Positions 1-49,589 of a DNA stretch of 49,589 nt are shown in pieces. The DNA lies in the NCBI GenBank assembly GCA_017483065.1, contig JAFULX010000091.1:1-49589 (forward strand). The letters are read 5' to 3'. Within the stretch, counting starts at the first letter, position 1; each line of letters opens with the position of its first letter. Made by a program: the position numbers and the translations under genes. Under the pieces are notes generated by a model. That model made no database searches, had not been told where the DNA came from, and worked only from the letters and a program-made list of their open reading frames with translations. This stretch comes from Clostridia bacterium. Lineage in GTDB: Bacteria; Bacillota; Clostridia; UBA1381.

Positions 1-150
1 AAGGTGCATTGTTCGGTGCTTGCCGAGGAGGCTATCAAGGCGGCAATCGACAACTACAAAAGCCGTCAGGGTGTTAATCTCGGTGCGTCACATTGCAGCG
101 ATTGCAGTGAGTGCTGTCACAAATGCGGCGATACAGAAAGTGATAAATAA
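1..150 (+). CDS. iscU: IscU/NifU-like iron-sulfur cluster scaffold, C-terminal end only
   Basis: Only the last 49 codons lie in the window, so the start is missing. The frame opens with KVHCSVLAEEAIKAAIDNY, the C-terminal signature of U-type Fe-S scaffold proteins, including the third cluster-ligand cysteine (HCSVLAEEAI). The family assembles Fe-S clusters with sulfur from a cysteine desulfurase (IscS/NifS), which would be expected just upstream. The tail is odd: after the normal end of the fold there are about 20 further residues rich in cysteine (CSDCSECCHKCGD). A hairpin with a T tract lies 59 bases after the stop. The family call is firm; whether the tail binds metal is inference. Confidence 0.85.
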   Translation, partial: KVHCSVLAEEAIKAAIDNYKSRQGVNLGASHCSDCSECCHKCGDTESDK

Positions 151-163
151 TTTCAATAAACTG

Positions 164-192
164 TTGCAAGATTGAAATTAATATGTTAAAAT
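164..192 (+). promoter_or_regulatory. Sigma-A-type promoter upstream of pyrH
   Basis: TTGCAA (164-169), a 17-base spacer and TAAAAT (187-192), with a TG extension at 184-185. Transcription would start near 199, just before the hairpin at 209-244, so pyrH would have a leader containing a terminator-like structure. It may instead be a chance match in an A+T-rich spacer. Confidence 0.5.
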
Positions 193-208
193 AGAATAAA
201 CACAGACA

Positions 209-251
209 GGGAATACATTTTTTGGAAAAATTTAATGTATTCCCGTTTTTT
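209..251 (+). terminator. Intrinsic terminator or attenuator between iscU and pyrH
   Basis: Perfect 11-base arms (209-219 with 234-244), a 14-base loop and six T (246-251). It can end iscU transcription, but because a promoter-like sequence lies upstream of it, it may also act as an attenuator in the pyrH leader. Confidence 0.7.
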
Positions 252-291
252 AAGAAAAAACCTTTTATAAGGGGTAAACGGAGGCTCGAAA

Positions 292-1011
292 ATGGAAGCA
301 AAATATAAGAAAATTCTGCTCAAGGTCAGCGGCGAGGCACTTGCAGGCGACAAAGGTCACGGTCTTGATGAGGGAACGCTGTCCGCAGTTTCACAGAGTA
401 TCAAAAAGGTAGTCGATATGGGCGTCAAGGTGTCCATAGTAGTCGGCGGCGGCAATATCTGGCGTGGCAGAAGCAGCGAGAATATGGATAGAACAAGAGC
501 CGACCATATGGGAATGCTTGCAACCGTTATCAACGCACTCGGACTATGCTCCGCACTCGAGGCTTGCGGTGTGGAAACGAGAGTACAGTCTGCGATTGAA
601 ATGCGTGCCGTTGCCGAGCCGTACATAAGAGGTAAGGCTGTAAGACATCTTGATAAGGGCAGAGTGGTAATATTTGCCGCAGGTACGGGCAATCCCTTTA
701 TGTCAACCGATACGGCAGCAGCACTTCGTGCGGTTGAAACCGAGGCGGATATAATCCTGCTTGCAAAGAAGGTGGACGCAGTTTACGATTCCGACCCCAA
801 ATTAAACCCCAATGCGAAAAGGTACGATTCGCTATCCTTCTCCGACATACTCGGCAAGAATTTGGGCGTTATGGACTCCACCGCAGCGTCTATGTGCCGT
901 GACAACGATATGTCAATCCTTGTTTTCGGTCTAGACGACCCCGAAAATATTGTAAGAGCGGTTTCAGGCGAGAGAATAGGAACACTGGTAAGTAATACAG
1001 GTGAAAGATAA
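292..1011 (+). CDS. pyrH: UMP kinase
   Basis: 239-residue bacterial UMP kinase of the amino acid kinase fold, which phosphorylates UMP to UDP with ATP in the cytoplasm. Visible features are the N-terminal [11 protein letters not shown] phosphate-binding strand, the [10 protein letters not shown] glycine loop (about residues 51-60), [18 protein letters not shown], and the C-terminal nucleotide region with [12 protein letters not shown] and [11 protein letters not shown]. Length is normal for the family. The ATG is preceded by GGAGG at good spacing. It heads the run pyrH-frr-uppS-cdsA-dxr-rseP-ispG, and pyrH-frr linkage is a common bacterial arrangement. The UTP-binding pocket of these enzymes usually allows feedback control; the leader hairpin before the gene might add regulation, which is inference. 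Confidence 0.98.
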
Positions 1012-1032
1012 TAAAGAAAGGAAGTAAATATT

Positions 1033-1584
1033 ATGTCAAAGTATCCCGAAATAGAAGAAAGAATGAACAAAAGAGTGGACGGCTTCCACTCCGAGCTTAA
1101 AACAATCAGAGCAGGCAGAGCAAATGCGTCTGTCCTCGATAAGGTTGCCATTGACTACTACGGCACACCGACACCCATTCAGCAGGTAGGCTCAATCTCA
1201 TCACCCGAGCCGAGAATGCTGGTAATCCAGCCGTGGGACGCATCTGTACTCGGCGAGATTGAAAAGGCAATCAATAAGTCGGAAATCGGCATCACACCGC
1301 AGAATGACGGCAAGGTTATCCGCCTCAACTTCCCGCCCCTTACAGAGGAACGCAGAAAAGAGCTTGTTAAGCAGGTGAAGAAGTACTCCGAGGAGGCAAA
1401 GGTGCAGATTAGAAACGCACGCCGTGACGCAATGGAGGACTACAAGACCAAGAAGAAGAATTCGGAAATCACCGAGGACGATTTGAAGGGAATTGAGAAG
1501 GATATTCAGAACCTCACCGACAAGTATATCAAGGAAATCGACGATATAACTGCCGATAAGGAAAAGGAAATTCTCGAGGTATAA
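1033..1584 (+). CDS. frr: Ribosome recycling factor
   Basis: 183 residues, the usual RRF length. RRF works with EF-G to split post-termination ribosomes. The sequence has the family landmarks: [19 protein letters not shown] near the N-terminus, the VDYYG-like segment [17 protein letters not shown], and the charged C-terminal helix ([26 protein letters not shown] split over the track, then the DKEKEILEV end). The start is set by GAAAGGAAG 10 bases upstream of ATG. It follows pyrH by 21 bases and is certainly co-transcribed with it. A short hairpin with five T follows the stop and may reduce transcription into uppS. Confidence 0.98.
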
Positions 1585-1604
1585 TAAATTTTATAAACGG
1601 AATT

Positions 1605-1625
1605 GCGGACTTATGTCCGCTTTTT
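1605..1625 (+). terminator. Weak intrinsic terminator between frr and uppS
   Basis: A 6-base stem GCGGAC/GTCCGC (1605-1610 with 1615-1620), a TTAT tetraloop and five T (1621-1625). It lies inside an operon that is normally continuous, so partial read-through is likely. Confidence 0.55.
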
Positions 1626-1651
1626 CCGCATTATCGGGAAAGGATTTTGCT

Positions 1652-2389
1652 ATGTTTTTTAAGAAAAAGAAGCCTTCGGCGATTGATATGGAAAATCTCC
1701 CGAAGCATATCGGCGTGATAATGGACGGCAACGGCAGATGGGCGAAAAAGCGTGGTCTGCCGAGGAGTGCAGGGCATAAAGCAGGTGCCGACTCACTCAA
1801 AAAAATTGTTACAGCGTGTAACAAAATGGGTATCCGCTACATAACCGTATATGCCTTTTCCACCGAGAACTGGTCACGTCCGAAGGAGGAGGTTGACTAC
1901 CTGATGAACCTTCTTTTAGGGTATCTGCGTGACGCAGAGAACACGCTTGCGGGCGAAAATGTCGTAATCCGTGCCATCGGCTCACGAGCCGAGCTTTCGG
2001 AGGAAATACAGGAGCAGATTATAAAAACCGAGGCATTTACGGCGAATAATACAGGAATTGTAATGAATATTGCTCTCAACTACGGTGCGAGGGAGGAGCT
2101 TACAACCGCAGTACGGGGTATCGCAGATGACGTTCAAAAGGGAGAAATAACTGTGGGAGATATCAGTCCCGAGCTTATATCTTCAAGGCTCTACACGGGC
2201 GGACAGCCCGACCCCGACCTCTTAATCCGCACAAGCGGTGAGATACGGCTTTCCAACTTTATGCTGTGGCAGCTTGCCTATTCGGAGATGTATTTCACCG
2301 ACAAGCTGTGGCCCGACTTTACCGTGCGTGACCTTGAGGACGCAATAATCGAATACCAGAGAAGAAACCGCCGTTTCGGCGGAGTATAA
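1652..2389 (+). CDS. uppS: Undecaprenyl (polyprenyl) diphosphate synthase
   Basis: 245 residues when started at 1652, where GGGAAAGGA sits at proper spacing; an in-frame ATG at 1613 has no ribosome site and falls inside the preceding hairpin. The cis-prenyltransferase condenses isopentenyl diphosphate onto farnesyl diphosphate to make the C55 lipid carrier for wall polymers. Signature motifs are HIGVIMDGNGRWAKKRG with the catalytic Asp, GHKAG, AFSTENW and the C-terminal RTSGEIRLSNFMLWQLAYSE. The neighbours cdsA and dxr/ispG supply phospholipid and isoprenoid precursors, a classic grouping. The N-terminal lysine-rich stretch (FFKKKK) is slightly longer than usual. Confidence 0.97.
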   Translation: MFFKKKKPSAIDMENLPKHIGVIMDGNGRWAKKRGLPRSAGHKAGADSLKKIVTACNKMGIRYITVYAFSTENWSRPKEEVDYLMNLLLGYLRDAENTLAGENVVIRAIGSRAELSEEIQEQIIKTEAFTANNTGIVMNIALNYGAREELTTAVRGIADDVQKGEITVGDISPELISSRLYTGGQPDPDLLIRTSGEIRLSNFMLWQLAYSEMYFTDKLWPDFTVRDLEDAIIEYQRRNRRFGGV

Positions 2390-2403
2390 CAGGAGGAGAG
2401 TTT

Positions 2404-3207
2404 ATGCTGACACGGATTTTGACAGCACTAATCGGAATTGTCGTTTTTTTTGCGGTGCTTGCACTGCCGCAACAGGTGTTCACGCTTATAGTATTCGCCG
2501 TTACGGCTGTTATGCTCGGTGAAATGTACGGCGTTTTAAAATGCGGACGTCTTGTAGATGCGGTCGGATTTCTTTCGGGAGCGGCTGTGTTTGTGCCTAT
2601 GCTGCTTTCGGGCAAAGGCTTTGGTCTTGCACTTGCCGTTGTGATTATGCTCTATCTTTTCACGATTGTTTTCCTTCACGGAAAAAGAAATTGCAAAGAT
2701 GTTCTTGCACACGGCTTTGTTACGCTGTTTCTTACATTTTTTATGAGCTATATTGTCCGTATAAGACTTGAATTTCCCACTTGGGCGGTGCTTTGGGTGT
2801 TCATAATTGCGTGGTTTACCGACTCGGGTGCATATTTTGCAGGTGTATTTCTCGGCAAGCATAAGCTTGTACCTCACATCAGCCCGAAAAAGACAGTTGA
2901 GGGTGCGGTCGGCGGCGTTGTGCTGTGCGTGATAGCCAGTGCGGTATATGCGTATATTCTTAACGTCTATGCGGCAGGCGAAAAGGAAATTGCCGTTGAT
3001 TTGTTTGTAGCATTTATGCTTATGGGACTTGTCGGCTCGGTGCTTTCGCAGTTCGGCGACCTTGTTGCCTCCTGTATCAAGCGTGACTACGAGATTAAGG
3101 ACTACGGCTCGATTCTTCCCGGCCACGGCGGTCTGATGGATAGATTTGACAGCGTGGTGTTTATTGCACCCTTTGTTTATTATGCTATACGTCTGATTGT
3201 TATGTAA
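2404..3207 (+). CDS. cdsA: Phosphatidate cytidylyltransferase (CDP-diglyceride synthase)
   Basis: 267-residue integral membrane enzyme that makes CDP-diacylglycerol from CTP and phosphatidic acid. The family signature is present near the C-terminus: SCIKRDYEIKDYGSILPGHG followed by GLMDRFDS. Several hydrophobic segments run through the protein, starting with ILTALIGIVVFFAVLALP. The ATG follows an AGGAGGAG ribosome site; the gap to uppS is 14 bases. The downstream dxr start lies 13 bases beyond the cdsA stop. Confidence 0.97.
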   Translation: MLTRILTALIGIVVFFAVLALPQQVFTLIVFAVTAVMLGEMYGVLKCGRLVDAVGFLSGAAVFVPMLLSGKGFGLALAVVIMLYLFTIVFLHGKRNCKDVLAHGFVTLFLTFFMSYIVRIRLEFPTWAVLWVFIIAWFTDSGAYFAGVFLGKHKLVPHISPKKTVEGAVGGVVLCVIASAVYAYILNVYAAGEKEIAVDLFVAFMLMGLVGSVLSQFGDLVASCIKRDYEIKDYGSILPGHGGLMDRFDSVVFIAPFVYYAIRLIVM

Positions 3208-3220
3208 AGAAGGTATATAT

Positions 3221-4375
3221 ATGGAAATAAAGCATAATATATCAATACTGGGGGCAACAGGCTCTATCGGTACACAGACGCTCGATATTGTAAGGGAAAA
3301 CCCTGATATAAGCGTGCGTGCAATCGCCGCACACAAGAACATTAAGCTTTTAGAGGAGCAGGCGAGGGAGTTTAACCCCGATTTCGTGTCGGTTACCGAC
3401 GAAAAAGCCGCCGCAGAGCTTAAAATCAAACTTGCCGATACCTCTGTGCGTGTGCTTTCGGGCGAGAGCGGACTTATCGAAACAGCGACGGCGGACGGTG
3501 CGGATACCGTTGTTACCGCAGTAGTCGGCATTGCAGGCTTAAAGCCTACAATCGAGGCTATAAAAGCAAGGAAAAATATCGCCCTTGCCAACAAGGAAAC
3601 CCTTGTTACGGGCGGTCATATAGTAACGGCTCTTGCAAGGGAGTACGGCTCGGCACTTTTGCCCGTAGACAGCGAGCATAGTGCGATTTTCCAATCCCTG
3701 CAAGGCTCACGGGACAAAAGCGAGATTAAGAAAATTCTCTTAACCGCCTCGGGCGGACCGTTTTTCGGCAAGACGAGAGCAGAGCTTGCGGACGTAACAC
3801 CTGCCGACGCACTCAAGCACCCGAACTGGGATATGGGTGCTAAGGTTACAATCGACTCGTCCACCCTTGTCAATAAGGGACTTGAGGTGATGGAGGCACG
3901 GTGGCTGTTTGGTGTTGATATCGACGATATAGAGGTGCTTGTACACCGTCAGAGTGTAGTTCACTCGGCAGTTGAATTTTGCGACAATGCCGTGATTGCA
4001 CAGCTCGGCACGCCCGATATGCGTCTGCCTATCCAGTATGCGATTACCTATCCGTACCGCAGACCGATGAGCGGTAATGTACTTGATTTTACAAGGTATA
4101 ATACACTAACCTTTGCAAAGCCCGACACCGACACGTTTTTTGCGTTGTCCCTTGCGTTCGAGGCGGGCAGAAAGGGCGGAATACTGCCGACGGTATTCAA
4201 CAGTGCCGACGAGGCGGCGGTTGAGCTGTTTTTAGCAGGAAAAATAGGATATCTTGATATTGCCGACCGTATAGCGGCGGCTATGCAGAATGCTCCGTGC
4301 GTACAAAATCCGACCATTGACGAGATTTTTGAGGCGGACGCATATGCACGTGATTTTGTGAAAAACAGGAGTTGA
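3221..4375 (+). CDS. dxr: 1-deoxy-D-xylulose 5-phosphate reductoisomerase
   Basis: 384 residues from the ATG at 3221, chosen because AAGAAGG lies just upstream and because the NADPH-binding strand ISILGATGSIGTQTLD then begins near residue 7. A start at 3197 would overlap cdsA and lacks a ribosome site. The enzyme makes 2-C-methyl-D-erythritol 4-phosphate in the MEP isoprenoid pathway. Seen motifs: ALANKETLVTGG, LPVDSEHSAIFQ (metal and substrate site), TASGGPF, HPNWDMGAKVTIDSSTLVNK and GLEVMEARWLF. With ispG downstream, two MEP steps lie in one operon with uppS. Confidence 0.98.
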   Translation: MEIKHNISILGATGSIGTQTLDIVRENPDISVRAIAAHKNIKLLEEQAREFNPDFVSVTDEKAAAELKIKLADTSVRVLSGESGLIETATADGADTVVTAVVGIAGLKPTIEAIKARKNIALANKETLVTGGHIVTALAREYGSALLPVDSEHSAIFQSLQGSRDKSEIKKILLTASGGPFFGKTRAELADVTPADALKHPNWDMGAKVTIDSSTLVNKGLEVMEARWLFGVDIDDIEVLVHRQSVVHSAVEFCDNAVIAQLGTPDMRLPIQYAITYPYRRPMSGNVLDFTRYNTLTFAKPDTDTFFALSLAFEAGRKGGILPTVFNSADEAAVELFLAGKIGYLDIADRIAAAMQNAPCVQNPTIDEIFEADAYARDFVKNRS

Positions 4376-4381
4376 TAGCGA

Positions 4382-5530
4382 GTGCTGACCGCATTGGTGA
4401 CAGTTGTAATATTTCTTGTGATGATTTCCCTGCACGAGCTTGGCCATTTTACGATAGCAAAGCTGTGCGGCGTTGAGGTCAGCGAATTTGCGATAGGAAT
4501 GGGTCCTGCCATCTTCAAAAAGCAGGGGAGGGAAACCCTGTATTCGGTAAGAATTTTGCCAATCGGCGGTTACTGCAAATTAGAGGGCGAGGACGATGTA
4601 AGCGATAACCCAAGAGCCTTCTGCAACCAAAAGCTGTGGAAACGCTTTGCAGTTGTAGTGGCAGGTGCGGTTGTGAATGTAGTGCTCGGCTTTGTGATTT
4701 TCGCAGTTATCGCCTCGCAGAGCGCACCATATGCAACAAACCGTATTGCAAGTCTTGACGAACGCTCGTCAATGTATGCCGCAGGTGTTATGAGCGGTGA
4801 TAAAATTGTCGAAATCAACGGCAGAAATATTAGCTTTTACCGTGATATCAGCCTTTATAAATCGGAAATCACAGGTGCGGAAAATGTCGAAATGACGGTC
4901 AAGCGTGACGGTGCAAGGCTGAAATTCACCTTTCCGCTAAGCCAAATGACAGGCACGAGAGTTTACGGAGCTGACGGCGTAACAGATACCACCACTATGA
5001 ACGGTATTACCGAGGTGGAGGAATACGCATATGCTGAGGGGTATGAGATACCGCCCGAAATGATAGGCAAGGAGGTCAGCATTGACAGCCTTATGCTCGG
5101 CTTTTCACCCGAAATGGTGGAAATGACGCCGCTGACGCTTATAAATGAAGCGTACTGCAACACGAAATTTGTCGTAAAGCTTGTTTATCGGTCGCTTTGG
5201 GATATGGTCAGCGGAAAAGCAGGACTGGAGCAGGTTTCAGGACCTGTCGGAGTGGTTGACGCAGTAAATACGGCGGTAAAATCGGACTACGGCTTAATGT
5301 CTGTGCTGTCACTTACGGCACTTCTCACGATAAATTTGGGAGTATTCAATCTCCTGCCTCTCCCCGCACTTGACGGCGGCAGACTTTTCTTTATGATAAT
5401 AGAGCTTTTCAGAGGAAAACCCGTACCGCCCGAAAAGGAAGGTATGGTACACGCAATCGGATTATTGCTCTTACTGATATTTGCGGCACTTATTTCTGCA
5501 AAGGATATCATAATGCTTATAAACAGGTAG
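4382..5530 (+). CDS. rseP: RIP metalloprotease RseP (site-2 protease family)
   Basis: 382-residue intramembrane zinc protease starting with GTG, with CAGGAG upstream. The first transmembrane helix carries HELGH (residues 18-22), the zinc-binding motif; the second part of the active site is NLLPLPALDGGR near the C-terminus. Between them lies a PDZ region (about residues 120-200, RIASLDERSSMYAAGVMSGD). Family members cleave anti-sigma factors and remnant signal peptides in the membrane; in spore formers a different family member (SpoIVFB) processes pro-sigma-K, but the length, PDZ domain and operon position point to RseP/RasP. It starts six bases after dxr. Confidence 0.95.
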   Translation: MLTALVTVVIFLVMISLHELGHFTIAKLCGVEVSEFAIGMGPAIFKKQGRETLYSVRILPIGGYCKLEGEDDVSDNPRAFCNQKLWKRFAVVVAGAVVNVVLGFVIFAVIASQSAPYATNRIASLDERSSMYAAGVMSGDKIVEINGRNISFYRDISLYKSEITGAENVEMTVKRDGARLKFTFPLSQMTGTRVYGADGVTDTTTMNGITEVEEYAYAEGYEIPPEMIGKEVSIDSLMLGFSPEMVEMTPLTLINEAYCNTKFVVKLVYRSLWDMVSGKAGLEQVSGPVGVVDAVNTAVKSDYGLMSVLSLTALLTINLGVFNLLPLPALDGGRLFFMIIELFRGKPVPPEKEGMVHAIGLLLLLIFAALISAKDIIMLINR

Positions 5531-5590
5531 GGACGGCTGGTTAAAATCGTCCGCAGCCTTGATAGAAACATATTGAAAGGATAAAATCTG

Positions 5591-6631
5591 ATGAAAAGGA
5601 TAGTCACAGTCGGCGGTGTCAAAATCGGCGGAGATAACCCGATTTCGATACAGTCGATGACCAATACAGATACAAGAGATGTTAAGAGTACCGTTTCGCA
5701 GATTTCACGGCTTGCCGAGGCGGGCTGTGAGATTGTGCGTGTTGCCGTACCCGATATGGAGGCGGCACAGGCGGTTTCTGAGATAAAAAAGCAGATTACT
5801 CTGCCCCTTGTTGCCGATATACATTTTGATTACCGCCTTGCACTCGAGGTTATTCGTGGCGGTGTTGATAAGGTGCGTATTAACCCAGGCAATATCGGCA
5901 GCCGAGAAAATGTAAAAGCGGTTGCGGACGCTTGCCGCCAGCGGAATATTCCGATAAGAATTGGCGTAAACGGCGGCTCTTTGGAAAAGGAGCTATTGCA
6001 AAAATACGGCAGACCGTCTGCCGAAGCACTTGTCGAAAGTGCCTTGGGTCATATTAAAATTTTAGAGGATTTGGACTTTGGCGATATCGTAGTTTCCATC
6101 AAGGTTTCAGACGTTCCGACGATGATAGAAGCATACCGCCGTTTTGATAAAATCAGCGACATACCGTTACATATCGGCGTGACCGAGGCAGGCACGCTGA
6201 AGAGCGGAATTATCAAGTCGAGTGCGGGACTTGGTGCACTTTTGGCGGAGGATATCGGCAATACAATGCGTGTTTCGCTGACCGCCGACCCCGTCGAGGA
6301 AATTTATGCTGCCCGTGATATTTTGAAGGTTATGGGCAAGAGAAAGAGCGGCGCAATGCTCGTTTCCTGTCCGACCTGCGGCAGAACGAGAATTGACCTC
6401 ATACCGCTTGCCGAGAAGGTGGAGCGAATGATTTCGGGTATTGAAAAGCCGATTAAGGTTGCTGTTATGGGCTGTGCAGTAAACGGCCCGGGCGAGGCTC
6501 GTGAAGCGGATATCGGCATTGCGGGCGGAAACGGCGAGGGACTTATCTTCAAAAAGGGCGAAATTTTGAGAAAAGTCCCCGAGGACAGGCTTTTAGATGA
6601 GCTTAAAGCGGAGATAGACAAGCTTTTATAA
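5591..6631 (+). CDS. ispG: 4-hydroxy-3-methylbut-2-enyl diphosphate synthase (flavodoxin type)
   Basis: 346-residue Fe-S enzyme of the MEP pathway, also called GcpE. The TIM-barrel part opens with [20 protein letters not shown] and includes [14 protein letters not shown] and INPGNIG. The C-terminal cluster-binding part has [12 protein letters not shown] and [18 protein letters not shown], giving the three cysteines and the glutamate that hold the 4Fe-4S cluster. GAAAGGA precedes the ATG. There is a 60-base spacer after rseP. A scaffold gene for Fe-S assembly lies at the left window edge. Confidence 0.98.
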
Positions 6632-6648
6632 GAAAGGAATTACAGCAG

Positions 6649-7074
6649 ATGAAAAAAATATTGGTTGTAAACGGCCCGAATTTGAATATGCTCGGCATCA
6701 GAGAGACTGGCGTGTATGGCAACGAAAATTACGATGCCCTCTGCGAAAAAATCAAGGAAAAGGCAGAGTCGCTCGGTGTTGAGGTTGAGTGCTTTCAGAG
6801 CAATTCCGAGGGCGGAATTATAGACAAAATCCAGAGCGTGTACGGCAAAGCTGACGGAATTATTATTAACCCAGGTGCATACACGCACTATTCCTACGCA
6901 ATCCACGATTGCATAAAGTCGGTTTCTATCCCGACAATCGAGGTACATATCTCCAATATCCACACCCGTGAGGAGTTCCGTCACAAGTCGGTGACAGCAC
7001 CTGCGTGCGTCGGACAGATTTGCGGACTTGGCTTTAAGGGATATTTACTGGCATTGGAGGCACTTTGCGAATGA
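6649..7074 (+). CDS. aroQ: Type II 3-dehydroquinate dehydratase
   Basis: 141 residues, matching the dodecameric type II enzyme that removes water from 3-dehydroquinate in the shikimate pathway. Motifs: VVNGPNLNMLGIRETGVYG with the catalytic Tyr, QSNSEGGIIDKI, IINPGAYTHYSYAI, and EVHISNIHTREEFRHKS with the catalytic His. GAAAGGAATT precedes the ATG. It follows ispG by 17 bases and its stop overlaps the start of the next gene (ATGA), so the two are translationally coupled. Confidence 0.97.
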   Translation: MKKILVVNGPNLNMLGIRETGVYGNENYDALCEKIKEKAESLGVEVECFQSNSEGGIIDKIQSVYGKADGIIINPGAYTHYSYAIHDCIKSVSIPTIEVHISNIHTREEFRHKSVTAPACVGQICGLGFKGYLLALEALCE

Positions 7075-8117
7075 GCAGAATAGAACGGCTCAGAGCGGTC
7101 TTGCCTGAAAATACGGCGGCATATATCACCGCATACCCCGACATTTTCTACTATTCAGGCTTTCAGAGCGAGGACGCACGGCTCATAATTTCTGCCAAAA
7201 AGGCGATAATAATTACCGATTCACGCTATACCCTTCAGGCACGTGTTCAGGCACCCGAATTTGAGCTGTACGACATAAAAAACGGCTTGAAGGGTGCATT
7301 TGAGCTTGTTTCTGAGGAAAAAATCCTCTTTCAGGAGGAAAATCTCTCGGTTAAAAGCTACAACGCACTTTGTGCGGATATATGTAAAAAAACCTTTGAA
7401 GCATCAAACGGAGCAATTTCAAAGCCCAGAGAAATAAAGGACAGCGGCGAAATCGCAAAAATCCGTGCCGCCGAGGAGCTTGGCGACAGAGCTTTTTCCT
7501 ATATATTGGAAAGAATTGCCGTCGGCAGGCAGGAGCGTGAAATTGCACTTGAGCTTGAGTTTTTTATGCGTCAGAACGGTGCTTCGGGATTGTCCTTTGA
7601 AACTATCGCCGCAAGCGGTGTGCGTTCTGCAATGCCGCACGGTGTGGCAAGCGATAAGGTGATTGAAAAGGGCGATTTGCTCACCCTTGATTTCGGCTGT
7701 GTGCTTGACGGCTACTGCTCCGATATGACTCGAACGGTTGCTGTCGGTGAGCTTTCCGAAAGAGCAAGGGAAATTTATGAGGTTGTGAAAAAGGCACAGC
7801 AGACGGCACTTGACGTAATTTCCGAGGGTGTGAAGCTTTCCGCTGTTGATAAGGCGGCGAGGGACGTTATACGCACGTCAGGCTACGGCGAAAATTTCGG
7901 ACACGCACTCGGTCACAGCGTCGGCATTGAAATTCACGAAAATCCGTGCTTTTCGCCACGTGCGGAGGGCGTGGTGCAAAAGGGCAATGTAATCACGGTT
8001 GAGCCTGGGATTTATATTGACGGCTTCGGCGGTGTGCGTATTGAGGACGTGGTTGCGATTACCGAAAAAGGTACTGAAATATTGTCAAAAAGCACTAAAG
8101 AGCTTATAATTTTGTGA
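7071..8117 (+). CDS. M24-family Xaa-Pro peptidase
   Basis: 348 residues. A start at ATG 7071 is preferred over the TTG two codons earlier because of the ATGA overlap with aroQ and the GGAGG at good spacing. The C-terminal pita-bread fold carries the five metal ligands of M24 enzymes: LTLDFGCVLDGYCSDMTRTV (two Asp), GHALGHSVGIEIHE (His), VITVEPGIYI (Glu) and GVRIEDVV (Glu). The N-terminal domain is the creatinase-like fold of aminopeptidase P and prolidase. Such enzymes remove N-terminal residues before proline or split X-Pro dipeptides in the cytoplasm; the sequence does not decide between pepP and pepQ. Placement just before efp is common in Bacillota. Confidence 0.93.
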   Translation: MSRIERLRAVLPENTAAYITAYPDIFYYSGFQSEDARLIISAKKAIIITDSRYTLQARVQAPEFELYDIKNGLKGAFELVSEEKILFQEENLSVKSYNALCADICKKTFEASNGAISKPREIKDSGEIAKIRAAEELGDRAFSYILERIAVGRQEREIALELEFFMRQNGASGLSFETIAASGVRSAMPHGVASDKVIEKGDLLTLDFGCVLDGYCSDMTRTVAVGELSERAREIYEVVKKAQQTALDVISEGVKLSAVDKAARDVIRTSGYGENFGHALGHSVGIEIHENPCFSPRAEGVVQKGNVITVEPGIYIDGFGGVRIEDVVAITEKGTEILSKSTKELIIL

Positions 8118-8155
8118 TAAAAAAGCAACTATTTTATAATTATTGTAAAAAAGAC

Positions 8156-8184
8156 TTGTAATTTTAGGAAAAATATATTAAAAT
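8156..8184 (+). promoter_or_regulatory. Promoter of efp
   Basis: TTGTAA (8156-8161), 17-base spacer, TAAAAT (8179-8184). The predicted start near 8191 gives a leader of about 30 bases with GGAGG before the efp ATG. Confidence 0.65.
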
Positions 8185-8219
8185 ATGAGTAATAATACCA
8201 AGAGTGGAGGAAAACAGTT

Positions 8220-8777
8220 ATGATTATGGCCGGAGATTTCAGAAACGGTGTAACATTTGAGCAGGACGGAAACGTATTTCAGGTTGTTGAGTTCCAGCAC
8301 GTAAAGCCGGGAAAGGGTGCGGCATTCGTAAGAACAAAGCTTAAGAATGTCATCACAGGCGGTGTGGTAGAAAAGACCTTCCGTCCGACCGAGAAGATGC
8401 CCAAGGCTCACATTGAAAGAAAGAATATGGAATATTCCTATAACGACGGCGACCTTTACTACTTTATGGATCAGGAAACCTTTGATATGGTTCCTATCGG
8501 TAAGGAGCAGGTTGGCGACGCACTTAAATTCGTAAAGGAAAATATGGTTTGTATGATTTTGTCCTACAAGGGCAGCGTGTTCGGTATCGAGCCGCCTACC
8601 TTCGTAGAGCTTGCCATTGCAGAAACCGAGCCTGGCTTCAAGGGTGATACCGCAACAGGTGCAACCAAGCCCGCAACCCTCGAAACAGGTGCAGTAATTC
8701 AGGTTCCCCTCTTCGTTGACGGCTCTGACATCATCAGAGTAGATACAAGAACGGGCGAATATATGGAAAGAGTTTAA
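8220..8777 (+). CDS. efp: Translation elongation factor P
   Basis: 185 residues in three beta-barrel domains, the family length. EF-P relieves ribosome stalling at proline runs. Visible: [30 protein letters not shown], whose last Lys in PGKG is the position of the tip residue that is modified in some species, and the C-terminal [11 protein letters not shown]-like end ([12 protein letters not shown]). The ATG at 8220 has GGAGG nine bases away; an ATG six bases on is less well spaced. It has its own promoter, so it may be transcribed apart from the upstream operon. Confidence 0.98.
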
Positions 8778-8806
8778 GATTGGTCAAAATTAAGATTGGT
8801 CAAAAT
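8775..8806 (+). repeat. 16-bp tandem duplication at the efp stop
   Basis: Two perfect copies of TAAGATTGGTCAAAAT (8775-8790 and 8791-8806). The first begins with the efp stop codon. It looks like a recent slippage duplication. Confidence 0.85.
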
Positions 8807-8827
8807 TCCGTAATTAACCATTTTTCG

Positions 8828-8857
8828 CAGCTCGGAGTACGCTGTTGCTGTTTGAAA
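8828..8857 (+). repeat. Dispersed hairpin element, copy A (shortened)
   Basis: Contains GCTCGGAGTAC (8830-8840), identical to the core of the copies at 28052 and 46209, then a diverged right half. CAGC (8828-8831) can pair with GCTG (8847-8850). It lies between efp and the next gene, on the same strand as both. The second half of the core (GTACGCCGTCG) is missing. Confidence 0.6.
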
Positions 8858-8906
8858 TGGAGCTTACGAAATTTTCTTGCAATCTTCGATGGAAAGGAAT
8901 TTAATT

Positions 8907-9386
8907 ATGGACAGCTTAACTTCCAAGGTAGCATACCTTAAAGGTCTTTTAGACGGTATGGAGCTTGACACCACAAAGGCGGAGAACAAGCTTCTTGCAA
9001 AGATTGTCGAAACAATGGAGGAAATCGCCGAGGCGGTTGAGGACGTTGCATATGCAAATGAGGAGCTTGAGGAGCTTGCTCACGAGCTTGACGAGGATTT
9101 GCACGACGTTGAGGAAATCGTTTATGACTGTGATGACGATGACTTTGACGATGATGACGACGATGATAATTTCGATATCCTTGACTATGACGATGACGAG
9201 GATATGGGCTTCTTTGAAATTCAATGCCCGAACTGCAATGAGGACGTAATGGTTGACTTTGACGCACTTGACGACGATGCTCCCATTATCTGCCCCAACT
9301 GCCGTGAGGAAATTGAACTCGAAATTGACTGCGACTGCGATTGTGAAGGCGATTGCGACTGCGGTTGTGACCACGACCACGAGTAA
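8907..9386 (+). CDS. Acidic CD1247-type protein with a zinc ribbon and Cys/Asp tail
   Basis: 159 residues from ATG 8907, preceded by GGAAAGGAA. Residues 1-75 resemble the CD1247 N-terminal domain found in clostridial proteins of unknown function: a helical region starting MDSLTSKVAYLKGLLDGM with heptad-like leucines, likely a coiled coil. Next comes a run of about 40 mostly Asp/Glu residues. A rubredoxin-like or zinc-ribbon pair follows, CPNCNEDV and CPNCREEI, and the protein ends in a tail of alternating Asp and Cys (DCDCDCEGDCDCGCDHDHE). The very high Asp content gives a DNA run of GAT/GAC repeats. It follows efp by 129 bases and ends at a strong bidirectional terminator. No function is known; metal binding is inferred from the cysteines. 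Confidence 0.85.
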   Translation: MDSLTSKVAYLKGLLDGMELDTTKAENKLLAKIVETMEEIAEAVEDVAYANEELEELAHELDEDLHDVEEIVYDCDDDDFDDDDDDDNFDILDYDDDEDMGFFEIQCPNCNEDVMVDFDALDDDAPIICPNCREEIELEIDCDCDCEGDCDCGCDHDHE

Positions 9387-9388
9387 GT

Positions 9389-9426
9389 AAAAAAATGAGA
9401 TGTGAAAACTCACATCTCATTTTTTT
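9389..9426. terminator. Bidirectional terminator between the CD1247-type gene and gph
   Basis: Perfect 11-base arms 9395-9405 and 9410-9420 with an AAAC loop, flanked by A and T runs on the two sides, so it serves both converging genes. The gph stop codon (9417-9419) is inside the stem. Confidence 0.93.
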
Positions 9427-10070
9427 ATATATTCTATAATCTCCGCTGGTGTTTTCGCAATCAAATCAGCACCTGCGTTTTCAAGCTCCGCTTTTGTTCG
9501 GAAACCCCATTCACAGCCGATTGTGTGAAAATGTGCATTTTTGCCAGTTATGATATCCACCGACGTGTCGCCGATAAATACCGTTTCGTCTGCGGCTGTG
9601 CCTGCAAGCGAGCATATTTCAAGTGCCGCCTCGGGTGAGGGCTTGGTCGGATAATCGGGACGCTTGCCCCAAATCTCGCAGAAAATATTCGGGAAAATTT
9701 TTTCCACAATCACCTTTGCCACATTATGCGGCTTGTTGGATAAAACGGCAAGCTTTATTCCTTGTCTTGAAAGTGCCGCTAAAAGCTCGTCTATTCCGTC
9801 ATACGGCTCAGTTTTGAACATATAATCCGCCTCATAAGCCGCATCATACACAGCACCCACCTTCTCATAAAGCTCAAGCGTGTCGCTTTCATATTCCTTC
9901 AGCATACGGTGAATGAGCATATCTCTGCCGTCACCGACAAGAATTTTGTACCGCTCAAGCTCAATCGGCGGCAAGCCGTATGCTTCAAGTGCATTATTGC
10001 CATAATACGCAATAGTGGGCAGCGTGTTTAAAAGAGTGCCGTCCAAATCAAAAATACAAAGTTTTTTCAT
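9417..10070 (-). CDS. gph: HAD-family phosphatase, phosphoglycolate phosphatase-like
   Basis: 217 residues from the ATG at 10070, where GGGAG gives a ribosome site; an upstream in-frame ATG lacks one. HAD motif I is FDLDGTLLNT near the N-terminus (two catalytic Asp), motif II is AVLSNKP, motif III the Lys in PTKPSPEA, and motif IV VFIGDTSVDIITGKNA. The helical cap between motifs I and II and the length match Gph/PpaX enzymes, which remove phosphate from 2-phosphoglycolate or pyrophosphate; substrate is uncertain. It starts 14 bases after pcrA on the same strand and is probably co-transcribed, so a role beside DNA repair (phosphoglycolate from damaged 3' ends) is possible. Confidence 0.9.
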   Translation of the reverse strand: MKKLCIFDLDGTLLNTLPTIAYYGNNALEAYGLPPIELERYKILVGDGRDMLIHRMLKEYESDTLELYEKVGAVYDAAYEADYMFKTEPYDGIDELLAALSRQGIKLAVLSNKPHNVAKVIVEKIFPNIFCEIWGKRPDYPTKPSPEAALEICSLAGTAADETVFIGDTSVDIITGKNAHFHTIGCEWGFRTKAELENAGADLIAKTPAEIIEYIKK

Positions 10071-10084
10071 AAAATCTCCCATAA

Positions 10085-12271
10085 TTACAGCTTTTTCAGC
10101 TTTGCATATGCCGCCATAAGCCTTTTTGTGCCGACAGAATCAAAATTTATCTCTAAAAGTGCGTCACGTTCAAACGGCGTTACCGCAGCAATTGTACCCT
10201 CGCCGAATTTTTGGTGCAGTACACGGTCGCCCGTTGTGAAATAATCGCTTTTAACCGCTGCGGTTGCCTGTGCGACAGGCTTTTTGTAGGTTTCGGCATA
10301 CGGTGCACTTCTGCCGAGGCTTTGCGTTGCCTTAACAACTGTTTTCTGTACGGGCGGAGCTGCGTCCTTTAAGTATTCGGGCGGAATTTCCTTGTAAAAT
10401 CTTGACGGGAAGCACGGTCCTGTCTTACCGAAAACGGTGCGTGAGCGTGCCTGTGTGATGTAGAGCGTTTCCTTTGCACGTGTGATTGCAACGTAGCAAA
10501 GACGGCGTTCCTCCTCGATATCCTCCTCGGCTGTCGAGCGTGACGAGGGGAAAAGTCCGTCCTCAAGTCCTGCAAGGAACACCACGGGGAACTCCAAGCC
10601 CTTTGCACTGTGTACCGTCATCAGTACGCAGGCATCCTGATCCTCGTCATATGCGTCAATGTCGGATACGAGTGCCACATTTTCCAGAAATCCGCCGAGT
10701 GACGGTGATTCCGCCGATTTTTCGTATTCGGTAACAGCGGACACAAATTCGTTTAAGTTTTCTATTCTCGTGCGTGATTCCACGCTGTTTTCAAGCTCCA
10801 GCATTGCCATATATCCGCTCTCGTTCAGCACCCGTGCAACGAGGTCGGAAACGTGCATAACCTCTGCGGCTTTCTGAAAAGCTTTTATCATACTGCCGAA
10901 CTCTACCATCTTCGCCGCCGCCCGTGAAAGCTCGGTGTACTCGTTGGCGAAAAGCACCGTTTCAAAAAGCGTCTGTCCCTTTTCGTCTGCAATAGCCTCC
11001 GCTTTTTCGAGTGAAGATGCACCTATTCCGCGCTTCGGCTCGTTTATAACACGCTTTAAGCTCACCGCATCGGACGGATTGTGAATTATACGCAGGTATG
11101 CAATAATATCCTTGATTTCCTTGCGGTCATAAAACCTAAGGCCTGCAAGAACACGGTAGGGAACGGCACATTGCAGCAGCATTTCCTCGATTACACGGGA
11201 CTGTGCGTTTGTGCGGTACAAAATCGCACAATCGGAAAATTTACCGCCGCTATGCACTTTTTTTGAAATTTGATTTGCGATAAACCGAGCCTCGTCACGC
11301 TCGTTGAGTGCGAGATAGCTCATAATCGGGTCGCCGCCGTCCTTGGCTGTCCAGAGATTTTTGCCCTTTCTGCCCTTGTTGTTTGCGATAACAGCATTTG
11401 CGGCGTTTAAGATATTCGAGGTGGAACGGTAATTCTGCTCCAGCTTGATAACGTGTGCATTGGGATATTCCTTCTCGAAATCGAGAATATTACGTATATT
11501 CGCACCACGGAAACGGTAGAGACACTGGTCGTCATCACCGACTACGCAGATATTGCCGTCCGAGCCTGCAAGCAGCGAAATCAGCATATACTGTGCGTTA
11601 TTGGTGTCCTGATACTCGTCCACCATAATATATTTGAACCGCTCACGCTGCTGCTCCAAGATATCGGGATTTTCGGACAGCACACGCACCGCCGAAAAAA
11701 CAATATCGTCAAAATCAAGAGCGTTGTTTTTCTGCAATTTTTTCTGATAAAGCTCATACACATCGGCAATAACCTTTTTGCGGTGGTCGGTCGAGTTAAT
11801 AAGTCCGTATGCGACATAATCCTGAAGATTATCCTTCGCACGGCTGATTTCGCCCTGAAGCATCTTCAGGGGCATAAGACGCTCGTCAATATTAAGCTCC
11901 TTCATACAGTCCTTGATGACCGTTTTCGAGTCGGAACTGTCATAGATAACAAAGCTCGGGTCGAAGCCAATGCGGTCGATACAGCTGCGAAGAAGCCTTA
12001 CGCACGCCGAATGGAAGGTGGAAATCCACATACCCTTTGCAAGGTCGCCGATTTGTGCCTCAATCCTCTCACGCATCTCCGCCGCAGCCTTGTTGGTAAA
12101 GGTAATTGCCAAAATATTACTCGGTCTTACATTTTTTGTTTCAAGTATATACACAAGACGGCTCACAAGCATAGTAGTCTTGCCGCTGCCTGCACCTGCA
12201 AGCACCAAAACCTGACCGTCCGTCTGCAAAATCGCCTCTTTTTGTTTTTCGTTAAAACGGCTAAAATCCAT
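10085..12271 (-). CDS. pcrA: ATP-dependent DNA helicase PcrA/UvrD
   Basis: 728-residue superfamily 1A helicase that unwinds DNA 3' to 5' in repair and replication. Start at 12271 is set by TTGGAGGAAAAT before ATG. Motifs in order: Q motif LNEKQ-like FNEKQKEAI, motif I GAGSGKT (26-32), Ia TFTNKAAAEM, II VDEYQDTN, III VGDDDQCLYRFRGA, IV LEQNYRS, V LMTVHSAKGLEFPVVFLAGLEDGLFP, VI ERRLCYVAITRAKE. The C-terminal 50 residues form the Tudor-like module typical of PcrA (GDRVLHQKFGEGTI), which binds RNA polymerase. Its start lies back to back with spoIVB, about 100 bases apart. Confidence 0.97.
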   Translation of the reverse strand: MDFSRFNEKQKEAILQTDGQVLVLAGAGSGKTTMLVSRLVYILETKNVRPSNILAITFTNKAAAEMRERIEAQIGDLAKGMWISTFHSACVRLLRSCIDRIGFDPSFVIYDSSDSKTVIKDCMKELNIDERLMPLKMLQGEISRAKDNLQDYVAYGLINSTDHRKKVIADVYELYQKKLQKNNALDFDDIVFSAVRVLSENPDILEQQRERFKYIMVDEYQDTNNAQYMLISLLAGSDGNICVVGDDDQCLYRFRGANIRNILDFEKEYPNAHVIKLEQNYRSTSNILNAANAVIANNKGRKGKNLWTAKDGGDPIMSYLALNERDEARFIANQISKKVHSGGKFSDCAILYRTNAQSRVIEEMLLQCAVPYRVLAGLRFYDRKEIKDIIAYLRIIHNPSDAVSLKRVINEPKRGIGASSLEKAEAIADEKGQTLFETVLFANEYTELSRAAAKMVEFGSMIKAFQKAAEVMHVSDLVARVLNESGYMAMLELENSVESRTRIENLNEFVSAVTEYEKSAESPSLGGFLENVALVSDIDAYDEDQDACVLMTVHSAKGLEFPVVFLAGLEDGLFPSSRSTAEEDIEEERRLCYVAITRAKETLYITQARSRTVFGKTGPCFPSRFYKEIPPEYLKDAAPPVQKTVVKATQSLGRSAPYAETYKKPVAQATAAVKSDYFTTGDRVLHQKFGEGTIAAVTPFERDALLEINFDSVGTKRLMAAYAKLKKL

Positions 12272-12368
12272 ATTTTCCTCCAAATAAAATTTAATCACAC
12301 TTAGAATAATAATAACACAAAACAATGAAAAAGTCTATCTAAAAATTGTAAAATGTGAGGAATTTGAC

Positions 12369-13499
12369 GTGAAAAAGAACATATGCCGAGCCATTACAGC
12401 TCTTTTACCGATTACAATAATAACCGCCGTATATACCATTACTCCGAGCGAAATCGTACTCCCCGAAAACGCACGTTACAGTGCATATCCAAACGGGTTT
12501 GTCCGCCTTGCGTCCGCCGTTGATACCCGTGCGGTCGGCGAAACGGAGGTCAAAGCTGAGCTTTTCGGTGCATTTCCGATAAAAACGGTGCAGGTTTCGG
12601 TCGTACCCGAGCGTTATGTTTCGGTGTCGGGTGAGGTGATAGGTGTTCGGATTTATTCGGACGGAATAATGGTGACAGGCATTGAAAATACGGGAGCGGC
12701 AAGGCTTGCTGGTATAAAAAAGGGCGACGTGATTGAAAAAATCAACGGTATTACGTTGGATAGCACCGAGCAGCTTGCCTCGGTCATATCGGAAGATGAG
12801 GTCAATACGCTGACTATCCGCCGTGGTGAAGAACGTCTTGAAATAACAGTTCGTGGCAGAAATAAGGAGGACGGTTACAGCGTGGGAATGTGGGTGCGTG
12901 ACTCCGCCGCAGGTATCGGAACGCTGACATATATTGCCCCCGACGGCTCTTACGGTGCACTCGGACACGCAATTTGTGACAGCGACACCGAGCTTGCCGT
13001 ACCGCTTTCAAAGGGAACGCTCTCGCCTTGTCGGATTAGCTCGGTCAAGGCAGGTAAAAGCGGCGAGCCTGGCGAGCTTGTCGGAGCAATCGGCTCGGAG
13101 GTGACGGGCAGCGTGCTTGAAAATTCCGAGCTTGGCATATACGGCAAAACCGCACCTCTGGACGAAAATCTCTTTCCGATAGCAACACGCTTTCTTGTCA
13201 AGGAGGGAGCGGCACAGCTGTGGTGCGATGTTGACGGCACAGGCACGAAAAGCTATGCAATAACGATTGACAGGGTTTCGGGCAGCTCCAAGCCGAATAA
13301 TAAAAGTATGACAATAACCGTCACCGACCCTGAGCTGCTCGCAAAAACGGGCGGAATCGTGCAGGGTATGAGCGGCTCGCCCATTATCCAAAACGGCAAG
13401 CTCGTGGGAGCCGTAACGCACGTGTTCGTCAACGACCCGACACGTGGCTATGGAATATTTATTGAAAATATGCTGGCGGAGGTAGAAAAAATAAAATAA
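12369..13499 (+). CDS. spoIVB: SpoIVB serine peptidase (S55), sporulation signalling protease
   Basis: 376 residues starting at GTG with GAGG upstream. SpoIVB is made in the forespore, crosses into the intermembrane space and triggers pro-sigma-K processing. Seen: a hydrophobic N-terminal anchor (about residues 8-24), a PDZ domain (about 85-160, GITLDSTEQLAS region), and the S55 peptidase domain with GALGHAICD and GIVQGMSGSPIIQNGKLVGA, holding the catalytic His and Ser. The C-terminal THVFVNDPTRGYGIFIENML is diagnostic. This gene is the best evidence that the organism makes endospores. A forespore-type promoter is expected upstream but I cannot define one with confidence. Confidence 0.96.
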   Translation: MKKNICRAITALLPITIITAVYTITPSEIVLPENARYSAYPNGFVRLASAVDTRAVGETEVKAELFGAFPIKTVQVSVVPERYVSVSGEVIGVRIYSDGIMVTGIENTGAARLAGIKKGDVIEKINGITLDSTEQLASVISEDEVNTLTIRRGEERLEITVRGRNKEDGYSVGMWVRDSAAGIGTLTYIAPDGSYGALGHAICDSDTELAVPLSKGTLSPCRISSVKAGKSGEPGELVGAIGSEVTGSVLENSELGIYGKTAPLDENLFPIATRFLVKEGAAQLWCDVDGTGTKSYAITIDRVSGSSKPNNKSMTITVTDPELLAKTGGIVQGMSGSPIIQNGKLVGAVTHVFVNDPTRGYGIFIENMLAEVEKIK

Positions 13500-13505
13500 G
13501 TCAAA

Positions 13506-13539
13506 TGCTCGTCTATTCAAAATGGGCGAGCACTTTTTT
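13506..13539 (+). terminator. Terminator of spoIVB
   Basis: Arms 13506-13514 and 13524-13532 pair over 9 bases with G-T wobbles (TGCTCG with CGAGCA at the base), then six T (13534-13539). Confidence 0.8.
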
Positions 13540-13561
13540 GAAAAAAAGAAAGTGATAGAGC

Positions 13562-13602
13562 GAAAATGTCCATATGAATATCATAAAACTCTATGGATGT
13601 TT
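13562..13602 (+). promoter_or_regulatory. Inverted repeat upstream of the permease promoter
   Basis: TCCATA and TATGGA form arms about 17 bases apart (13569-13574 and 13592-13597), just upstream of the -35. It could be the site of the AraC-type regulator encoded in the same transcript; that is inference. Confidence 0.3.
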
Positions 13603-13632
13603 TTGATTTTATATGTTATACTTATATATAAT
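13603..13632 (+). promoter_or_regulatory. Promoter of the DMT permease-AraC operon
   Basis: TTGATT (13603-13608), 18-base spacer, TATAAT (13627-13632). GAGGAG follows before the ATG at 13660. Confidence 0.65.
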
Positions 13633-13659
13633 TAAAGTTTTTTCGAGGAGAAAAAGTAT

Positions 13660-14529
13660 ATGGAATATTTGCTCATACCTCTAATGTGTTTTCTTGCTGT
13701 AACAAAGGTGTCCTTGCAGTCACAATTTTCAAAGTCAAGAACATTCGGCTTTGCGGATAATACATTTTATAATTTTGTAATGTTTACTGCAGCAGCCATT
13801 CTTTTCCTCCCTGTCCTTTTTTTAAAAAGAACCTCTGCTGATACATATATATTTGGTATTATAGCCGGTATATTGAGTGTGGGCTTTCAACTTTCGTATA
13901 TGTTTGCATTTTCGTGCGGTAAACCTGTTTTGGTCACAACAGTAAATAATTTCAGTATGTTTATACCAATTGCGGTTTCGTGTATATTTTTATGCGAACC
14001 TTTTGGGAGTATGAAGATGATTGCTCTTTTTTTTGCAGCTGTTTCGATTTGGATAATTACTTCAAAAAACAACACAAAAATTTCAAGTTCTGCAACATCA
14101 AATAGATGGCTTTTATATACATTATTAGCTTTTTTCTGCAACGGATTTATTTCTTCCAACCAAAAGATTTATGCAAATTTTTCGACAGCTTTTGATGCTT
14201 TTAGTTTTGTTGCAATAACATATGTTACTGCATCCTGCTTATCGTTTGCGATATTTAAACTTACTGTATATAATAAAAGCGTAGTTTTTAAATGGGATAA
14301 AGAAACCATTGTTTCCGCAGGTACATCCGGTATATTTTTGGGAATATTTCAATGTGTCAGTACATATGCAGCTTCGGTAATTGATGGTGTTATATTGTAC
14401 ACGGTATATAATTGCGCAACAAACATTTTGTTTGTTGTTGTAAGAACGATTTTTTTTAGAGACAATCTTTCTAAAAAGCAAATTCTGGGTTTGATTTCCG
14501 GTCTTTGTGCTATATTGTTTATGCAATAA
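13660..14529 (+). CDS. DMT-superfamily (EamA-like) membrane transporter
   Basis: 289 residues, very hydrophobic, with about ten predicted membrane segments in two repeats of five, the EamA/DMT plan. Examples are FVMFTAAAILFLPVLFL, PVLVTTVNNFSMFIPIAVS and NKSVV followed by the second half. Family members export or import sugars, nucleotide sugars, amino acids or drugs, so the substrate is open. Together with the AraC gene 54 bases downstream and the GH31 gene beyond, uptake or export of a sugar is a reasonable guess. Codons are strongly A/T-ending, unlike the genes on either side, which suggests acquisition by transfer. Confidence 0.8.
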   Translation: MEYLLIPLMCFLAVTKVSLQSQFSKSRTFGFADNTFYNFVMFTAAAILFLPVLFLKRTSADTYIFGIIAGILSVGFQLSYMFAFSCGKPVLVTTVNNFSMFIPIAVSCIFLCEPFGSMKMIALFFAAVSIWIITSKNNTKISSSATSNRWLLYTLLAFFCNGFISSNQKIYANFSTAFDAFSFVAITYVTASCLSFAIFKLTVYNKSVVFKWDKETIVSAGTSGIFLGIFQCVSTYAASVIDGVILYTVYNCATNILFVVVRTIFFRDNLSKKQILGLISGLCAILFMQ

Positions 14530-14583
14530 AATAATAAGCAGTTTAAATTGCCGTTTGCAGAAAGAAAGGGTATATATACGAAT

Positions 14584-15393
14584 ATGGATAATTATTTTCT
14601 TGAAAAACGCTTTGATTACACCGACTCAGATGGCATTAATCTGATTTACTGCGGTATTCGTGAAAAATGTTATGGTCATAAATACAATAAACATAAGCTT
14701 GACAACTATATTTTAACTTTGATAAATGAGGGAAGTGCTGAATTTGACATTAATGGCAAACAGACTGTTTTTTCAGAAAATTACTTTTATGTGATGTATA
14801 GCAAAAGCGAAATGTCTTATGTTACGAATGAGGATATGCCGTGGAGTATTTCTTGGCTGGTTATCGAGGGAACGCAAATTGAGAGCATCCTGAATATGAT
14901 AGGAATAACCCGTGAAACACCGTTTTTGTATATACGTAATCCTCGTAAGATAAAAAGTATATTGGATGAAATATTTGAAAAAACCAATCGTATTGATATG
15001 ACATCAAAGATGGAATGCATATCACTTTTGTACAGTCTTTTTGCAGCCTTAGCTGAGGAAAAATTAGTTGTCAACAGTAATCCGCATGTTGACAGAGCAT
15101 TGAAATATATACATGAGCATTACTGTGAAGATATCAGCATACAACAACTTGCAGCCTATCTTGGACTTAATAACAATTATTTTTCAAAACTTTTCAAGAA
15201 AAATATGGGTATGAGTCCGTCAGCATATATAAATGGGCTAAAACTGGAAAGAGCAAAATTTTTAATAAAACATACTGATATGCAAATCAACGAGATTTGT
15301 GAGGCAATTGGATATGCAGATCAGTTTTATTTTAGCAGAATATTCAAAAAAAAAGAAAAGATTTCTCCGTTGAATTATAGGTATTATAAGTGA
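14584..15393 (+). CDS. AraC-family transcriptional regulator
   Basis: 269 residues from the ATG at 14584; an upstream TTG frame has no ribosome site. The N-terminal cupin-like sensor (about 1-150, with ITLINEGSAEF-like strands) is followed by the two helix-turn-helix motifs of the AraC domain (about 170-265): EDISIQQLAAYLGLNNNYFSKLFK and INEICEAIGYADQFYFSRIFKK. It shares A+T-rich codons and a transcript with the permease, and converges on the GH31 gene, which is a likely target. Sugar ligand unknown. Confidence 0.9.
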   Translation: MDNYFLEKRFDYTDSDGINLIYCGIREKCYGHKYNKHKLDNYILTLINEGSAEFDINGKQTVFSENYFYVMYSKSEMSYVTNEDMPWSISWLVIEGTQIESILNMIGITRETPFLYIRNPRKIKSILDEIFEKTNRIDMTSKMECISLLYSLFAALAEEKLVVNSNPHVDRALKYIHEHYCEDISIQQLAAYLGLNNNYFSKLFKKNMGMSPSAYINGLKLERAKFLIKHTDMQINEICEAIGYADQFYFSRIFKKKEKISPLNYRYYK

Positions 15394-15410
15394 CGGAAAG
15401 ATGAAAGATG

Positions 15411-15456
15411 TAATTAACAACGCTTGGCAGGATATCCTGCCAAGCGTTGTTAATTA
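15411..15456. terminator. 46-bp perfect palindrome, bidirectional terminator candidate
   Basis: The two 23-base arms meet without spacer at the centre GATATC (15431-15436). It lies between the converging AraC and GH31 genes, and the GH31 stop codon (15454-15456) is its last triplet. The ends (TAATTA) are not clear U tracts, so termination is inferred from position and stem strength. Confidence 0.7.
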
Positions 15457-17682
15457 TCCTATAGTAAGTTCTTTTCCGCTACTCAATGTAAAGCATATTG
15501 CCTTTTTATTATTGTCATAAATTGCGTTGTCGGGCAGTGATATCGGCTTATCAGTATATACTTCCATGTGGTATTCACGATTGGTCGGAAGTTTATATTC
15601 TCCTTCTTTTTCGTCAATACACACTTTTATTTTATCGCCGCTGCAAGTATAACTGAATCTTGTTTTTGCATATACACCATTTTCGAAATCAAAACTAATT
15701 CCGTCATCTTCATAGAGTATATATTCGCCTTCCGTTTCGGGATAAATCTTTATCGTCATTGTTTCAACTGGTTTTTCACCAACATATTGTACATTTTCCC
15801 AGAAAGGAATGATGGAGCCTTTTCTAATAAAAAGATATCCGCCTTTATCTTTTGGATACGCATTACTTAAAGTTATCATACCTTCGTATTCCTTGCCTGT
15901 CCAGTAGTCAATCCACTTGCCTTCGGGCAGATGGATTTCATCACTGAGTGATCCTACAAGAATATTGTCTCCAAACATATACTGATTATAATTATCATAG
16001 AATCTTTGATCATCCGGATAGTTAATGATCATTGCACTGCACATAGGAATACCGCTTAAATGCGAATTGTATGCGGCAGTGTAAATATATGGCATAAGAG
16101 AATAACGAAGTTTAGCATAATAAACATAAATATCACGAAGTTCATCGTCAAGCATCCACGGCCATACAGGGTGTCCCCAACAAAAATTCAATACCCATGG
16201 CATAAACATTCCGGCATGAATTTGCTCGGGATTATTGCTTATCATATCGGCAGTTACATTGCTTTGACCCTGAAAGCTGTATTGCATAAGCCCAACCAAG
16301 GATGTATCTGAGGTAGTGTCTCCGCACCATGTTCCGCAATACTTTTGGTGTCCTATAAATGTTGATGGCGTTCGTACAAAAATTCTTTTTCCGGTATATT
16401 CCTTGTAGCCTTCAAAATATTGCAGAGAGTTAAGTGTTTGATTAAGATTATGCATATATTTGTATGAATATCCGTTTGCATAAAAGTGATCAAGTTTTGT
16501 AATCTCCACTCTATGACCGTCTTCGGCTAGTCCAACTATACCCAAATCAAAAAAACGCTTAAAGTGTTCAAACCACGGTTCTTCCGGAATTGTATACGGA
16601 TCATGACGTACGGTTGGAAAAAGATTGTCATCTCTAAAAAGTTTACTGTTGGCATCTATTGACATATCTGAGTTATTGTCTTTTCTGACAGCTCTGTCAT
16701 AAAGAGGTGTTTTAATATTTTCGGGATGTTTTTTAAAATAACGTCGTTCCTGCTCATGCGTCAAGTCATATTCGCATGGCGTCCAGAGAGTTGATTTAAT
16801 TCCGAAATGTTTGAGTGTTGCGATGAATGTATTATGTTCGTGCATCCAGTCATGCACAAAATATCTGCTTGTATTAAACTGTTGGTTTACACTTTTATCA
16901 TAATAAGTTGACATCCATTCACAAGAAATAGAAAAGTTATCACATGGTATTTTTTCCCTTCTGAGTCTTTCCGCCTTGTCGATAAGGGATATTTCGTTCT
17001 CGGATTCGTTGTTAACTACTGTTATTCCGTAACCATTAAGTGGCATTAAAGAAGGTTTGCCGGTTATGGAAGTGAAATCTGTAATCATTTTTTTGAAATC
17101 TCCGGCAAAAATAAAAATATCAAATTCGCCATCTTCACTCCAAAATACAAGTTTATTTTCTTCTTTATTTGCAAAATCAAAAAATGTTTCACAGGTATTA
17201 TTCCAAAAAAGACCCCAACCGTCACTGCTCATAAAAAATGTTGACGGACCGTTGTTGGTAACAGGAGCACACCAGTTTTTTATAATTTGTTTCCGGAGCT
17301 CTATGCCTTTTTGTGGGCGGTATCCGCAACCATAAAATCGTTCGTTTTCAGAAACAATAATTTTTCCTCCTACGCCAATATCCTCTTGTGGATGGAATGG
17401 CATTAGATTTTTAATAATTATTTTTTCGTTATGTTTAACTGAAAAAGATGCGTCTTCGTTGATTTGGATCTCAAGATTACCTGACGTTATAATTTTCGAA
17501 TTGTCGGCATCAATAAGTGTGCTGGCTGTTTTTGAAAGATTTGTTTCAATAATGTCATATCTTTCCATTAGACTTTGCTTAAATACACCTGTTCCATTAT
17601 ATCTTATGCGAACAACATTATCGAGAACGGGTGCAAGGGAATACGCATTGTGATTACGCATATAAAATGAATATTTTTCCAT
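15454..17682 (-). CDS. Glycoside hydrolase family 31 (alpha-glucosidase/alpha-xylosidase type)
   Basis: 742 residues from ATG 17682, preceded by GAGGTGA; longer upstream frames have no ribosome site. No signal peptide, so cytoplasmic. The N-terminal beta-sandwich includes ERFYGCGYRPQKGIEL, followed by the TIM barrel. Candidate catalytic residues are the Asp in GLAEDGHRVE (nucleophile region) and the Asp in TWCGDTTSD (acid/base). After the barrel come GHPVWPWMLDDELRDIYVYYAKLRYSLMPYIYTA (split motif) and C-terminal beta domains with LPEGKWIDYWTGKEYEG. GH31 enzymes remove alpha-linked glucose, xylose or sulfoquinovose from oligosaccharides; specificity cannot be read here. Like the genes to its left it is A+T-rich. 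Regulation by the flanking AraC proteins is probable. Confidence 0.9.
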   Translation of the reverse strand: MEKYSFYMRNHNAYSLAPVLDNVVRIRYNGTGVFKQSLMERYDIIETNLSKTASTLIDADNSKIITSGNLEIQINEDASFSVKHNEKIIIKNLMPFHPQEDIGVGGKIIVSENERFYGCGYRPQKGIELRKQIIKNWCAPVTNNGPSTFFMSSDGWGLFWNNTCETFFDFANKEENKLVFWSEDGEFDIFIFAGDFKKMITDFTSITGKPSLMPLNGYGITVVNNESENEISLIDKAERLRREKIPCDNFSISCEWMSTYYDKSVNQQFNTSRYFVHDWMHEHNTFIATLKHFGIKSTLWTPCEYDLTHEQERRYFKKHPENIKTPLYDRAVRKDNNSDMSIDANSKLFRDDNLFPTVRHDPYTIPEEPWFEHFKRFFDLGIVGLAEDGHRVEITKLDHFYANGYSYKYMHNLNQTLNSLQYFEGYKEYTGKRIFVRTPSTFIGHQKYCGTWCGDTTSDTSLVGLMQYSFQGQSNVTADMISNNPEQIHAGMFMPWVLNFCWGHPVWPWMLDDELRDIYVYYAKLRYSLMPYIYTAAYNSHLSGIPMCSAMIINYPDDQRFYDNYNQYMFGDNILVGSLSDEIHLPEGKWIDYWTGKEYEGMITLSNAYPKDKGGYLFIRKGSIIPFWENVQYVGEKPVETMTIKIYPETEGEYILYEDDGISFDFENGVYAKTRFSYTCSGDKIKVCIDEKEGEYKLPTNREYHMEVYTDKPISLPDNAIYDNNKKAICFTLSSGKELTIG

Positions 17683-17709
17683 TTGTTTCACCTCGAAGTT
17701 TTTTATTTT

Positions 17710-17715
17710 ATTATA
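17710..17715 (-). promoter_or_regulatory. -10 element of the GH31 gene
   Basis: TATAAT on the minus strand, about 28 bases before the start codon. No good -35 lies 17 bases upstream, which fits a promoter that depends on an activator such as AraC. Confidence 0.35.
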
Positions 17716-17776
17716 AAACAATGCAAGAATGAATGGAATGGATTTATATTTGTTTTTTATGTAAATATTCGCTACT

Positions 17777-18595
17777 TTATGTTTTTGCATTGCGTCGATA
17801 CTCGCTCGGCGTCATATTGATATGTGTCCGAAACGCTCTCGACATATAGTTTGCGTTGGTAAAACCGCACCGCTCGGCGATTTGTGAAATCGGGAGGTCG
17901 GTATCAATCAGCAAACGCATCGCCGCCTCGGTACGCAGTCCGATAATGTATTCCATCGGCGTTTTTCCAAGCTCTGATTTAAAAAGACGTATCAGGTGGT
18001 CGTCGCAGACGTGCAGAATTTCGCTAAGCTCGGAGAGAAGGATTTTTCGGTGGTAGTTTTCCTTGATATAAACGATTGCGGAGTGCAGACGCTTGCTGTC
18101 TGCTGTTCTGCTGCCTGCTTTTTTGCTGTAAAAATCGGCTAAAACAGCGGTCAGCATATAAATATACGCAAGCATTTTCAGCCTGTACACCTCGGAGGAG
18201 GACGAATATATCCCGACCGCACCGTCAAAGGCGGTATTTAAGTCGGGGTATATTTTTGCGTTTTCACAGAAGATAAATTCCGCAACACTGTCCTTTGAAA
18301 AAAGCTCGTGCGGCAAATTCTCAACCAAGGACAGCTCAAAGACCAGCCCCGAAATTTTTGTCTTTGGATTAGCTGACGTAAGAGAATGAATTGCGGTCGG
18401 CGGTATGAAGATAATATCCCCTGCGTTTAAGCGGAACTTGTTTGTATCAATATACAGCTCACAGCTGCCTGCTGTGACCTTGATAAGCTCCGCCGCATTA
18501 TGAAAGTGCGGTGTGACCAGCTCTCCCGTACCGAGTCTTTCGGAGGAGTAGACGGGAAATTCAGGGTCGGGAAAATTTTCAAACTTATAAAACAT
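17777..18595 (-). CDS. AraC-family transcriptional regulator
   Basis: 272 residues. The N-terminal cupin half has HFHNAAELIKVTAGSCELYID and ends in a region containing GDIIFIPPTAIHSLTS, the usual sugar-sensing barrel. The C-terminal AraC DNA-binding domain has two helix-turn-helix motifs, ILLSELSEILHVCDDHLIRLFK and ISQIAERCGFTNANYMSRAFR, ending in the typical MTPSEYRR. It is divergent from the (alpha/alpha)6 glycosidase at 18723 and shares a promoter region with it, so that gene is the likely target; the GH31 gene lies 94 bases downstream on the same strand and could be a second one. Codon use is normal for the window, unlike the GH31 neighbour. Confidence 0.92.
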   Translation of the reverse strand: MFYKFENFPDPEFPVYSSERLGTGELVTPHFHNAAELIKVTAGSCELYIDTNKFRLNAGDIIFIPPTAIHSLTSANPKTKISGLVFELSLVENLPHELFSKDSVAEFIFCENAKIYPDLNTAFDGAVGIYSSSSEVYRLKMLAYIYMLTAVLADFYSKKAGSRTADSKRLHSAIVYIKENYHRKILLSELSEILHVCDDHLIRLFKSELGKTPMEYIIGLRTEAAMRLLIDTDLPISQIAERCGFTNANYMSRAFRTHINMTPSEYRRNAKT

Positions 18596-18666
18596 AACAA
18601 CACCCCAAAATGTCGAAATAGTATAAATTTATGTCGGTAATACGGCTTTTATTCGCCCCTATATGT

Positions 18667-18675
18667 TGATATAAT
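18667..18675 (+). promoter_or_regulatory. Extended -10 promoter of the (alpha/alpha)6 glycosidase gene
   Basis: TGATATAAT at 18667-18675, an extended -10 with TG one base upstream of TATAAT. The -35 position (TTTTAT) is weak. GGAGG follows before the ATG at 18723. Confidence 0.55.
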
Positions 18676-18702
18676 GATATCACACAAAGAATTGCAAGTC
18701 AA
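18674..18702 (-). promoter_or_regulatory. Promoter of the divergent AraC gene
   Basis: On the minus strand TTGACT (18702-18697), 17-base spacer, TATCAT (18679-18674). It overlaps the -10 of the opposite promoter, so the two cannot be occupied at once. Confidence 0.5.
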
Positions 18703-18722
18703 TACGATTGGAGGAAATATAA

Positions 18723-20414
18723 ATGATATTACCAAACAAATGGGGACAGGGACAGCTGTTTGCGTTTTCTGCGTGGGACGGCGAGGTTTATACGAGCGAG
18801 GATTTCGTCGGCGTTCTGTGCGGTGACAGACTTGGTATCAGGTTTTACACCAATACAAAGCGTGAGCTTGCGATAGTTAAAATTCCCGACCTTAACTTCA
18901 AGGCGGTTACGGGCGATTTAATTTCGGCTGTGACCGACAGCGGCGAGGAAATAAATATTGTTTTTGCCGAGCGTCATCTGGTAATCGGCAATACCGCAGG
19001 TGAAATGCTCCCGATGGTGATGACGGAGGGCGATTGCAGCGTTGAAAAATGCACAAATGTAACCGTTCAGGATACCGCCGACGGAGAATATACCGCACTC
19101 GGCATTTGCGGTGAGAAGTTTGCATTTTCCTATGCCGATACAAAAGAAAAGGCGGTTGAGCTTGCCGAAAAAGGTCTTGCAATGAATATAGCAGAAGAAA
19201 AGGCAAAAAAGCTGAGCTTTTTTGAGAAATATTCGTGGTCGGAGGACGACAGCTATGCAATGCTCCACGCAAAATGTATTTCAACAATGAAAACACAGCT
19301 TTTGTCACCCGAGGGCAGAATGAAGAGAATATGGTCCACTCCCGACAGACTTCCGCACAGGGACTTGTACCTGTGGGACTCGGTTTTCCACGCAATGGGA
19401 ATGAGAAATCTCGACACAAAAACGGCGGAATCGCTGATTTTGGCACTCTTTGACGTACAGCAGGAGAGCGGCTTCATTCCGCACAGGTCAAAGCCCGAGT
19501 GGAGTACCGATATCACACAGCCGCCCGTTATTGCGTGGGGTACATATAATGTCTACAAAAAGAGCGGTAACAAGGACTTTTTGAAGGCGGCATATGGAAA
19601 TATTAAACGATTTCTGCTCTGGTGCAGGGAAAACCGCCGTGACACCGACGAGGAGCTTTACACGTGGCTTACGGGCAGCGACGTAAACTGCCGCTGTGAC
19701 GAGTCGGGTATGGACAATTCGCCCCGATTTGATACGAGAAGCCGTTTGCAGGCGATTGACTATTCCTGCTTTATGGCGAACGATACACGTTATATGAGCA
19801 AAATTGCCGAAGAACTCGGACTTGACGATGATGCGGAATTTTTCGCAAAATGGTACGGCGAAATTAAGGACGCCGTGAACGCAAAGCTCTGGAGTGAAGA
19901 GGACGGATTTTATTTCGATTTTGACCAAAATAACGGCTGTCTGCATAAGATTTGGTCTGTTTCCTCCTTCCTGCCGCTTTTTGCAGGCATATGCACCGCC
20001 GAGCGTGCAAAGGCACTTTGTAAACATCTGACCGACCCCGAGGAATTTTATACCGAATTCCCCGTGCCGAGTATTTCAAAGCGTGATGCCACCTTCGGAA
20101 CGGATATGTGGCGAGGTCCTGTCTGGATAAACTATAACTATATGATTAGCCAAGGTCTTGCCGAGTACGGCTTTTCCGAGCTTGCCGACGAGATTACCGA
20201 TAAAACGCTCGCCGTGCTTAACAGATGGTACGGGGCAAAGGGTACGCTCTTTGAATTTTACGACTGCGAGGACATAAAAGCACCCTGTGAGCTTAACCGC
20301 AAGGGTACAGCGTTCGAGCCGTACGATTTCTTTGTAAGAGCACAGAGTATCCGTGACTATGGCTGGAGTAATACTCTGACAGCTGATATGCTGTACCGAA
20401 AGTACAAGGCATAA
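18723..20414 (+). CDS. (alpha/alpha)6-barrel glycoside hydrolase, GH63/MGH-like
   Basis: 563 residues without signal peptide, so likely cytoplasmic. After an N-terminal beta region (about 1-150) comes an (alpha/alpha)6 barrel with motifs shared by GH63, GH37 trehalase and mannosylglycerate hydrolase families: LYLWDSVFHAMG, GFIPHRS, SRLQAIDYSCFMANDTRYM, and GTDMWRGPVWINYNYM. The Asp in WDSVFHA and acidic residues in the last motif are candidate catalytic groups. It probably cleaves an alpha-linked disaccharide or glycoside. It is divergent from an AraC gene and ends at a strong terminator, so it is likely a single-gene inducible unit. Exact family and substrate are not certain. Confidence 0.82.
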   Translation: MILPNKWGQGQLFAFSAWDGEVYTSEDFVGVLCGDRLGIRFYTNTKRELAIVKIPDLNFKAVTGDLISAVTDSGEEINIVFAERHLVIGNTAGEMLPMVMTEGDCSVEKCTNVTVQDTADGEYTALGICGEKFAFSYADTKEKAVELAEKGLAMNIAEEKAKKLSFFEKYSWSEDDSYAMLHAKCISTMKTQLLSPEGRMKRIWSTPDRLPHRDLYLWDSVFHAMGMRNLDTKTAESLILALFDVQQESGFIPHRSKPEWSTDITQPPVIAWGTYNVYKKSGNKDFLKAAYGNIKRFLLWCRENRRDTDEELYTWLTGSDVNCRCDESGMDNSPRFDTRSRLQAIDYSCFMANDTRYMSKIAEELGLDDDAEFFAKWYGEIKDAVNAKLWSEEDGFYFDFDQNNGCLHKIWSVSSFLPLFAGICTAERAKALCKHLTDPEEFYTEFPVPSISKRDATFGTDMWRGPVWINYNYMISQGLAEYGFSELADEITDKTLAVLNRWYGAKGTLFEFYDCEDIKAPCELNRKGTAFEPYDFFVRAQSIRDYGWSNTLTADMLYRKYKA

Positions 20415-20418
20415 TATA

Positions 20419-20450
20419 CGAAACGCACCGCATTAAAACGGTGCGTTTTC
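20419..20450. terminator. Bidirectional terminator
   Basis: 10-base arms 20421-20430 and 20439-20448 (AAACGCACCG with CGGTGCGTTT), 8-base loop. It lies between the glycosidase gene and the AraC gene converging on it. Confidence 0.9.
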
Positions 20451-21277
20451 TATCTGTTCATTTTACGGTACTCGCCAGGCGGAAGTCCCGAATGCTTTTT
20501 GAAAAAGGCATTGAAATAATATTCGCTTGAAAAGCCCATCATCTCGCTGATTGCTTTTACGGACAGCTTGTCATCACGCAAAAGCTTTTCGATGTACTGT
20601 ACACGCAGTGCGGTAATATACTGAACGGCGGATATGCCCTCATAGCGTGCAAAAAGCCGTGTTATCTGCTTTTCGCTCAAATGGCAGTATTCCGATATGT
20701 CCGAAAGACACAGCGGAAGCTCAATATTGTCACGGATATACTGCTTTGCCGCTGTAAGTCGGTAATCCTCGGACGGCTTTTCGTCCGCAGACGGCTGTTC
20801 GTGCAGTCCCGATTGGCGTAAAATCAGAATTATCAGCTCAAAAACACGGTTTTCAATTAGAAGCTGTGACGATGCGGTGTGCAGAGCAAGCTCCGCCGTG
20901 ATGAAATCAAGACATTCGCCGCAGTGCGGGGTAAGTGTACCCGTACTGCATTGCGATGCAATCGGCAGAGGTGTACGGATTGAAAAGGTGACCGAATATT
21001 TTGAGGTATGCTCGCCTGAAGCGATGATTTTATGCTTTACAAACGGCGGAATAAGCAGAAATTCTCCGCTTTTGACGTTGTAAGTACCTGCGTCCGTTTC
21101 GTAAATATGATGTCCGTTTTTTATAATATGAAGCTCATAACCGTTGTGGTGGTGCGGCTTTTTTGTCATACTTTGAAAATCACGTTCGAGCAGAATGTCT
21201 TTTAAACAGCAATCGCTGACACCAAAGGCTGCAAGCGAATTGTCGGCTGCTTTTGATTGTCTGTACAGAAATTTCAC
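20450..21277 (-). CDS. AraC-family transcriptional regulator
   Basis: 275 residues from GTG at 21277, where AAGAGG gives eight bases of spacing; a GTG nine bases upstream overlaps that site and is less likely. The N-terminal cupin half has HHHNGYELHIIKNGHHIYET and GEFLLIPPFVKHKI; the C-terminal DNA-binding domain has LCLSDISEYCHLSEKQITRLF and VKAISEMMGFSSEYYFNAFFKK, ending GLPPGEYRK. It diverges from the DHDPS-family gene at 21427 with 149 bases between them, so that gene is the probable target. This is the third AraC regulator in 7 kb, and the three are not close copies of each other. Confidence 0.92.
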   Translation of the reverse strand: MKFLYRQSKAADNSLAAFGVSDCCLKDILLERDFQSMTKKPHHHNGYELHIIKNGHHIYETDAGTYNVKSGEFLLIPPFVKHKIIASGEHTSKYSVTFSIRTPLPIASQCSTGTLTPHCGECLDFITAELALHTASSQLLIENRVFELIILILRQSGLHEQPSADEKPSEDYRLTAAKQYIRDNIELPLCLSDISEYCHLSEKQITRLFARYEGISAVQYITALRVQYIEKLLRDDKLSVKAISEMMGFSSEYYFNAFFKKHSGLPPGEYRKMNR

Positions 21278-21369
21278 GCATATCACCTCTTACAGATAGT
21301 TTATCATAGTCCAGAGTGAAATACAATACAATATGTCCGAAAATTATAAAATAATGTCTTAAAAAAATA

Positions 21370-21397
21370 TTGTACTGTCATATCCGTATGCTATAAT
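21370..21397 (+). promoter_or_regulatory. Promoter of the DHDPS-family gene
   Basis: TTGTAC (21370-21375), 16-base spacer, TATAAT (21392-21397). CGGAGG follows before the ATG at 21427. Confidence 0.6.
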
Positions 21398-21426
21398 TTA
21401 AGAAAATAACAAATTCGGAGGTTAAT

Positions 21427-22350
21427 ATGGAATATAAATTCGGTACATACCCGACAATGATTACACCCTATACAGCTGACGGAAAGGTGGACTATGACAC
21501 GGCGGAAAGATACGTCGAATGGTATGCGGAAAACGGCTGTGACGGCATTTTTGCGGTCTGCCAGTCGAGCGAGATTTTTTATCTGACAGTTGACGAGCGT
21601 GTGAAGCTTAACAGGCTTGTGTATGAAACGGGCAAGAAGCTCGGAATGACGGTTGTTTCGTCGGGACACGTTGCGGATACAATCGACGCACAAGCCGACG
21701 AGCTTAACAGAATTATCGAAAGCGGCACAGACTCACTTATTCTTATCACAAACAGGCTCGACCTCAATAATGAGGGCGATGATGTGTGGATAAAAAATGC
21801 CGAGGCATTGCTCAAAAAGCTGCCCGATGATGTAAACCTCGGACTTTACGAGTGTCCCTATCCGTACAAGCGTCTTGTTACGCCAAAAATCCTCAAATGG
21901 TGTCTTGATACGGAAAGATTTTACTTTATGAAGGATACCTGCTGTGATATGAAGATTATCAATGAGCGGCTTGAAATTTTGAAGGGCAGTCAATTCAATC
22001 TCCTGAACGCAAACTGCCAGACGCTCCTCGACTCCTTAAAAAGCGGCGGCAAGGGCTACTGCGGTATTATGGCGAATTACCACCCCAAGCTGTATTCGTG
22101 GCTTTGCAGGAACTATGAAAAAGAGCCTGAAAAGGCAGAGCTTGTCCAATCTGTAATCGGCACCTTCGGCTTTACCGAAACAGGACTTCCTTATCCTCTC
22201 ACCGCAAAATACAATATGAATTTATGCGGAATACCCACCCAAAACCTTGCCCGTAACCGTAAAAGCGAGGAGCTGACCGACTACGGCAGAAATTGTGTAG
22301 AACAAATGAAAAAGGCAACCGACGAGATAGAACGGCTGTTAGAATTATAA
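21427..22350 (+). CDS. Dihydrodipicolinate synthase/N-acetylneuraminate lyase family aldolase
   Basis: 307-residue class I aldolase of the DapA/NanA TIM-barrel family. The Schiff-base lysine is in FYFMKDTCCD (Lys169) and the catalytic Tyr in GLYECPYPYK (Tyr141). The usual GTTGE motif near the N-terminus is replaced by CQSSEI, so it is unlikely to be a true DapA. Family members split or form 2-keto acids such as sialic acid, 2-keto-3-deoxy sugar acids or hydroxy-oxo acids. Position beside two glycosidases and a divergent AraC gene suggests a catabolic sugar-acid aldolase. Substrate unknown. Confidence 0.85.
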   Translation: MEYKFGTYPTMITPYTADGKVDYDTAERYVEWYAENGCDGIFAVCQSSEIFYLTVDERVKLNRLVYETGKKLGMTVVSSGHVADTIDAQADELNRIIESGTDSLILITNRLDLNNEGDDVWIKNAEALLKKLPDDVNLGLYECPYPYKRLVTPKILKWCLDTERFYFMKDTCCDMKIINERLEILKGSQFNLLNANCQTLLDSLKSGGKGYCGIMANYHPKLYSWLCRNYEKEPEKAELVQSVIGTFGFTETGLPYPLTAKYNMNLCGIPTQNLARNRKSEELTDYGRNCVEQMKKATDEIERLLEL

Positions 22351-22359
22351 TGAAAAAAT

Positions 22360-22385
22360 GTCGCAGTAATTGCTGCGGCTTTTTT
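22360..22385 (+). terminator. Terminator of the DHDPS-family gene
   Basis: 7-base stem with one wobble (22360-22366 with 22373-22379), 6-base loop and six T (22380-22385). Confidence 0.85.
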
Positions 22386-22398
22386 CGTGAAAAGAGAG

Positions 22399-22426
22399 TT
22401 GATTTTTTGCGAAAGTATGGTACAAT
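22399..22426 (+). promoter_or_regulatory. Promoter of the SDR gene
   Basis: TTGATT (22399-22404), 16-base spacer, TACAAT (22421-22426). Its position rules out the in-frame ATG at 22427 as the start. Confidence 0.6.
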
Positions 22427-22447
22427 ATGATAAAAGGAGTGATAGCA

Positions 22448-23215
22448 ATGAAAGCATTGATTACGGGTGCAAGCTCGGGTTTGGGACGTGATATGGCACG
22501 TGTGATGTCCGAGCGGGGATACGATATAATTGCGGTTGCACGAAGAAGCGACCGTCTTGAGGAGCTGAAAGCAGAGCTTAAAACGGACGTTGAGGTTATC
22601 ACGTGCGATGTCACCGACTACAAAGCTTGCAAAATGCTTGCGGAACGTGCCGATGAGGTTGATGTGTTTATCAACAATGCAGGCTTCGGTGTGTTCGGTG
22701 CGTTTTGCGAAAATGACCTTGAAAGGGAGCTTAAAATGCTCGATACAAACGTGCTTGCAATGCACGTGCTTCTGCGGTTTTTTGCTGAAAAATTCAGGGA
22801 GCGTAACAGCGGCTATATACTGAATGTTGCGTCCTTGGCGGCATTCTTCCCAGGCCCGCTTTTCGGTGCGTATTATGCGTCCAAGGCATATGTACTTCGT
22901 CTTTCTCAGGCACTTGCCGAGGAATTAAGGCAGGAGGGTAGCGATGTCAGCATAAGCGTACTCTGTCCCGGCCCCGTTCACACCGAATTTGGCTCGGTTG
23001 CGAGGGTTAATTTTGGCAAACCAAATAACGGCATAACGCTTAACTGTGCCGAGGTTGCCGAGTATGCAATACGCAAGATGTTTGACGGCAAAAGCGTCAT
23101 AATCCCCGGTAAGCTTATGAAAATTGCCGCTTTCCTCCGCCGTCTTCTGCCCGACAAGTTATTAGCAAAAATAGCATACACAATTCAGTTTAACAAATGC
23201 ACTATCAAGCCGTGA
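22448..23215 (+). CDS. Short-chain dehydrogenase/reductase
   Basis: 255 residues from ATG 22448, preceded by AAAAGGAG. Classical SDR layout: cofactor motif TGASSGLGRD, the Asp of CDVTD, NNAGFG, catalytic Ser in NVASLAAF, YYASKAY with catalytic Tyr and Lys, and PGPVHTEF. The Arg pair ARRSDR after the second strand suggests NADP(H). The C-terminal part (RRLLPDKLLAKIAYTIQF) is similar to the DltE/YqjQ-type subgroup. Substrate is unknown. It has its own promoter and ends at a strong bidirectional terminator. Confidence 0.9.
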   Translation: MKALITGASSGLGRDMARVMSERGYDIIAVARRSDRLEELKAELKTDVEVITCDVTDYKACKMLAERADEVDVFINNAGFGVFGAFCENDLERELKMLDTNVLAMHVLLRFFAEKFRERNSGYILNVASLAAFFPGPLFGAYYASKAYVLRLSQALAEELRQEGSDVSISVLCPGPVHTEFGSVARVNFGKPNNGITLNCAEVAEYAIRKMFDGKSVIIPGKLMKIAAFLRRLLPDKLLAKIAYTIQFNKCTIKP

Positions 23216-23249
23216 AAAAATAAGCGTCGCATCTCGCTATTTTACACAC

Positions 23250-23281
23250 AAAAGGGAATGTAGCTCACTACATTCCCTTTT
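23250..23281. terminator. Bidirectional terminator between SDR gene and asnB
   Basis: Perfect 14-base arms 23250-23263 and 23268-23281 with a CTCA loop; A run on one side and T run on the other serve both converging genes. Confidence 0.95.
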
Positions 23282-23296
23282 TGATAAATGCTTGCT

Positions 23297-25150
23297 TTAT
23301 ACAATCCGCACCTTATAATGCCTGAACCACTCATCAATCTGTAAAAGATAGCCGATAAACTGCGGCATTGCCATCAGCTGACCGAAGAACGGCTTTCCGT
23401 AGTCGGACGCACCGTCCTTTGTGAGTGCGGTAAGTGCCCTTTTGTCGCAAAGTGCGGTCAGCGGTGTGTTCGGGTCGGAAATCAGGTCGGCAAGCCGTGC
23501 CTTGACCTCCTTCTCGTACTCGGGGTCGTGTGTTTTCGGGTACGGACTTTTTTTCCTGAAAAGCACATCATCGGACAACAAGCCCCGAGCCGCCTCACGC
23601 AGAATACTCTTTGACACATTTCCCTTATTCTTATACTCCCACGGAATATTCCACACATACTCCACCAGACGGTAATCGCAAAACGGCACTCTCACCTCAA
23701 GACCGCTCGCCATACTCATTCTGTCCTTGCGGTCGAGGAGATTTGACATAAACCATACAATATTAAGATAGGCAATCTCACGGCGGCGTGCCTCCTCGGT
23801 GCTGTCACCGTCAAAACGGGGTGTTTTTCCAACCGACTCGTCATACCTCTTTTGCGAATATGCGTCAAGGTCGAGAGTGGCGGCAACCTCGTCTTTAAGC
23901 ACGCTTTTGCGTAAGGACAGGTCATAGCACCACGGAAAATGCGGTGTGGCAAACGCCTTTTCATCACGAAACCACGGATAACCGCCGAAAATTTCGTCCG
24001 AACATTCGCCCGACAGAAGCACCGTGTGATTTTTCTTAATCTCACGGCAGTAATAATACAAAGACGCATCAACGTCCGCCATACCGGGCAAATCCTTGCA
24101 ATAGAGTGCAGGATACAAAAGGTCGGCAAGGTCACGGCGTGAGCATTGGAGTACGGTGTGGTTAGTGCCGCATTCCCTCGACACACGCTCCGACCACGGT
24201 GTATCGCTGTCAGGCTGAAAGGCGGTCGCCTTGAAATTCCTGTCATTGCCCACATAATCAAAGGAATATGTGGAAAGTGTTTTGCCCGAAAGTCCCATTT
24301 CACGGGCGGCGACGGCGGTTATCACGCTCGAATCAAGACCGCCCGAAAGCAGTGTTCCAATCGGCACATCGCTTATAAGCTGACGCTTGATTGCGTCCTC
24401 TAAAAGCTCACGTACCCTCAAAACGGTGTCCTCATAGCTGTCGGTATGCTCACGGCTTGCAAGCGACCAATACTCAAAATCCTTTATGCCGTTTCGGGAT
24501 ATTATCATACTGTGAGCAGGCTTCAGCTCGGATATTCCCCGAAACACACCGCACCCCGCCGTTCTTGCGGGCGACATTGCAAAAAGCTCGCAGAGACCGT
24601 CCCTGTCAACCTCGGGCTTGATGTACGGGTGGGCAAGGAGCGACTTAATCTCCGAGCCGAAAATCACCTCGACGTCCTTGATGCTGTAAAAGAGCGGCTT
24701 GACACCGAATCGGTCACGGCACAAAAATACCTGCTGTCGCATAGAATCCCAGACGGCGAAGGCATAAATGCCGTTAAGCTTTTCGGCACAAGCCTTGCCA
24801 TAGTGTATGTAGCACATCAGAAGTACCTCGGTATCGCACTCGGTGGTAAAGACGTATCCTCGCCGCATAAGGTCGCTTTTCAGCTCGGCGGTGTTGTAAA
24901 GCTCGCCGTTGTAGCAGATTACAAACTCGTGTCCCTCCACGGTACGCTTCATCGGCTGCTGTCCCTTTTCGGGGTCGATTACGGCAAGACGGCGGTGTGC
25001 AAATGCGGCGTGCTCGCCCACCCACTCACCGCAGGAGTCGGGACCTCTGGGAGTCAGCACCTCTGCCATCTCAAAAACTGTCAGGCGATGTGCCGCTTCA
25101 TTTTGCATCATATTTTCGCCGAAATTTATAAGACCTGCAATTCCGCACAT
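23297..25150 (-). CDS. asnB: Asparagine synthetase B, glutamine-hydrolysing
   Basis: 617 residues from ATG 25150; AAAGGA precedes it and this start places the catalytic Cys at position 2 (MCGIAGL) after Met removal. The N-terminal Ntn amidotransferase domain (1-200) has RGPDSCGEW, AFAHRRLAVID and YNGELYNTAEL. The synthetase domain has the PP-loop LLSGGLDSSVITA and the SGECSDEIFGGY motif. It makes asparagine from aspartate, glutamine and ATP. Related lasso-peptide cyclases exist, and a small peptide gene lies divergently next door, but no leader peptidase is seen and the enzyme looks canonical. Confidence 0.95.
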   Translation of the reverse strand: MCGIAGLINFGENMMQNEAAHRLTVFEMAEVLTPRGPDSCGEWVGEHAAFAHRRLAVIDPEKGQQPMKRTVEGHEFVICYNGELYNTAELKSDLMRRGYVFTTECDTEVLLMCYIHYGKACAEKLNGIYAFAVWDSMRQQVFLCRDRFGVKPLFYSIKDVEVIFGSEIKSLLAHPYIKPEVDRDGLCELFAMSPARTAGCGVFRGISELKPAHSMIISRNGIKDFEYWSLASREHTDSYEDTVLRVRELLEDAIKRQLISDVPIGTLLSGGLDSSVITAVAAREMGLSGKTLSTYSFDYVGNDRNFKATAFQPDSDTPWSERVSRECGTNHTVLQCSRRDLADLLYPALYCKDLPGMADVDASLYYYCREIKKNHTVLLSGECSDEIFGGYPWFRDEKAFATPHFPWCYDLSLRKSVLKDEVAATLDLDAYSQKRYDESVGKTPRFDGDSTEEARRREIAYLNIVWFMSNLLDRKDRMSMASGLEVRVPFCDYRLVEYVWNIPWEYKNKGNVSKSILREAARGLLSDDVLFRKKSPYPKTHDPEYEKEVKARLADLISDPNTPLTALCDKRALTALTKDGASDYGKPFFGQLMAMPQFIGYLLQIDEWFRHYKVRIV

Positions 25151-25179
25151 CAAAATCAATCCTTTCACAAAGCTTATTA

Positions 25180-25208
25180 CTGATATAAATTATGCTTTTT
25201 CGGTGCAA
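25180..25208 (-). promoter_or_regulatory. Promoter of asnB
   Basis: On the minus strand TTGCAC (25208-25203), 17-base spacer, TATCAG (25185-25180). The -10 is imperfect. Confidence 0.4.
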
Positions 25209-25215
25209 ATGGTGT

Positions 25216-25228
25216 CCGTCATTGACGG
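25216..25228. promoter_or_regulatory. Palindrome between asnB and the small peptide gene
   Basis: CCGTCA-T-TGACGG, 6-base arms with one central base. It lies just upstream of the asnB -35 and 36 bases before the -35 of the divergent peptide gene, a typical place for an operator. Confidence 0.3.
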
Positions 25229-25263
25229 CTGAAGAAAAAAATTCAGAAAAATTTGCAAACCGA

Positions 25264-25292
25264 TTGACATTTTTTATAAAGTTTTATATAAT
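25264..25292 (+). promoter_or_regulatory. Perfect consensus promoter of the 47-residue peptide gene
   Basis: TTGACA (25264-25269), exactly 17 bases, TATAAT (25287-25292). Both hexamers match the sigma-A consensus fully, predicting strong constitutive transcription starting near 25299. Confidence 0.88.
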
Positions 25293-25327
25293 TAACTTAT
25301 GAAATTTGAAGAAAAGGAGGTGTTTGT

Positions 25328-25471
25328 ATGAAAAAGACATATGCAGAACCCGAGATTAAGGTATCAGGCTTTGACGTTGATGATGTTATCACAACCAGCA
25401 TTACCGTAAACGTTGATCCTTGGGGTAACGGCGGTACTATAATCGGCGGAGAAGCAGAGGAAGTAGGCTAA
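25328..25471 (+). CDS. Small peptide, possible RiPP-like precursor
   Basis: 47 codons. The start has an ideal ribosome site (AAAAGGAGGTG, spacing 6-7), the promoter is perfect and a terminator follows 12 bases after the stop, so this is a compact, strongly expressed unit. The peptide has a basic then acidic first half (MKKTYAEPEIKVSG, FDVDDVITTS) and a Gly-rich second half (NVDPWGNGGTIIGGEAEEVG). The layout KK-Y-x-x-P-x-x-x-V...DVITTS resembles many short unannotated clostridial peptides and the leader-plus-core plan of ribosomal peptides. There is no signal sequence, Cys or membrane segment, and no modifying enzyme or exporter nearby. I do not know its function. Confidence 0.75.
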   Translation: MKKTYAEPEIKVSGFDVDDVITTSITVNVDPWGNGGTIIGGEAEEVG

Positions 25472-25483
25472 TAAGCTATGATT

Positions 25484-25517
25484 ACAGCAGGCGGAGTTTT
25501 CGCATGCTGTTTTTTTT
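25484..25517 (+). terminator. Terminator of the small peptide gene
   Basis: ACAGCA (25484-25489) pairs with TGCTGT (25505-25510), extended inside by GCG with CGC, then eight T (25510-25517). Confidence 0.9.
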
Positions 25518-25529
25518 ATGTCAAAGCGG

Positions 25530-25558
25530 TTGCGGAAACGGATTTTTTATGATAGAAT
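25530..25558 (+). promoter_or_regulatory. Promoter of holB
   Basis: TTGCGG (25530-25535), 17-base spacer, TAGAAT (25553-25558). Transcription would start near 25565, so the in-frame ATG at 25518 cannot be the start codon for this transcript. Confidence 0.55.
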
Positions 25559-25586
25559 AGATGGAAAAGGAAGGGAGGCGGAGAGC

Positions 25587-26561
25587 TTGTACTGTTATGA
25601 AACATTTCACGAAACGCTTGCACAGGGACTGATATCCAACGTCAGAGGGCAAAATCCGCCCCACGCATATATATTTGAAGGGGACAGCGGTCTGGGAATT
25701 TACGGGACGGCACGTCTTTTTGCCGCAGCTCTTGCCTGTACGGGAGAGAATGAGCCTTGCGGAATATGCAATTCCTGTATCGGTGCAAAAGCCGACTCCA
25801 ATCCCGATATTATCACAGTTGCACCCGAGGACAAGAAAAAGAGTATCGGTGTTGAGGTCATAAGGGATATGATTGGCGATGCGTATGTCAAGCCGTTTCT
25901 GGCACGGCGTAAGGTTTATATATTCCCTGACGCAGGGATTGTCACCGAGCCTGCACAGAACGCATTTTTGAAGCTTTTAGAGGAACCGCCCGATTATGCG
26001 GTTTTCATTCTGATAGCCGATAATGCCGACCTTCTTCTTGAAACAATCCGCTCAAGATGCGTTAAGGTGCGTTTTTCACCGCTGTCCGAGCAGAAAATGA
26101 CCGAATACGTTGAGAAACTAAGTCCGAACGATAAAAGACTTGGGTTTATTGTACGTTATTCGGGCGGTATTCCCGAAAAAGCGGCGAAAATCATATCGGA
26201 CGAGGGCTTTGACGCACTGCGTACCCAAACGGTCAGAAAGCTTCCCGAGCTTTTCTCCCAAAGGCGTCTTTCGGCATATTCAATCTGTGATTTTGTCGAG
26301 GAAAACAAGGATAACGCACCGCTTATATTCACGCTCTGGGAGGGACTTGTGCGTGATATTATCCTCATTCATAACGGCAGCAGCACACTTATTACCAACA
26401 GCGACTATGAAACCGAGCTTCGTGACCTTGCAATGAGGGTTGACGAAAAAAGTGCGATGTCGGCGGCGGAAAGCATAATGCTTGCCGAGGAAATGCAGCG
26501 GCGATACGTGAATTTGCGTGCCCTGACGCTTAAAATGGCACTTTCGATATCCGCCAATTAG
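25587..26561 (+). CDS. holB: DNA polymerase III delta prime subunit
   Basis: 324 residues from TTG 25587, chosen because GGAGG lies 8 bases upstream and the promoter lies between this codon and the first in-frame ATG. The clamp-loader AAA+ fold is clear: HAYIFEGDSGLG at the P-loop position, without the usual GKT so ATP binding is doubtful as in many delta prime subunits; zinc module with CTGENEPCGICNSC; DAGIVTEPAQNAFLKLLEEPP and ETIRSRC (sensor 1/SRC motif). It helps load the sliding clamp at replication forks. Usual partners (tmk, ricT) are not adjacent here. Confidence 0.93.
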   Translation: MYCYETFHETLAQGLISNVRGQNPPHAYIFEGDSGLGIYGTARLFAAALACTGENEPCGICNSCIGAKADSNPDIITVAPEDKKKSIGVEVIRDMIGDAYVKPFLARRKVYIFPDAGIVTEPAQNAFLKLLEEPPDYAVFILIADNADLLLETIRSRCVKVRFSPLSEQKMTEYVEKLSPNDKRLGFIVRYSGGIPEKAAKIISDEGFDALRTQTVRKLPELFSQRRLSAYSICDFVEENKDNAPLIFTLWEGLVRDIILIHNGSSTLITNSDYETELRDLAMRVDEKSAMSAAESIMLAEEMQRRYVNLRALTLKMALSISAN

Positions 26562-26616
26562 TAAAAATCAATAAAAAATCAGTTCCGAAAGGAGAATTAT
26601 TTAGTTCTGACGGGAC

Positions 26617-26645
26617 TTGTATTGTGTCAAAAAATATGGTATTAT
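26617..26645 (+). promoter_or_regulatory. Promoter of gltA
   Basis: TTGTAT (26617-26622), 17-base spacer, TATTAT (26640-26645). Confidence 0.6.
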
Positions 26646-26680
26646 ATAGAAAAAGCGTAATTTTGGAAGGAGGAAATCCG

Positions 26681-28039
26681 TTGTACAGCTTTAAAAAGTT
26701 CAACGAAATGAAGCCTCTTGTTGAGAAGCTTGCAAAGGTATGCGAGGCGGTCGGATATATCGACCCCGAGCTGTATGATAAATATGAGGTAAGGCGGGGA
26801 CTCCGTTACAAAAGCGGACGTGGCGTTCTGACAGGTCTTACCGAGATTGGCGAGGTTAAATCCTACACAATCGACGACGGTGAAATGATTCCCTGCGAGG
26901 GAAAGCTTTACTATCACGGTGTTGATTTGGAACAGCTGGTGGAGGGCTTCACCAAGGATAACCGCTTCGGCTTTGAGGAAACGGCGTATATACTGATTTT
27001 CGGTCAGCAGCCGACACGGGAGGAGCTTGCAGAATTTACCGCACTTCTGACCGAGTACAGAGCATTGCCGACCAATTTTGTGCGTGATATTATCTTAAAA
27101 GCTCCCTCGGGCGATATGATGAATGCACTTGCGAGGAGCGTGCTGACGCTGTATTCCTATGACGAATCGGCAGACGACACCTCGATTGCAAATGTACTCA
27201 GACAGTGCTTAGAGCTTATTGCGGTATTCCCGATGCTGTCCGTTTACGGCTATCAGGCGTGCAATCACTATTTGAAGGGTGAAAGCCTTTACATACACAC
27301 ACCGCCCGAAAACCTTTCGATTGCGGAAACGATTTTGTATATGCTGCGTCCTGACAGACAGTACACCGAGCTTGAAGCAAAGCTTCTGGATATCTGCCTT
27401 GTAATCCACGCAGAACACGGCGGCGGTAACAACTCGACCTTCACCACTCACGTTGTGTCCTCGTCGGGTACTGATACCTATTCAGTTATGGCGGCGTCGC
27501 TCGGCTCACTCAAAGGTCCTAAGCACGGGGGTGCGAACAAGAAGGTTGTCGAGATGTTCAACGATATCAAGGCACACGTTGAGGATTGGGAGGACGAGGA
27601 AAAGCTGACCGCCTACCTCAAGAGAATTATCAATAAAGAGGTATTTGACAAGAGCGGTCTTATCTACGGTATCGGACACGCAGTTTATTCGATATCCGAC
27701 CCGAGAGCAAAGATTATAAAGAGCTTTGCAAAGCCTCTGGCAGAGGAAAAAGGCAGAATGGACGAGTACCGCCTTTACGAGAAGGTTGAGCAAATTGCAC
27801 CTACCCTGCTTTCAAAGCGTAACCGTGCTGCAAGTGCGAACGTCGATTTCTATTCGGGCTTTGTCTATGATATGCTCGGACTTCCGCTCGAGCTTTACAC
27901 TCCCATTTTTGCCATTGCAAGAATTGCAGGCTGGAGTGCTCACCGTATTGAGGAGCTTGTCAACGCAGGCAAGATTATCCGTCCTGCATACAAGAACGTA
28001 GCAAAACACGTAAAATATATACCAATCGAAGAAAGATAA
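26681..28039 (+). CDS. gltA: Citrate synthase
   Basis: 452 residues from TTG 26681 with AAGGAGG eight bases upstream; earlier in-frame ATGs fall in the promoter. Citrate synthase joins oxaloacetate and acetyl-CoA. Active-site blocks: IHAEHGGGNNSTFTTHVVSS with the first catalytic His, GPKHGGANKKV, LIYGIGHAVYSISDPRA with the second His, and NVDFYSGFVYDMLGLP holding the catalytic Asp. The N-terminal 60 residues are longer than in type I enzymes. No aconitase or isocitrate dehydrogenase gene is near, so it is probably part of an incomplete cycle that feeds glutamate synthesis, fitting the nitrogen genes elsewhere in the window. Confidence 0.95.
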   Translation: MYSFKKFNEMKPLVEKLAKVCEAVGYIDPELYDKYEVRRGLRYKSGRGVLTGLTEIGEVKSYTIDDGEMIPCEGKLYYHGVDLEQLVEGFTKDNRFGFEETAYILIFGQQPTREELAEFTALLTEYRALPTNFVRDIILKAPSGDMMNALARSVLTLYSYDESADDTSIANVLRQCLELIAVFPMLSVYGYQACNHYLKGESLYIHTPPENLSIAETILYMLRPDRQYTELEAKLLDICLVIHAEHGGGNNSTFTTHVVSSSGTDTYSVMAASLGSLKGPKHGGANKKVVEMFNDIKAHVEDWEDEEKLTAYLKRIINKEVFDKSGLIYGIGHAVYSISDPRAKIIKSFAKPLAEEKGRMDEYRLYEKVEQIAPTLLSKRNRAASANVDFYSGFVYDMLGLPLELYTPIFAIARIAGWSAHRIEELVNAGKIIRPAYKNVAKHVKYIPIEER

Positions 28040-28043
28040 ACAA

Positions 28044-28085
28044 GCCGCACCGCTCGGAGTACACTCGTACGCCGTCGGGTGCGGT
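28044..28085 (+). repeat. Dispersed hairpin element, copy B
   Basis: Core GCTCGGAGTAC (28052-28062), ACTC, GTACGCCGTCG (28067-28077), able to fold on itself. It is enclosed by 7-base arms CCGCACC (28045-28051) and GGTGCGG (28078-28084), starting 5 bases after the gltA stop. Compare copies at 8828 and 46197. It probably acts as a terminator or mRNA-end hairpin. Confidence 0.8.
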
Positions 28086-28254
28086 TTATCTGTAATTAGA
28101 AATTTTTTCACTTTTTTTACAAAATGGGTAGATTTTTGCAGAAAAATATAGTAAAATGAGTAATATATAACTTTTTGCTGAATAGCATAAAGACGAATAA
28201 GGAACACTAACAGGGATAAACGACTGTTTAAATAAAGAGAGGGAAACTGTAATT

Positions 28255-28656
28255 ATGAGAGGAATAAGGGTTATTGTGCTTGCGGTATGTATGCTTGCGC
28301 TGTGTGCCTGCGGAAAAAGCGTAAAAAATTATAGAGTATATGACGATTTGGTAATATCCTTCACCGAGGCTCTCGGCGACAGAACTCTCAAATCGGAAAA
28401 TCTCACAAAAACCGACGACGGCAGAATTATCACCAAGGCGGAATATACCTACAAGAGCGATAAGCCAGACGAGGACTCTCAGAGCTATCTTTACTATATG
28501 CTGAATAATTATGACGCCACCTTCCTCGACGAGGATACCGTCACAATCGGCTCAAAGGACTATGACTGTGCCGTGATTATTGATGTCACACACACCGAGG
28601 ATACATTTACTATAACAATAACAAGACCTAATCTGTTTGAACCGACAGAAGAATAA
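28255..28656 (+). CDS. Small lipoprotein of unknown function
   Basis: 133 residues with a lipoprotein signal: basic start (MRGIR), hydrophobic stretch VIVLAVCMLAL and a lipobox ending in CACGK, so the mature protein should begin at a cysteine near residue 19 and be membrane-anchored outside the cell. The mature part is acidic with Thr-rich strands (DTFTITITRP) and no motif I can name. The ATG has GAGAGGG 11 bases away. It sits alone between citrate synthase and a strong terminator. A weak promoter (TAGATT, 17 bases, TAAAAT, about 28132-28160) may precede it. Confidence 0.8.
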   Translation: MRGIRVIVLAVCMLALCACGKSVKNYRVYDDLVISFTEALGDRTLKSENLTKTDDGRIITKAEYTYKSDKPDEDSQSYLYYMLNNYDATFLDEDTVTIGSKDYDCAVIIDVTHTEDTFTITITRPNLFEPTEE

Positions 28657-28664
28657 AGACACAC

Positions 28665-28690
28665 AAAAACCCCGCTTTTGCGGGGTTTTT
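28665..28690 (+). terminator. Terminator of the lipoprotein gene
   Basis: Perfect 11-base stem 28665-28675 and 28680-28690 (AAAAACCCCGC/GCGGGGTTTTT), loop TTTT. Confidence 0.96.
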
Positions 28691-28700
28691 GTGATTGTAA

Positions 28701-28865
28701 GAGTGTTGCAGTCTTTGATGCACCAATAATATAAAAGGTGCATCGCACGAAGCAGATGCACCGAAAAACGCACTGCTCCGATATTGATACATATCATCAC
28801 AAACAGGTATGATAAAAAGAGCCTGCGTTTTTACCTATCGCAAACTGTTTGTGAAACTGATATGT
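28701..28865. other. Structured intergenic region with two sets of inverted repeats
   Basis: The 323-base space between the lipoprotein and the toxin-antitoxin pair has no plausible gene. First set: GATGCACC (28717-28724), its inverse GGTGCATC (28737-28744) and a second direct copy (28755-28762), with GCAGT (28708-28712) and ACTGC (28772-28776) able to close around them. Second set: ACATATCA and ACAAACAG (28789-28806) are matched in order by CTGTTTGT and TGATATGT (28845-28865), with GTA...TAC and AAAA...TTTT pairs inside, giving a stem-loop of about 77 bases. It may be a non-coding RNA, a MITE-like remnant or a recombination site. Confidence 0.6.
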
Positions 28866-28920
28866 AGCCTAACCATATTACCACATAATACCCATTTTGT
28901 CAATTAAAATAAATTTGTTG

Positions 28921-28949
28921 TTGAATTTTACTTAAAATTATGATATAAT
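28921..28949 (+). promoter_or_regulatory. Promoter and operator of the toxin-antitoxin pair
   Basis: TTGAAT (28921-28926), 17-base spacer, TATAAT (28944-28949) with a TG extension (28941-28942). The palindrome AATTTTA-CT-TAAAATT (28924-28939) fills the spacer and is a good candidate for binding of the antitoxin, since such modules usually repress themselves. Confidence 0.7.
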
Positions 28950-28979
28950 AATTACAGCAAACTAAAAGGAGGTTTTTAT

Positions 28980-29225
28980 ATGCCGAATATCAGACCTGTT
29001 TCGGATTTAAGAAATTATGCGGAGGTTTTGAAGGAAATCTCATTTGACGAGCCTGTTTTTCTTACCAAAAACGGCAGAGGACGTTACGCCATTGTTGATA
29101 TGGAAGAATACGAAAAGACAAGAGCGATTATTAAGCTTATGGGGAAGCTTTCCGAGGCTGAAAAGTCGGTAAAGGAGAGCGGCTGGATATCTAATGATGA
29201 TGTCAAAACTGCTTTGGGGGTATAA
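28980..29225 (+). CDS. Antitoxin of the Phd/YefM family
   Basis: 81 residues with AAAGGAGG upstream. The N-terminal part is the YefM-like dimerisation and DNA-binding fold: PVSDLRNYAEVLKEI, then EPVFLTKNGRGRYAIVDMEEYEK, which is the strand-turn-helix core of this family. The C-terminal helix (about 50-81) should wrap the toxin. It starts the pair and its stop is two bases from the toxin start, the usual translational coupling. It probably represses its own promoter through the palindrome in it. Confidence 0.92.
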   Translation: MPNIRPVSDLRNYAEVLKEISFDEPVFLTKNGRGRYAIVDMEEYEKTRAIIKLMGKLSEAEKSVKESGWISNDDVKTALGV

Positions 29226-29227
29226 CA

Positions 29228-29560
29228 ATGGCAAAAATCCGCCTTTCGCCTATGGCTCTTAATGACCTTAAAGAAATAAAAAGTTATATTGAAAATGATT
29301 TGTCAAATCCCATAGCCGCAAAAAATGTAATTAAGCGGATAATCGACGATTACAACAAGCTGGAGATTTCGCCGTATATGGGAACACCGCTCTCTGCAAA
29401 AGTACCGTTTGAAACCGATTATCGGTTTATGGTCAGCGGAAATTATATTATATTCTATAAAGCTGATGAGGAATTTGTTTCAATTTACCGTATTTTATAC
29501 GGTCGCAGAGATTATATCAGGATTATTTTTGACGACATTTCAGATGAAGATGAAGAATAA
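29228..29560 (+). CDS. Toxin of the ParE/RelE superfamily
   Basis: 110 residues. The RelE/ParE fold is shown by LSPMALNDLKEIKSYIENDLSNPIAA in separate pieces: a beta strand then two helices with the DLKEIKSYI motif, followed by strands in DYRFMVSGNYIIFYKAD and FVSIYRILYGRRDY, whose YxVxxGRRDY-type end carries the basic residues found in active toxins. ParE members block DNA gyrase and RelE members cut mRNA in the ribosome; the GRRDY end is closer to ParE but this is not decisive. The tail is acidic (DDISDEDEE), an unusual extension. Confidence 0.9.
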   Translation: MAKIRLSPMALNDLKEIKSYIENDLSNPIAAKNVIKRIIDDYNKLEISPYMGTPLSAKVPFETDYRFMVSGNYIIFYKADEEFVSIYRILYGRRDYIRIIFDDISDEDEE

Positions 29561-29562
29561 TC

Positions 29563-29594
29563 AAAATGCACTCCAAAATAATGGGGTGCATTTT
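29563..29594 (+). terminator. Terminator of the toxin-antitoxin pair
   Basis: 11-base stem with one wobble (29563-29573 with 29584-29594), AAAATGCAC at the base, ending in four T. Confidence 0.75.
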
Positions 29595-29712
29595 AGATTA
29601 TACCAAAAATAGAAAATTTAATCTTCATACAAAGTTCACTTTACTATTTTACGAATTAGTGGTACAATGTATTATGGATAGGAATTTACCCTTATGATGG
29701 GAGTGAATATAC

Positions 29713-32700
29713 TTGAAGCTTAAAATAATCCTTGTCCTTTGTATGCTTTCTGCGGTGCTGTTTACAACTGTATCGGCTGATACCGACACGCATTGGGCGG
29801 CAGAGCAGATTGCCGAGCTGAAAGCCGAGGGGGTAATGACAGGCGGTGCGGACGGCTTTATGCCCGACCGCAATATAACCCGTGCCGAGTTCGTATCGGC
29901 GGTAATAAGAGCAATAAAAGCCGAGCCTTCGGGCAGCGTCGGCAGATTTTCCGATGTTGACAAGAACAGCTTTTATGCACCATATATTGGACGTGCGGTG
30001 GAGCTTGGTCTGGTAACGGGCTTTGCTGACGCAACATTCCGCCCCGACAGCAGTATTACCCGTGAGGAGGCTGTTGTTGTGCTGTCACGTGCCTTTGGAT
30101 TTCTGTCGGGTTACACACTCGGCAGGGACTTTTCCGATTATTCCGAGCTGACCGACGGTGCTAAGGGTGCGGTTGCATACGCTTTGAAAGAGAAAATTAT
30201 ATCGGGTTATCCTGACAATACACTCCGCCCGAGAGGTACGCTGACCCGTGCCGAGGCGGCGGTGCTGATTTTGGGTGCAATGAATATTGAGGGAAGTGAG
30301 CCGGGCTTTATTATGGGCTATCCGAGGCTTGAGGCGGAGGGACTTTACGGTCATATGCGTCTTGAAATCAGCACAAATATGCCCTGTACCGTCTACTATG
30401 TCCTTCATAGCAGCGATATGCCGGGCATACCTGCAAAAATTACGATTACAAATCCGCTTGTCACGACTGTTGCGGCGAATAAGCGTGTTATCGGCGATAT
30501 TCGGGGCGAAATCGGCAATGCGTATAACATTTCACTCCTTGCGGTAACCCCTGACGGCAGAACGTCGAATGTGGTACAGCTTGAAAACGTCACGCCACGT
30601 CCTTACACCGAGGGCAGCGGTACGGCGGAATCGCCTTACGGCATATATACTGCCGAACAGCTTGATTTGGTGCGGTTTTTTCCCGACAAAGCCTTTGCAC
30701 TTAAAAGGGATATTATGCTTTCGGGCGAGTGGGAGCCGATTGAGGAATTTTACGGCAGCATTGACGGCGAAGGTCACAGAATTGACGGACTTTACGTTGA
30801 TACCGACCAAAGCTATGCGGGACTTTTCGGCAAAATTGTAAAGGGTGAGATAAAAAATCTCACGGCACACGGCAATGTGCGTGCAAAATCAAATGCAGGA
30901 ATATTCGCAGGCGAGCTTCTTGACGCAAAAATTACCTCGTGCGTTGCCTCGGGCAGCGTTACTGCCGTTACCAACAATGCAGGCGGCTTTTTCGGCGAGA
31001 GTGCGGGCAGAATTGAAAACTCGCTGAGTGCCGTGTATGTTGTGGAGGCGAGTGCTTTTTCGGGCGGTATCGCAGGTCAAAACTACGGCATTATCCGAGG
31101 CTGTATTTCGGCGGCACATACCGTAACTGCGAATATGTACGCAGGCGGTATCTCGTCGGTCAATATGGTTGGCGGCAGAATTGAAAAGAGTGTTGCGGCG
31201 AACATCAACGTCTATGATATGATGCTCGATAACTGCGGCAGAATTACAAGCAATAAACGGGACGCTGTAACGAGCGGTAATTACGGATATTCGGGTATGC
31301 GGACAAGCTCGGACTCGGGCGTAAACGAGGCGGACAACAATAACGGTGCAGACCTCGGCTGGGAGGAGCTTATTGACCGCAAAAAGCTGTGCGAAATCCT
31401 CGGGTGGGAGGAAAAGCTGTGGAGCGGCGGCTCAAAAGCCGAAAGCTATCTGATACCGCACCCGACAGGTGCTTGTGTACCACGTCTTACGGCAGGTATC
31501 ACCGAATATGCACCCGTGCGTATAAGCCGTGCGGCGGAGCTTTTGGGTATGATAACCAACCCCGATATGCACTATCTTCTCATAAATGATATCAGCTTTG
31601 GCGGCAACGTACGCTGGAGCGTTGCGGCGGATACTCTTTTGGTCGAGGAGGGCTTTTCGGGTACGTTTGACGGCAACGGTCACACAATCCGCAATCTTTC
31701 TGTTACACGCTCACAAAACGGTCTTTGCGGTCTGTTCGGAATGATTTCGGGCGGTACTGTGCGGAATTTGCGGCTTGAGGACGTGACACTTTCGGGCGGT
31801 GAGCTTATCGGTGCGGTTGCGGCGGTAAGCTACGGCACAATCGATAACTGCATAGTCGAAAATCTGAAGGTTACTACCGACGAGGCAGACGCTTATATAG
31901 GCGGCATCTGCGGTTATAACTACGGTACTGTTACCAATACCGAGGTGACGGGCGACATTGTATCCGATGTCCGAAACACCGTCGCAGGCGGTATAACGGC
32001 ACATAATGAGGGCTTTATCAATAATACGGCATATAGAGGCAGTATCAGGACAAGCAAAACAGGTCTTGCCGAGTCGGTTGTCGGCGGTATCTGCGGCTAT
32101 AACAGCGGCGGTATGATTTATAATGCTTATGCCGCACCCGAGATAAGGCAGACGGCGACTACGATGTATTCGGGCGGAATATGTGCCATTCAGAGCGAGG
32201 GCGAGCTGTACAAATGCTCGTCAAAGGGCAGTATTGTCTGTGACAGCAATGAAAATACTGCGGTCAGCTATTCGGGCGGTATCAGCGGTCTTGCGGCAGG
32301 CGGTATCGTTATGCATACCTTTTCCTACTGTGACATCACACAGTACACCCCGAGGAGCTATTCGGGCGGAATATGCGGCTACAATGAGGCGGCGATTGTT
32401 CAGAACGGCTACTCTGGCGGCTCGCTGCTGCAAACGGCATCTGCGGCTTTTGCAGGCGGAATATGCGGCTATAACGAGGGCGGTGTGGTTGCGTCTGCCG
32501 TTGCCGTAAACCCGAGCATTACCTCGGACGGCATTGTGGGCAGAATTTGTGCGGCAGGCTCTGCGGACGGTATTTACTCCAACTATGCGGCACAAATGTC
32601 AATCAAGACTGACGGCGAGGGTGTACTCGGTGGTACAACGCTTGCCAAATCACAGCTGAACTATGCGTTTTTCACTATGCCCGTGTCAAACGGCGGTGCA

Positions 32701-32796
32701 CTCGGCTGGTCGGATGATATCTGGGTGAAATCAAGTATCCCGACGGCTGTAATGCCCGTTTTAGCGGACGTGAAGTATCAAACGGCGTTTTATTAA
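29713..32796 (+). CDS. S-layer homology protein with GLUG repeats
   Basis: 1027 residues starting at TTG (GGGAGTGA upstream). Signal peptide about 1-22 (KIILVLCMLSAVLFTTVSA). Three SLH domains follow at about 23-68, 77-128 and 139-190 (for example FRPDSSITREEAVVVLSRAF and SGYPDNTLRPRGTLTRAEAA), which anchor to pyruvylated wall polymer. After a linker come about 15 GLUG-type repeats of the form (A/S)GGICGYNxGxV...N, first around residue 350 and densest after 690; they probably form a beta-helix stalk. Near-identical DNA repeats occur in this part. Function is surface display; ligand unknown. Followed by the next SLH gene after 17 bases. Confidence 0.9.
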   Translation: MKLKIILVLCMLSAVLFTTVSADTDTHWAAEQIAELKAEGVMTGGADGFMPDRNITRAEFVSAVIRAIKAEPSGSVGRFSDVDKNSFYAPYIGRAVELGLVTGFADATFRPDSSITREEAVVVLSRAFGFLSGYTLGRDFSDYSELTDGAKGAVAYALKEKIISGYPDNTLRPRGTLTRAEAAVLILGAMNIEGSEPGFIMGYPRLEAEGLYGHMRLEISTNMPCTVYYVLHSSDMPGIPAKITITNPLVTTVAANKRVIGDIRGEIGNAYNISLLAVTPDGRTSNVVQLENVTPRPYTEGSGTAESPYGIYTAEQLDLVRFFPDKAFALKRDIMLSGEWEPIEEFYGSIDGEGHRIDGLYVDTDQSYAGLFGKIVKGEIKNLTAHGNVRAKSNAGIFAGELLDAKITSCVASGSVTAVTNNAGGFFGESAGRIENSLSAVYVVEASAFSGGIAGQNYGIIRGCISAAHTVTANMYAGGISSVNMVGGRIEKSVAANINVYDMMLDNCGRITSNKRDAVTSGNYGYSGMRTSSDSGVNEADNNNGADLGWEELIDRKKLCEILGWEEKLWSGGSKAESYLIPHPTGACVPRLTAGITEYAPVRISRAAELLGMITNPDMHYLLINDISFGGNVRWSVAADTLLVEEGFSGTFDGNGHTIRNLSVTRSQNGLCGLFGMISGGTVRNLRLEDVTLSGGELIGAVAAVSYGTIDNCIVENLKVTTDEADAYIGGICGYNYGTVTNTEVTGDIVSDVRNTVAGGITAHNEGFINNTAYRGSIRTSKTGLAESVVGGICGYNSGGMIYNAYAAPEIRQTATTMYSGGICAIQSEGELYKCSSKGSIVCDSNENTAVSYSGGISGLAAGGIVMHTFSYCDITQYTPRSYSGGICGYNEAAIVQNGYSGGSLLQTASAAFAGGICGYNEGGVVASAVAVNPSITSDGIVGRICAAGSADGIYSNYAAQMSIKTDGEGVLGGTTLAKSQLNYAFFTMPVSNGGALGWSDDIWVKSSIPTAVMPVLADVKYQTAFY
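32355..32480 (+). repeat. Near-identical coding repeats in the GLUG region
   Basis: GGCGGAATATGCGGCTA recurs at about 32365 and 32457, followed by AYAAYGAGG, and more diverged copies lie upstream (about 31900 and 32090). Such repeats can change in number by recombination or slippage. Confidence 0.7.
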
Positions 32797-32813
32797 AGAG
32801 AGAGGGACTATAT

Positions 32814-35078
32814 ATGATAAAGAAAATTACGGCACTTGTTACCGCAATAGCGGTTTTGCAGACGTCCGCACTTGCGGCGGTACTCGGCAATGAGGTGCTT
32901 TCTTCAAAAAGCTATGACGTATCGGACGGTACGGTGCTTTATGAAAATAAAATAATGTCCGACCAGTCGGGCGTTGGTCAGCAAAGCGAGTTTTATGCAG
33001 AATATACACCGAATACCGATACAGTTCCCGTTGTTGTGAACGCTGGTGCGGTTTTCGGCAAGAAAACAGCGGCACAGGCGGCGGAATATATGAAAAATCA
33101 GGGCTTACGTCCGATGATAGGCATAAATGCGGCATTTTTCTCCTTGCAGACGGGTGTGACAATGGGACACGTTATATCCGAGGGACGTGTGGCGTCCAAG
33201 GATACCACCACATTGCAGGGAATCGGCTTTACCGAGGAGGGCGAGGCATTCATTGCACCGCTTAAAATCGGTGTGAATATTTCCACGGCACAGGGCGATG
33301 TCGGTGCGGACAACGTCAATAAATATAACGGTGCGGCACTTGCCTGCGTGTCCCTTTATACTCCCGATTACGGCGAAAACTTTCAGAATGAGGCGGAGGC
33401 TGTGACGGTGGTGCTTGACGTGGAGGATAACGAGCTGAAAATCGGCGGAGAATTTGAGGCAACGGTAAAATCGAGGGAGAATATCACGGGCGAAGTTCCG
33501 CTTGCCGAGGGCGAAATGGTGCTTGTCGTAAACACCGTGGGCAGCTATGAGTATCATTATAATCTGATGAACAGCTTAAATGAGGGCGATACAATCACAA
33601 TAACCTGTACCGCCGAGGGTGACGAACGGTGGGAAACGGCTGCCGAGGGACTTGCGAGTGTGGGCGAAACGCTCATTACGGGCGGTGAAATTGTCTGCGA
33701 TACCGTAAACGGTGCGGCTCCCCGTACTGCGGTGGGAATTACCGCAGAGGGCAAGGTCATTTTCTATGTGATTGACGGCAGACAGAAGGGCTACAGCTAT
33801 GGTGTACAATTACGCTCACTTGCAAAGCGTATGGCGGAGCTTGGCTGTGTTGAGGCGATTAACCATGACGGCGGCGGCTCGACCTCCATTTCGGGAGTGT
33901 ATCCAGGTGCGGACGATATTGCCGTTTTGAACTCACCCTCCGACGGCAAGCTCCGAGGTGTGGCGAATTTTATATTCCTGAAAAATACCAAGGAACGCAC
34001 CGATATACTCAAAAGCATTTACACCGTACCGCACGGCGAAAAATACCTGAGCGGTACAACTGCACAGCTTACGAGTGTCGGTATTGATACGGCATATTAT
34101 AAAACAGAGCTTGACAGTGTGGAATATTTTTCCGACGGTGAAAGCACCGTTTCGGGTGATATTGTAACCTTTATCGGCAACGGCACGGTGAATATCAGCT
34201 CAAAAAGCGGTGATGTGGAAACGACAAGCAAGCATTATGTCTACGATACACCCGACCAAATTGTTGTTAAGGCAGATTTAAGAGAGGTTACGGCAATGAC
34301 CGTCCCGAACGAAATGACGCTCGGACTTTCTGCCGTTGCGTATGTTGGCAATAGTCCGCTTATTGCCGATAAAAACCTGTTTGAATATACGGTTGAGGGT
34401 GATATCGGAAGTATAGAAAACGGCGTATTTACAGCATCGGCAGAGCGTACAACCGAGGGTGCGATTGTGGTCACGGCAGGGAAAACAAGCGTGAAAATTC
34501 CTGTCACCGTAACTAATGACAGCAATGTATTCGCCGATATTTCCGAGCATTGGGCAAGACCTATGATTGAAAAGGTTGCCGAGCTTGGTGCGATTAACGG
34601 TTATGAAACGGAGAACGGACTTGTATTTATGCCCGACAACAACATCACAAGAGCTGAATTTGCCGTTATGCTCGCAGGCTATTTAAAGCTTGACAAGGAC
34701 TCGTATCAGGAAAATGAACAGATTTTTGACGATGAAATTCCCGAATGGGCGAGGGGCAGTATAAATGCACTTTATTCGCTCGGCTATGTCAGCGGAAGAA
34801 CGGACGAAAACGGTGCGATTGTGTATGCACCCTCCGACAAAATCACAAGAGCCGAAGCTGCGGCGATAATCGGACGTGCAATGCAGCATCTCGATGCCGA
34901 GGCGGAGATTACCTTTGCGGATAGTGAAGAAATCCCGACTTGGGCGAGCGGCTTTGTGGCACGGCTTTTGGCGGCGGGAGTGCTGTCGGGCTATGAGGAT
35001 AATACACTGCGACCTGCCAATAATGTTACGAGAGCCGAAGCGGCGACTATGCTTTATAAGGTGTCGGCTATTAAATGA
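32814..35078 (+). CDS. Phosphodiester glycosidase (NAGPA family) with C-terminal SLH domains
   Basis: 754 residues. Signal peptide about 1-22 ending ALA. The catalytic-type region (about 60-395) has the NAGPA hallmarks GINAAFF, APRTAVGIT, FYVIDGRQKGYSYGVQL and INHDGGGSTSISG. In mammals this fold uncovers the mannose 6-phosphate tag; bacterial relatives act on phosphodiester-linked sugars, possibly of wall polymers. Ig-like strands follow (about 400-560), then three SLH domains (about 572, 637 and 699 onward, ending ITRAEAAAIIGRAMQ and VTRAEAATMLYKV). It shares a transcript with the SLH-GLUG gene and precedes LCP genes, fitting a role in wall glycopolymer turnover; substrate is inferred. Confidence 0.9.
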   Translation: MIKKITALVTAIAVLQTSALAAVLGNEVLSSKSYDVSDGTVLYENKIMSDQSGVGQQSEFYAEYTPNTDTVPVVVNAGAVFGKKTAAQAAEYMKNQGLRPMIGINAAFFSLQTGVTMGHVISEGRVASKDTTTLQGIGFTEEGEAFIAPLKIGVNISTAQGDVGADNVNKYNGAALACVSLYTPDYGENFQNEAEAVTVVLDVEDNELKIGGEFEATVKSRENITGEVPLAEGEMVLVVNTVGSYEYHYNLMNSLNEGDTITITCTAEGDERWETAAEGLASVGETLITGGEIVCDTVNGAAPRTAVGITAEGKVIFYVIDGRQKGYSYGVQLRSLAKRMAELGCVEAINHDGGGSTSISGVYPGADDIAVLNSPSDGKLRGVANFIFLKNTKERTDILKSIYTVPHGEKYLSGTTAQLTSVGIDTAYYKTELDSVEYFSDGESTVSGDIVTFIGNGTVNISSKSGDVETTSKHYVYDTPDQIVVKADLREVTAMTVPNEMTLGLSAVAYVGNSPLIADKNLFEYTVEGDIGSIENGVFTASAERTTEGAIVVTAGKTSVKIPVTVTNDSNVFADISEHWARPMIEKVAELGAINGYETENGLVFMPDNNITRAEFAVMLAGYLKLDKDSYQENEQIFDDEIPEWARGSINALYSLGYVSGRTDENGAIVYAPSDKITRAEAAAIIGRAMQHLDAEAEITFADSEEIPTWASGFVARLLAAGVLSGYEDNTLRPANNVTRAEAATMLYKVSAIK

Positions 35079-35135
35079 ATGTGAAAAAATTTACATTTCT
35101 GTAATACAATTGATACAAACGAGGGGCATATTCTG

Positions 35136-35165
35136 TTGACTTTTGGAGAAGGTTAATGTTATAAT
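35136..35165 (+). promoter_or_regulatory. Promoter of the first LCP gene
   Basis: TTGACT (35136-35141), 18-base spacer, TATAAT (35160-35165). AGGAAAGGA follows before the ATG at 35199. Confidence 0.65.
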
Positions 35166-35198
35166 AAATATAACTATTTTCAGGAAAGGAACTGTCAG

Positions 35199-36509
35199 AT
35201 GAAAAGAGCGAGAAATACCGACGGCAAAATGAAAAAAAGATTTACGGTGTTTTTGGCGTCCTTTCTGACGGTTATTACAGCGTTTGTTATTGTACTTGGC
35301 TTTCACAGCGTTCTTTTTCCACTGTCCGATTCAGAGGCGGTGATTGACGAGGACTACGTTGCACCCGTCGACAAGGCGACGGGCAAGGCTAATGTGCTTT
35401 TGCTCGGTGTGGACAAGGACGGTCTGCGTACCGATACAATAATTTTTGCGTCCTACGATTTGGATAATAACAAGGTAAATATGCTGTCCATACCCCGTGA
35501 TACGAGAATGTATATCGGCGGCCGCTTTCAAAAAATAAATGCGGCGCACAGCCTTACCAAAAACGGCAAAATCAAGGGTCCTCAGGGTACGATTGAGGCG
35601 GTAACACGTCTTACGGGTATGCCCATTAACTATTATGTGGAATTTTCCTTTGAGGCATTCCGCAACACCATTGATGCACTCGGCGGTGTGGAGTTTGACG
35701 TGCCGCAGAGAATGTATTACCGTGACCCTGCACAGGATTTGTATATTGATTTGCAGGCGGGACTTCAGACGCTTGACGGCGATAAGGCGGAGCAGCTTGT
35801 GCGTTTCCGTCAGTATCCGAGGGGCGATATACAGCGTGTCGAAACGCAGCAGGCGTTTGTCAAGGCACTTGCCGAGCAGAAGCTGAATATAGGTCTTCTG
35901 ACTAAAATTCCCGATATTTTCAAAACCCTACAAAAGGATATTGACACTAATTTTAAGGTGAGTGATGTGCTGAAATATCTTCCCAATCTCAAGGAGCTTA
36001 GTCCCGAAAATGTGACGATGTATCAACTCCCTGGTGATTTTTCGGGTGCGGAGTATTCGGCGTCCTACTGGCTTGTAAATATTTCCGAGCTGAAAACTCT
36101 TGTCAGCGAAACCTTCGGCTACCCCGAGGCGGCGGAAAAGGTTACTACGGGAGCAAAGGGTGTGGTTGATTCGGGTGCGGATAAGGTAACGACACCCAAA
36201 AAGACGGAAAGCACCAAAACCAACAATAAAACAACAACCAACAAGAATACGACTACTCAAAAAACGGAAACAAATAAGACGGACGATGACGAGGACGAGT
36301 TTATAGAAATCCCCGATGCGGAGGAAACGGAAAAAACCGAGGACACGGCAGAGCCGACGGCGTCTCTAGAGCCTACGGTAAAACCGACAGCAAGTCCCAA
36401 GCCAACGTCAACACCGACAGCCAAGCCGACATCAAGTCCTAAGCCGACAGCTACACCCAAGCCTGCGGAGGACTCGGCGGCTGATACAAACGATGAAACC
36501 GATAACTAA
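35199..36509 (+). CDS. LytR-CpsA-Psr (LCP) family wall-polymer ligase, paralogue 1
   Basis: 436 residues with one N-terminal membrane helix (about 16-37) and an external LCP domain (about 60-300). LCP enzymes move polymers from undecaprenyl phosphate to peptidoglycan. Key residues: LLLGVDKDGLRTDTI with the metal-binding Asp, MLSIPRDTRMYI with catalytic Arg, GGVEFDVP and VRFRQYPRGDIQRVETQQ with the second Arg cluster. The last 100 residues are a Thr/Lys, Asp/Glu then Pro/Thr-Lys stalk (TASPKPTSTPTAKPTSSPKP). It has its own promoter and a close paralogue directly downstream. Confidence 0.94.
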   Translation: MKRARNTDGKMKKRFTVFLASFLTVITAFVIVLGFHSVLFPLSDSEAVIDEDYVAPVDKATGKANVLLLGVDKDGLRTDTIIFASYDLDNNKVNMLSIPRDTRMYIGGRFQKINAAHSLTKNGKIKGPQGTIEAVTRLTGMPINYYVEFSFEAFRNTIDALGGVEFDVPQRMYYRDPAQDLYIDLQAGLQTLDGDKAEQLVRFRQYPRGDIQRVETQQAFVKALAEQKLNIGLLTKIPDIFKTLQKDIDTNFKVSDVLKYLPNLKELSPENVTMYQLPGDFSGAEYSASYWLVNISELKTLVSETFGYPEAAEKVTTGAKGVVDSGADKVTTPKKTESTKTNNKTTTNKNTTTQKTETNKTDDDEDEFIEIPDAEETEKTEDTAEPTASLEPTVKPTASPKPTSTPTAKPTSSPKPTATPKPAEDSAADTNDETDN

Positions 36510-36523
36510 AAGGAGAAGGTGCA

Positions 36524-37765
36524 TTGAAAAGAGCAAGAAAAAAGACGCAGGAAAAAGCGGTTATAAAGAAACAAAGACCGATAAAAAAACGCAAAAAGCT
36601 CAAATTTTCCACCGTAGTAAAAACATTTTTCGCAGTACTTGCGGTGATGATAGTGGGCGTTTTTGTGTTGCTCGGATTTGGATTTGTGGACGAGTCGGAG
36701 CTGCTTGCACCGATTGACAGGGAAAGCGGCAAGATTAACGCACTTCTTTTAGGCGTTGATGAGGACGGCTTGCGTACCGATACGATTATGGTCGCCTCCT
36801 TCGACCTTGATACATCGCATCTCAATCTGATATCCATTCCGAGAGATACGAGAATGTATGTAAAAAACCGTCAGCAGACACGTAAAATAACCGAAATTCA
36901 CGCAATGACCACCAAGGACGGCAACGGTACTATTGTCGGACCGATTGGTACGGCGGAGGCGGTAACACAGCTTACGGGCATACCCATCAACTATTATGTG
37001 GAATTCACCTTTGATGCGGCGGAAAACCTTATAGACACACTCGGTCCCATTACATATAATGTGCCCGACGTTGAGGGCGGCGGCAGGGGTATGAACTACG
37101 AAGACCCTGCACAGGATTTGTATATTCATTTAAAACCTGGCGAGCAGGAGCTTAGCGGTGAGCAGGTGCTTTGGGTTATGCGTTACCGCAAGGGCGACAG
37201 CGACTTTGCGAGAATGGAACGTCAGCAGGACGTGATTAAGGCGATAGTTGACCAGAAGCTCGGTCTTTCGCTGATTTTCAGGCTGCCGAAGATTTTCTCA
37301 CAGCTTAAGGAGGATATTTCCACCAACCTGACCGCTGCCGACGTTACCAAGTATGCACAGTATCTCGGCGGCTTTACAACCGAAAATATAAGTACATATC
37401 AGCTGCCTGGTGAGAGTCAGTATATAGGCGGCGGCTGGTACTTTATCTGTGATTTGGAGCAGACTAAAACGCTTATTGAACAAGAGTTTGGCTTTGACGC
37501 ATCGGAAATCACAAATAAGGTTGAGGTTACGGGCGAGGGTTCGTCGGCAAAAGCGAATACAAACAAGAAGAAAAAGACGGGTACAGCAACGCCCAAGCCA
37601 ACGTCAACACCGAAGGCAACGGCTAAGCCTACCGCTTCGCCAAAGCAGACAGCAACCCCGACAGCCACTCCCAAGGCAACATCAACCCCCAAACCAACGG
37701 CAACACCCAAGCCTACTCCGACGCCAACTCCCGACGAGGACAGCGGATTTATTTCATTAGACTAA
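36524..37765 (+). CDS. LytR-CpsA-Psr (LCP) family wall-polymer ligase, paralogue 2
   Basis: 413 residues starting with TTG, AAGGAG upstream and 14 bases after paralogue 1, so co-transcribed. Very basic N-terminus (KRARKKTQEKAVIKKQRP) before one membrane helix (about 38-60). LCP motifs: LLLGVDEDGLRTDTIMVASFD, SIPRDTRMYV, DPAQDLYIHL and VMRYRKGDSDFARMERQQ. The Pro/Thr/Lys tail (about 345-405, STPKATAKPTASPK) again looks like a wall-spanning linker, here at the C-terminus. Compared with paralogue 1 it lacks the long acidic block. Two copies may serve two polymers or share one. Confidence 0.94.
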   Translation: MKRARKKTQEKAVIKKQRPIKKRKKLKFSTVVKTFFAVLAVMIVGVFVLLGFGFVDESELLAPIDRESGKINALLLGVDEDGLRTDTIMVASFDLDTSHLNLISIPRDTRMYVKNRQQTRKITEIHAMTTKDGNGTIVGPIGTAEAVTQLTGIPINYYVEFTFDAAENLIDTLGPITYNVPDVEGGGRGMNYEDPAQDLYIHLKPGEQELSGEQVLWVMRYRKGDSDFARMERQQDVIKAIVDQKLGLSLIFRLPKIFSQLKEDISTNLTAADVTKYAQYLGGFTTENISTYQLPGESQYIGGGWYFICDLEQTKTLIEQEFGFDASEITNKVEVTGEGSSAKANTNKKKKTGTATPKPTSTPKATAKPTASPKQTATPTATPKATSTPKPTATPKPTPTPTPDEDSGFISLD

Positions 37766-37793
37766 AAAACAGAGGCAATGCCTCTGTTTTTTT
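37764..37793. terminator. Bidirectional terminator between LCP2 and pfp
   Basis: Stem AAAAAACAGAGGC/GCCTCTGTTTTTTT with loop AAT near 37777-37780, A run on the left and seven T on the right. It ends both converging transcripts. Confidence 0.95.
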
Positions 37794-39015
37794 AATCTAT
37801 TACCAAATGCTGCGGAACACCATTTGCAATAATGGGGTACATTTCACCTTCAATCAGGGGTGCGATATACCGCTTAAATTCGTCGGTTTTCAGCTCGCCG
37901 TCGGGTAAAATCCAATCCTCGGGAACAAGCCGTTCCTCGTTTGCAATCCTGTTTATATCCTCCGCACCTGTTTTCATCAGATACGGTGTATCGGAAAGTC
38001 TCTCAAAGGTAATCATAATACCGCTTTCGCCTGCGATTGCACGCCGCACCGCACTTGCACCTGCTGCAAACGCTTCTGCTGCGTCTGTTGCCGACATAAT
38101 ATGCGACGCACAGCGTTGAAGTGTGGAAAGAACTATACCACGGCTTTTGTAGCCAAGCTCGCTGCCGATAACACCCGAGAGCGTCAGAGCTGTACCGCCG
38201 AGCATTGTATGCCCGAAAATATCAACACCCTTAGTTCCTGCCAGACCGTCACAGACATAGCTGCCGTCGGGGTTTTTCACACCCTCCGAAACAGCGACAA
38301 TGACGTTGCCCCTCTCTTTTACGAGTGTGTCAACCCTTGCCAAAAACCGCTCTCTGTCAAAGCTTTTCTCGGGCAGATATATCAAATCGGGAGCTTTTGA
38401 GTTATCCGACTCGGAAAGAGCCGACGCAGCTGTCAGCCAGCCTGCATTTCTGCCCATAATCTCGACTACTGTGACCGATTTTATATCGTAAACGGAAGAA
38501 TCACGGATAATCTCCTTCACAGACGATGCGATATATTTAGCCGCCGAGCCAAATCCTGGGGTATGGTCGGTGGCGGCGAGGTCGTTGTCAATCGTTTTCG
38601 GAACACCCACAAAGCGGATATCGCTGCCGATACTGCTGCCGTATGCCGACAGCTTTTTGATGGTATCCATCGAATCGTTACCGCCGATGTAAAGCACATA
38701 TTTGATATCAAGCTCGGCAAGCCTTTTGAAAATTACCTCGTAATCGTCTGCATTATCGGTATGATTAGCCAGCTTGTAACGGCACGAGCCGAGAAAGGAA
38801 GAGGGAGTACGCTTCAAAAGCTCAAGGTCGAGGTCGTTTTTCACAACGTCCGACATATCAATGTACTTGCCCTTGATAAAGCCCTCAATACCGAACCGCA
38901 TACCGTAAACAGTGCTTATTCCAAGCTCCTTTGCCGTTTTGTAAACACCTGCAAGGGAGGCGTTTATAACCGAAGTCGGACCGCCCGACTGACCTACCAG
39001 AAGATTTCCTGTCAT
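37792..39015 (-). CDS. pfp: 6-phosphofructokinase, pyrophosphate-dependent type
   Basis: 407 residues; AAAGGAAA precedes ATG 39015. The fold is clear from GQSGGPTSVINAS and PKTIDNDLAATDHTPGFGSA. The phosphoryl-donor residues are the PPi type: GGND (111-114) with Asp where ATP enzymes have Gly, and Lys140 in PKTIDND where ATP enzymes have Gly. Other sites: VVEIMGRNAGWLTAASAL and the substrate-binding ITFERLSD. It phosphorylates fructose 6-phosphate reversibly with pyrophosphate, common in anaerobes. It lies 17 bases after glnA and is probably co-transcribed with it. Confidence 0.92.
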   Translation of the reverse strand: MTGNLLVGQSGGPTSVINASLAGVYKTAKELGISTVYGMRFGIEGFIKGKYIDMSDVVKNDLDLELLKRTPSSFLGSCRYKLANHTDNADDYEVIFKRLAELDIKYVLYIGGNDSMDTIKKLSAYGSSIGSDIRFVGVPKTIDNDLAATDHTPGFGSAAKYIASSVKEIIRDSSVYDIKSVTVVEIMGRNAGWLTAASALSESDNSKAPDLIYLPEKSFDRERFLARVDTLVKERGNVIVAVSEGVKNPDGSYVCDGLAGTKGVDIFGHTMLGGTALTLSGVIGSELGYKSRGIVLSTLQRCASHIMSATDAAEAFAAGASAVRRAIAGESGIMITFERLSDTPYLMKTGAEDINRIANEERLVPEDWILPDGELKTDEFKRYIAPLIEGEMYPIIANGVPQHLVID

Positions 39016-39032
39016 TACATTTTTCCTTTCGT

Positions 39033-41111
39033 TTATACCTTATACAATAAGTCGGTGTAGGTGGGGAACGGCCAGTATTCCTTGCCGACTATTGCTTCAA
39101 GTGTGTCTGCATTCTCGCGGAGAGCCTCCATTGCGGGGAGTACCTCGTCCTTGTAGTAGCTTGCGGTTTCGAGTGCGTCTGCACCCTCGGGAACAACCGC
39201 CATAACCGCATCTAATGCGTCTATCGTGCCGATAAGTGCCTCACAGCCGTCGGAGAGCCGCTCGGCGAGTAATCTCGTACCGGGAGCTTTTATTCCGACG
39301 CTGTCCTTGAGTGCAACCGAAGAAACCATAGTATCGGTGTACGCAAGGCAGGCGGGGAGTATCTCCTGTTTTGCCATTTCCAGAGTTGTGAGTGCTTCTA
39401 TATTGACGGTTTTAACATAGTTTTCAAGAAGAATTTCGTATCTTGACTCAACCTCGACATTGGTGAATACGCCGTGTCTTGTAAAGAGCTTCTTCACCTT
39501 GTCGGAAATGAGGACGGGGAGTGCCTCGGGAGTGGTTTGCAGTATTGGCAGACCACGCTTTTTTGCCTCCTCACGCCATTCGTCCGAGTAGCTGTTTCCG
39601 TTGAATATAATTCTGCCGTGATTGATAACCGTTTCCTTAATCAGCTCGTCAACCCTTGCCATCGGGTCAGCCGCACGCTCCAAGGCGTCTGCATAATCGG
39701 CAAGAGCGTCTGCAACGATGGTGTTGATTATGATGTTTATGTTAGCAACAGATTGTGATGACCCTGGCATTCTGAACTCAAACTTGTTGCCTGTGAATGC
39801 AAACGGTGAGGTTCTGTTTCTGTCTGCGGTGTCACGCTTGATTGACGGCAGAGATACAACGCCTGTTTCGATAAAGCCTTTTACGCTGTCGTAGGTGTCG
39901 TTGCCCGTTCTGATTGCCTCTAAAACAGCGGTCAAATCCTCGCCGAGGAACATTGACACAATAGACGGCGGTGCCTCGTTTCCGCCGAGTCTGCGGTCAT
40001 TTCCTGCGGTTGCAACGGTAGTTCTCAAAAGGTCGCCGTAGGTGTCTACCGCCTTGATAACCGCTGTCAAAAACAGCAGAAAACGTCTGTTATGCAGAGG
40101 GTCCTTGCCCGGCTTTAGCAGATTGTCGCCGAGGTTTGTGCCGAGCGACCAGTTGTTGTGCTTACCCGAGCCGTTGATGCCCTCGTAGGGCTTTTCGTGC
40201 AGAAGACACACGAGATTATGACGCTGTGCAATACGCTTCATCATCTCCATTGTCAGCTGATTGTGGTCGGTGGCAATGTTGGTGTTATCGTACACGGGTG
40301 CAAGCTCGTGCTGTGCGGGAGCAACCTCGTTATGCTTTGTCTTTGCGAGCACACCGAGCTTCCACAGCTCGTTGTCAAGCTCCTTCATATATGCCGAAAC
40401 ACGTTCCTTGATTACGCCGTAGTAGTGGTCGTCCATTTCCTGACCCTTGGCAGGCTTGCAGCCGAAAAGAGTTCTGCCCGTGAGCATCAAATCCTTTCTC
40501 TGCTCGTAAAGCTCCTTGTCAACGAGGAAATATTCCTGCTCCGCACCGACATAGGACTCAACTCTTGTTGCGTCCGAGCCGAAGAATTTGAGTATTCTCA
40601 ATGCCTCCTTGGAAAGTACCTCAACAGACCGCATAAGCGGAGTTTTCATATCGAGTACCTCGCCGCTGAACGAACAGAAGGCGGTGGGGATACAGAGCGT
40701 ATCGTCCTTGATAAAAGCAAAGGAGGTCGGGTCCCATGCGGTGTAGCCTCTCGCCTCAAAGGTCGCACGGATACCGCCCGAGGGGAAACTCGAAGCGTCC
40801 GACTCGCCCTTTACGAGGTTTTTGCCCGAAAACTCCAGTATAACCTTGCCGTCGTCGGCAGGTGCGATGAAAGCGTCGTGCTTTTCCGCCGTTACGCCCG
40901 TCATAGGCTGGAACCAGTGCGTATAGTGCGTTGCACCCTTGGAAATCGCCCAGTCCTTCATTGCGTTGGCAACCACCTCGGCAACCGATAAATCGAGCGG
41001 AGTTCCGTCCTTAATTGTCTTTTCGAGTGATTTAACCGTCGCCTTGGGAAGACATTCACGCATAGTAGCAAGGTTAAATACATTCTCGCCGAAAATTTCT
41101 GATACTGACAT
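39033..41111 (-). CDS. glnN: Glutamine synthetase type III
   Basis: 692 residues from ATG 41111 with AAAGGGG upstream; in-frame codons further up lie inside the leader hairpin. Size and motifs match GSIII rather than GSI or GSII: KTKHNEVAPAQHELAPVYDN, EKPYEGINGSGKHNNWSLGTN, TVATAGNDRRLGGNEAPPS, and TGNKFEFRMPGSSQSVAN. It makes glutamine from glutamate, ammonia and ATP, the main ammonia-assimilation step. A perfect promoter and a hairpin leader lie upstream. The adjacent pfp gene links it to glycolysis. The gene also suits the asnB enzyme, which consumes glutamine. Confidence 0.96.
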   Translation of the reverse strand: MSVSEIFGENVFNLATMRECLPKATVKSLEKTIKDGTPLDLSVAEVVANAMKDWAISKGATHYTHWFQPMTGVTAEKHDAFIAPADDGKVILEFSGKNLVKGESDASSFPSGGIRATFEARGYTAWDPTSFAFIKDDTLCIPTAFCSFSGEVLDMKTPLMRSVEVLSKEALRILKFFGSDATRVESYVGAEQEYFLVDKELYEQRKDLMLTGRTLFGCKPAKGQEMDDHYYGVIKERVSAYMKELDNELWKLGVLAKTKHNEVAPAQHELAPVYDNTNIATDHNQLTMEMMKRIAQRHNLVCLLHEKPYEGINGSGKHNNWSLGTNLGDNLLKPGKDPLHNRRFLLFLTAVIKAVDTYGDLLRTTVATAGNDRRLGGNEAPPSIVSMFLGEDLTAVLEAIRTGNDTYDSVKGFIETGVVSLPSIKRDTADRNRTSPFAFTGNKFEFRMPGSSQSVANINIIINTIVADALADYADALERAADPMARVDELIKETVINHGRIIFNGNSYSDEWREEAKKRGLPILQTTPEALPVLISDKVKKLFTRHGVFTNVEVESRYEILLENYVKTVNIEALTTLEMAKQEILPACLAYTDTMVSSVALKDSVGIKAPGTRLLAERLSDGCEALIGTIDALDAVMAVVPEGADALETASYYKDEVLPAMEALRENADTLEAIVGKEYWPFPTYTDLLYKV

Positions 41112-41150
41112 ATATTTGCCCCTTTCGCCGCAGTCGGCAACAAAACTGAT

Positions 41151-41200
41151 AAAAGGCACTCCCGATAACTGTTTTCGGCAGTTATAGTAAAATGCCTTTT
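41151..41200 (-). promoter_or_regulatory. Hairpin in the glnA leader, possible attenuator
   Basis: In the roughly 115-base leader, arms AAAAGGCA and TGCCTTTT close a long stem (41193-41200 with 41151-41158, written on the plus strand as 41151-41158 and 41193-41200); inside it ATAACTG (41165-41171) pairs with CAGTTAT (41179-41185). On the transcribed strand it ends in UUUU, then AUC, a weak terminator. It could respond to nitrogen status; no match to a named riboswitch was recognised. Confidence 0.55.
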
Positions 41201-41232
41201 CTACCATATTTTATGTACAATTTTATGAAATA

Positions 41233-41261
41233 ATTATATCGTGCAGAGAAGAAAATGTCAA
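41233..41261 (-). promoter_or_regulatory. Perfect consensus promoter of glnA-pfp
   Basis: On the minus strand TTGACA (41261-41256), 17-base spacer, TATAAT (41238-41233). Both hexamers are exact. Start near 41226. Confidence 0.88.
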
Positions 41262-41392
41262 GAGTATTTTATCAGTATTCTCGCATATTTAGGTTTCCCT
41301 TTTCTTCTTTTGACAATATTCTACAATATTTTTACAGCTTTGTAAATGTTAAAATAATAAATTGTGTATTTGTGCGGTGTGCTTTATTTTAG

Positions 41393-41421
41393 TTGAAATC
41401 CGAAAATTTTTGTGATACAAT
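41393..41421 (+). promoter_or_regulatory. Promoter of trmO
   Basis: TTGAAA (41393-41398), 17-base spacer, TACAAT (41416-41421). The start near 41428 excludes the upstream in-frame codon at 41412. Confidence 0.65.
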
Positions 41422-41441
41422 CAAAAAAAGGCGGTGAAACG

Positions 41442-42113
41442 ATGAAGATAATAGGTTATGTGAGGAGTGATTTTCCTACAAAATTCGGTATCCCGAGGCA
41501 GAGCGGAATTGCCGAAAGACTTGTGTCAAGGATAGTGTTTGAAAAGGAATACCGTGTGAGAGAGGCGTTTCGGGGACTTGAGGAATACTCGCACATATGG
41601 GTGCTGTGGCAGTTTTCCGAGACGGTCAGAGAGGACTGGTCGCCGACGGTACGTCCGCCCAAGCTCGGCGGAAATAAAAGAGTGGGCGTTTTTGCCACAC
41701 GCTCGCCCTTTCGCCCGAATAATATCGGACTTTCCTCGGTGCGGCTCGAAAAGATAGATTTTGACGCAAAGGACGGACCCGTGCTGTACATTTCGGGTGC
41801 GGATATTATGGATAATACCCCTGTTTACGATATTAAGCCGTATATCGCCTACACCGACTCACACCCCGACAGCATTTGCGGCTTCGCTCTGCCGCCAGAT
41901 GCAAGACCGCTGACGGTGAACTTTCCGACAGAGCTGCTCGAAAAAATTCCCGAAGGGAAGAGAGAAGCGCTGATTAGCGTGCTGGAGCAGGACCCAAGAC
42001 CGGGGTATATCGACGATGACCGCCGCTGCGGCTTTCGGTTTGCAGGACTTGAAATCGGTTTTCGGGTAGCGGACGGCATACTTACTGTATGCGATGTGGA
42101 AAAAATTGGATAA
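41442..42113 (+). CDS. trmO: tRNA (N6-threonylcarbamoyladenosine37-N6)-methyltransferase TrmO/TsaA
   Basis: 223 residues from ATG 41442 (AAGGCGGTGA upstream, after the predicted transcription start). The N-terminal TsaA barrel (1-145) carries family motifs IGYVRSDFPTKFGIPRQSG, YSHIWVLWQF, VGVFATRSPFRPNNIGLSSV and GADIMDNTPVYDIKPY. The enzyme methylates t6A37 in some tRNAs using S-adenosylmethionine. The C-terminal 75 residues (from SHPDSICG on) form the extra domain seen in longer bacterial homologues. The next gene on this strand is a tiny protein 88 bases later. Confidence 0.92.
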   Translation: MKIIGYVRSDFPTKFGIPRQSGIAERLVSRIVFEKEYRVREAFRGLEEYSHIWVLWQFSETVREDWSPTVRPPKLGGNKRVGVFATRSPFRPNNIGLSSVRLEKIDFDAKDGPVLYISGADIMDNTPVYDIKPYIAYTDSHPDSICGFALPPDARPLTVNFPTELLEKIPEGKREALISVLEQDPRPGYIDDDRRCGFRFAGLEIGFRVADGILTVCDVEKIG

Positions 42114-42201
42114 ATTTTTCATAAAAGCTTTTCTGGGAGGTTTTTCGGACAGATACTAAGATATAATCAAGACAAACAAAGCAAACAAGGAGGTTTTGAT
42201 T

Positions 42202-42414
42202 ATGTCAGAGAGAAGTTATTGGAAGGCACGTCCAAGTGCGAGAACGGTACACGACGAGCGAGTTCGTATTGAAGACGAGAAAAATTTTGAGCTTTTGTCG
42301 CAGGGCGTTTACTTTGCGGCGGCAATTCTCGGCGTGTTCGGAGTTTGTCTTGGCAACATCGAGCTGATTTGTGCTTCGGCTGCGATGGTGATGTTTGCGA
42401 GGACGCTTCGCTAA
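42202..42414 (+). CDS. Small membrane protein of unknown function
   Basis: 70 residues from ATG 42202 with AAGGAGG at ideal spacing, which makes expression very likely. A charged N-terminus (MSERSYWKARPSARTVHDER, then acidic) is followed by one long or two short hydrophobic segments (about 37-66: VYFAAAILGVFGVCLGNIELIC and SAAMVMFA). A TATAAT at about 42161 may be its -10. No family recognised. The reading frame and codon use look normal for the window. Confidence 0.7.
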   Translation: MSERSYWKARPSARTVHDERVRIEDEKNFELLSQGVYFAAAILGVFGVCLGNIELICASAAMVMFARTLR

Positions 42415-42436
42415 AGGAAAGGAAGGCTTGATTTGT

Positions 42437-42592
42437 ATGAAAGATTGCTTTGATGAGGTTTTTGCCTGCGATAGTGAGGGCTATGAGGAGTATTTTGCAA
42501 AAATTTCGCATATTCGTAGTTCTAAAACCGACAAAAACCAAAAGGAAATGATATCAAACTGTGAGATAAACGGACAGGAATTGTCGAATTAA
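42437..42592 (+). CDS. Small acidic protein of unknown function
   Basis: 51 residues from ATG 42437, with GGAAAGGAAGG upstream and 22 bases after the previous small gene, so probably co-transcribed. It starts MKDCFDEVFACDSEGYEEYF and ends polar (INGQELSN). No membrane segment, no motif recognised. Real expression is plausible but not proven from sequence; the frame could extend to an upstream start overlapping the previous gene, without support. Confidence 0.5.
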   Translation: MKDCFDEVFACDSEGYEEYFAKISHIRSSKTDKNQKEMISNCEINGQELSN

Positions 42593-42636
42593 CCGAAAAT
42601 ATCCCGTAAGCGGTCGCAAAAGCTGAAAATATTATG

Positions 42637-42665
42637 TGGATTTCGGTAAAAAAGTGCAGTATAAT
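42637..42665 (+). promoter_or_regulatory. Promoter of the candidate structured RNA
   Basis: TGGATT (42637-42642), 17-base spacer, TATAAT (42660-42665). Predicted start near 42672. Confidence 0.55.
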
Positions 42666-42671
42666 GTAAAC

Positions 42672-42798
42672 ATAACCAAGTTAAAGAGCCGACAGGCTTT
42701 TTATACCCCCTATTATCCGCCGCTTTGTCGGAACAAGTATTTTTGCAGTCACCCACGGACTGTAATAATGCCCCGACAAGGCGGTTTCCCCTTTTTTT
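42672..42798 (+). ncRNA. Candidate structured non-coding RNA, about 127 nt
   Basis: No gene fits this 300-base space. Its parts are a promoter just upstream, hairpin 1 (9-base stem 42682-42690 with 42695-42703, GACA loop), a C-rich single strand (ACCCCC), and a large hairpin 2: 12-base stem (42720-42731 with 42773-42784), an asymmetric internal bubble, an apical stem CAGTC/GACTG (42746-42750 with 42758-42762). Seven T (42792-42798) end it. The bubble between two stems recalls 6S RNA, but it is shorter than usual and I cannot match it. RNAs of the raiA class often lie near comF, which is also close here. It could also be a leader of the XRE gene. Confidence 0.6.
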
Positions 42799-42892
42799 GA
42801 CCTGAATACAAATAATAATCAACTAACAGACGAAAATTCAACCAAAAGAAAAGCAATAATAATTATACTATTAGTAAAGGAGTGTTTTTCTA

Positions 42893-43192
42893 ATGGTGGA
42901 TTTGGACGTAAAGCTCAGAGAGCTTCGCCGTGAACGGCAATGGACGCAAGGGTATGTTGCGAAGAAAATAGGCGTATCGGCTTCTGTCATTTCAGCTTAT
43001 GAGTTGGGACTCAGACAGCCGTCCTTTGAGGTGCTTGCAAAGCTTTCAAGGCTTTACGGCGTATCCTCGGATTATCTGTTAGGAATTAGCGGACACAAGA
43101 ATATTGAAAATCAGCATCTTATCAGCCTTGACGGATTAACTCCCGAAGAAATTAAGTTGGTAATAAAGCTTGTAGATGCCTTGAAGGCATAA
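42893..43192 (+). CDS. XRE-family transcriptional regulator
   Basis: 99 residues, AAAGGAG upstream. The N-terminal helix-turn-helix domain (about 5-62) is typical of Cro/CI and SinR-like proteins: LRELRRERQWTQGYVAKKIGVSASVISAYELGLRQPSFEVLAKLSRLYGVSSDYLLG, seen here in several pieces. The C-terminal 30 residues (LTPEEIKLVIKLVDALKA) likely form a dimerisation helix. It lies between the candidate RNA and comF; target genes unknown. Confidence 0.9.
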   Translation: MVDLDVKLRELRRERQWTQGYVAKKIGVSASVISAYELGLRQPSFEVLAKLSRLYGVSSDYLLGISGHKNIENQHLISLDGLTPEEIKLVIKLVDALKA

Positions 43193-43247
43193 TTTGCAGA
43201 AAATTTATTAAGCAGATGGTAGAATATGGATATAAGGGGGATGACAT

Positions 43248-43979
43248 ATGAGACCGCTGCAAGGGATTTTCAGAAGTCTTGAGGGTGAAAAGCCTGTCTG
43301 CATATGCTGTCGGCGTCGCAGTGATAGGGTGAGTGCTGAGGGCGATGGGGTTTGTATATGTTCGGTCTGTTATAACAACTTTATGAAAAGCAGAGTTGAC
43401 GATTACTATGATGTCGGAGGCGGTATCCGCCGTCTGTTTGCACCGTTTGCATACGACGGTGAAATACGGCGGATTGTACACGAGCTGAAATTCCGTGCGG
43501 CAAGTGCGTATGCGCTGCCTCTTGCAAGGCTGATTTTTGATGCCTTGCCGCCGTATTACGATTATTCTTTCTATGATTTTGTGATACCCGTTCCGCTGCA
43601 TTGGGAGCGGCTTGAGGAAAGAGGGTATAATCAGGCAGAGCTGCTGGCTGCACCTCTTGCACGGCTGCTTGGTATTCCGATGGCGGACGATGTGCTGTTT
43701 CGTATCCGCAAAACGGAGCGGCAGATGGTACTGACAAGAGCAAGGCGGATTGAAAATGTAAAGGGTGCATTTTGGGCGGACAAAAGCGTTTCTGGCAAAA
43801 ACATTTTACTTATTGATGATATCTACACTGTCGGTGCAACGGTCGGTGAATGTGCGGCGGCATTGAGAGAAAAGGGAGCGGCGGATATAGACGCCGTTGT
43901 TTTATGCACAAATTTCAATAAATGCGGTACATATGAGCGTCCACCCACAATTCCTGCCATAAGACGCCAAAAAAATTAA
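43248..43979 (+). CDS. comF: ComF family protein (phosphoribosyltransferase-like, DNA uptake)
   Basis: 243 residues, AAGGGGG before the ATG. The N-terminal zinc finger has the cysteine pairs CICC and CICSVC (about residues 18-41). The C-terminal domain is phosphoribosyltransferase-like with VIPVPLHWERLEERGYNQAE and the PRPP motif ILLIDDIYTVGATV. ComF proteins take part in DNA uptake during transformation with an ATPase partner; no comFA is adjacent. The neighbour dprA, 1.1 kb on, belongs to the same process. Without other com genes here, competence itself is not shown. Confidence 0.9.
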   Translation: MRPLQGIFRSLEGEKPVCICCRRRSDRVSAEGDGVCICSVCYNNFMKSRVDDYYDVGGGIRRLFAPFAYDGEIRRIVHELKFRAASAYALPLARLIFDALPPYYDYSFYDFVIPVPLHWERLEERGYNQAELLAAPLARLLGIPMADDVLFRIRKTERQMVLTRARRIENVKGAFWADKSVSGKNILLIDDIYTVGATVGECAAALREKGAADIDAVVLCTNFNKCGTYERPPTIPAIRRQKN

Positions 43980-44007
43980 ATCAGGGGTAGAAATTTTGAT
44001 GAATTTA

Positions 44008-44016
44008 TGTTAAAAT
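44008..44016 (+). promoter_or_regulatory. Extended -10 promoter of the cysK homologue
   Basis: TGTTAAAAT (44008-44016); the -35 position (TAGAAA) is poor. Start near 44023. Confidence 0.4.
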
Positions 44017-44048
44017 ATGGTTTATGAAGCTGAAAGGACAGTAAATAT

Positions 44049-44975
44049 ATGGTATATAATAATATTCTCGAGGCACTTGGAAACACGCCTATGATACGTC
44101 TTGCAAGGATGGCTGACCCCGACAGTGCGGAAATTCTCGTTAAGTTCGAGGGTCTTAACGTCGGTGGTTCAATCAAGACAAGAACAGCATACAATATGAT
44201 AGCCGATGCGGAAAAGCGTGGCATAATCGGCAAGGACACCGTAATTGTCGAGCCGACGAGCGGTAATCAGGGAATAGGACTTGCTCTTGTGGGTGCGGTG
44301 CGTGGCTACAAAACAAAGATTATTATGCCCGACTCGGTAAGTGAGGAACGCAGAAAGCTGGTTGAGCATTACGGTGCGGAGGTTATTCTGGTGCACGATT
44401 CGGGCAATATCGGTGCGTGCATTGAGGAATGCTTGCAGACGGCACTTAAAATGCAGAAAGAGGATAGGAATGTTTTTGTGCCTCAGCAGTTTGAAAATCC
44501 CGCAAATACCGAGGCACAGCGTGAGCAGACGGCGAAGGAAATTCTGGAACAGGTTTCGGGTCCCATACACGGCTTTTGTTCGGGTATAGGCACGGGCGGT
44601 ACTATCACGGGTATCGGCGAGGTTTTAAAAAAGCATAATCCCGACATTGAAATATGGGCGGCAGAGCCTGAAAATGCGGCTATTCTTTCAGGCGGCTCGA
44701 TAGGTACGCACGTTCAAATGGGTATCGGCGACGGACTTATCCCCGAAATTCTGAATGTAAATATATACGACGATATCTGTATAATCGGCGATGATGAAGC
44801 AATCCGCACCTCGAAGGAGCTTGCCTCACGTGAGGGAATTATGTGCGGAATTTCGAGCGGCACAAATGTTGCGGCGGCACTTCGCCTTGCAAAAAAGCTC
44901 GGCAAGGGTAAGACGGTTGTAACCGTTCTCCCCGATACCGCAGAGCGATATTTTTCGACACCACTTTTTGGGTAA
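44049..44975 (+). CDS. cysK: Cysteine synthase family, PLP-dependent (O-acetylserine sulfhydrylase-like)
   Basis: 308 residues with AAAGGA upstream. Fold type II PLP enzyme: Schiff-base Lys in VGGSIKTRTA (normally SVKDR or SIKDR), PTSGNQGIG (normally PTSGNTGIG), the phosphate loop GTGGTITG and GISSGTN near the end. These small changes place it in a subgroup close to cysteine synthase, joining sulfide to O-acetylserine, or a related beta-replacement reaction. No cysE is adjacent. The product supplies cysteine for Fe-S clusters and thiols. Substrate is probable, not sure. Confidence 0.88.
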   Translation: MVYNNILEALGNTPMIRLARMADPDSAEILVKFEGLNVGGSIKTRTAYNMIADAEKRGIIGKDTVIVEPTSGNQGIGLALVGAVRGYKTKIIMPDSVSEERRKLVEHYGAEVILVHDSGNIGACIEECLQTALKMQKEDRNVFVPQQFENPANTEAQREQTAKEILEQVSGPIHGFCSGIGTGGTITGIGEVLKKHNPDIEIWAAEPENAAILSGGSIGTHVQMGIGDGLIPEILNVNIYDDICIIGDDEAIRTSKELASREGIMCGISSGTNVAAALRLAKKLGKGKTVVTVLPDTAERYFSTPLFG

Positions 44976-44995
44976 TATACAATAGAAGAAAAAAA

Positions 44996-45029
44996 TTGAC
45001 AAATACAAAAAAATGTAGTAGTCTATAAT
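44996..45029 (+). promoter_or_regulatory. Promoter region of dprA with a double -10
   Basis: An exact TTGACA (44996-45001) has TAGTCT 17 bases on (45019-45024) and an exact TATAAT 22 bases on (45024-45029). The first spacing works; the better -10 is too far for this -35. Confidence 0.5.
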
Positions 45030-45053
45030 AGTGTGATGCAGAGGGGAATGTTT

Positions 45054-46181
45054 ATGAACGAAAAAATACTAAGACTTTGGCTTGCCTCCAAAACGGGACG
45101 TGCTGCGTGGCGTGCCGAACAGCTCCAAAGCTATTTTGGCAGTCTTGAGGCGGTTTATGAGGCAAAGCTTGACGACTATATGCAGCTCCCTGAAATGAAG
45201 AAATCGGTTGCAATTGCACTTTCCGATAAAAGTCTTGCACGTGAGGAAAAGATTGTTTCCGATTGTAAGGAGTTCGGAATAAATATTCTAACTCCCGAGG
45301 ACAAGGGCTTCAATCAGACGCTGACGCAAATCAGCACACCCGTTCAGGTGATTTACACACTCGGCGAAATTCCCGACTGGGACAGTATCCTCGGCATTGC
45401 AATAGTTGGCACAAGAAAATTCAGCGAATATGGTCAGGTGGCAGCCGAGCGGCTTTCAAGTGAGCTTGCCGAGGCGGGCGTCACTATAATTAGCGGTATG
45501 GCGAGGGGTATTGACAGCTTTGCGCTGCGTTCGGCAGTAAGGGCAGGTATGCCGTCCGTTGCGGTAATGGGCTGCGGTCTTGACCAAGCCTATCCGCCCG
45601 AGAACAGAGGATTGATGAACGATATTATCAAAACAGGCTGTGCAATCAGCGAATATCCGCCCTGCTCGCCGCCTATTCCGCAGCATTTTCCTGCAAGAAA
45701 CAGAATTGTCAGCGGACTTTCCGACGGAGTTCTGGCGATTGAAGCACCGATTAAAAGCGGTACGCTTATAACTACAAGGCTGGCAGCGGATATGGGAAAG
45801 ACGCTATTTGCAGTACCGGGAAATATTTTTGCGAAAAATTCCGCAGGCACAAACGAACTTATAAAGCAGGGTGCAATTCCCGTCACTTGTGCACAGGATA
45901 TTCTGGAGGCATTCTCGATAAAAAGTAAAAACCTCACACCTCCGACGGCACTCCCCGAAAAGGAAGCTCAGCCCGTCAAGGAGGACATAATTGAAGGACT
46001 TTCCGAAAAGGAAAATCTGATAATAACTCTTCTTCGCCAAAAGGATATGCACATAGAGGAAATCGCAGCACGGGGCGGCTTTACAATAGCCGAGCTGAAC
46101 GGAATGCTTACAATGCTTGAAATTGAGGGGTATATACTGAAGACTGCGGGCAGTATATATAAATGCAATCTCGAAAAATAA
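45054..46181 (+). CDS. dprA: DNA processing protein DprA (Smf)
   Basis: 375 residues from ATG 45054, the best of three in-frame ATGs because AGAGGGGA has good spacing. DprA binds incoming single-stranded DNA and loads RecA. An N-terminal helical part (1-80) is followed by the Rossmann-like core with AIVGTRKFSEYG, TIISGMARGIDSFALRSA, AVMGCGLDQAYPPEN, HFPARNRIVSGLSDGVLAIEA, and SGTLITTRLA. The C-terminal 60 residues form a winged helix (MHIEEIAARGGFTIAELNGM). The order dprA-topA-trmFO is typical of Bacillota. Confidence 0.95.
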   Translation: MNEKILRLWLASKTGRAAWRAEQLQSYFGSLEAVYEAKLDDYMQLPEMKKSVAIALSDKSLAREEKIVSDCKEFGINILTPEDKGFNQTLTQISTPVQVIYTLGEIPDWDSILGIAIVGTRKFSEYGQVAAERLSSELAEAGVTIISGMARGIDSFALRSAVRAGMPSVAVMGCGLDQAYPPENRGLMNDIIKTGCAISEYPPCSPPIPQHFPARNRIVSGLSDGVLAIEAPIKSGTLITTRLAADMGKTLFAVPGNIFAKNSAGTNELIKQGAIPVTCAQDILEAFSIKSKNLTPPTALPEKEAQPVKEDIIEGLSEKENLIITLLRQKDMHIEEIAARGGFTIAELNGMLTMLEIEGYILKTAGSIYKCNLEK

Positions 46182-46196
46182 GCGGCGTATCCCGCA

Positions 46197-46244
46197 CTGT
46201 TTGCAAAGCTCGGAGTACCTCTGTACGCCGTCGCTTTGAAACAG
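46197..46244 (+). repeat. Dispersed hairpin element, copy C
   Basis: Core GCTCGGAGTAC (46208-46218), CTCT, GTACGCCGTCG (46223-46233), enclosed by a 12-base stem with one bulged G (CTGTTTGCAAAGC at 46197-46209 with GCTTTGAAACAG at 46233-46244). It begins 16 bases after the dprA stop. The outer arms share no sequence with copy B but still pair. Confidence 0.8.
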
Positions 46245-46332
46245 CACAATCTACTTGCTTCTTTTCCGAGCTTGGAGTGAAGAAATAATTTTGATTTATA
46301 CTGCCGCAAGAGCGGTAAAACGGAGGAACAGT

Positions 46333-48417
46333 ATGGCAGCTAAAAAACTACTGATAGTTGAGTCGCCTGCAAAGGCAGGAACGATAAAGAAATATTTAGG
46401 CAGTGACTACACCGTTATGGCAACGGTGGGTCATATTATAGATTTGCCCAAAAGTCAGCTCGGAGTGGACGTTGACAATGATTTTGAGCCGAAATACATT
46501 ACCATTCGTGGTAAGGGCGACCTTTTGACCAAGCTGAAAAGAGAAGCTAAAAATGCGTCAAAGGTTTATCTTGCAACCGACCCTGACCGTGAGGGTGAGG
46601 CGATAAGCTGGCATTTGGCAAATGCACTTTCCATTGACCCTAGCTCTGCGTGCAGAGTGACCTTCAACGAGGTTACAAAAAGTGCGGTCAAGGCGGCTAT
46701 AAAATCACCGAGAAGCATTGATATGGACCTTGTAGACGCACAGCAGGCAAGACGTGTGCTTGACCGTGTTGTAGGCTACAAGCTCAGCCCGATTTTGTGG
46801 GAAAAGGTGAAAAAGGGACTCTCGGCAGGACGTGTGCAGTCGGTTGCGACAAGACTTATATGTGACCGTGAGGAGGATATACAGAACTTTGTGCCGAAGG
46901 AATACTGGACGGTTGAGGCACTGCTCACCGACCCAAAATCAAAAAAGAGCTTTGAGGCGAAGTATTACGGTACAGGCGGCAAGGAGGTAGAGCTTGACGA
47001 CAAGGCTAAGGCGGACGCTGTGATTGACGAGGTAAGCCGTGAGGCATTTATCATATCCAAAATCAAGCACGCCGATATGCAGAAAAATCCGCCGCCTCCG
47101 TTTACGACAAGTACAATGCAGCAGGACGCATCGAGGAAGATTAACTTCTCCTCCTATAAGACAATGCAGACGGCACAGGGACTTTACGAGGGTGTAAATT
47201 TAGGTACAAGCCTTGGCGGTACGGTCGGTCTTATCACATATATGCGTACCGACTCGCTCAGAATTTCGGCAGAGGCACGCAGCGACGTGTCGGGATATAT
47301 CACCGATACCTATGGCAGAGAAATGCTCAGAAACCGTGAATTTAAGACGAAAAACAACGCACAGGACGCACACGAGGCAATCCGTCCCACAAGCGTGCGA
47401 TTGACACCGCAATTGGTGCGTGAAAAGCTTACACCCGACCAGTACAAGCTTTATAAGCTGATTTGGGAGCGTTTCGTGGCAAGTCAGATGGCAAGTGCGG
47501 TTTACGATACAACAACGGTGACGGTAACGGCAGGCAAGCACGAATTTCGTGCAAGCGGCTCTGCGATTAAATTCAAGGGCTTCACCGTGCTTTATACAGA
47601 GGGCAGCGATACTGCCGAGGAAAAGGCGAAAAAGCTGCCGACTCTGGAGGAAAATACCGAGGTAAACCTGAAAAGCATTGAGGGCAATCAGCACTTTACT
47701 CAGCCGCCCGCACGTTTTTCCGAGGCGACATTGGTGCGTGAGCTTGAGGAAAGGGGTATAGGCAGACCGAGTACCTATGCACCGACCATCACAACCATTA
47801 TTTCAAGAGGCTATGTGGCGAGGAACAAAAAGCAACTTTTGCCCACCGAGCTTGGTATGATTACCACAGATATTTTGAAGAATAATTTTGAAGATATAGT
47901 TGACGTGGAGTTTACTGCAGGTATGGAGGAACAGCTCGACCTCGTTGCGGAGGGGAAAACCGAATGGAAACACGTTTTGTCGGAATTTTATCCCGATTTT
48001 GCCGATAATCTCGAAAAGGCAAAGGCGGCAGTTGAAAAGATTAAGATTAAGGACGAGGAATCGGACGTCGTCTGTGACAAATGCGGCAGAAAAATGGTCT
48101 ACAAGATAGGTAAATTCGGCAAATTCCTCGCCTGCCCAGGTTATCCCGAGTGCAAAAATACAATGGCGATTAAGAAGGGTACGGGTGTAGAATGTCCCAA
48201 ATGCGGCAAGGAGCTTGTTGAGAAAAGCTCAAAAAGAGGCAGAGTGTTCTACGGCTGCGAGGGCTTCCCGAAATGCGATTTTATGACGTGGGATAAGCCG
48301 CTTTCAAAGGAAAAATGTCCCGATTGCGGCGGTATTCTGCTTAAAAAGCAGGGCAGAAACGCAAAAATCTACTGTCAGAACGAAAAATGCAGCTATGAAA
48401 GGAAATCCGCAAAATGA
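46333..48417 (+). CDS. topA: DNA topoisomerase I
   Basis: 694 residues from ATG 46333 (GGAGGA six bases upstream); earlier frame lacks a ribosome site. It relaxes negative supercoils. Toprim domain: [20 protein letters not shown] and [16 protein letters not shown]; the active-site Tyr lies in [14 protein letters not shown] (form ITYMRTDS). EAIRPT and [12 protein letters not shown] are further family marks. The C-terminal 110 residues have three zinc ribbons: [27 protein letters not shown] (two halves), CPKCGKEL...CEGFPKC and CPDCGGIL...CQNEKC. Its TGA overlaps the trmFO ATG. Confidence 0.97.
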
Positions 48418-49589
48418 GAGTACGGATTATAGGTGCAGGTCTTGCAGGCTGTGAGGCGGCAAATCAGCTTACAAGGAGAGGAATAGCGGTCACCTTGTGC
48501 GAGATGAAGCCGCACAAATACTCGCCTGCACATTCAAACGAGGGCTTTGCCGAGCTTGTATGCTCAAACTCCCTAAAGGCTGACCGTATCGAAAATGCGT
48601 GCGGACTTCTCAAGGAGGAAATGCGGCTTTTCGACTCGATTACAATGCGTGCGGCGGATAAGGCGAGAGTGCCTGCGGGCGGCGCTTTGGCGGTGGACAG
48701 GGAAATTTTCTCGAAAATTATCACCGCCGAGCTTGAACAAAATCCGCTTGTTACAATAGAGCGTGGCGAGGTAACGTCGGTTGATACTGATGAATATACA
48801 ATAATTGCGACAGGACCCCTGACGTCCGACGGACTTTACAGCGAGATTGAAAAGCTTTGCGGCAGCGAGAGCTTGTATTTTTACGATGCGGCAGCACCCG
48901 TGGTTACTAAAGAGAGTATTGATTTTGACCGTGTTTTCTACGGTGCAAGGTATGACAGAGGTACAGCTGATTATATCAACTGCCCTTTTACCAAGGAGGA
49001 GTATGACCGCTTTTACGATGCACTCGTAGAGGCGGAGGTTTCCGAGCTTAAACGCTTTGAAAATCAGACGGTGTTCGAGGGCTGTATGCCTGTCGAAACT
49101 ATGGCAAAGCGTGGCAGAGAAACGCTGCTTTTCGGACCGTTGAAGCCTGTCGGTCTTACAAATCCGAAAACGGGAAAGGACGACGCTTATGCGGTTGTAC
49201 AGCTTCGTCAGGACGATATGGCAGGCTCGATATATAACCTTGTCGGCTTTCAGACAAATCTCAAATGGGGCGAGCAAAAGCGTGTATTTTCGATGATACC
49301 AGGCTTGGAAAATGCCGAGTTTGTACGCTACGGAGTTATGCACCGAAATACCTTTATCAATGCACCCGAGGTGCTTGACAGGTTCTACCGTATGAAAAAG
49401 TACCCGAAGGTGTTCTTTGCAGGACAGATAACGGGCGTTGAAGGGTATGTGGAGTCGGCGGCGTCGGGACTTATGGCGGGCTATAATATGGCACGGCTGA
49501 TTTTGGACGAGCCGTTGCTTGAGCCTGATATAAAAACCGCTATCGGTGCGTTGCCGCTTTATATCACAACCGCCGAAAAGCTTCAGCCG
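48414..49589 (+). CDS. trmFO: tRNA uracil-54 methyltransferase TrmFO (folate dependent), cut by the window edge
   Basis: The first 392 codons lie in the window; the frame is open to the last base. The start ATG overlaps the topA stop (ATGA), with AAAGGAAA upstream. FAD-binding motif [16 protein letters not shown] near the N-terminus, [27 protein letters not shown], and near the end [24 protein letters not shown] match TrmFO, which makes m5U54 in tRNA from methylenetetrahydrofolate. In B. subtilis the gene (gid) also follows topA. About 40-45 residues are missing at the C-terminus. Confidence 0.97.

Follow-up and report, generated by a model that had tools for sequence, protein, structure and literature searches.

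A free-standing, separately promoted peptide gene of a Clostridia bacterium as the likely precursor gene of an LPP-like RiPP matured in trans

What can be made from a gene of only 47 codons that has its own promoter and terminator and no obvious helper nearby? The question is raised by a locus of about 250 bp in a 49,589-nucleotide stretch of DNA (the window, to which all coordinates refer) from a Clostridia bacterium whose draft genome comprises 243 contigs (2.06 Mb). The peptide gene is flanked by a divergent gene for asparagine synthase (23297-25168) and, downstream, by one resembling that of DNA polymerase III delta-prime (holB), and the original prediction was right that nothing adjoining the peptide gene would modify or export its product. 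The features of the locus are:

25264-25292, forward strand: sigma-70-type promoter TTGACA-17-TATAAT, exact consensus at 12 of 12 positions (TTGACA 25264-25269, TATAAT 25287-25292)
25314-25322, forward strand: exact ribosome-binding site AAGGAGGTG, with the start codon 5 nt downstream
25328-25471, forward strand: 47-codon precursor peptide gene MKKTYAEPEIKVSGFDVDDVITTSITVNVDPWGNGGTIIGGEAEEVG, ATG at 25328 and TAA at 25469-25471, assigned by family membership and by an operon-derived profile (E = 5.4e-12)
25328-25399, forward strand: leader, residues 1-24, with Tyr5xxPro8xIle10 (a motif of the RRE-binding type), Phe15, ITTS and a nearly invariant Ser24, from alignments
25388-25402, forward strand: predicted processing region, codons 21-25 (I-T-T-S-I), placed by the near-invariance of Ser24, the exact cut being inferred
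25400-25468, forward strand: variable core ITVNVDPWGNGGTIIGGEAEEVG, 23 aa, 26% Gly, one Trp, no Lys or Arg, no Ser
25484-25517, forward strand: intrinsic terminator, hairpin 25484-25510 (stems ACAGCA/UGCUGU and GCGGA/UUCGC) and T8 at 25510-25517

The exact promoter, exact ribosome site, 47-codon frame and hairpin-T8 terminator that had been described for this cassette are all found in the sequence, and on folding the hairpin reaches -13.9 kcal/mol (z = -2.7 against shuffles). The cassette had also been called rare in the window. This holds in so far as promoter matches with at most one mismatch number 4 against 0.28 expected from shuffles; the exact TTGACA-17-TATAAT, however, occurs twice, at 25264 (forward) and at 41233 (reverse), so that the promoter of the peptide gene is clearly above chance, yet not unique. 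The second copy (41233-41261, reverse strand) precedes an ordinary metabolic gene, which, judged from its start, we take to encode a type III glutamine synthetase. Elsewhere in the window are found two adjoining genes for SLH-domain surface proteins (29713-32796 and 32814-35078, both forward), one containing GLUG repeats, the other a phosphodiester glycosidase (NAGPA) domain, and a Phd/YefM-like antitoxin gene (28980-29225, forward), which narrowly misses the Pfam cut-off and precedes that of a ParE-family toxin (29228-29560, forward).

Neither Pfam nor NCBIfam gives a match for the peptide or for the four family members that were tried. One relative is encoded elsewhere in the same genome, and a single-sequence search of 61 related genomes returned many weak matches of 40-90 aa that are alike in the first ~24 residues (best 1.8e-4), so that the family is evident only by profile. 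Alignment of 26 peptides gives the leader MKKxYxxPEIxIxxFxVEDIITxS, with Pro8 and Ser24 invariant; in the wider family the leader, again of ~24 residues, reads MKKxYxxPEIxIxxFxxEDIITxS, Pro8 and Ser24 are nearly invariant and the core is hypervariable. A leader-like half (from MKKTYAEPEIKVSG to DVITTS) and a Gly-rich, Trp-containing half had been proposed, and this division is borne out nearly to the residue: the mean normalised pair score across the family is 0.43 for residues 1-24 and 0.03 for the remainder, and after Ser24 the peptides vary freely in length and sequence. The profile search that had been suggested for so small a product recovers the window frame: a profile of 13 operon-adjacent precursors, none of them from the genus of the window, matches it at E = 5.4e-12. 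The runner-up among 515 window ORFs has a value of 2.9, and 5,000 self-shuffles reach about 0.007 at best. Differences among the leaders of similar members fall mostly at the third codon position (345, 293 and 698 at positions 1, 2 and 3). Family membership, the independent profile match and the third-position excess indicate, as far as sequence can tell, that the frame is real and coding; on the same kind of evidence the peptide is a member of a large, unannotated precursor family.

Of the 70 genomes from the family to which the bacterium belongs, 43 are positive for the leader profile, with up to 29 copies per genome on many contigs, and whole genera (e.g. g14) give zero matches. The presence/absence pattern of the peptide across these 70 genomes was used to search for partner enzymes. 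A stand-alone PqqD-type RRE of ~90 aa follows the same pattern (39/43 peptide-positive versus 6/27 negative genomes, 6e-9; four of the six negatives carry a different, longer PqqD type), and the genes around it led to an HprK-like P-loop kinase of ~235 aa (40/43 versus 2/27, p = 2e-13) and to a SipW/archaeal-type signal-peptidase-like protein of ~158 aa (38/43 versus 2/27, 6e-12). A PF14907 nucleotidyltransferase, present in 33 of the 70 genomes and nearly absent from the peptide-negative ones, follows a looser pattern. Within genus g10 the kinase is found in both peptide-positive genomes and in none of the three negatives. Two family genomes (G020 and G035) contain kinase, peptidase and RRE with no precursor detected; their precursors may have divergent leaders. 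The genomes are drafts, so that absences are partly due to incompleteness, and related ones are not independent. This concern is answered in part by a class-wide count over 220 genera (392 Clostridia genomes), in which the kinase is found in 51 of 52 leader-positive genomes and in 54 of the 340 others (p = 3e-33), or in 41/42 and 52/334, respectively, when the family of the window is left out. The match is imperfect in that the 54 leader-negative genomes still encode kinase-like proteins.

The genome of the window encodes all four enzymes, on other contigs and unlinked even to each other:

contig C168: RRE (PF05402, E = 1.9e-16)
contig C73: HprK-like kinase (Walker A GTGKSTH)
contig C87: signal-peptidase-like protein (motifs GTSMLP, LHR and GDN)
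contigs C56 and C38: PF14907 nucleotidyltransferases (two matches, 8.8e-35 and 2.2e-30)

None of the four lies within the 49.6-kb window, and no dedicated exporter was identified in this genome. A survey for linked modification genes had been recommended, naming radical SAM enzymes among others: linked genes are absent here, and the enzymes that came to light, elsewhere in the genome and, in other Clostridia, next to the peptide, are not of the radical SAM kind. GTDB genomes with the kinase yielded 80 named loci, nearly all from Clostridia (Oscillospiraceae, Lachnospiraceae, Ruminococcus, Herbivorax, Desulfotomaculaceae), plus one from a Paenibacillus; many have the order kinase-RRE-peptidase-ABC. 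In 14 of the 80 a peptide with the same leader was detected, usually just upstream (e.g. MKKNYNAPDFEVAEFEVEDIITLS in L208), giving the order peptide-kinase-RRE-peptidase, often with an ABC exporter, in L208, L210, L212, L213, L217, L252 and others, while in L125 (genome G029) the order is kinase-peptide-peptide-RRE-peptidase. An MsbA-like exporter is found beside many operon-type loci and in some family genomes, without one being assigned in the window's genome. At many loci of genera g15 and g11 (L096-L105 and similar) a gene for an SLH-domain protein of ~350 aa lies divergently beside the kinase-RRE pair.

As to the identity of the enzymes, the RRE profile matches the solved structures of TbiB1 (2.5e-9), PbaB1 (2e-7) and LppB (9x8z, 1.5e-6). 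By alignment, the Asn with which LppB fixes the kink at the leader Pro is kept in the RRE of the window's genome, and a Gly stands where LppB has the Asp that holds the Tyr of the leader. Sequence-only profile searches found no proper solved relative of the kinase or the peptidase, and fold comparison was therefore needed. The kinase model (pLDDT 95) has HPr kinase/phosphatase (HprK/P) as its top matches; the peptidase model (pLDDT 90) resembles UmuD', LexA and the type-I signal peptidases SpsB/SipA, i.e. the S24/S26 fold, with weak to modest E-values, and its sequence retains the Ser, His and Asp motifs (GTSMLP, LHR and GDN, respectively).

A comparable set of proteins is known from the linear polyphosphorylated peptides (LPPs), which were first described in 2026 with the lppA-K-B-S-D-N system of Paenibacillus alginolyticus, have been characterised from Bacilli and have no known function (PMC13381572). 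Their core set consists of RRE, HprK-like kinase, SipW-like peptidase, NTP transferase and exporter; the RRE delivers the leader to the peptidase, the kinase places several phosphates on the core Ser three residues past the cut, and the precursors, conserved at the N-terminus and variable at the C-terminus, have been reported at one to three per cluster, having been sought inside it or within 5 kb (PMC13381572). The likeness extends to the discrete PqqD-type RRE, the HprK-like kinase, the SipW/archaeal-type signal peptidase, the NTP transferase and the lack of a cyclase, and, in the precursors, to the conserved YxxPx[VI] motif of the leader, to hypervariable C-termini and to an invariant Ser that follows the Tyr by 18-19 residues (18 in the LPP motif, 19 from Tyr5 to Ser24 in the window peptide). 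The NTP transferase LppN is assumed here to be of the PF14907 family. The differences lie in the leader itself, YxxPxVLxHQxIxFETxxS in LPPs versus YxxPxIxIxxFxxEDIITxS here, with the Phe at Y+13 and Y+10, respectively, and neither LxHQ nor FET in the window peptide; in the scattering of the precursors (up to 29 per genome) away from unlinked enzymes; in the pairing of most of them with secreted proteins; and in the hosts, which are Clostridia. Thus, the window's genome meets the LPP criteria of RRE, HprK-like kinase, signal-peptidase-like protein and NTP transferase, whereas the peptide fails those of the published leader motif and of a precursor inside the cluster, and of the multiple core-Ser phosphates only the near-invariant Ser24 has a counterpart in the sequence. 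Because two criteria are failed, the peptide is treated as an LPP variant. In the literature, as far as open-licence papers go, nothing was found on dispersed LPP precursors or on their pairing with secreted proteins. Many scattered precursors served by one lanthipeptide synthetase are found in the prochlorosins of marine cyanobacteria. These share with the present family a single enzyme set, dispersed precursors, a common leader and diverse cores, and differ in leader, enzymes, chemistry and organisms.

Taken together, the operon-derived profile, the co-occurrence, the class-wide kinase count, the linkage elsewhere, the identity of the enzymes and the composition of the core make it likely, to our judgement, that this free-standing window gene with a promoter of its own encodes the precursor of an LPP-like RiPP that is matured in trans; no biochemistry is available, and each step, from binding and phosphorylation to cleavage and export, rests on inference. 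Against this reading stand the differing leader register, the Gly in place of the Tyr-fixing Asp of LppB, the imperfect match of leader and kinase, the two family genomes with enzymes and no detected peptide, the lack of an identified exporter, and the draft state and relatedness of the genomes. The guess of a modified peptide with a RiPP-like layout thus gains support as regards the precursor, no chemistry having been tested. One unlinked enzyme set would serve every precursor of a genome. The RRE is inferred to take up the leader as an extra beta-strand by way of Tyr5-x-x-Pro8-x-Ile10, a role deduced from the leader motif, from the co-occurrence of the RRE and from the published system (PMC13381572) without binding data, and would present the peptide to the kinase, which would phosphorylate Ser24, the likely phospho-acceptor. 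The signal-peptidase-like serine protease would then remove the leader within I-T-T-S, around I21-S24: either at I21/T22, by analogy with FET|AQS of the LPPs, or after T-x-S24, given the small residues at -3 and -1, both sites being inference only. A further group may be added by the PF14907 nucleotidyltransferase, and the exported product would be a short peptide of some 23-26 residues, rich in Gly and free of basic residues.

Most other precursors are arranged differently. Among 63 scattered precursors of the family genomes, 56 lie at most 70 bp, usually 0-26 bp, behind a gene on the same strand, which mostly encodes a secreted protein and is apparently co-transcribed with the peptide. As a loose signal-peptide rule also scored 32% of background pairs as positive, a stricter rule was used, on the longer loci only; by it 32 of 38 upstream partners, against 51 of 269 background pairs, carry a Sec-type signal and no further membrane segment (p = 3e-15). 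A C-terminal region of 85-130 aa with a beta-rich end is shared by 37 of 54 partners (iterated profile, E <= 1e-3), and when its profile was run on the 2,252 ORFs of all loci the new matches, among those inspected, lay mostly just upstream of precursors. The arrangement recurs in other families of the class, and one partner is a pectinesterase. At the scattered-precursor loci (L257-L296, L002-L031) the upstream secreted proteins are large, many with the shared C-terminal region, which belongs to no known family, and several precursors (L002, L011, L017) are followed by a conserved membrane-type protein of ~150-200 aa (MLRKLILLRFAEQTIICGIL...). Specific co-evolution of core and partner does not follow from a Mantel test: similarity among the partners correlates with that among the cores (0.22, p = 0.002), but also with that among the leaders (0.25, p = 0.002), which points to joint duplication.

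The window copy is the exception, free-standing behind its own promoter with no upstream secreted protein, and it could be supposed that its partner was lost, or that it was copied away from one, leaving a relic or satellite that makes no free peptide. The prevalence of pairing speaks for this, the other copy in the same genome (L002) and copies in sister genomes (L006, L007, L023) being among the paired ones; so does sister genome G002, where asnB adjoins holB with no peptide between, which means either a gain of the window copy in this genome or a loss in G002. A relic would, however, be expected to decay, whereas an exact promoter, an exact ribosome site and a terminator are maintained around the isolated frame. 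Its core, moreover, being short, Gly-rich and without Lys or Arg, is of the operon-linked type (87% of such cores lack Lys/Arg, versus 15% of paired ones). We therefore hold a relic to be unlikely, and the window copy probably makes a free peptide, like the precursors beside the enzyme operon.

That the product is an unmodified small protein, with a signal, structural or chaperone-like role, a leader-like half of other purpose and only an indirect association with the RRE, can still be argued from the lack of any observed product and from a leader unlike those of characterised LPPs and lasso peptides. It has very little to commend it against the near one-to-one co-occurrence of leader and kinase across 220 genera, the operon linkage and the pattern of conserved leader and variable core.

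Slightly less credible again is the view that the gene encodes the precursor of a lasso peptide, for which the divergent asparagine synthase (23297-25168) would serve as macrolactam cyclase. Lasso peptides (paeninodin and others of Bacillota) have a [Y/W]xxPx[L/V/I] leader motif that is bound by a PqqD-type B1, and paeninodin clusters also include an HprK-like kinase and an NTP transferase (PMC13381572). The window peptide has the matching Y5, P8 and I10, and lasso cyclases are asparagine-synthase homologues. The neighbour, however, retains the glutaminase Cys start MCGI and scores 499 bits as a glutamine-hydrolysing asparagine synthase, far above the cut-off, and 221 against a cut-off of 525 as a lasso cyclase, so that lasso membership through this gene was rejected. 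No macrolactam cyclase is linked here, family cores have no Asp or Glu fixed at ring distance (core position 7-9), and the co-occurring peptidase is SipW-like, not a B2 cysteine protease (B2 was not searched for). Finally, that the locus acts as an RNA with an incidental frame, as the strong promoter and hairpin within 250 bp might suggest and as an unconserved frame would have implied, can be dismissed as far as sequence allows, since the window has no Rfam match and conservation is at the peptide level, with a third-position excess.

The finding would widen the range of the LPP enzyme set to numerous Clostridia families, of which many come from animal guts, and, as precursors need not sit in the cluster, it implies that cluster-based genome mining misses most of them. 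It also offers a functional lead for LPP-type phosphopeptides, since the majority of precursors have a particular secreted protein as partner and probably act with it at the cell surface; for the product of the window gene, whose role is unknown, action at the surface or outside the cell is most likely, given that the greater part of its relatives form apparent operons with such proteins. Whether there is a general system of secreted protein plus RiPP companion in Clostridia, in which dozens of Sec-secreted surface or polysaccharide-active proteins, many with a common beta-rich C-terminal region, are each completed, anchored or activated outside the cell by a co-transcribed, RRE-dependent, phosphorylated peptide of their own, can only be put forward tentatively, the balance being at present somewhat against it. 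If true, the window peptide would be a partner-less member of that system, and RiPPs would have a new use as accessory parts of secreted proteins and not as diffusible natural products. One unlinked enzyme set acting on tens of diverse cores would also be a natural tool for peptide diversification.
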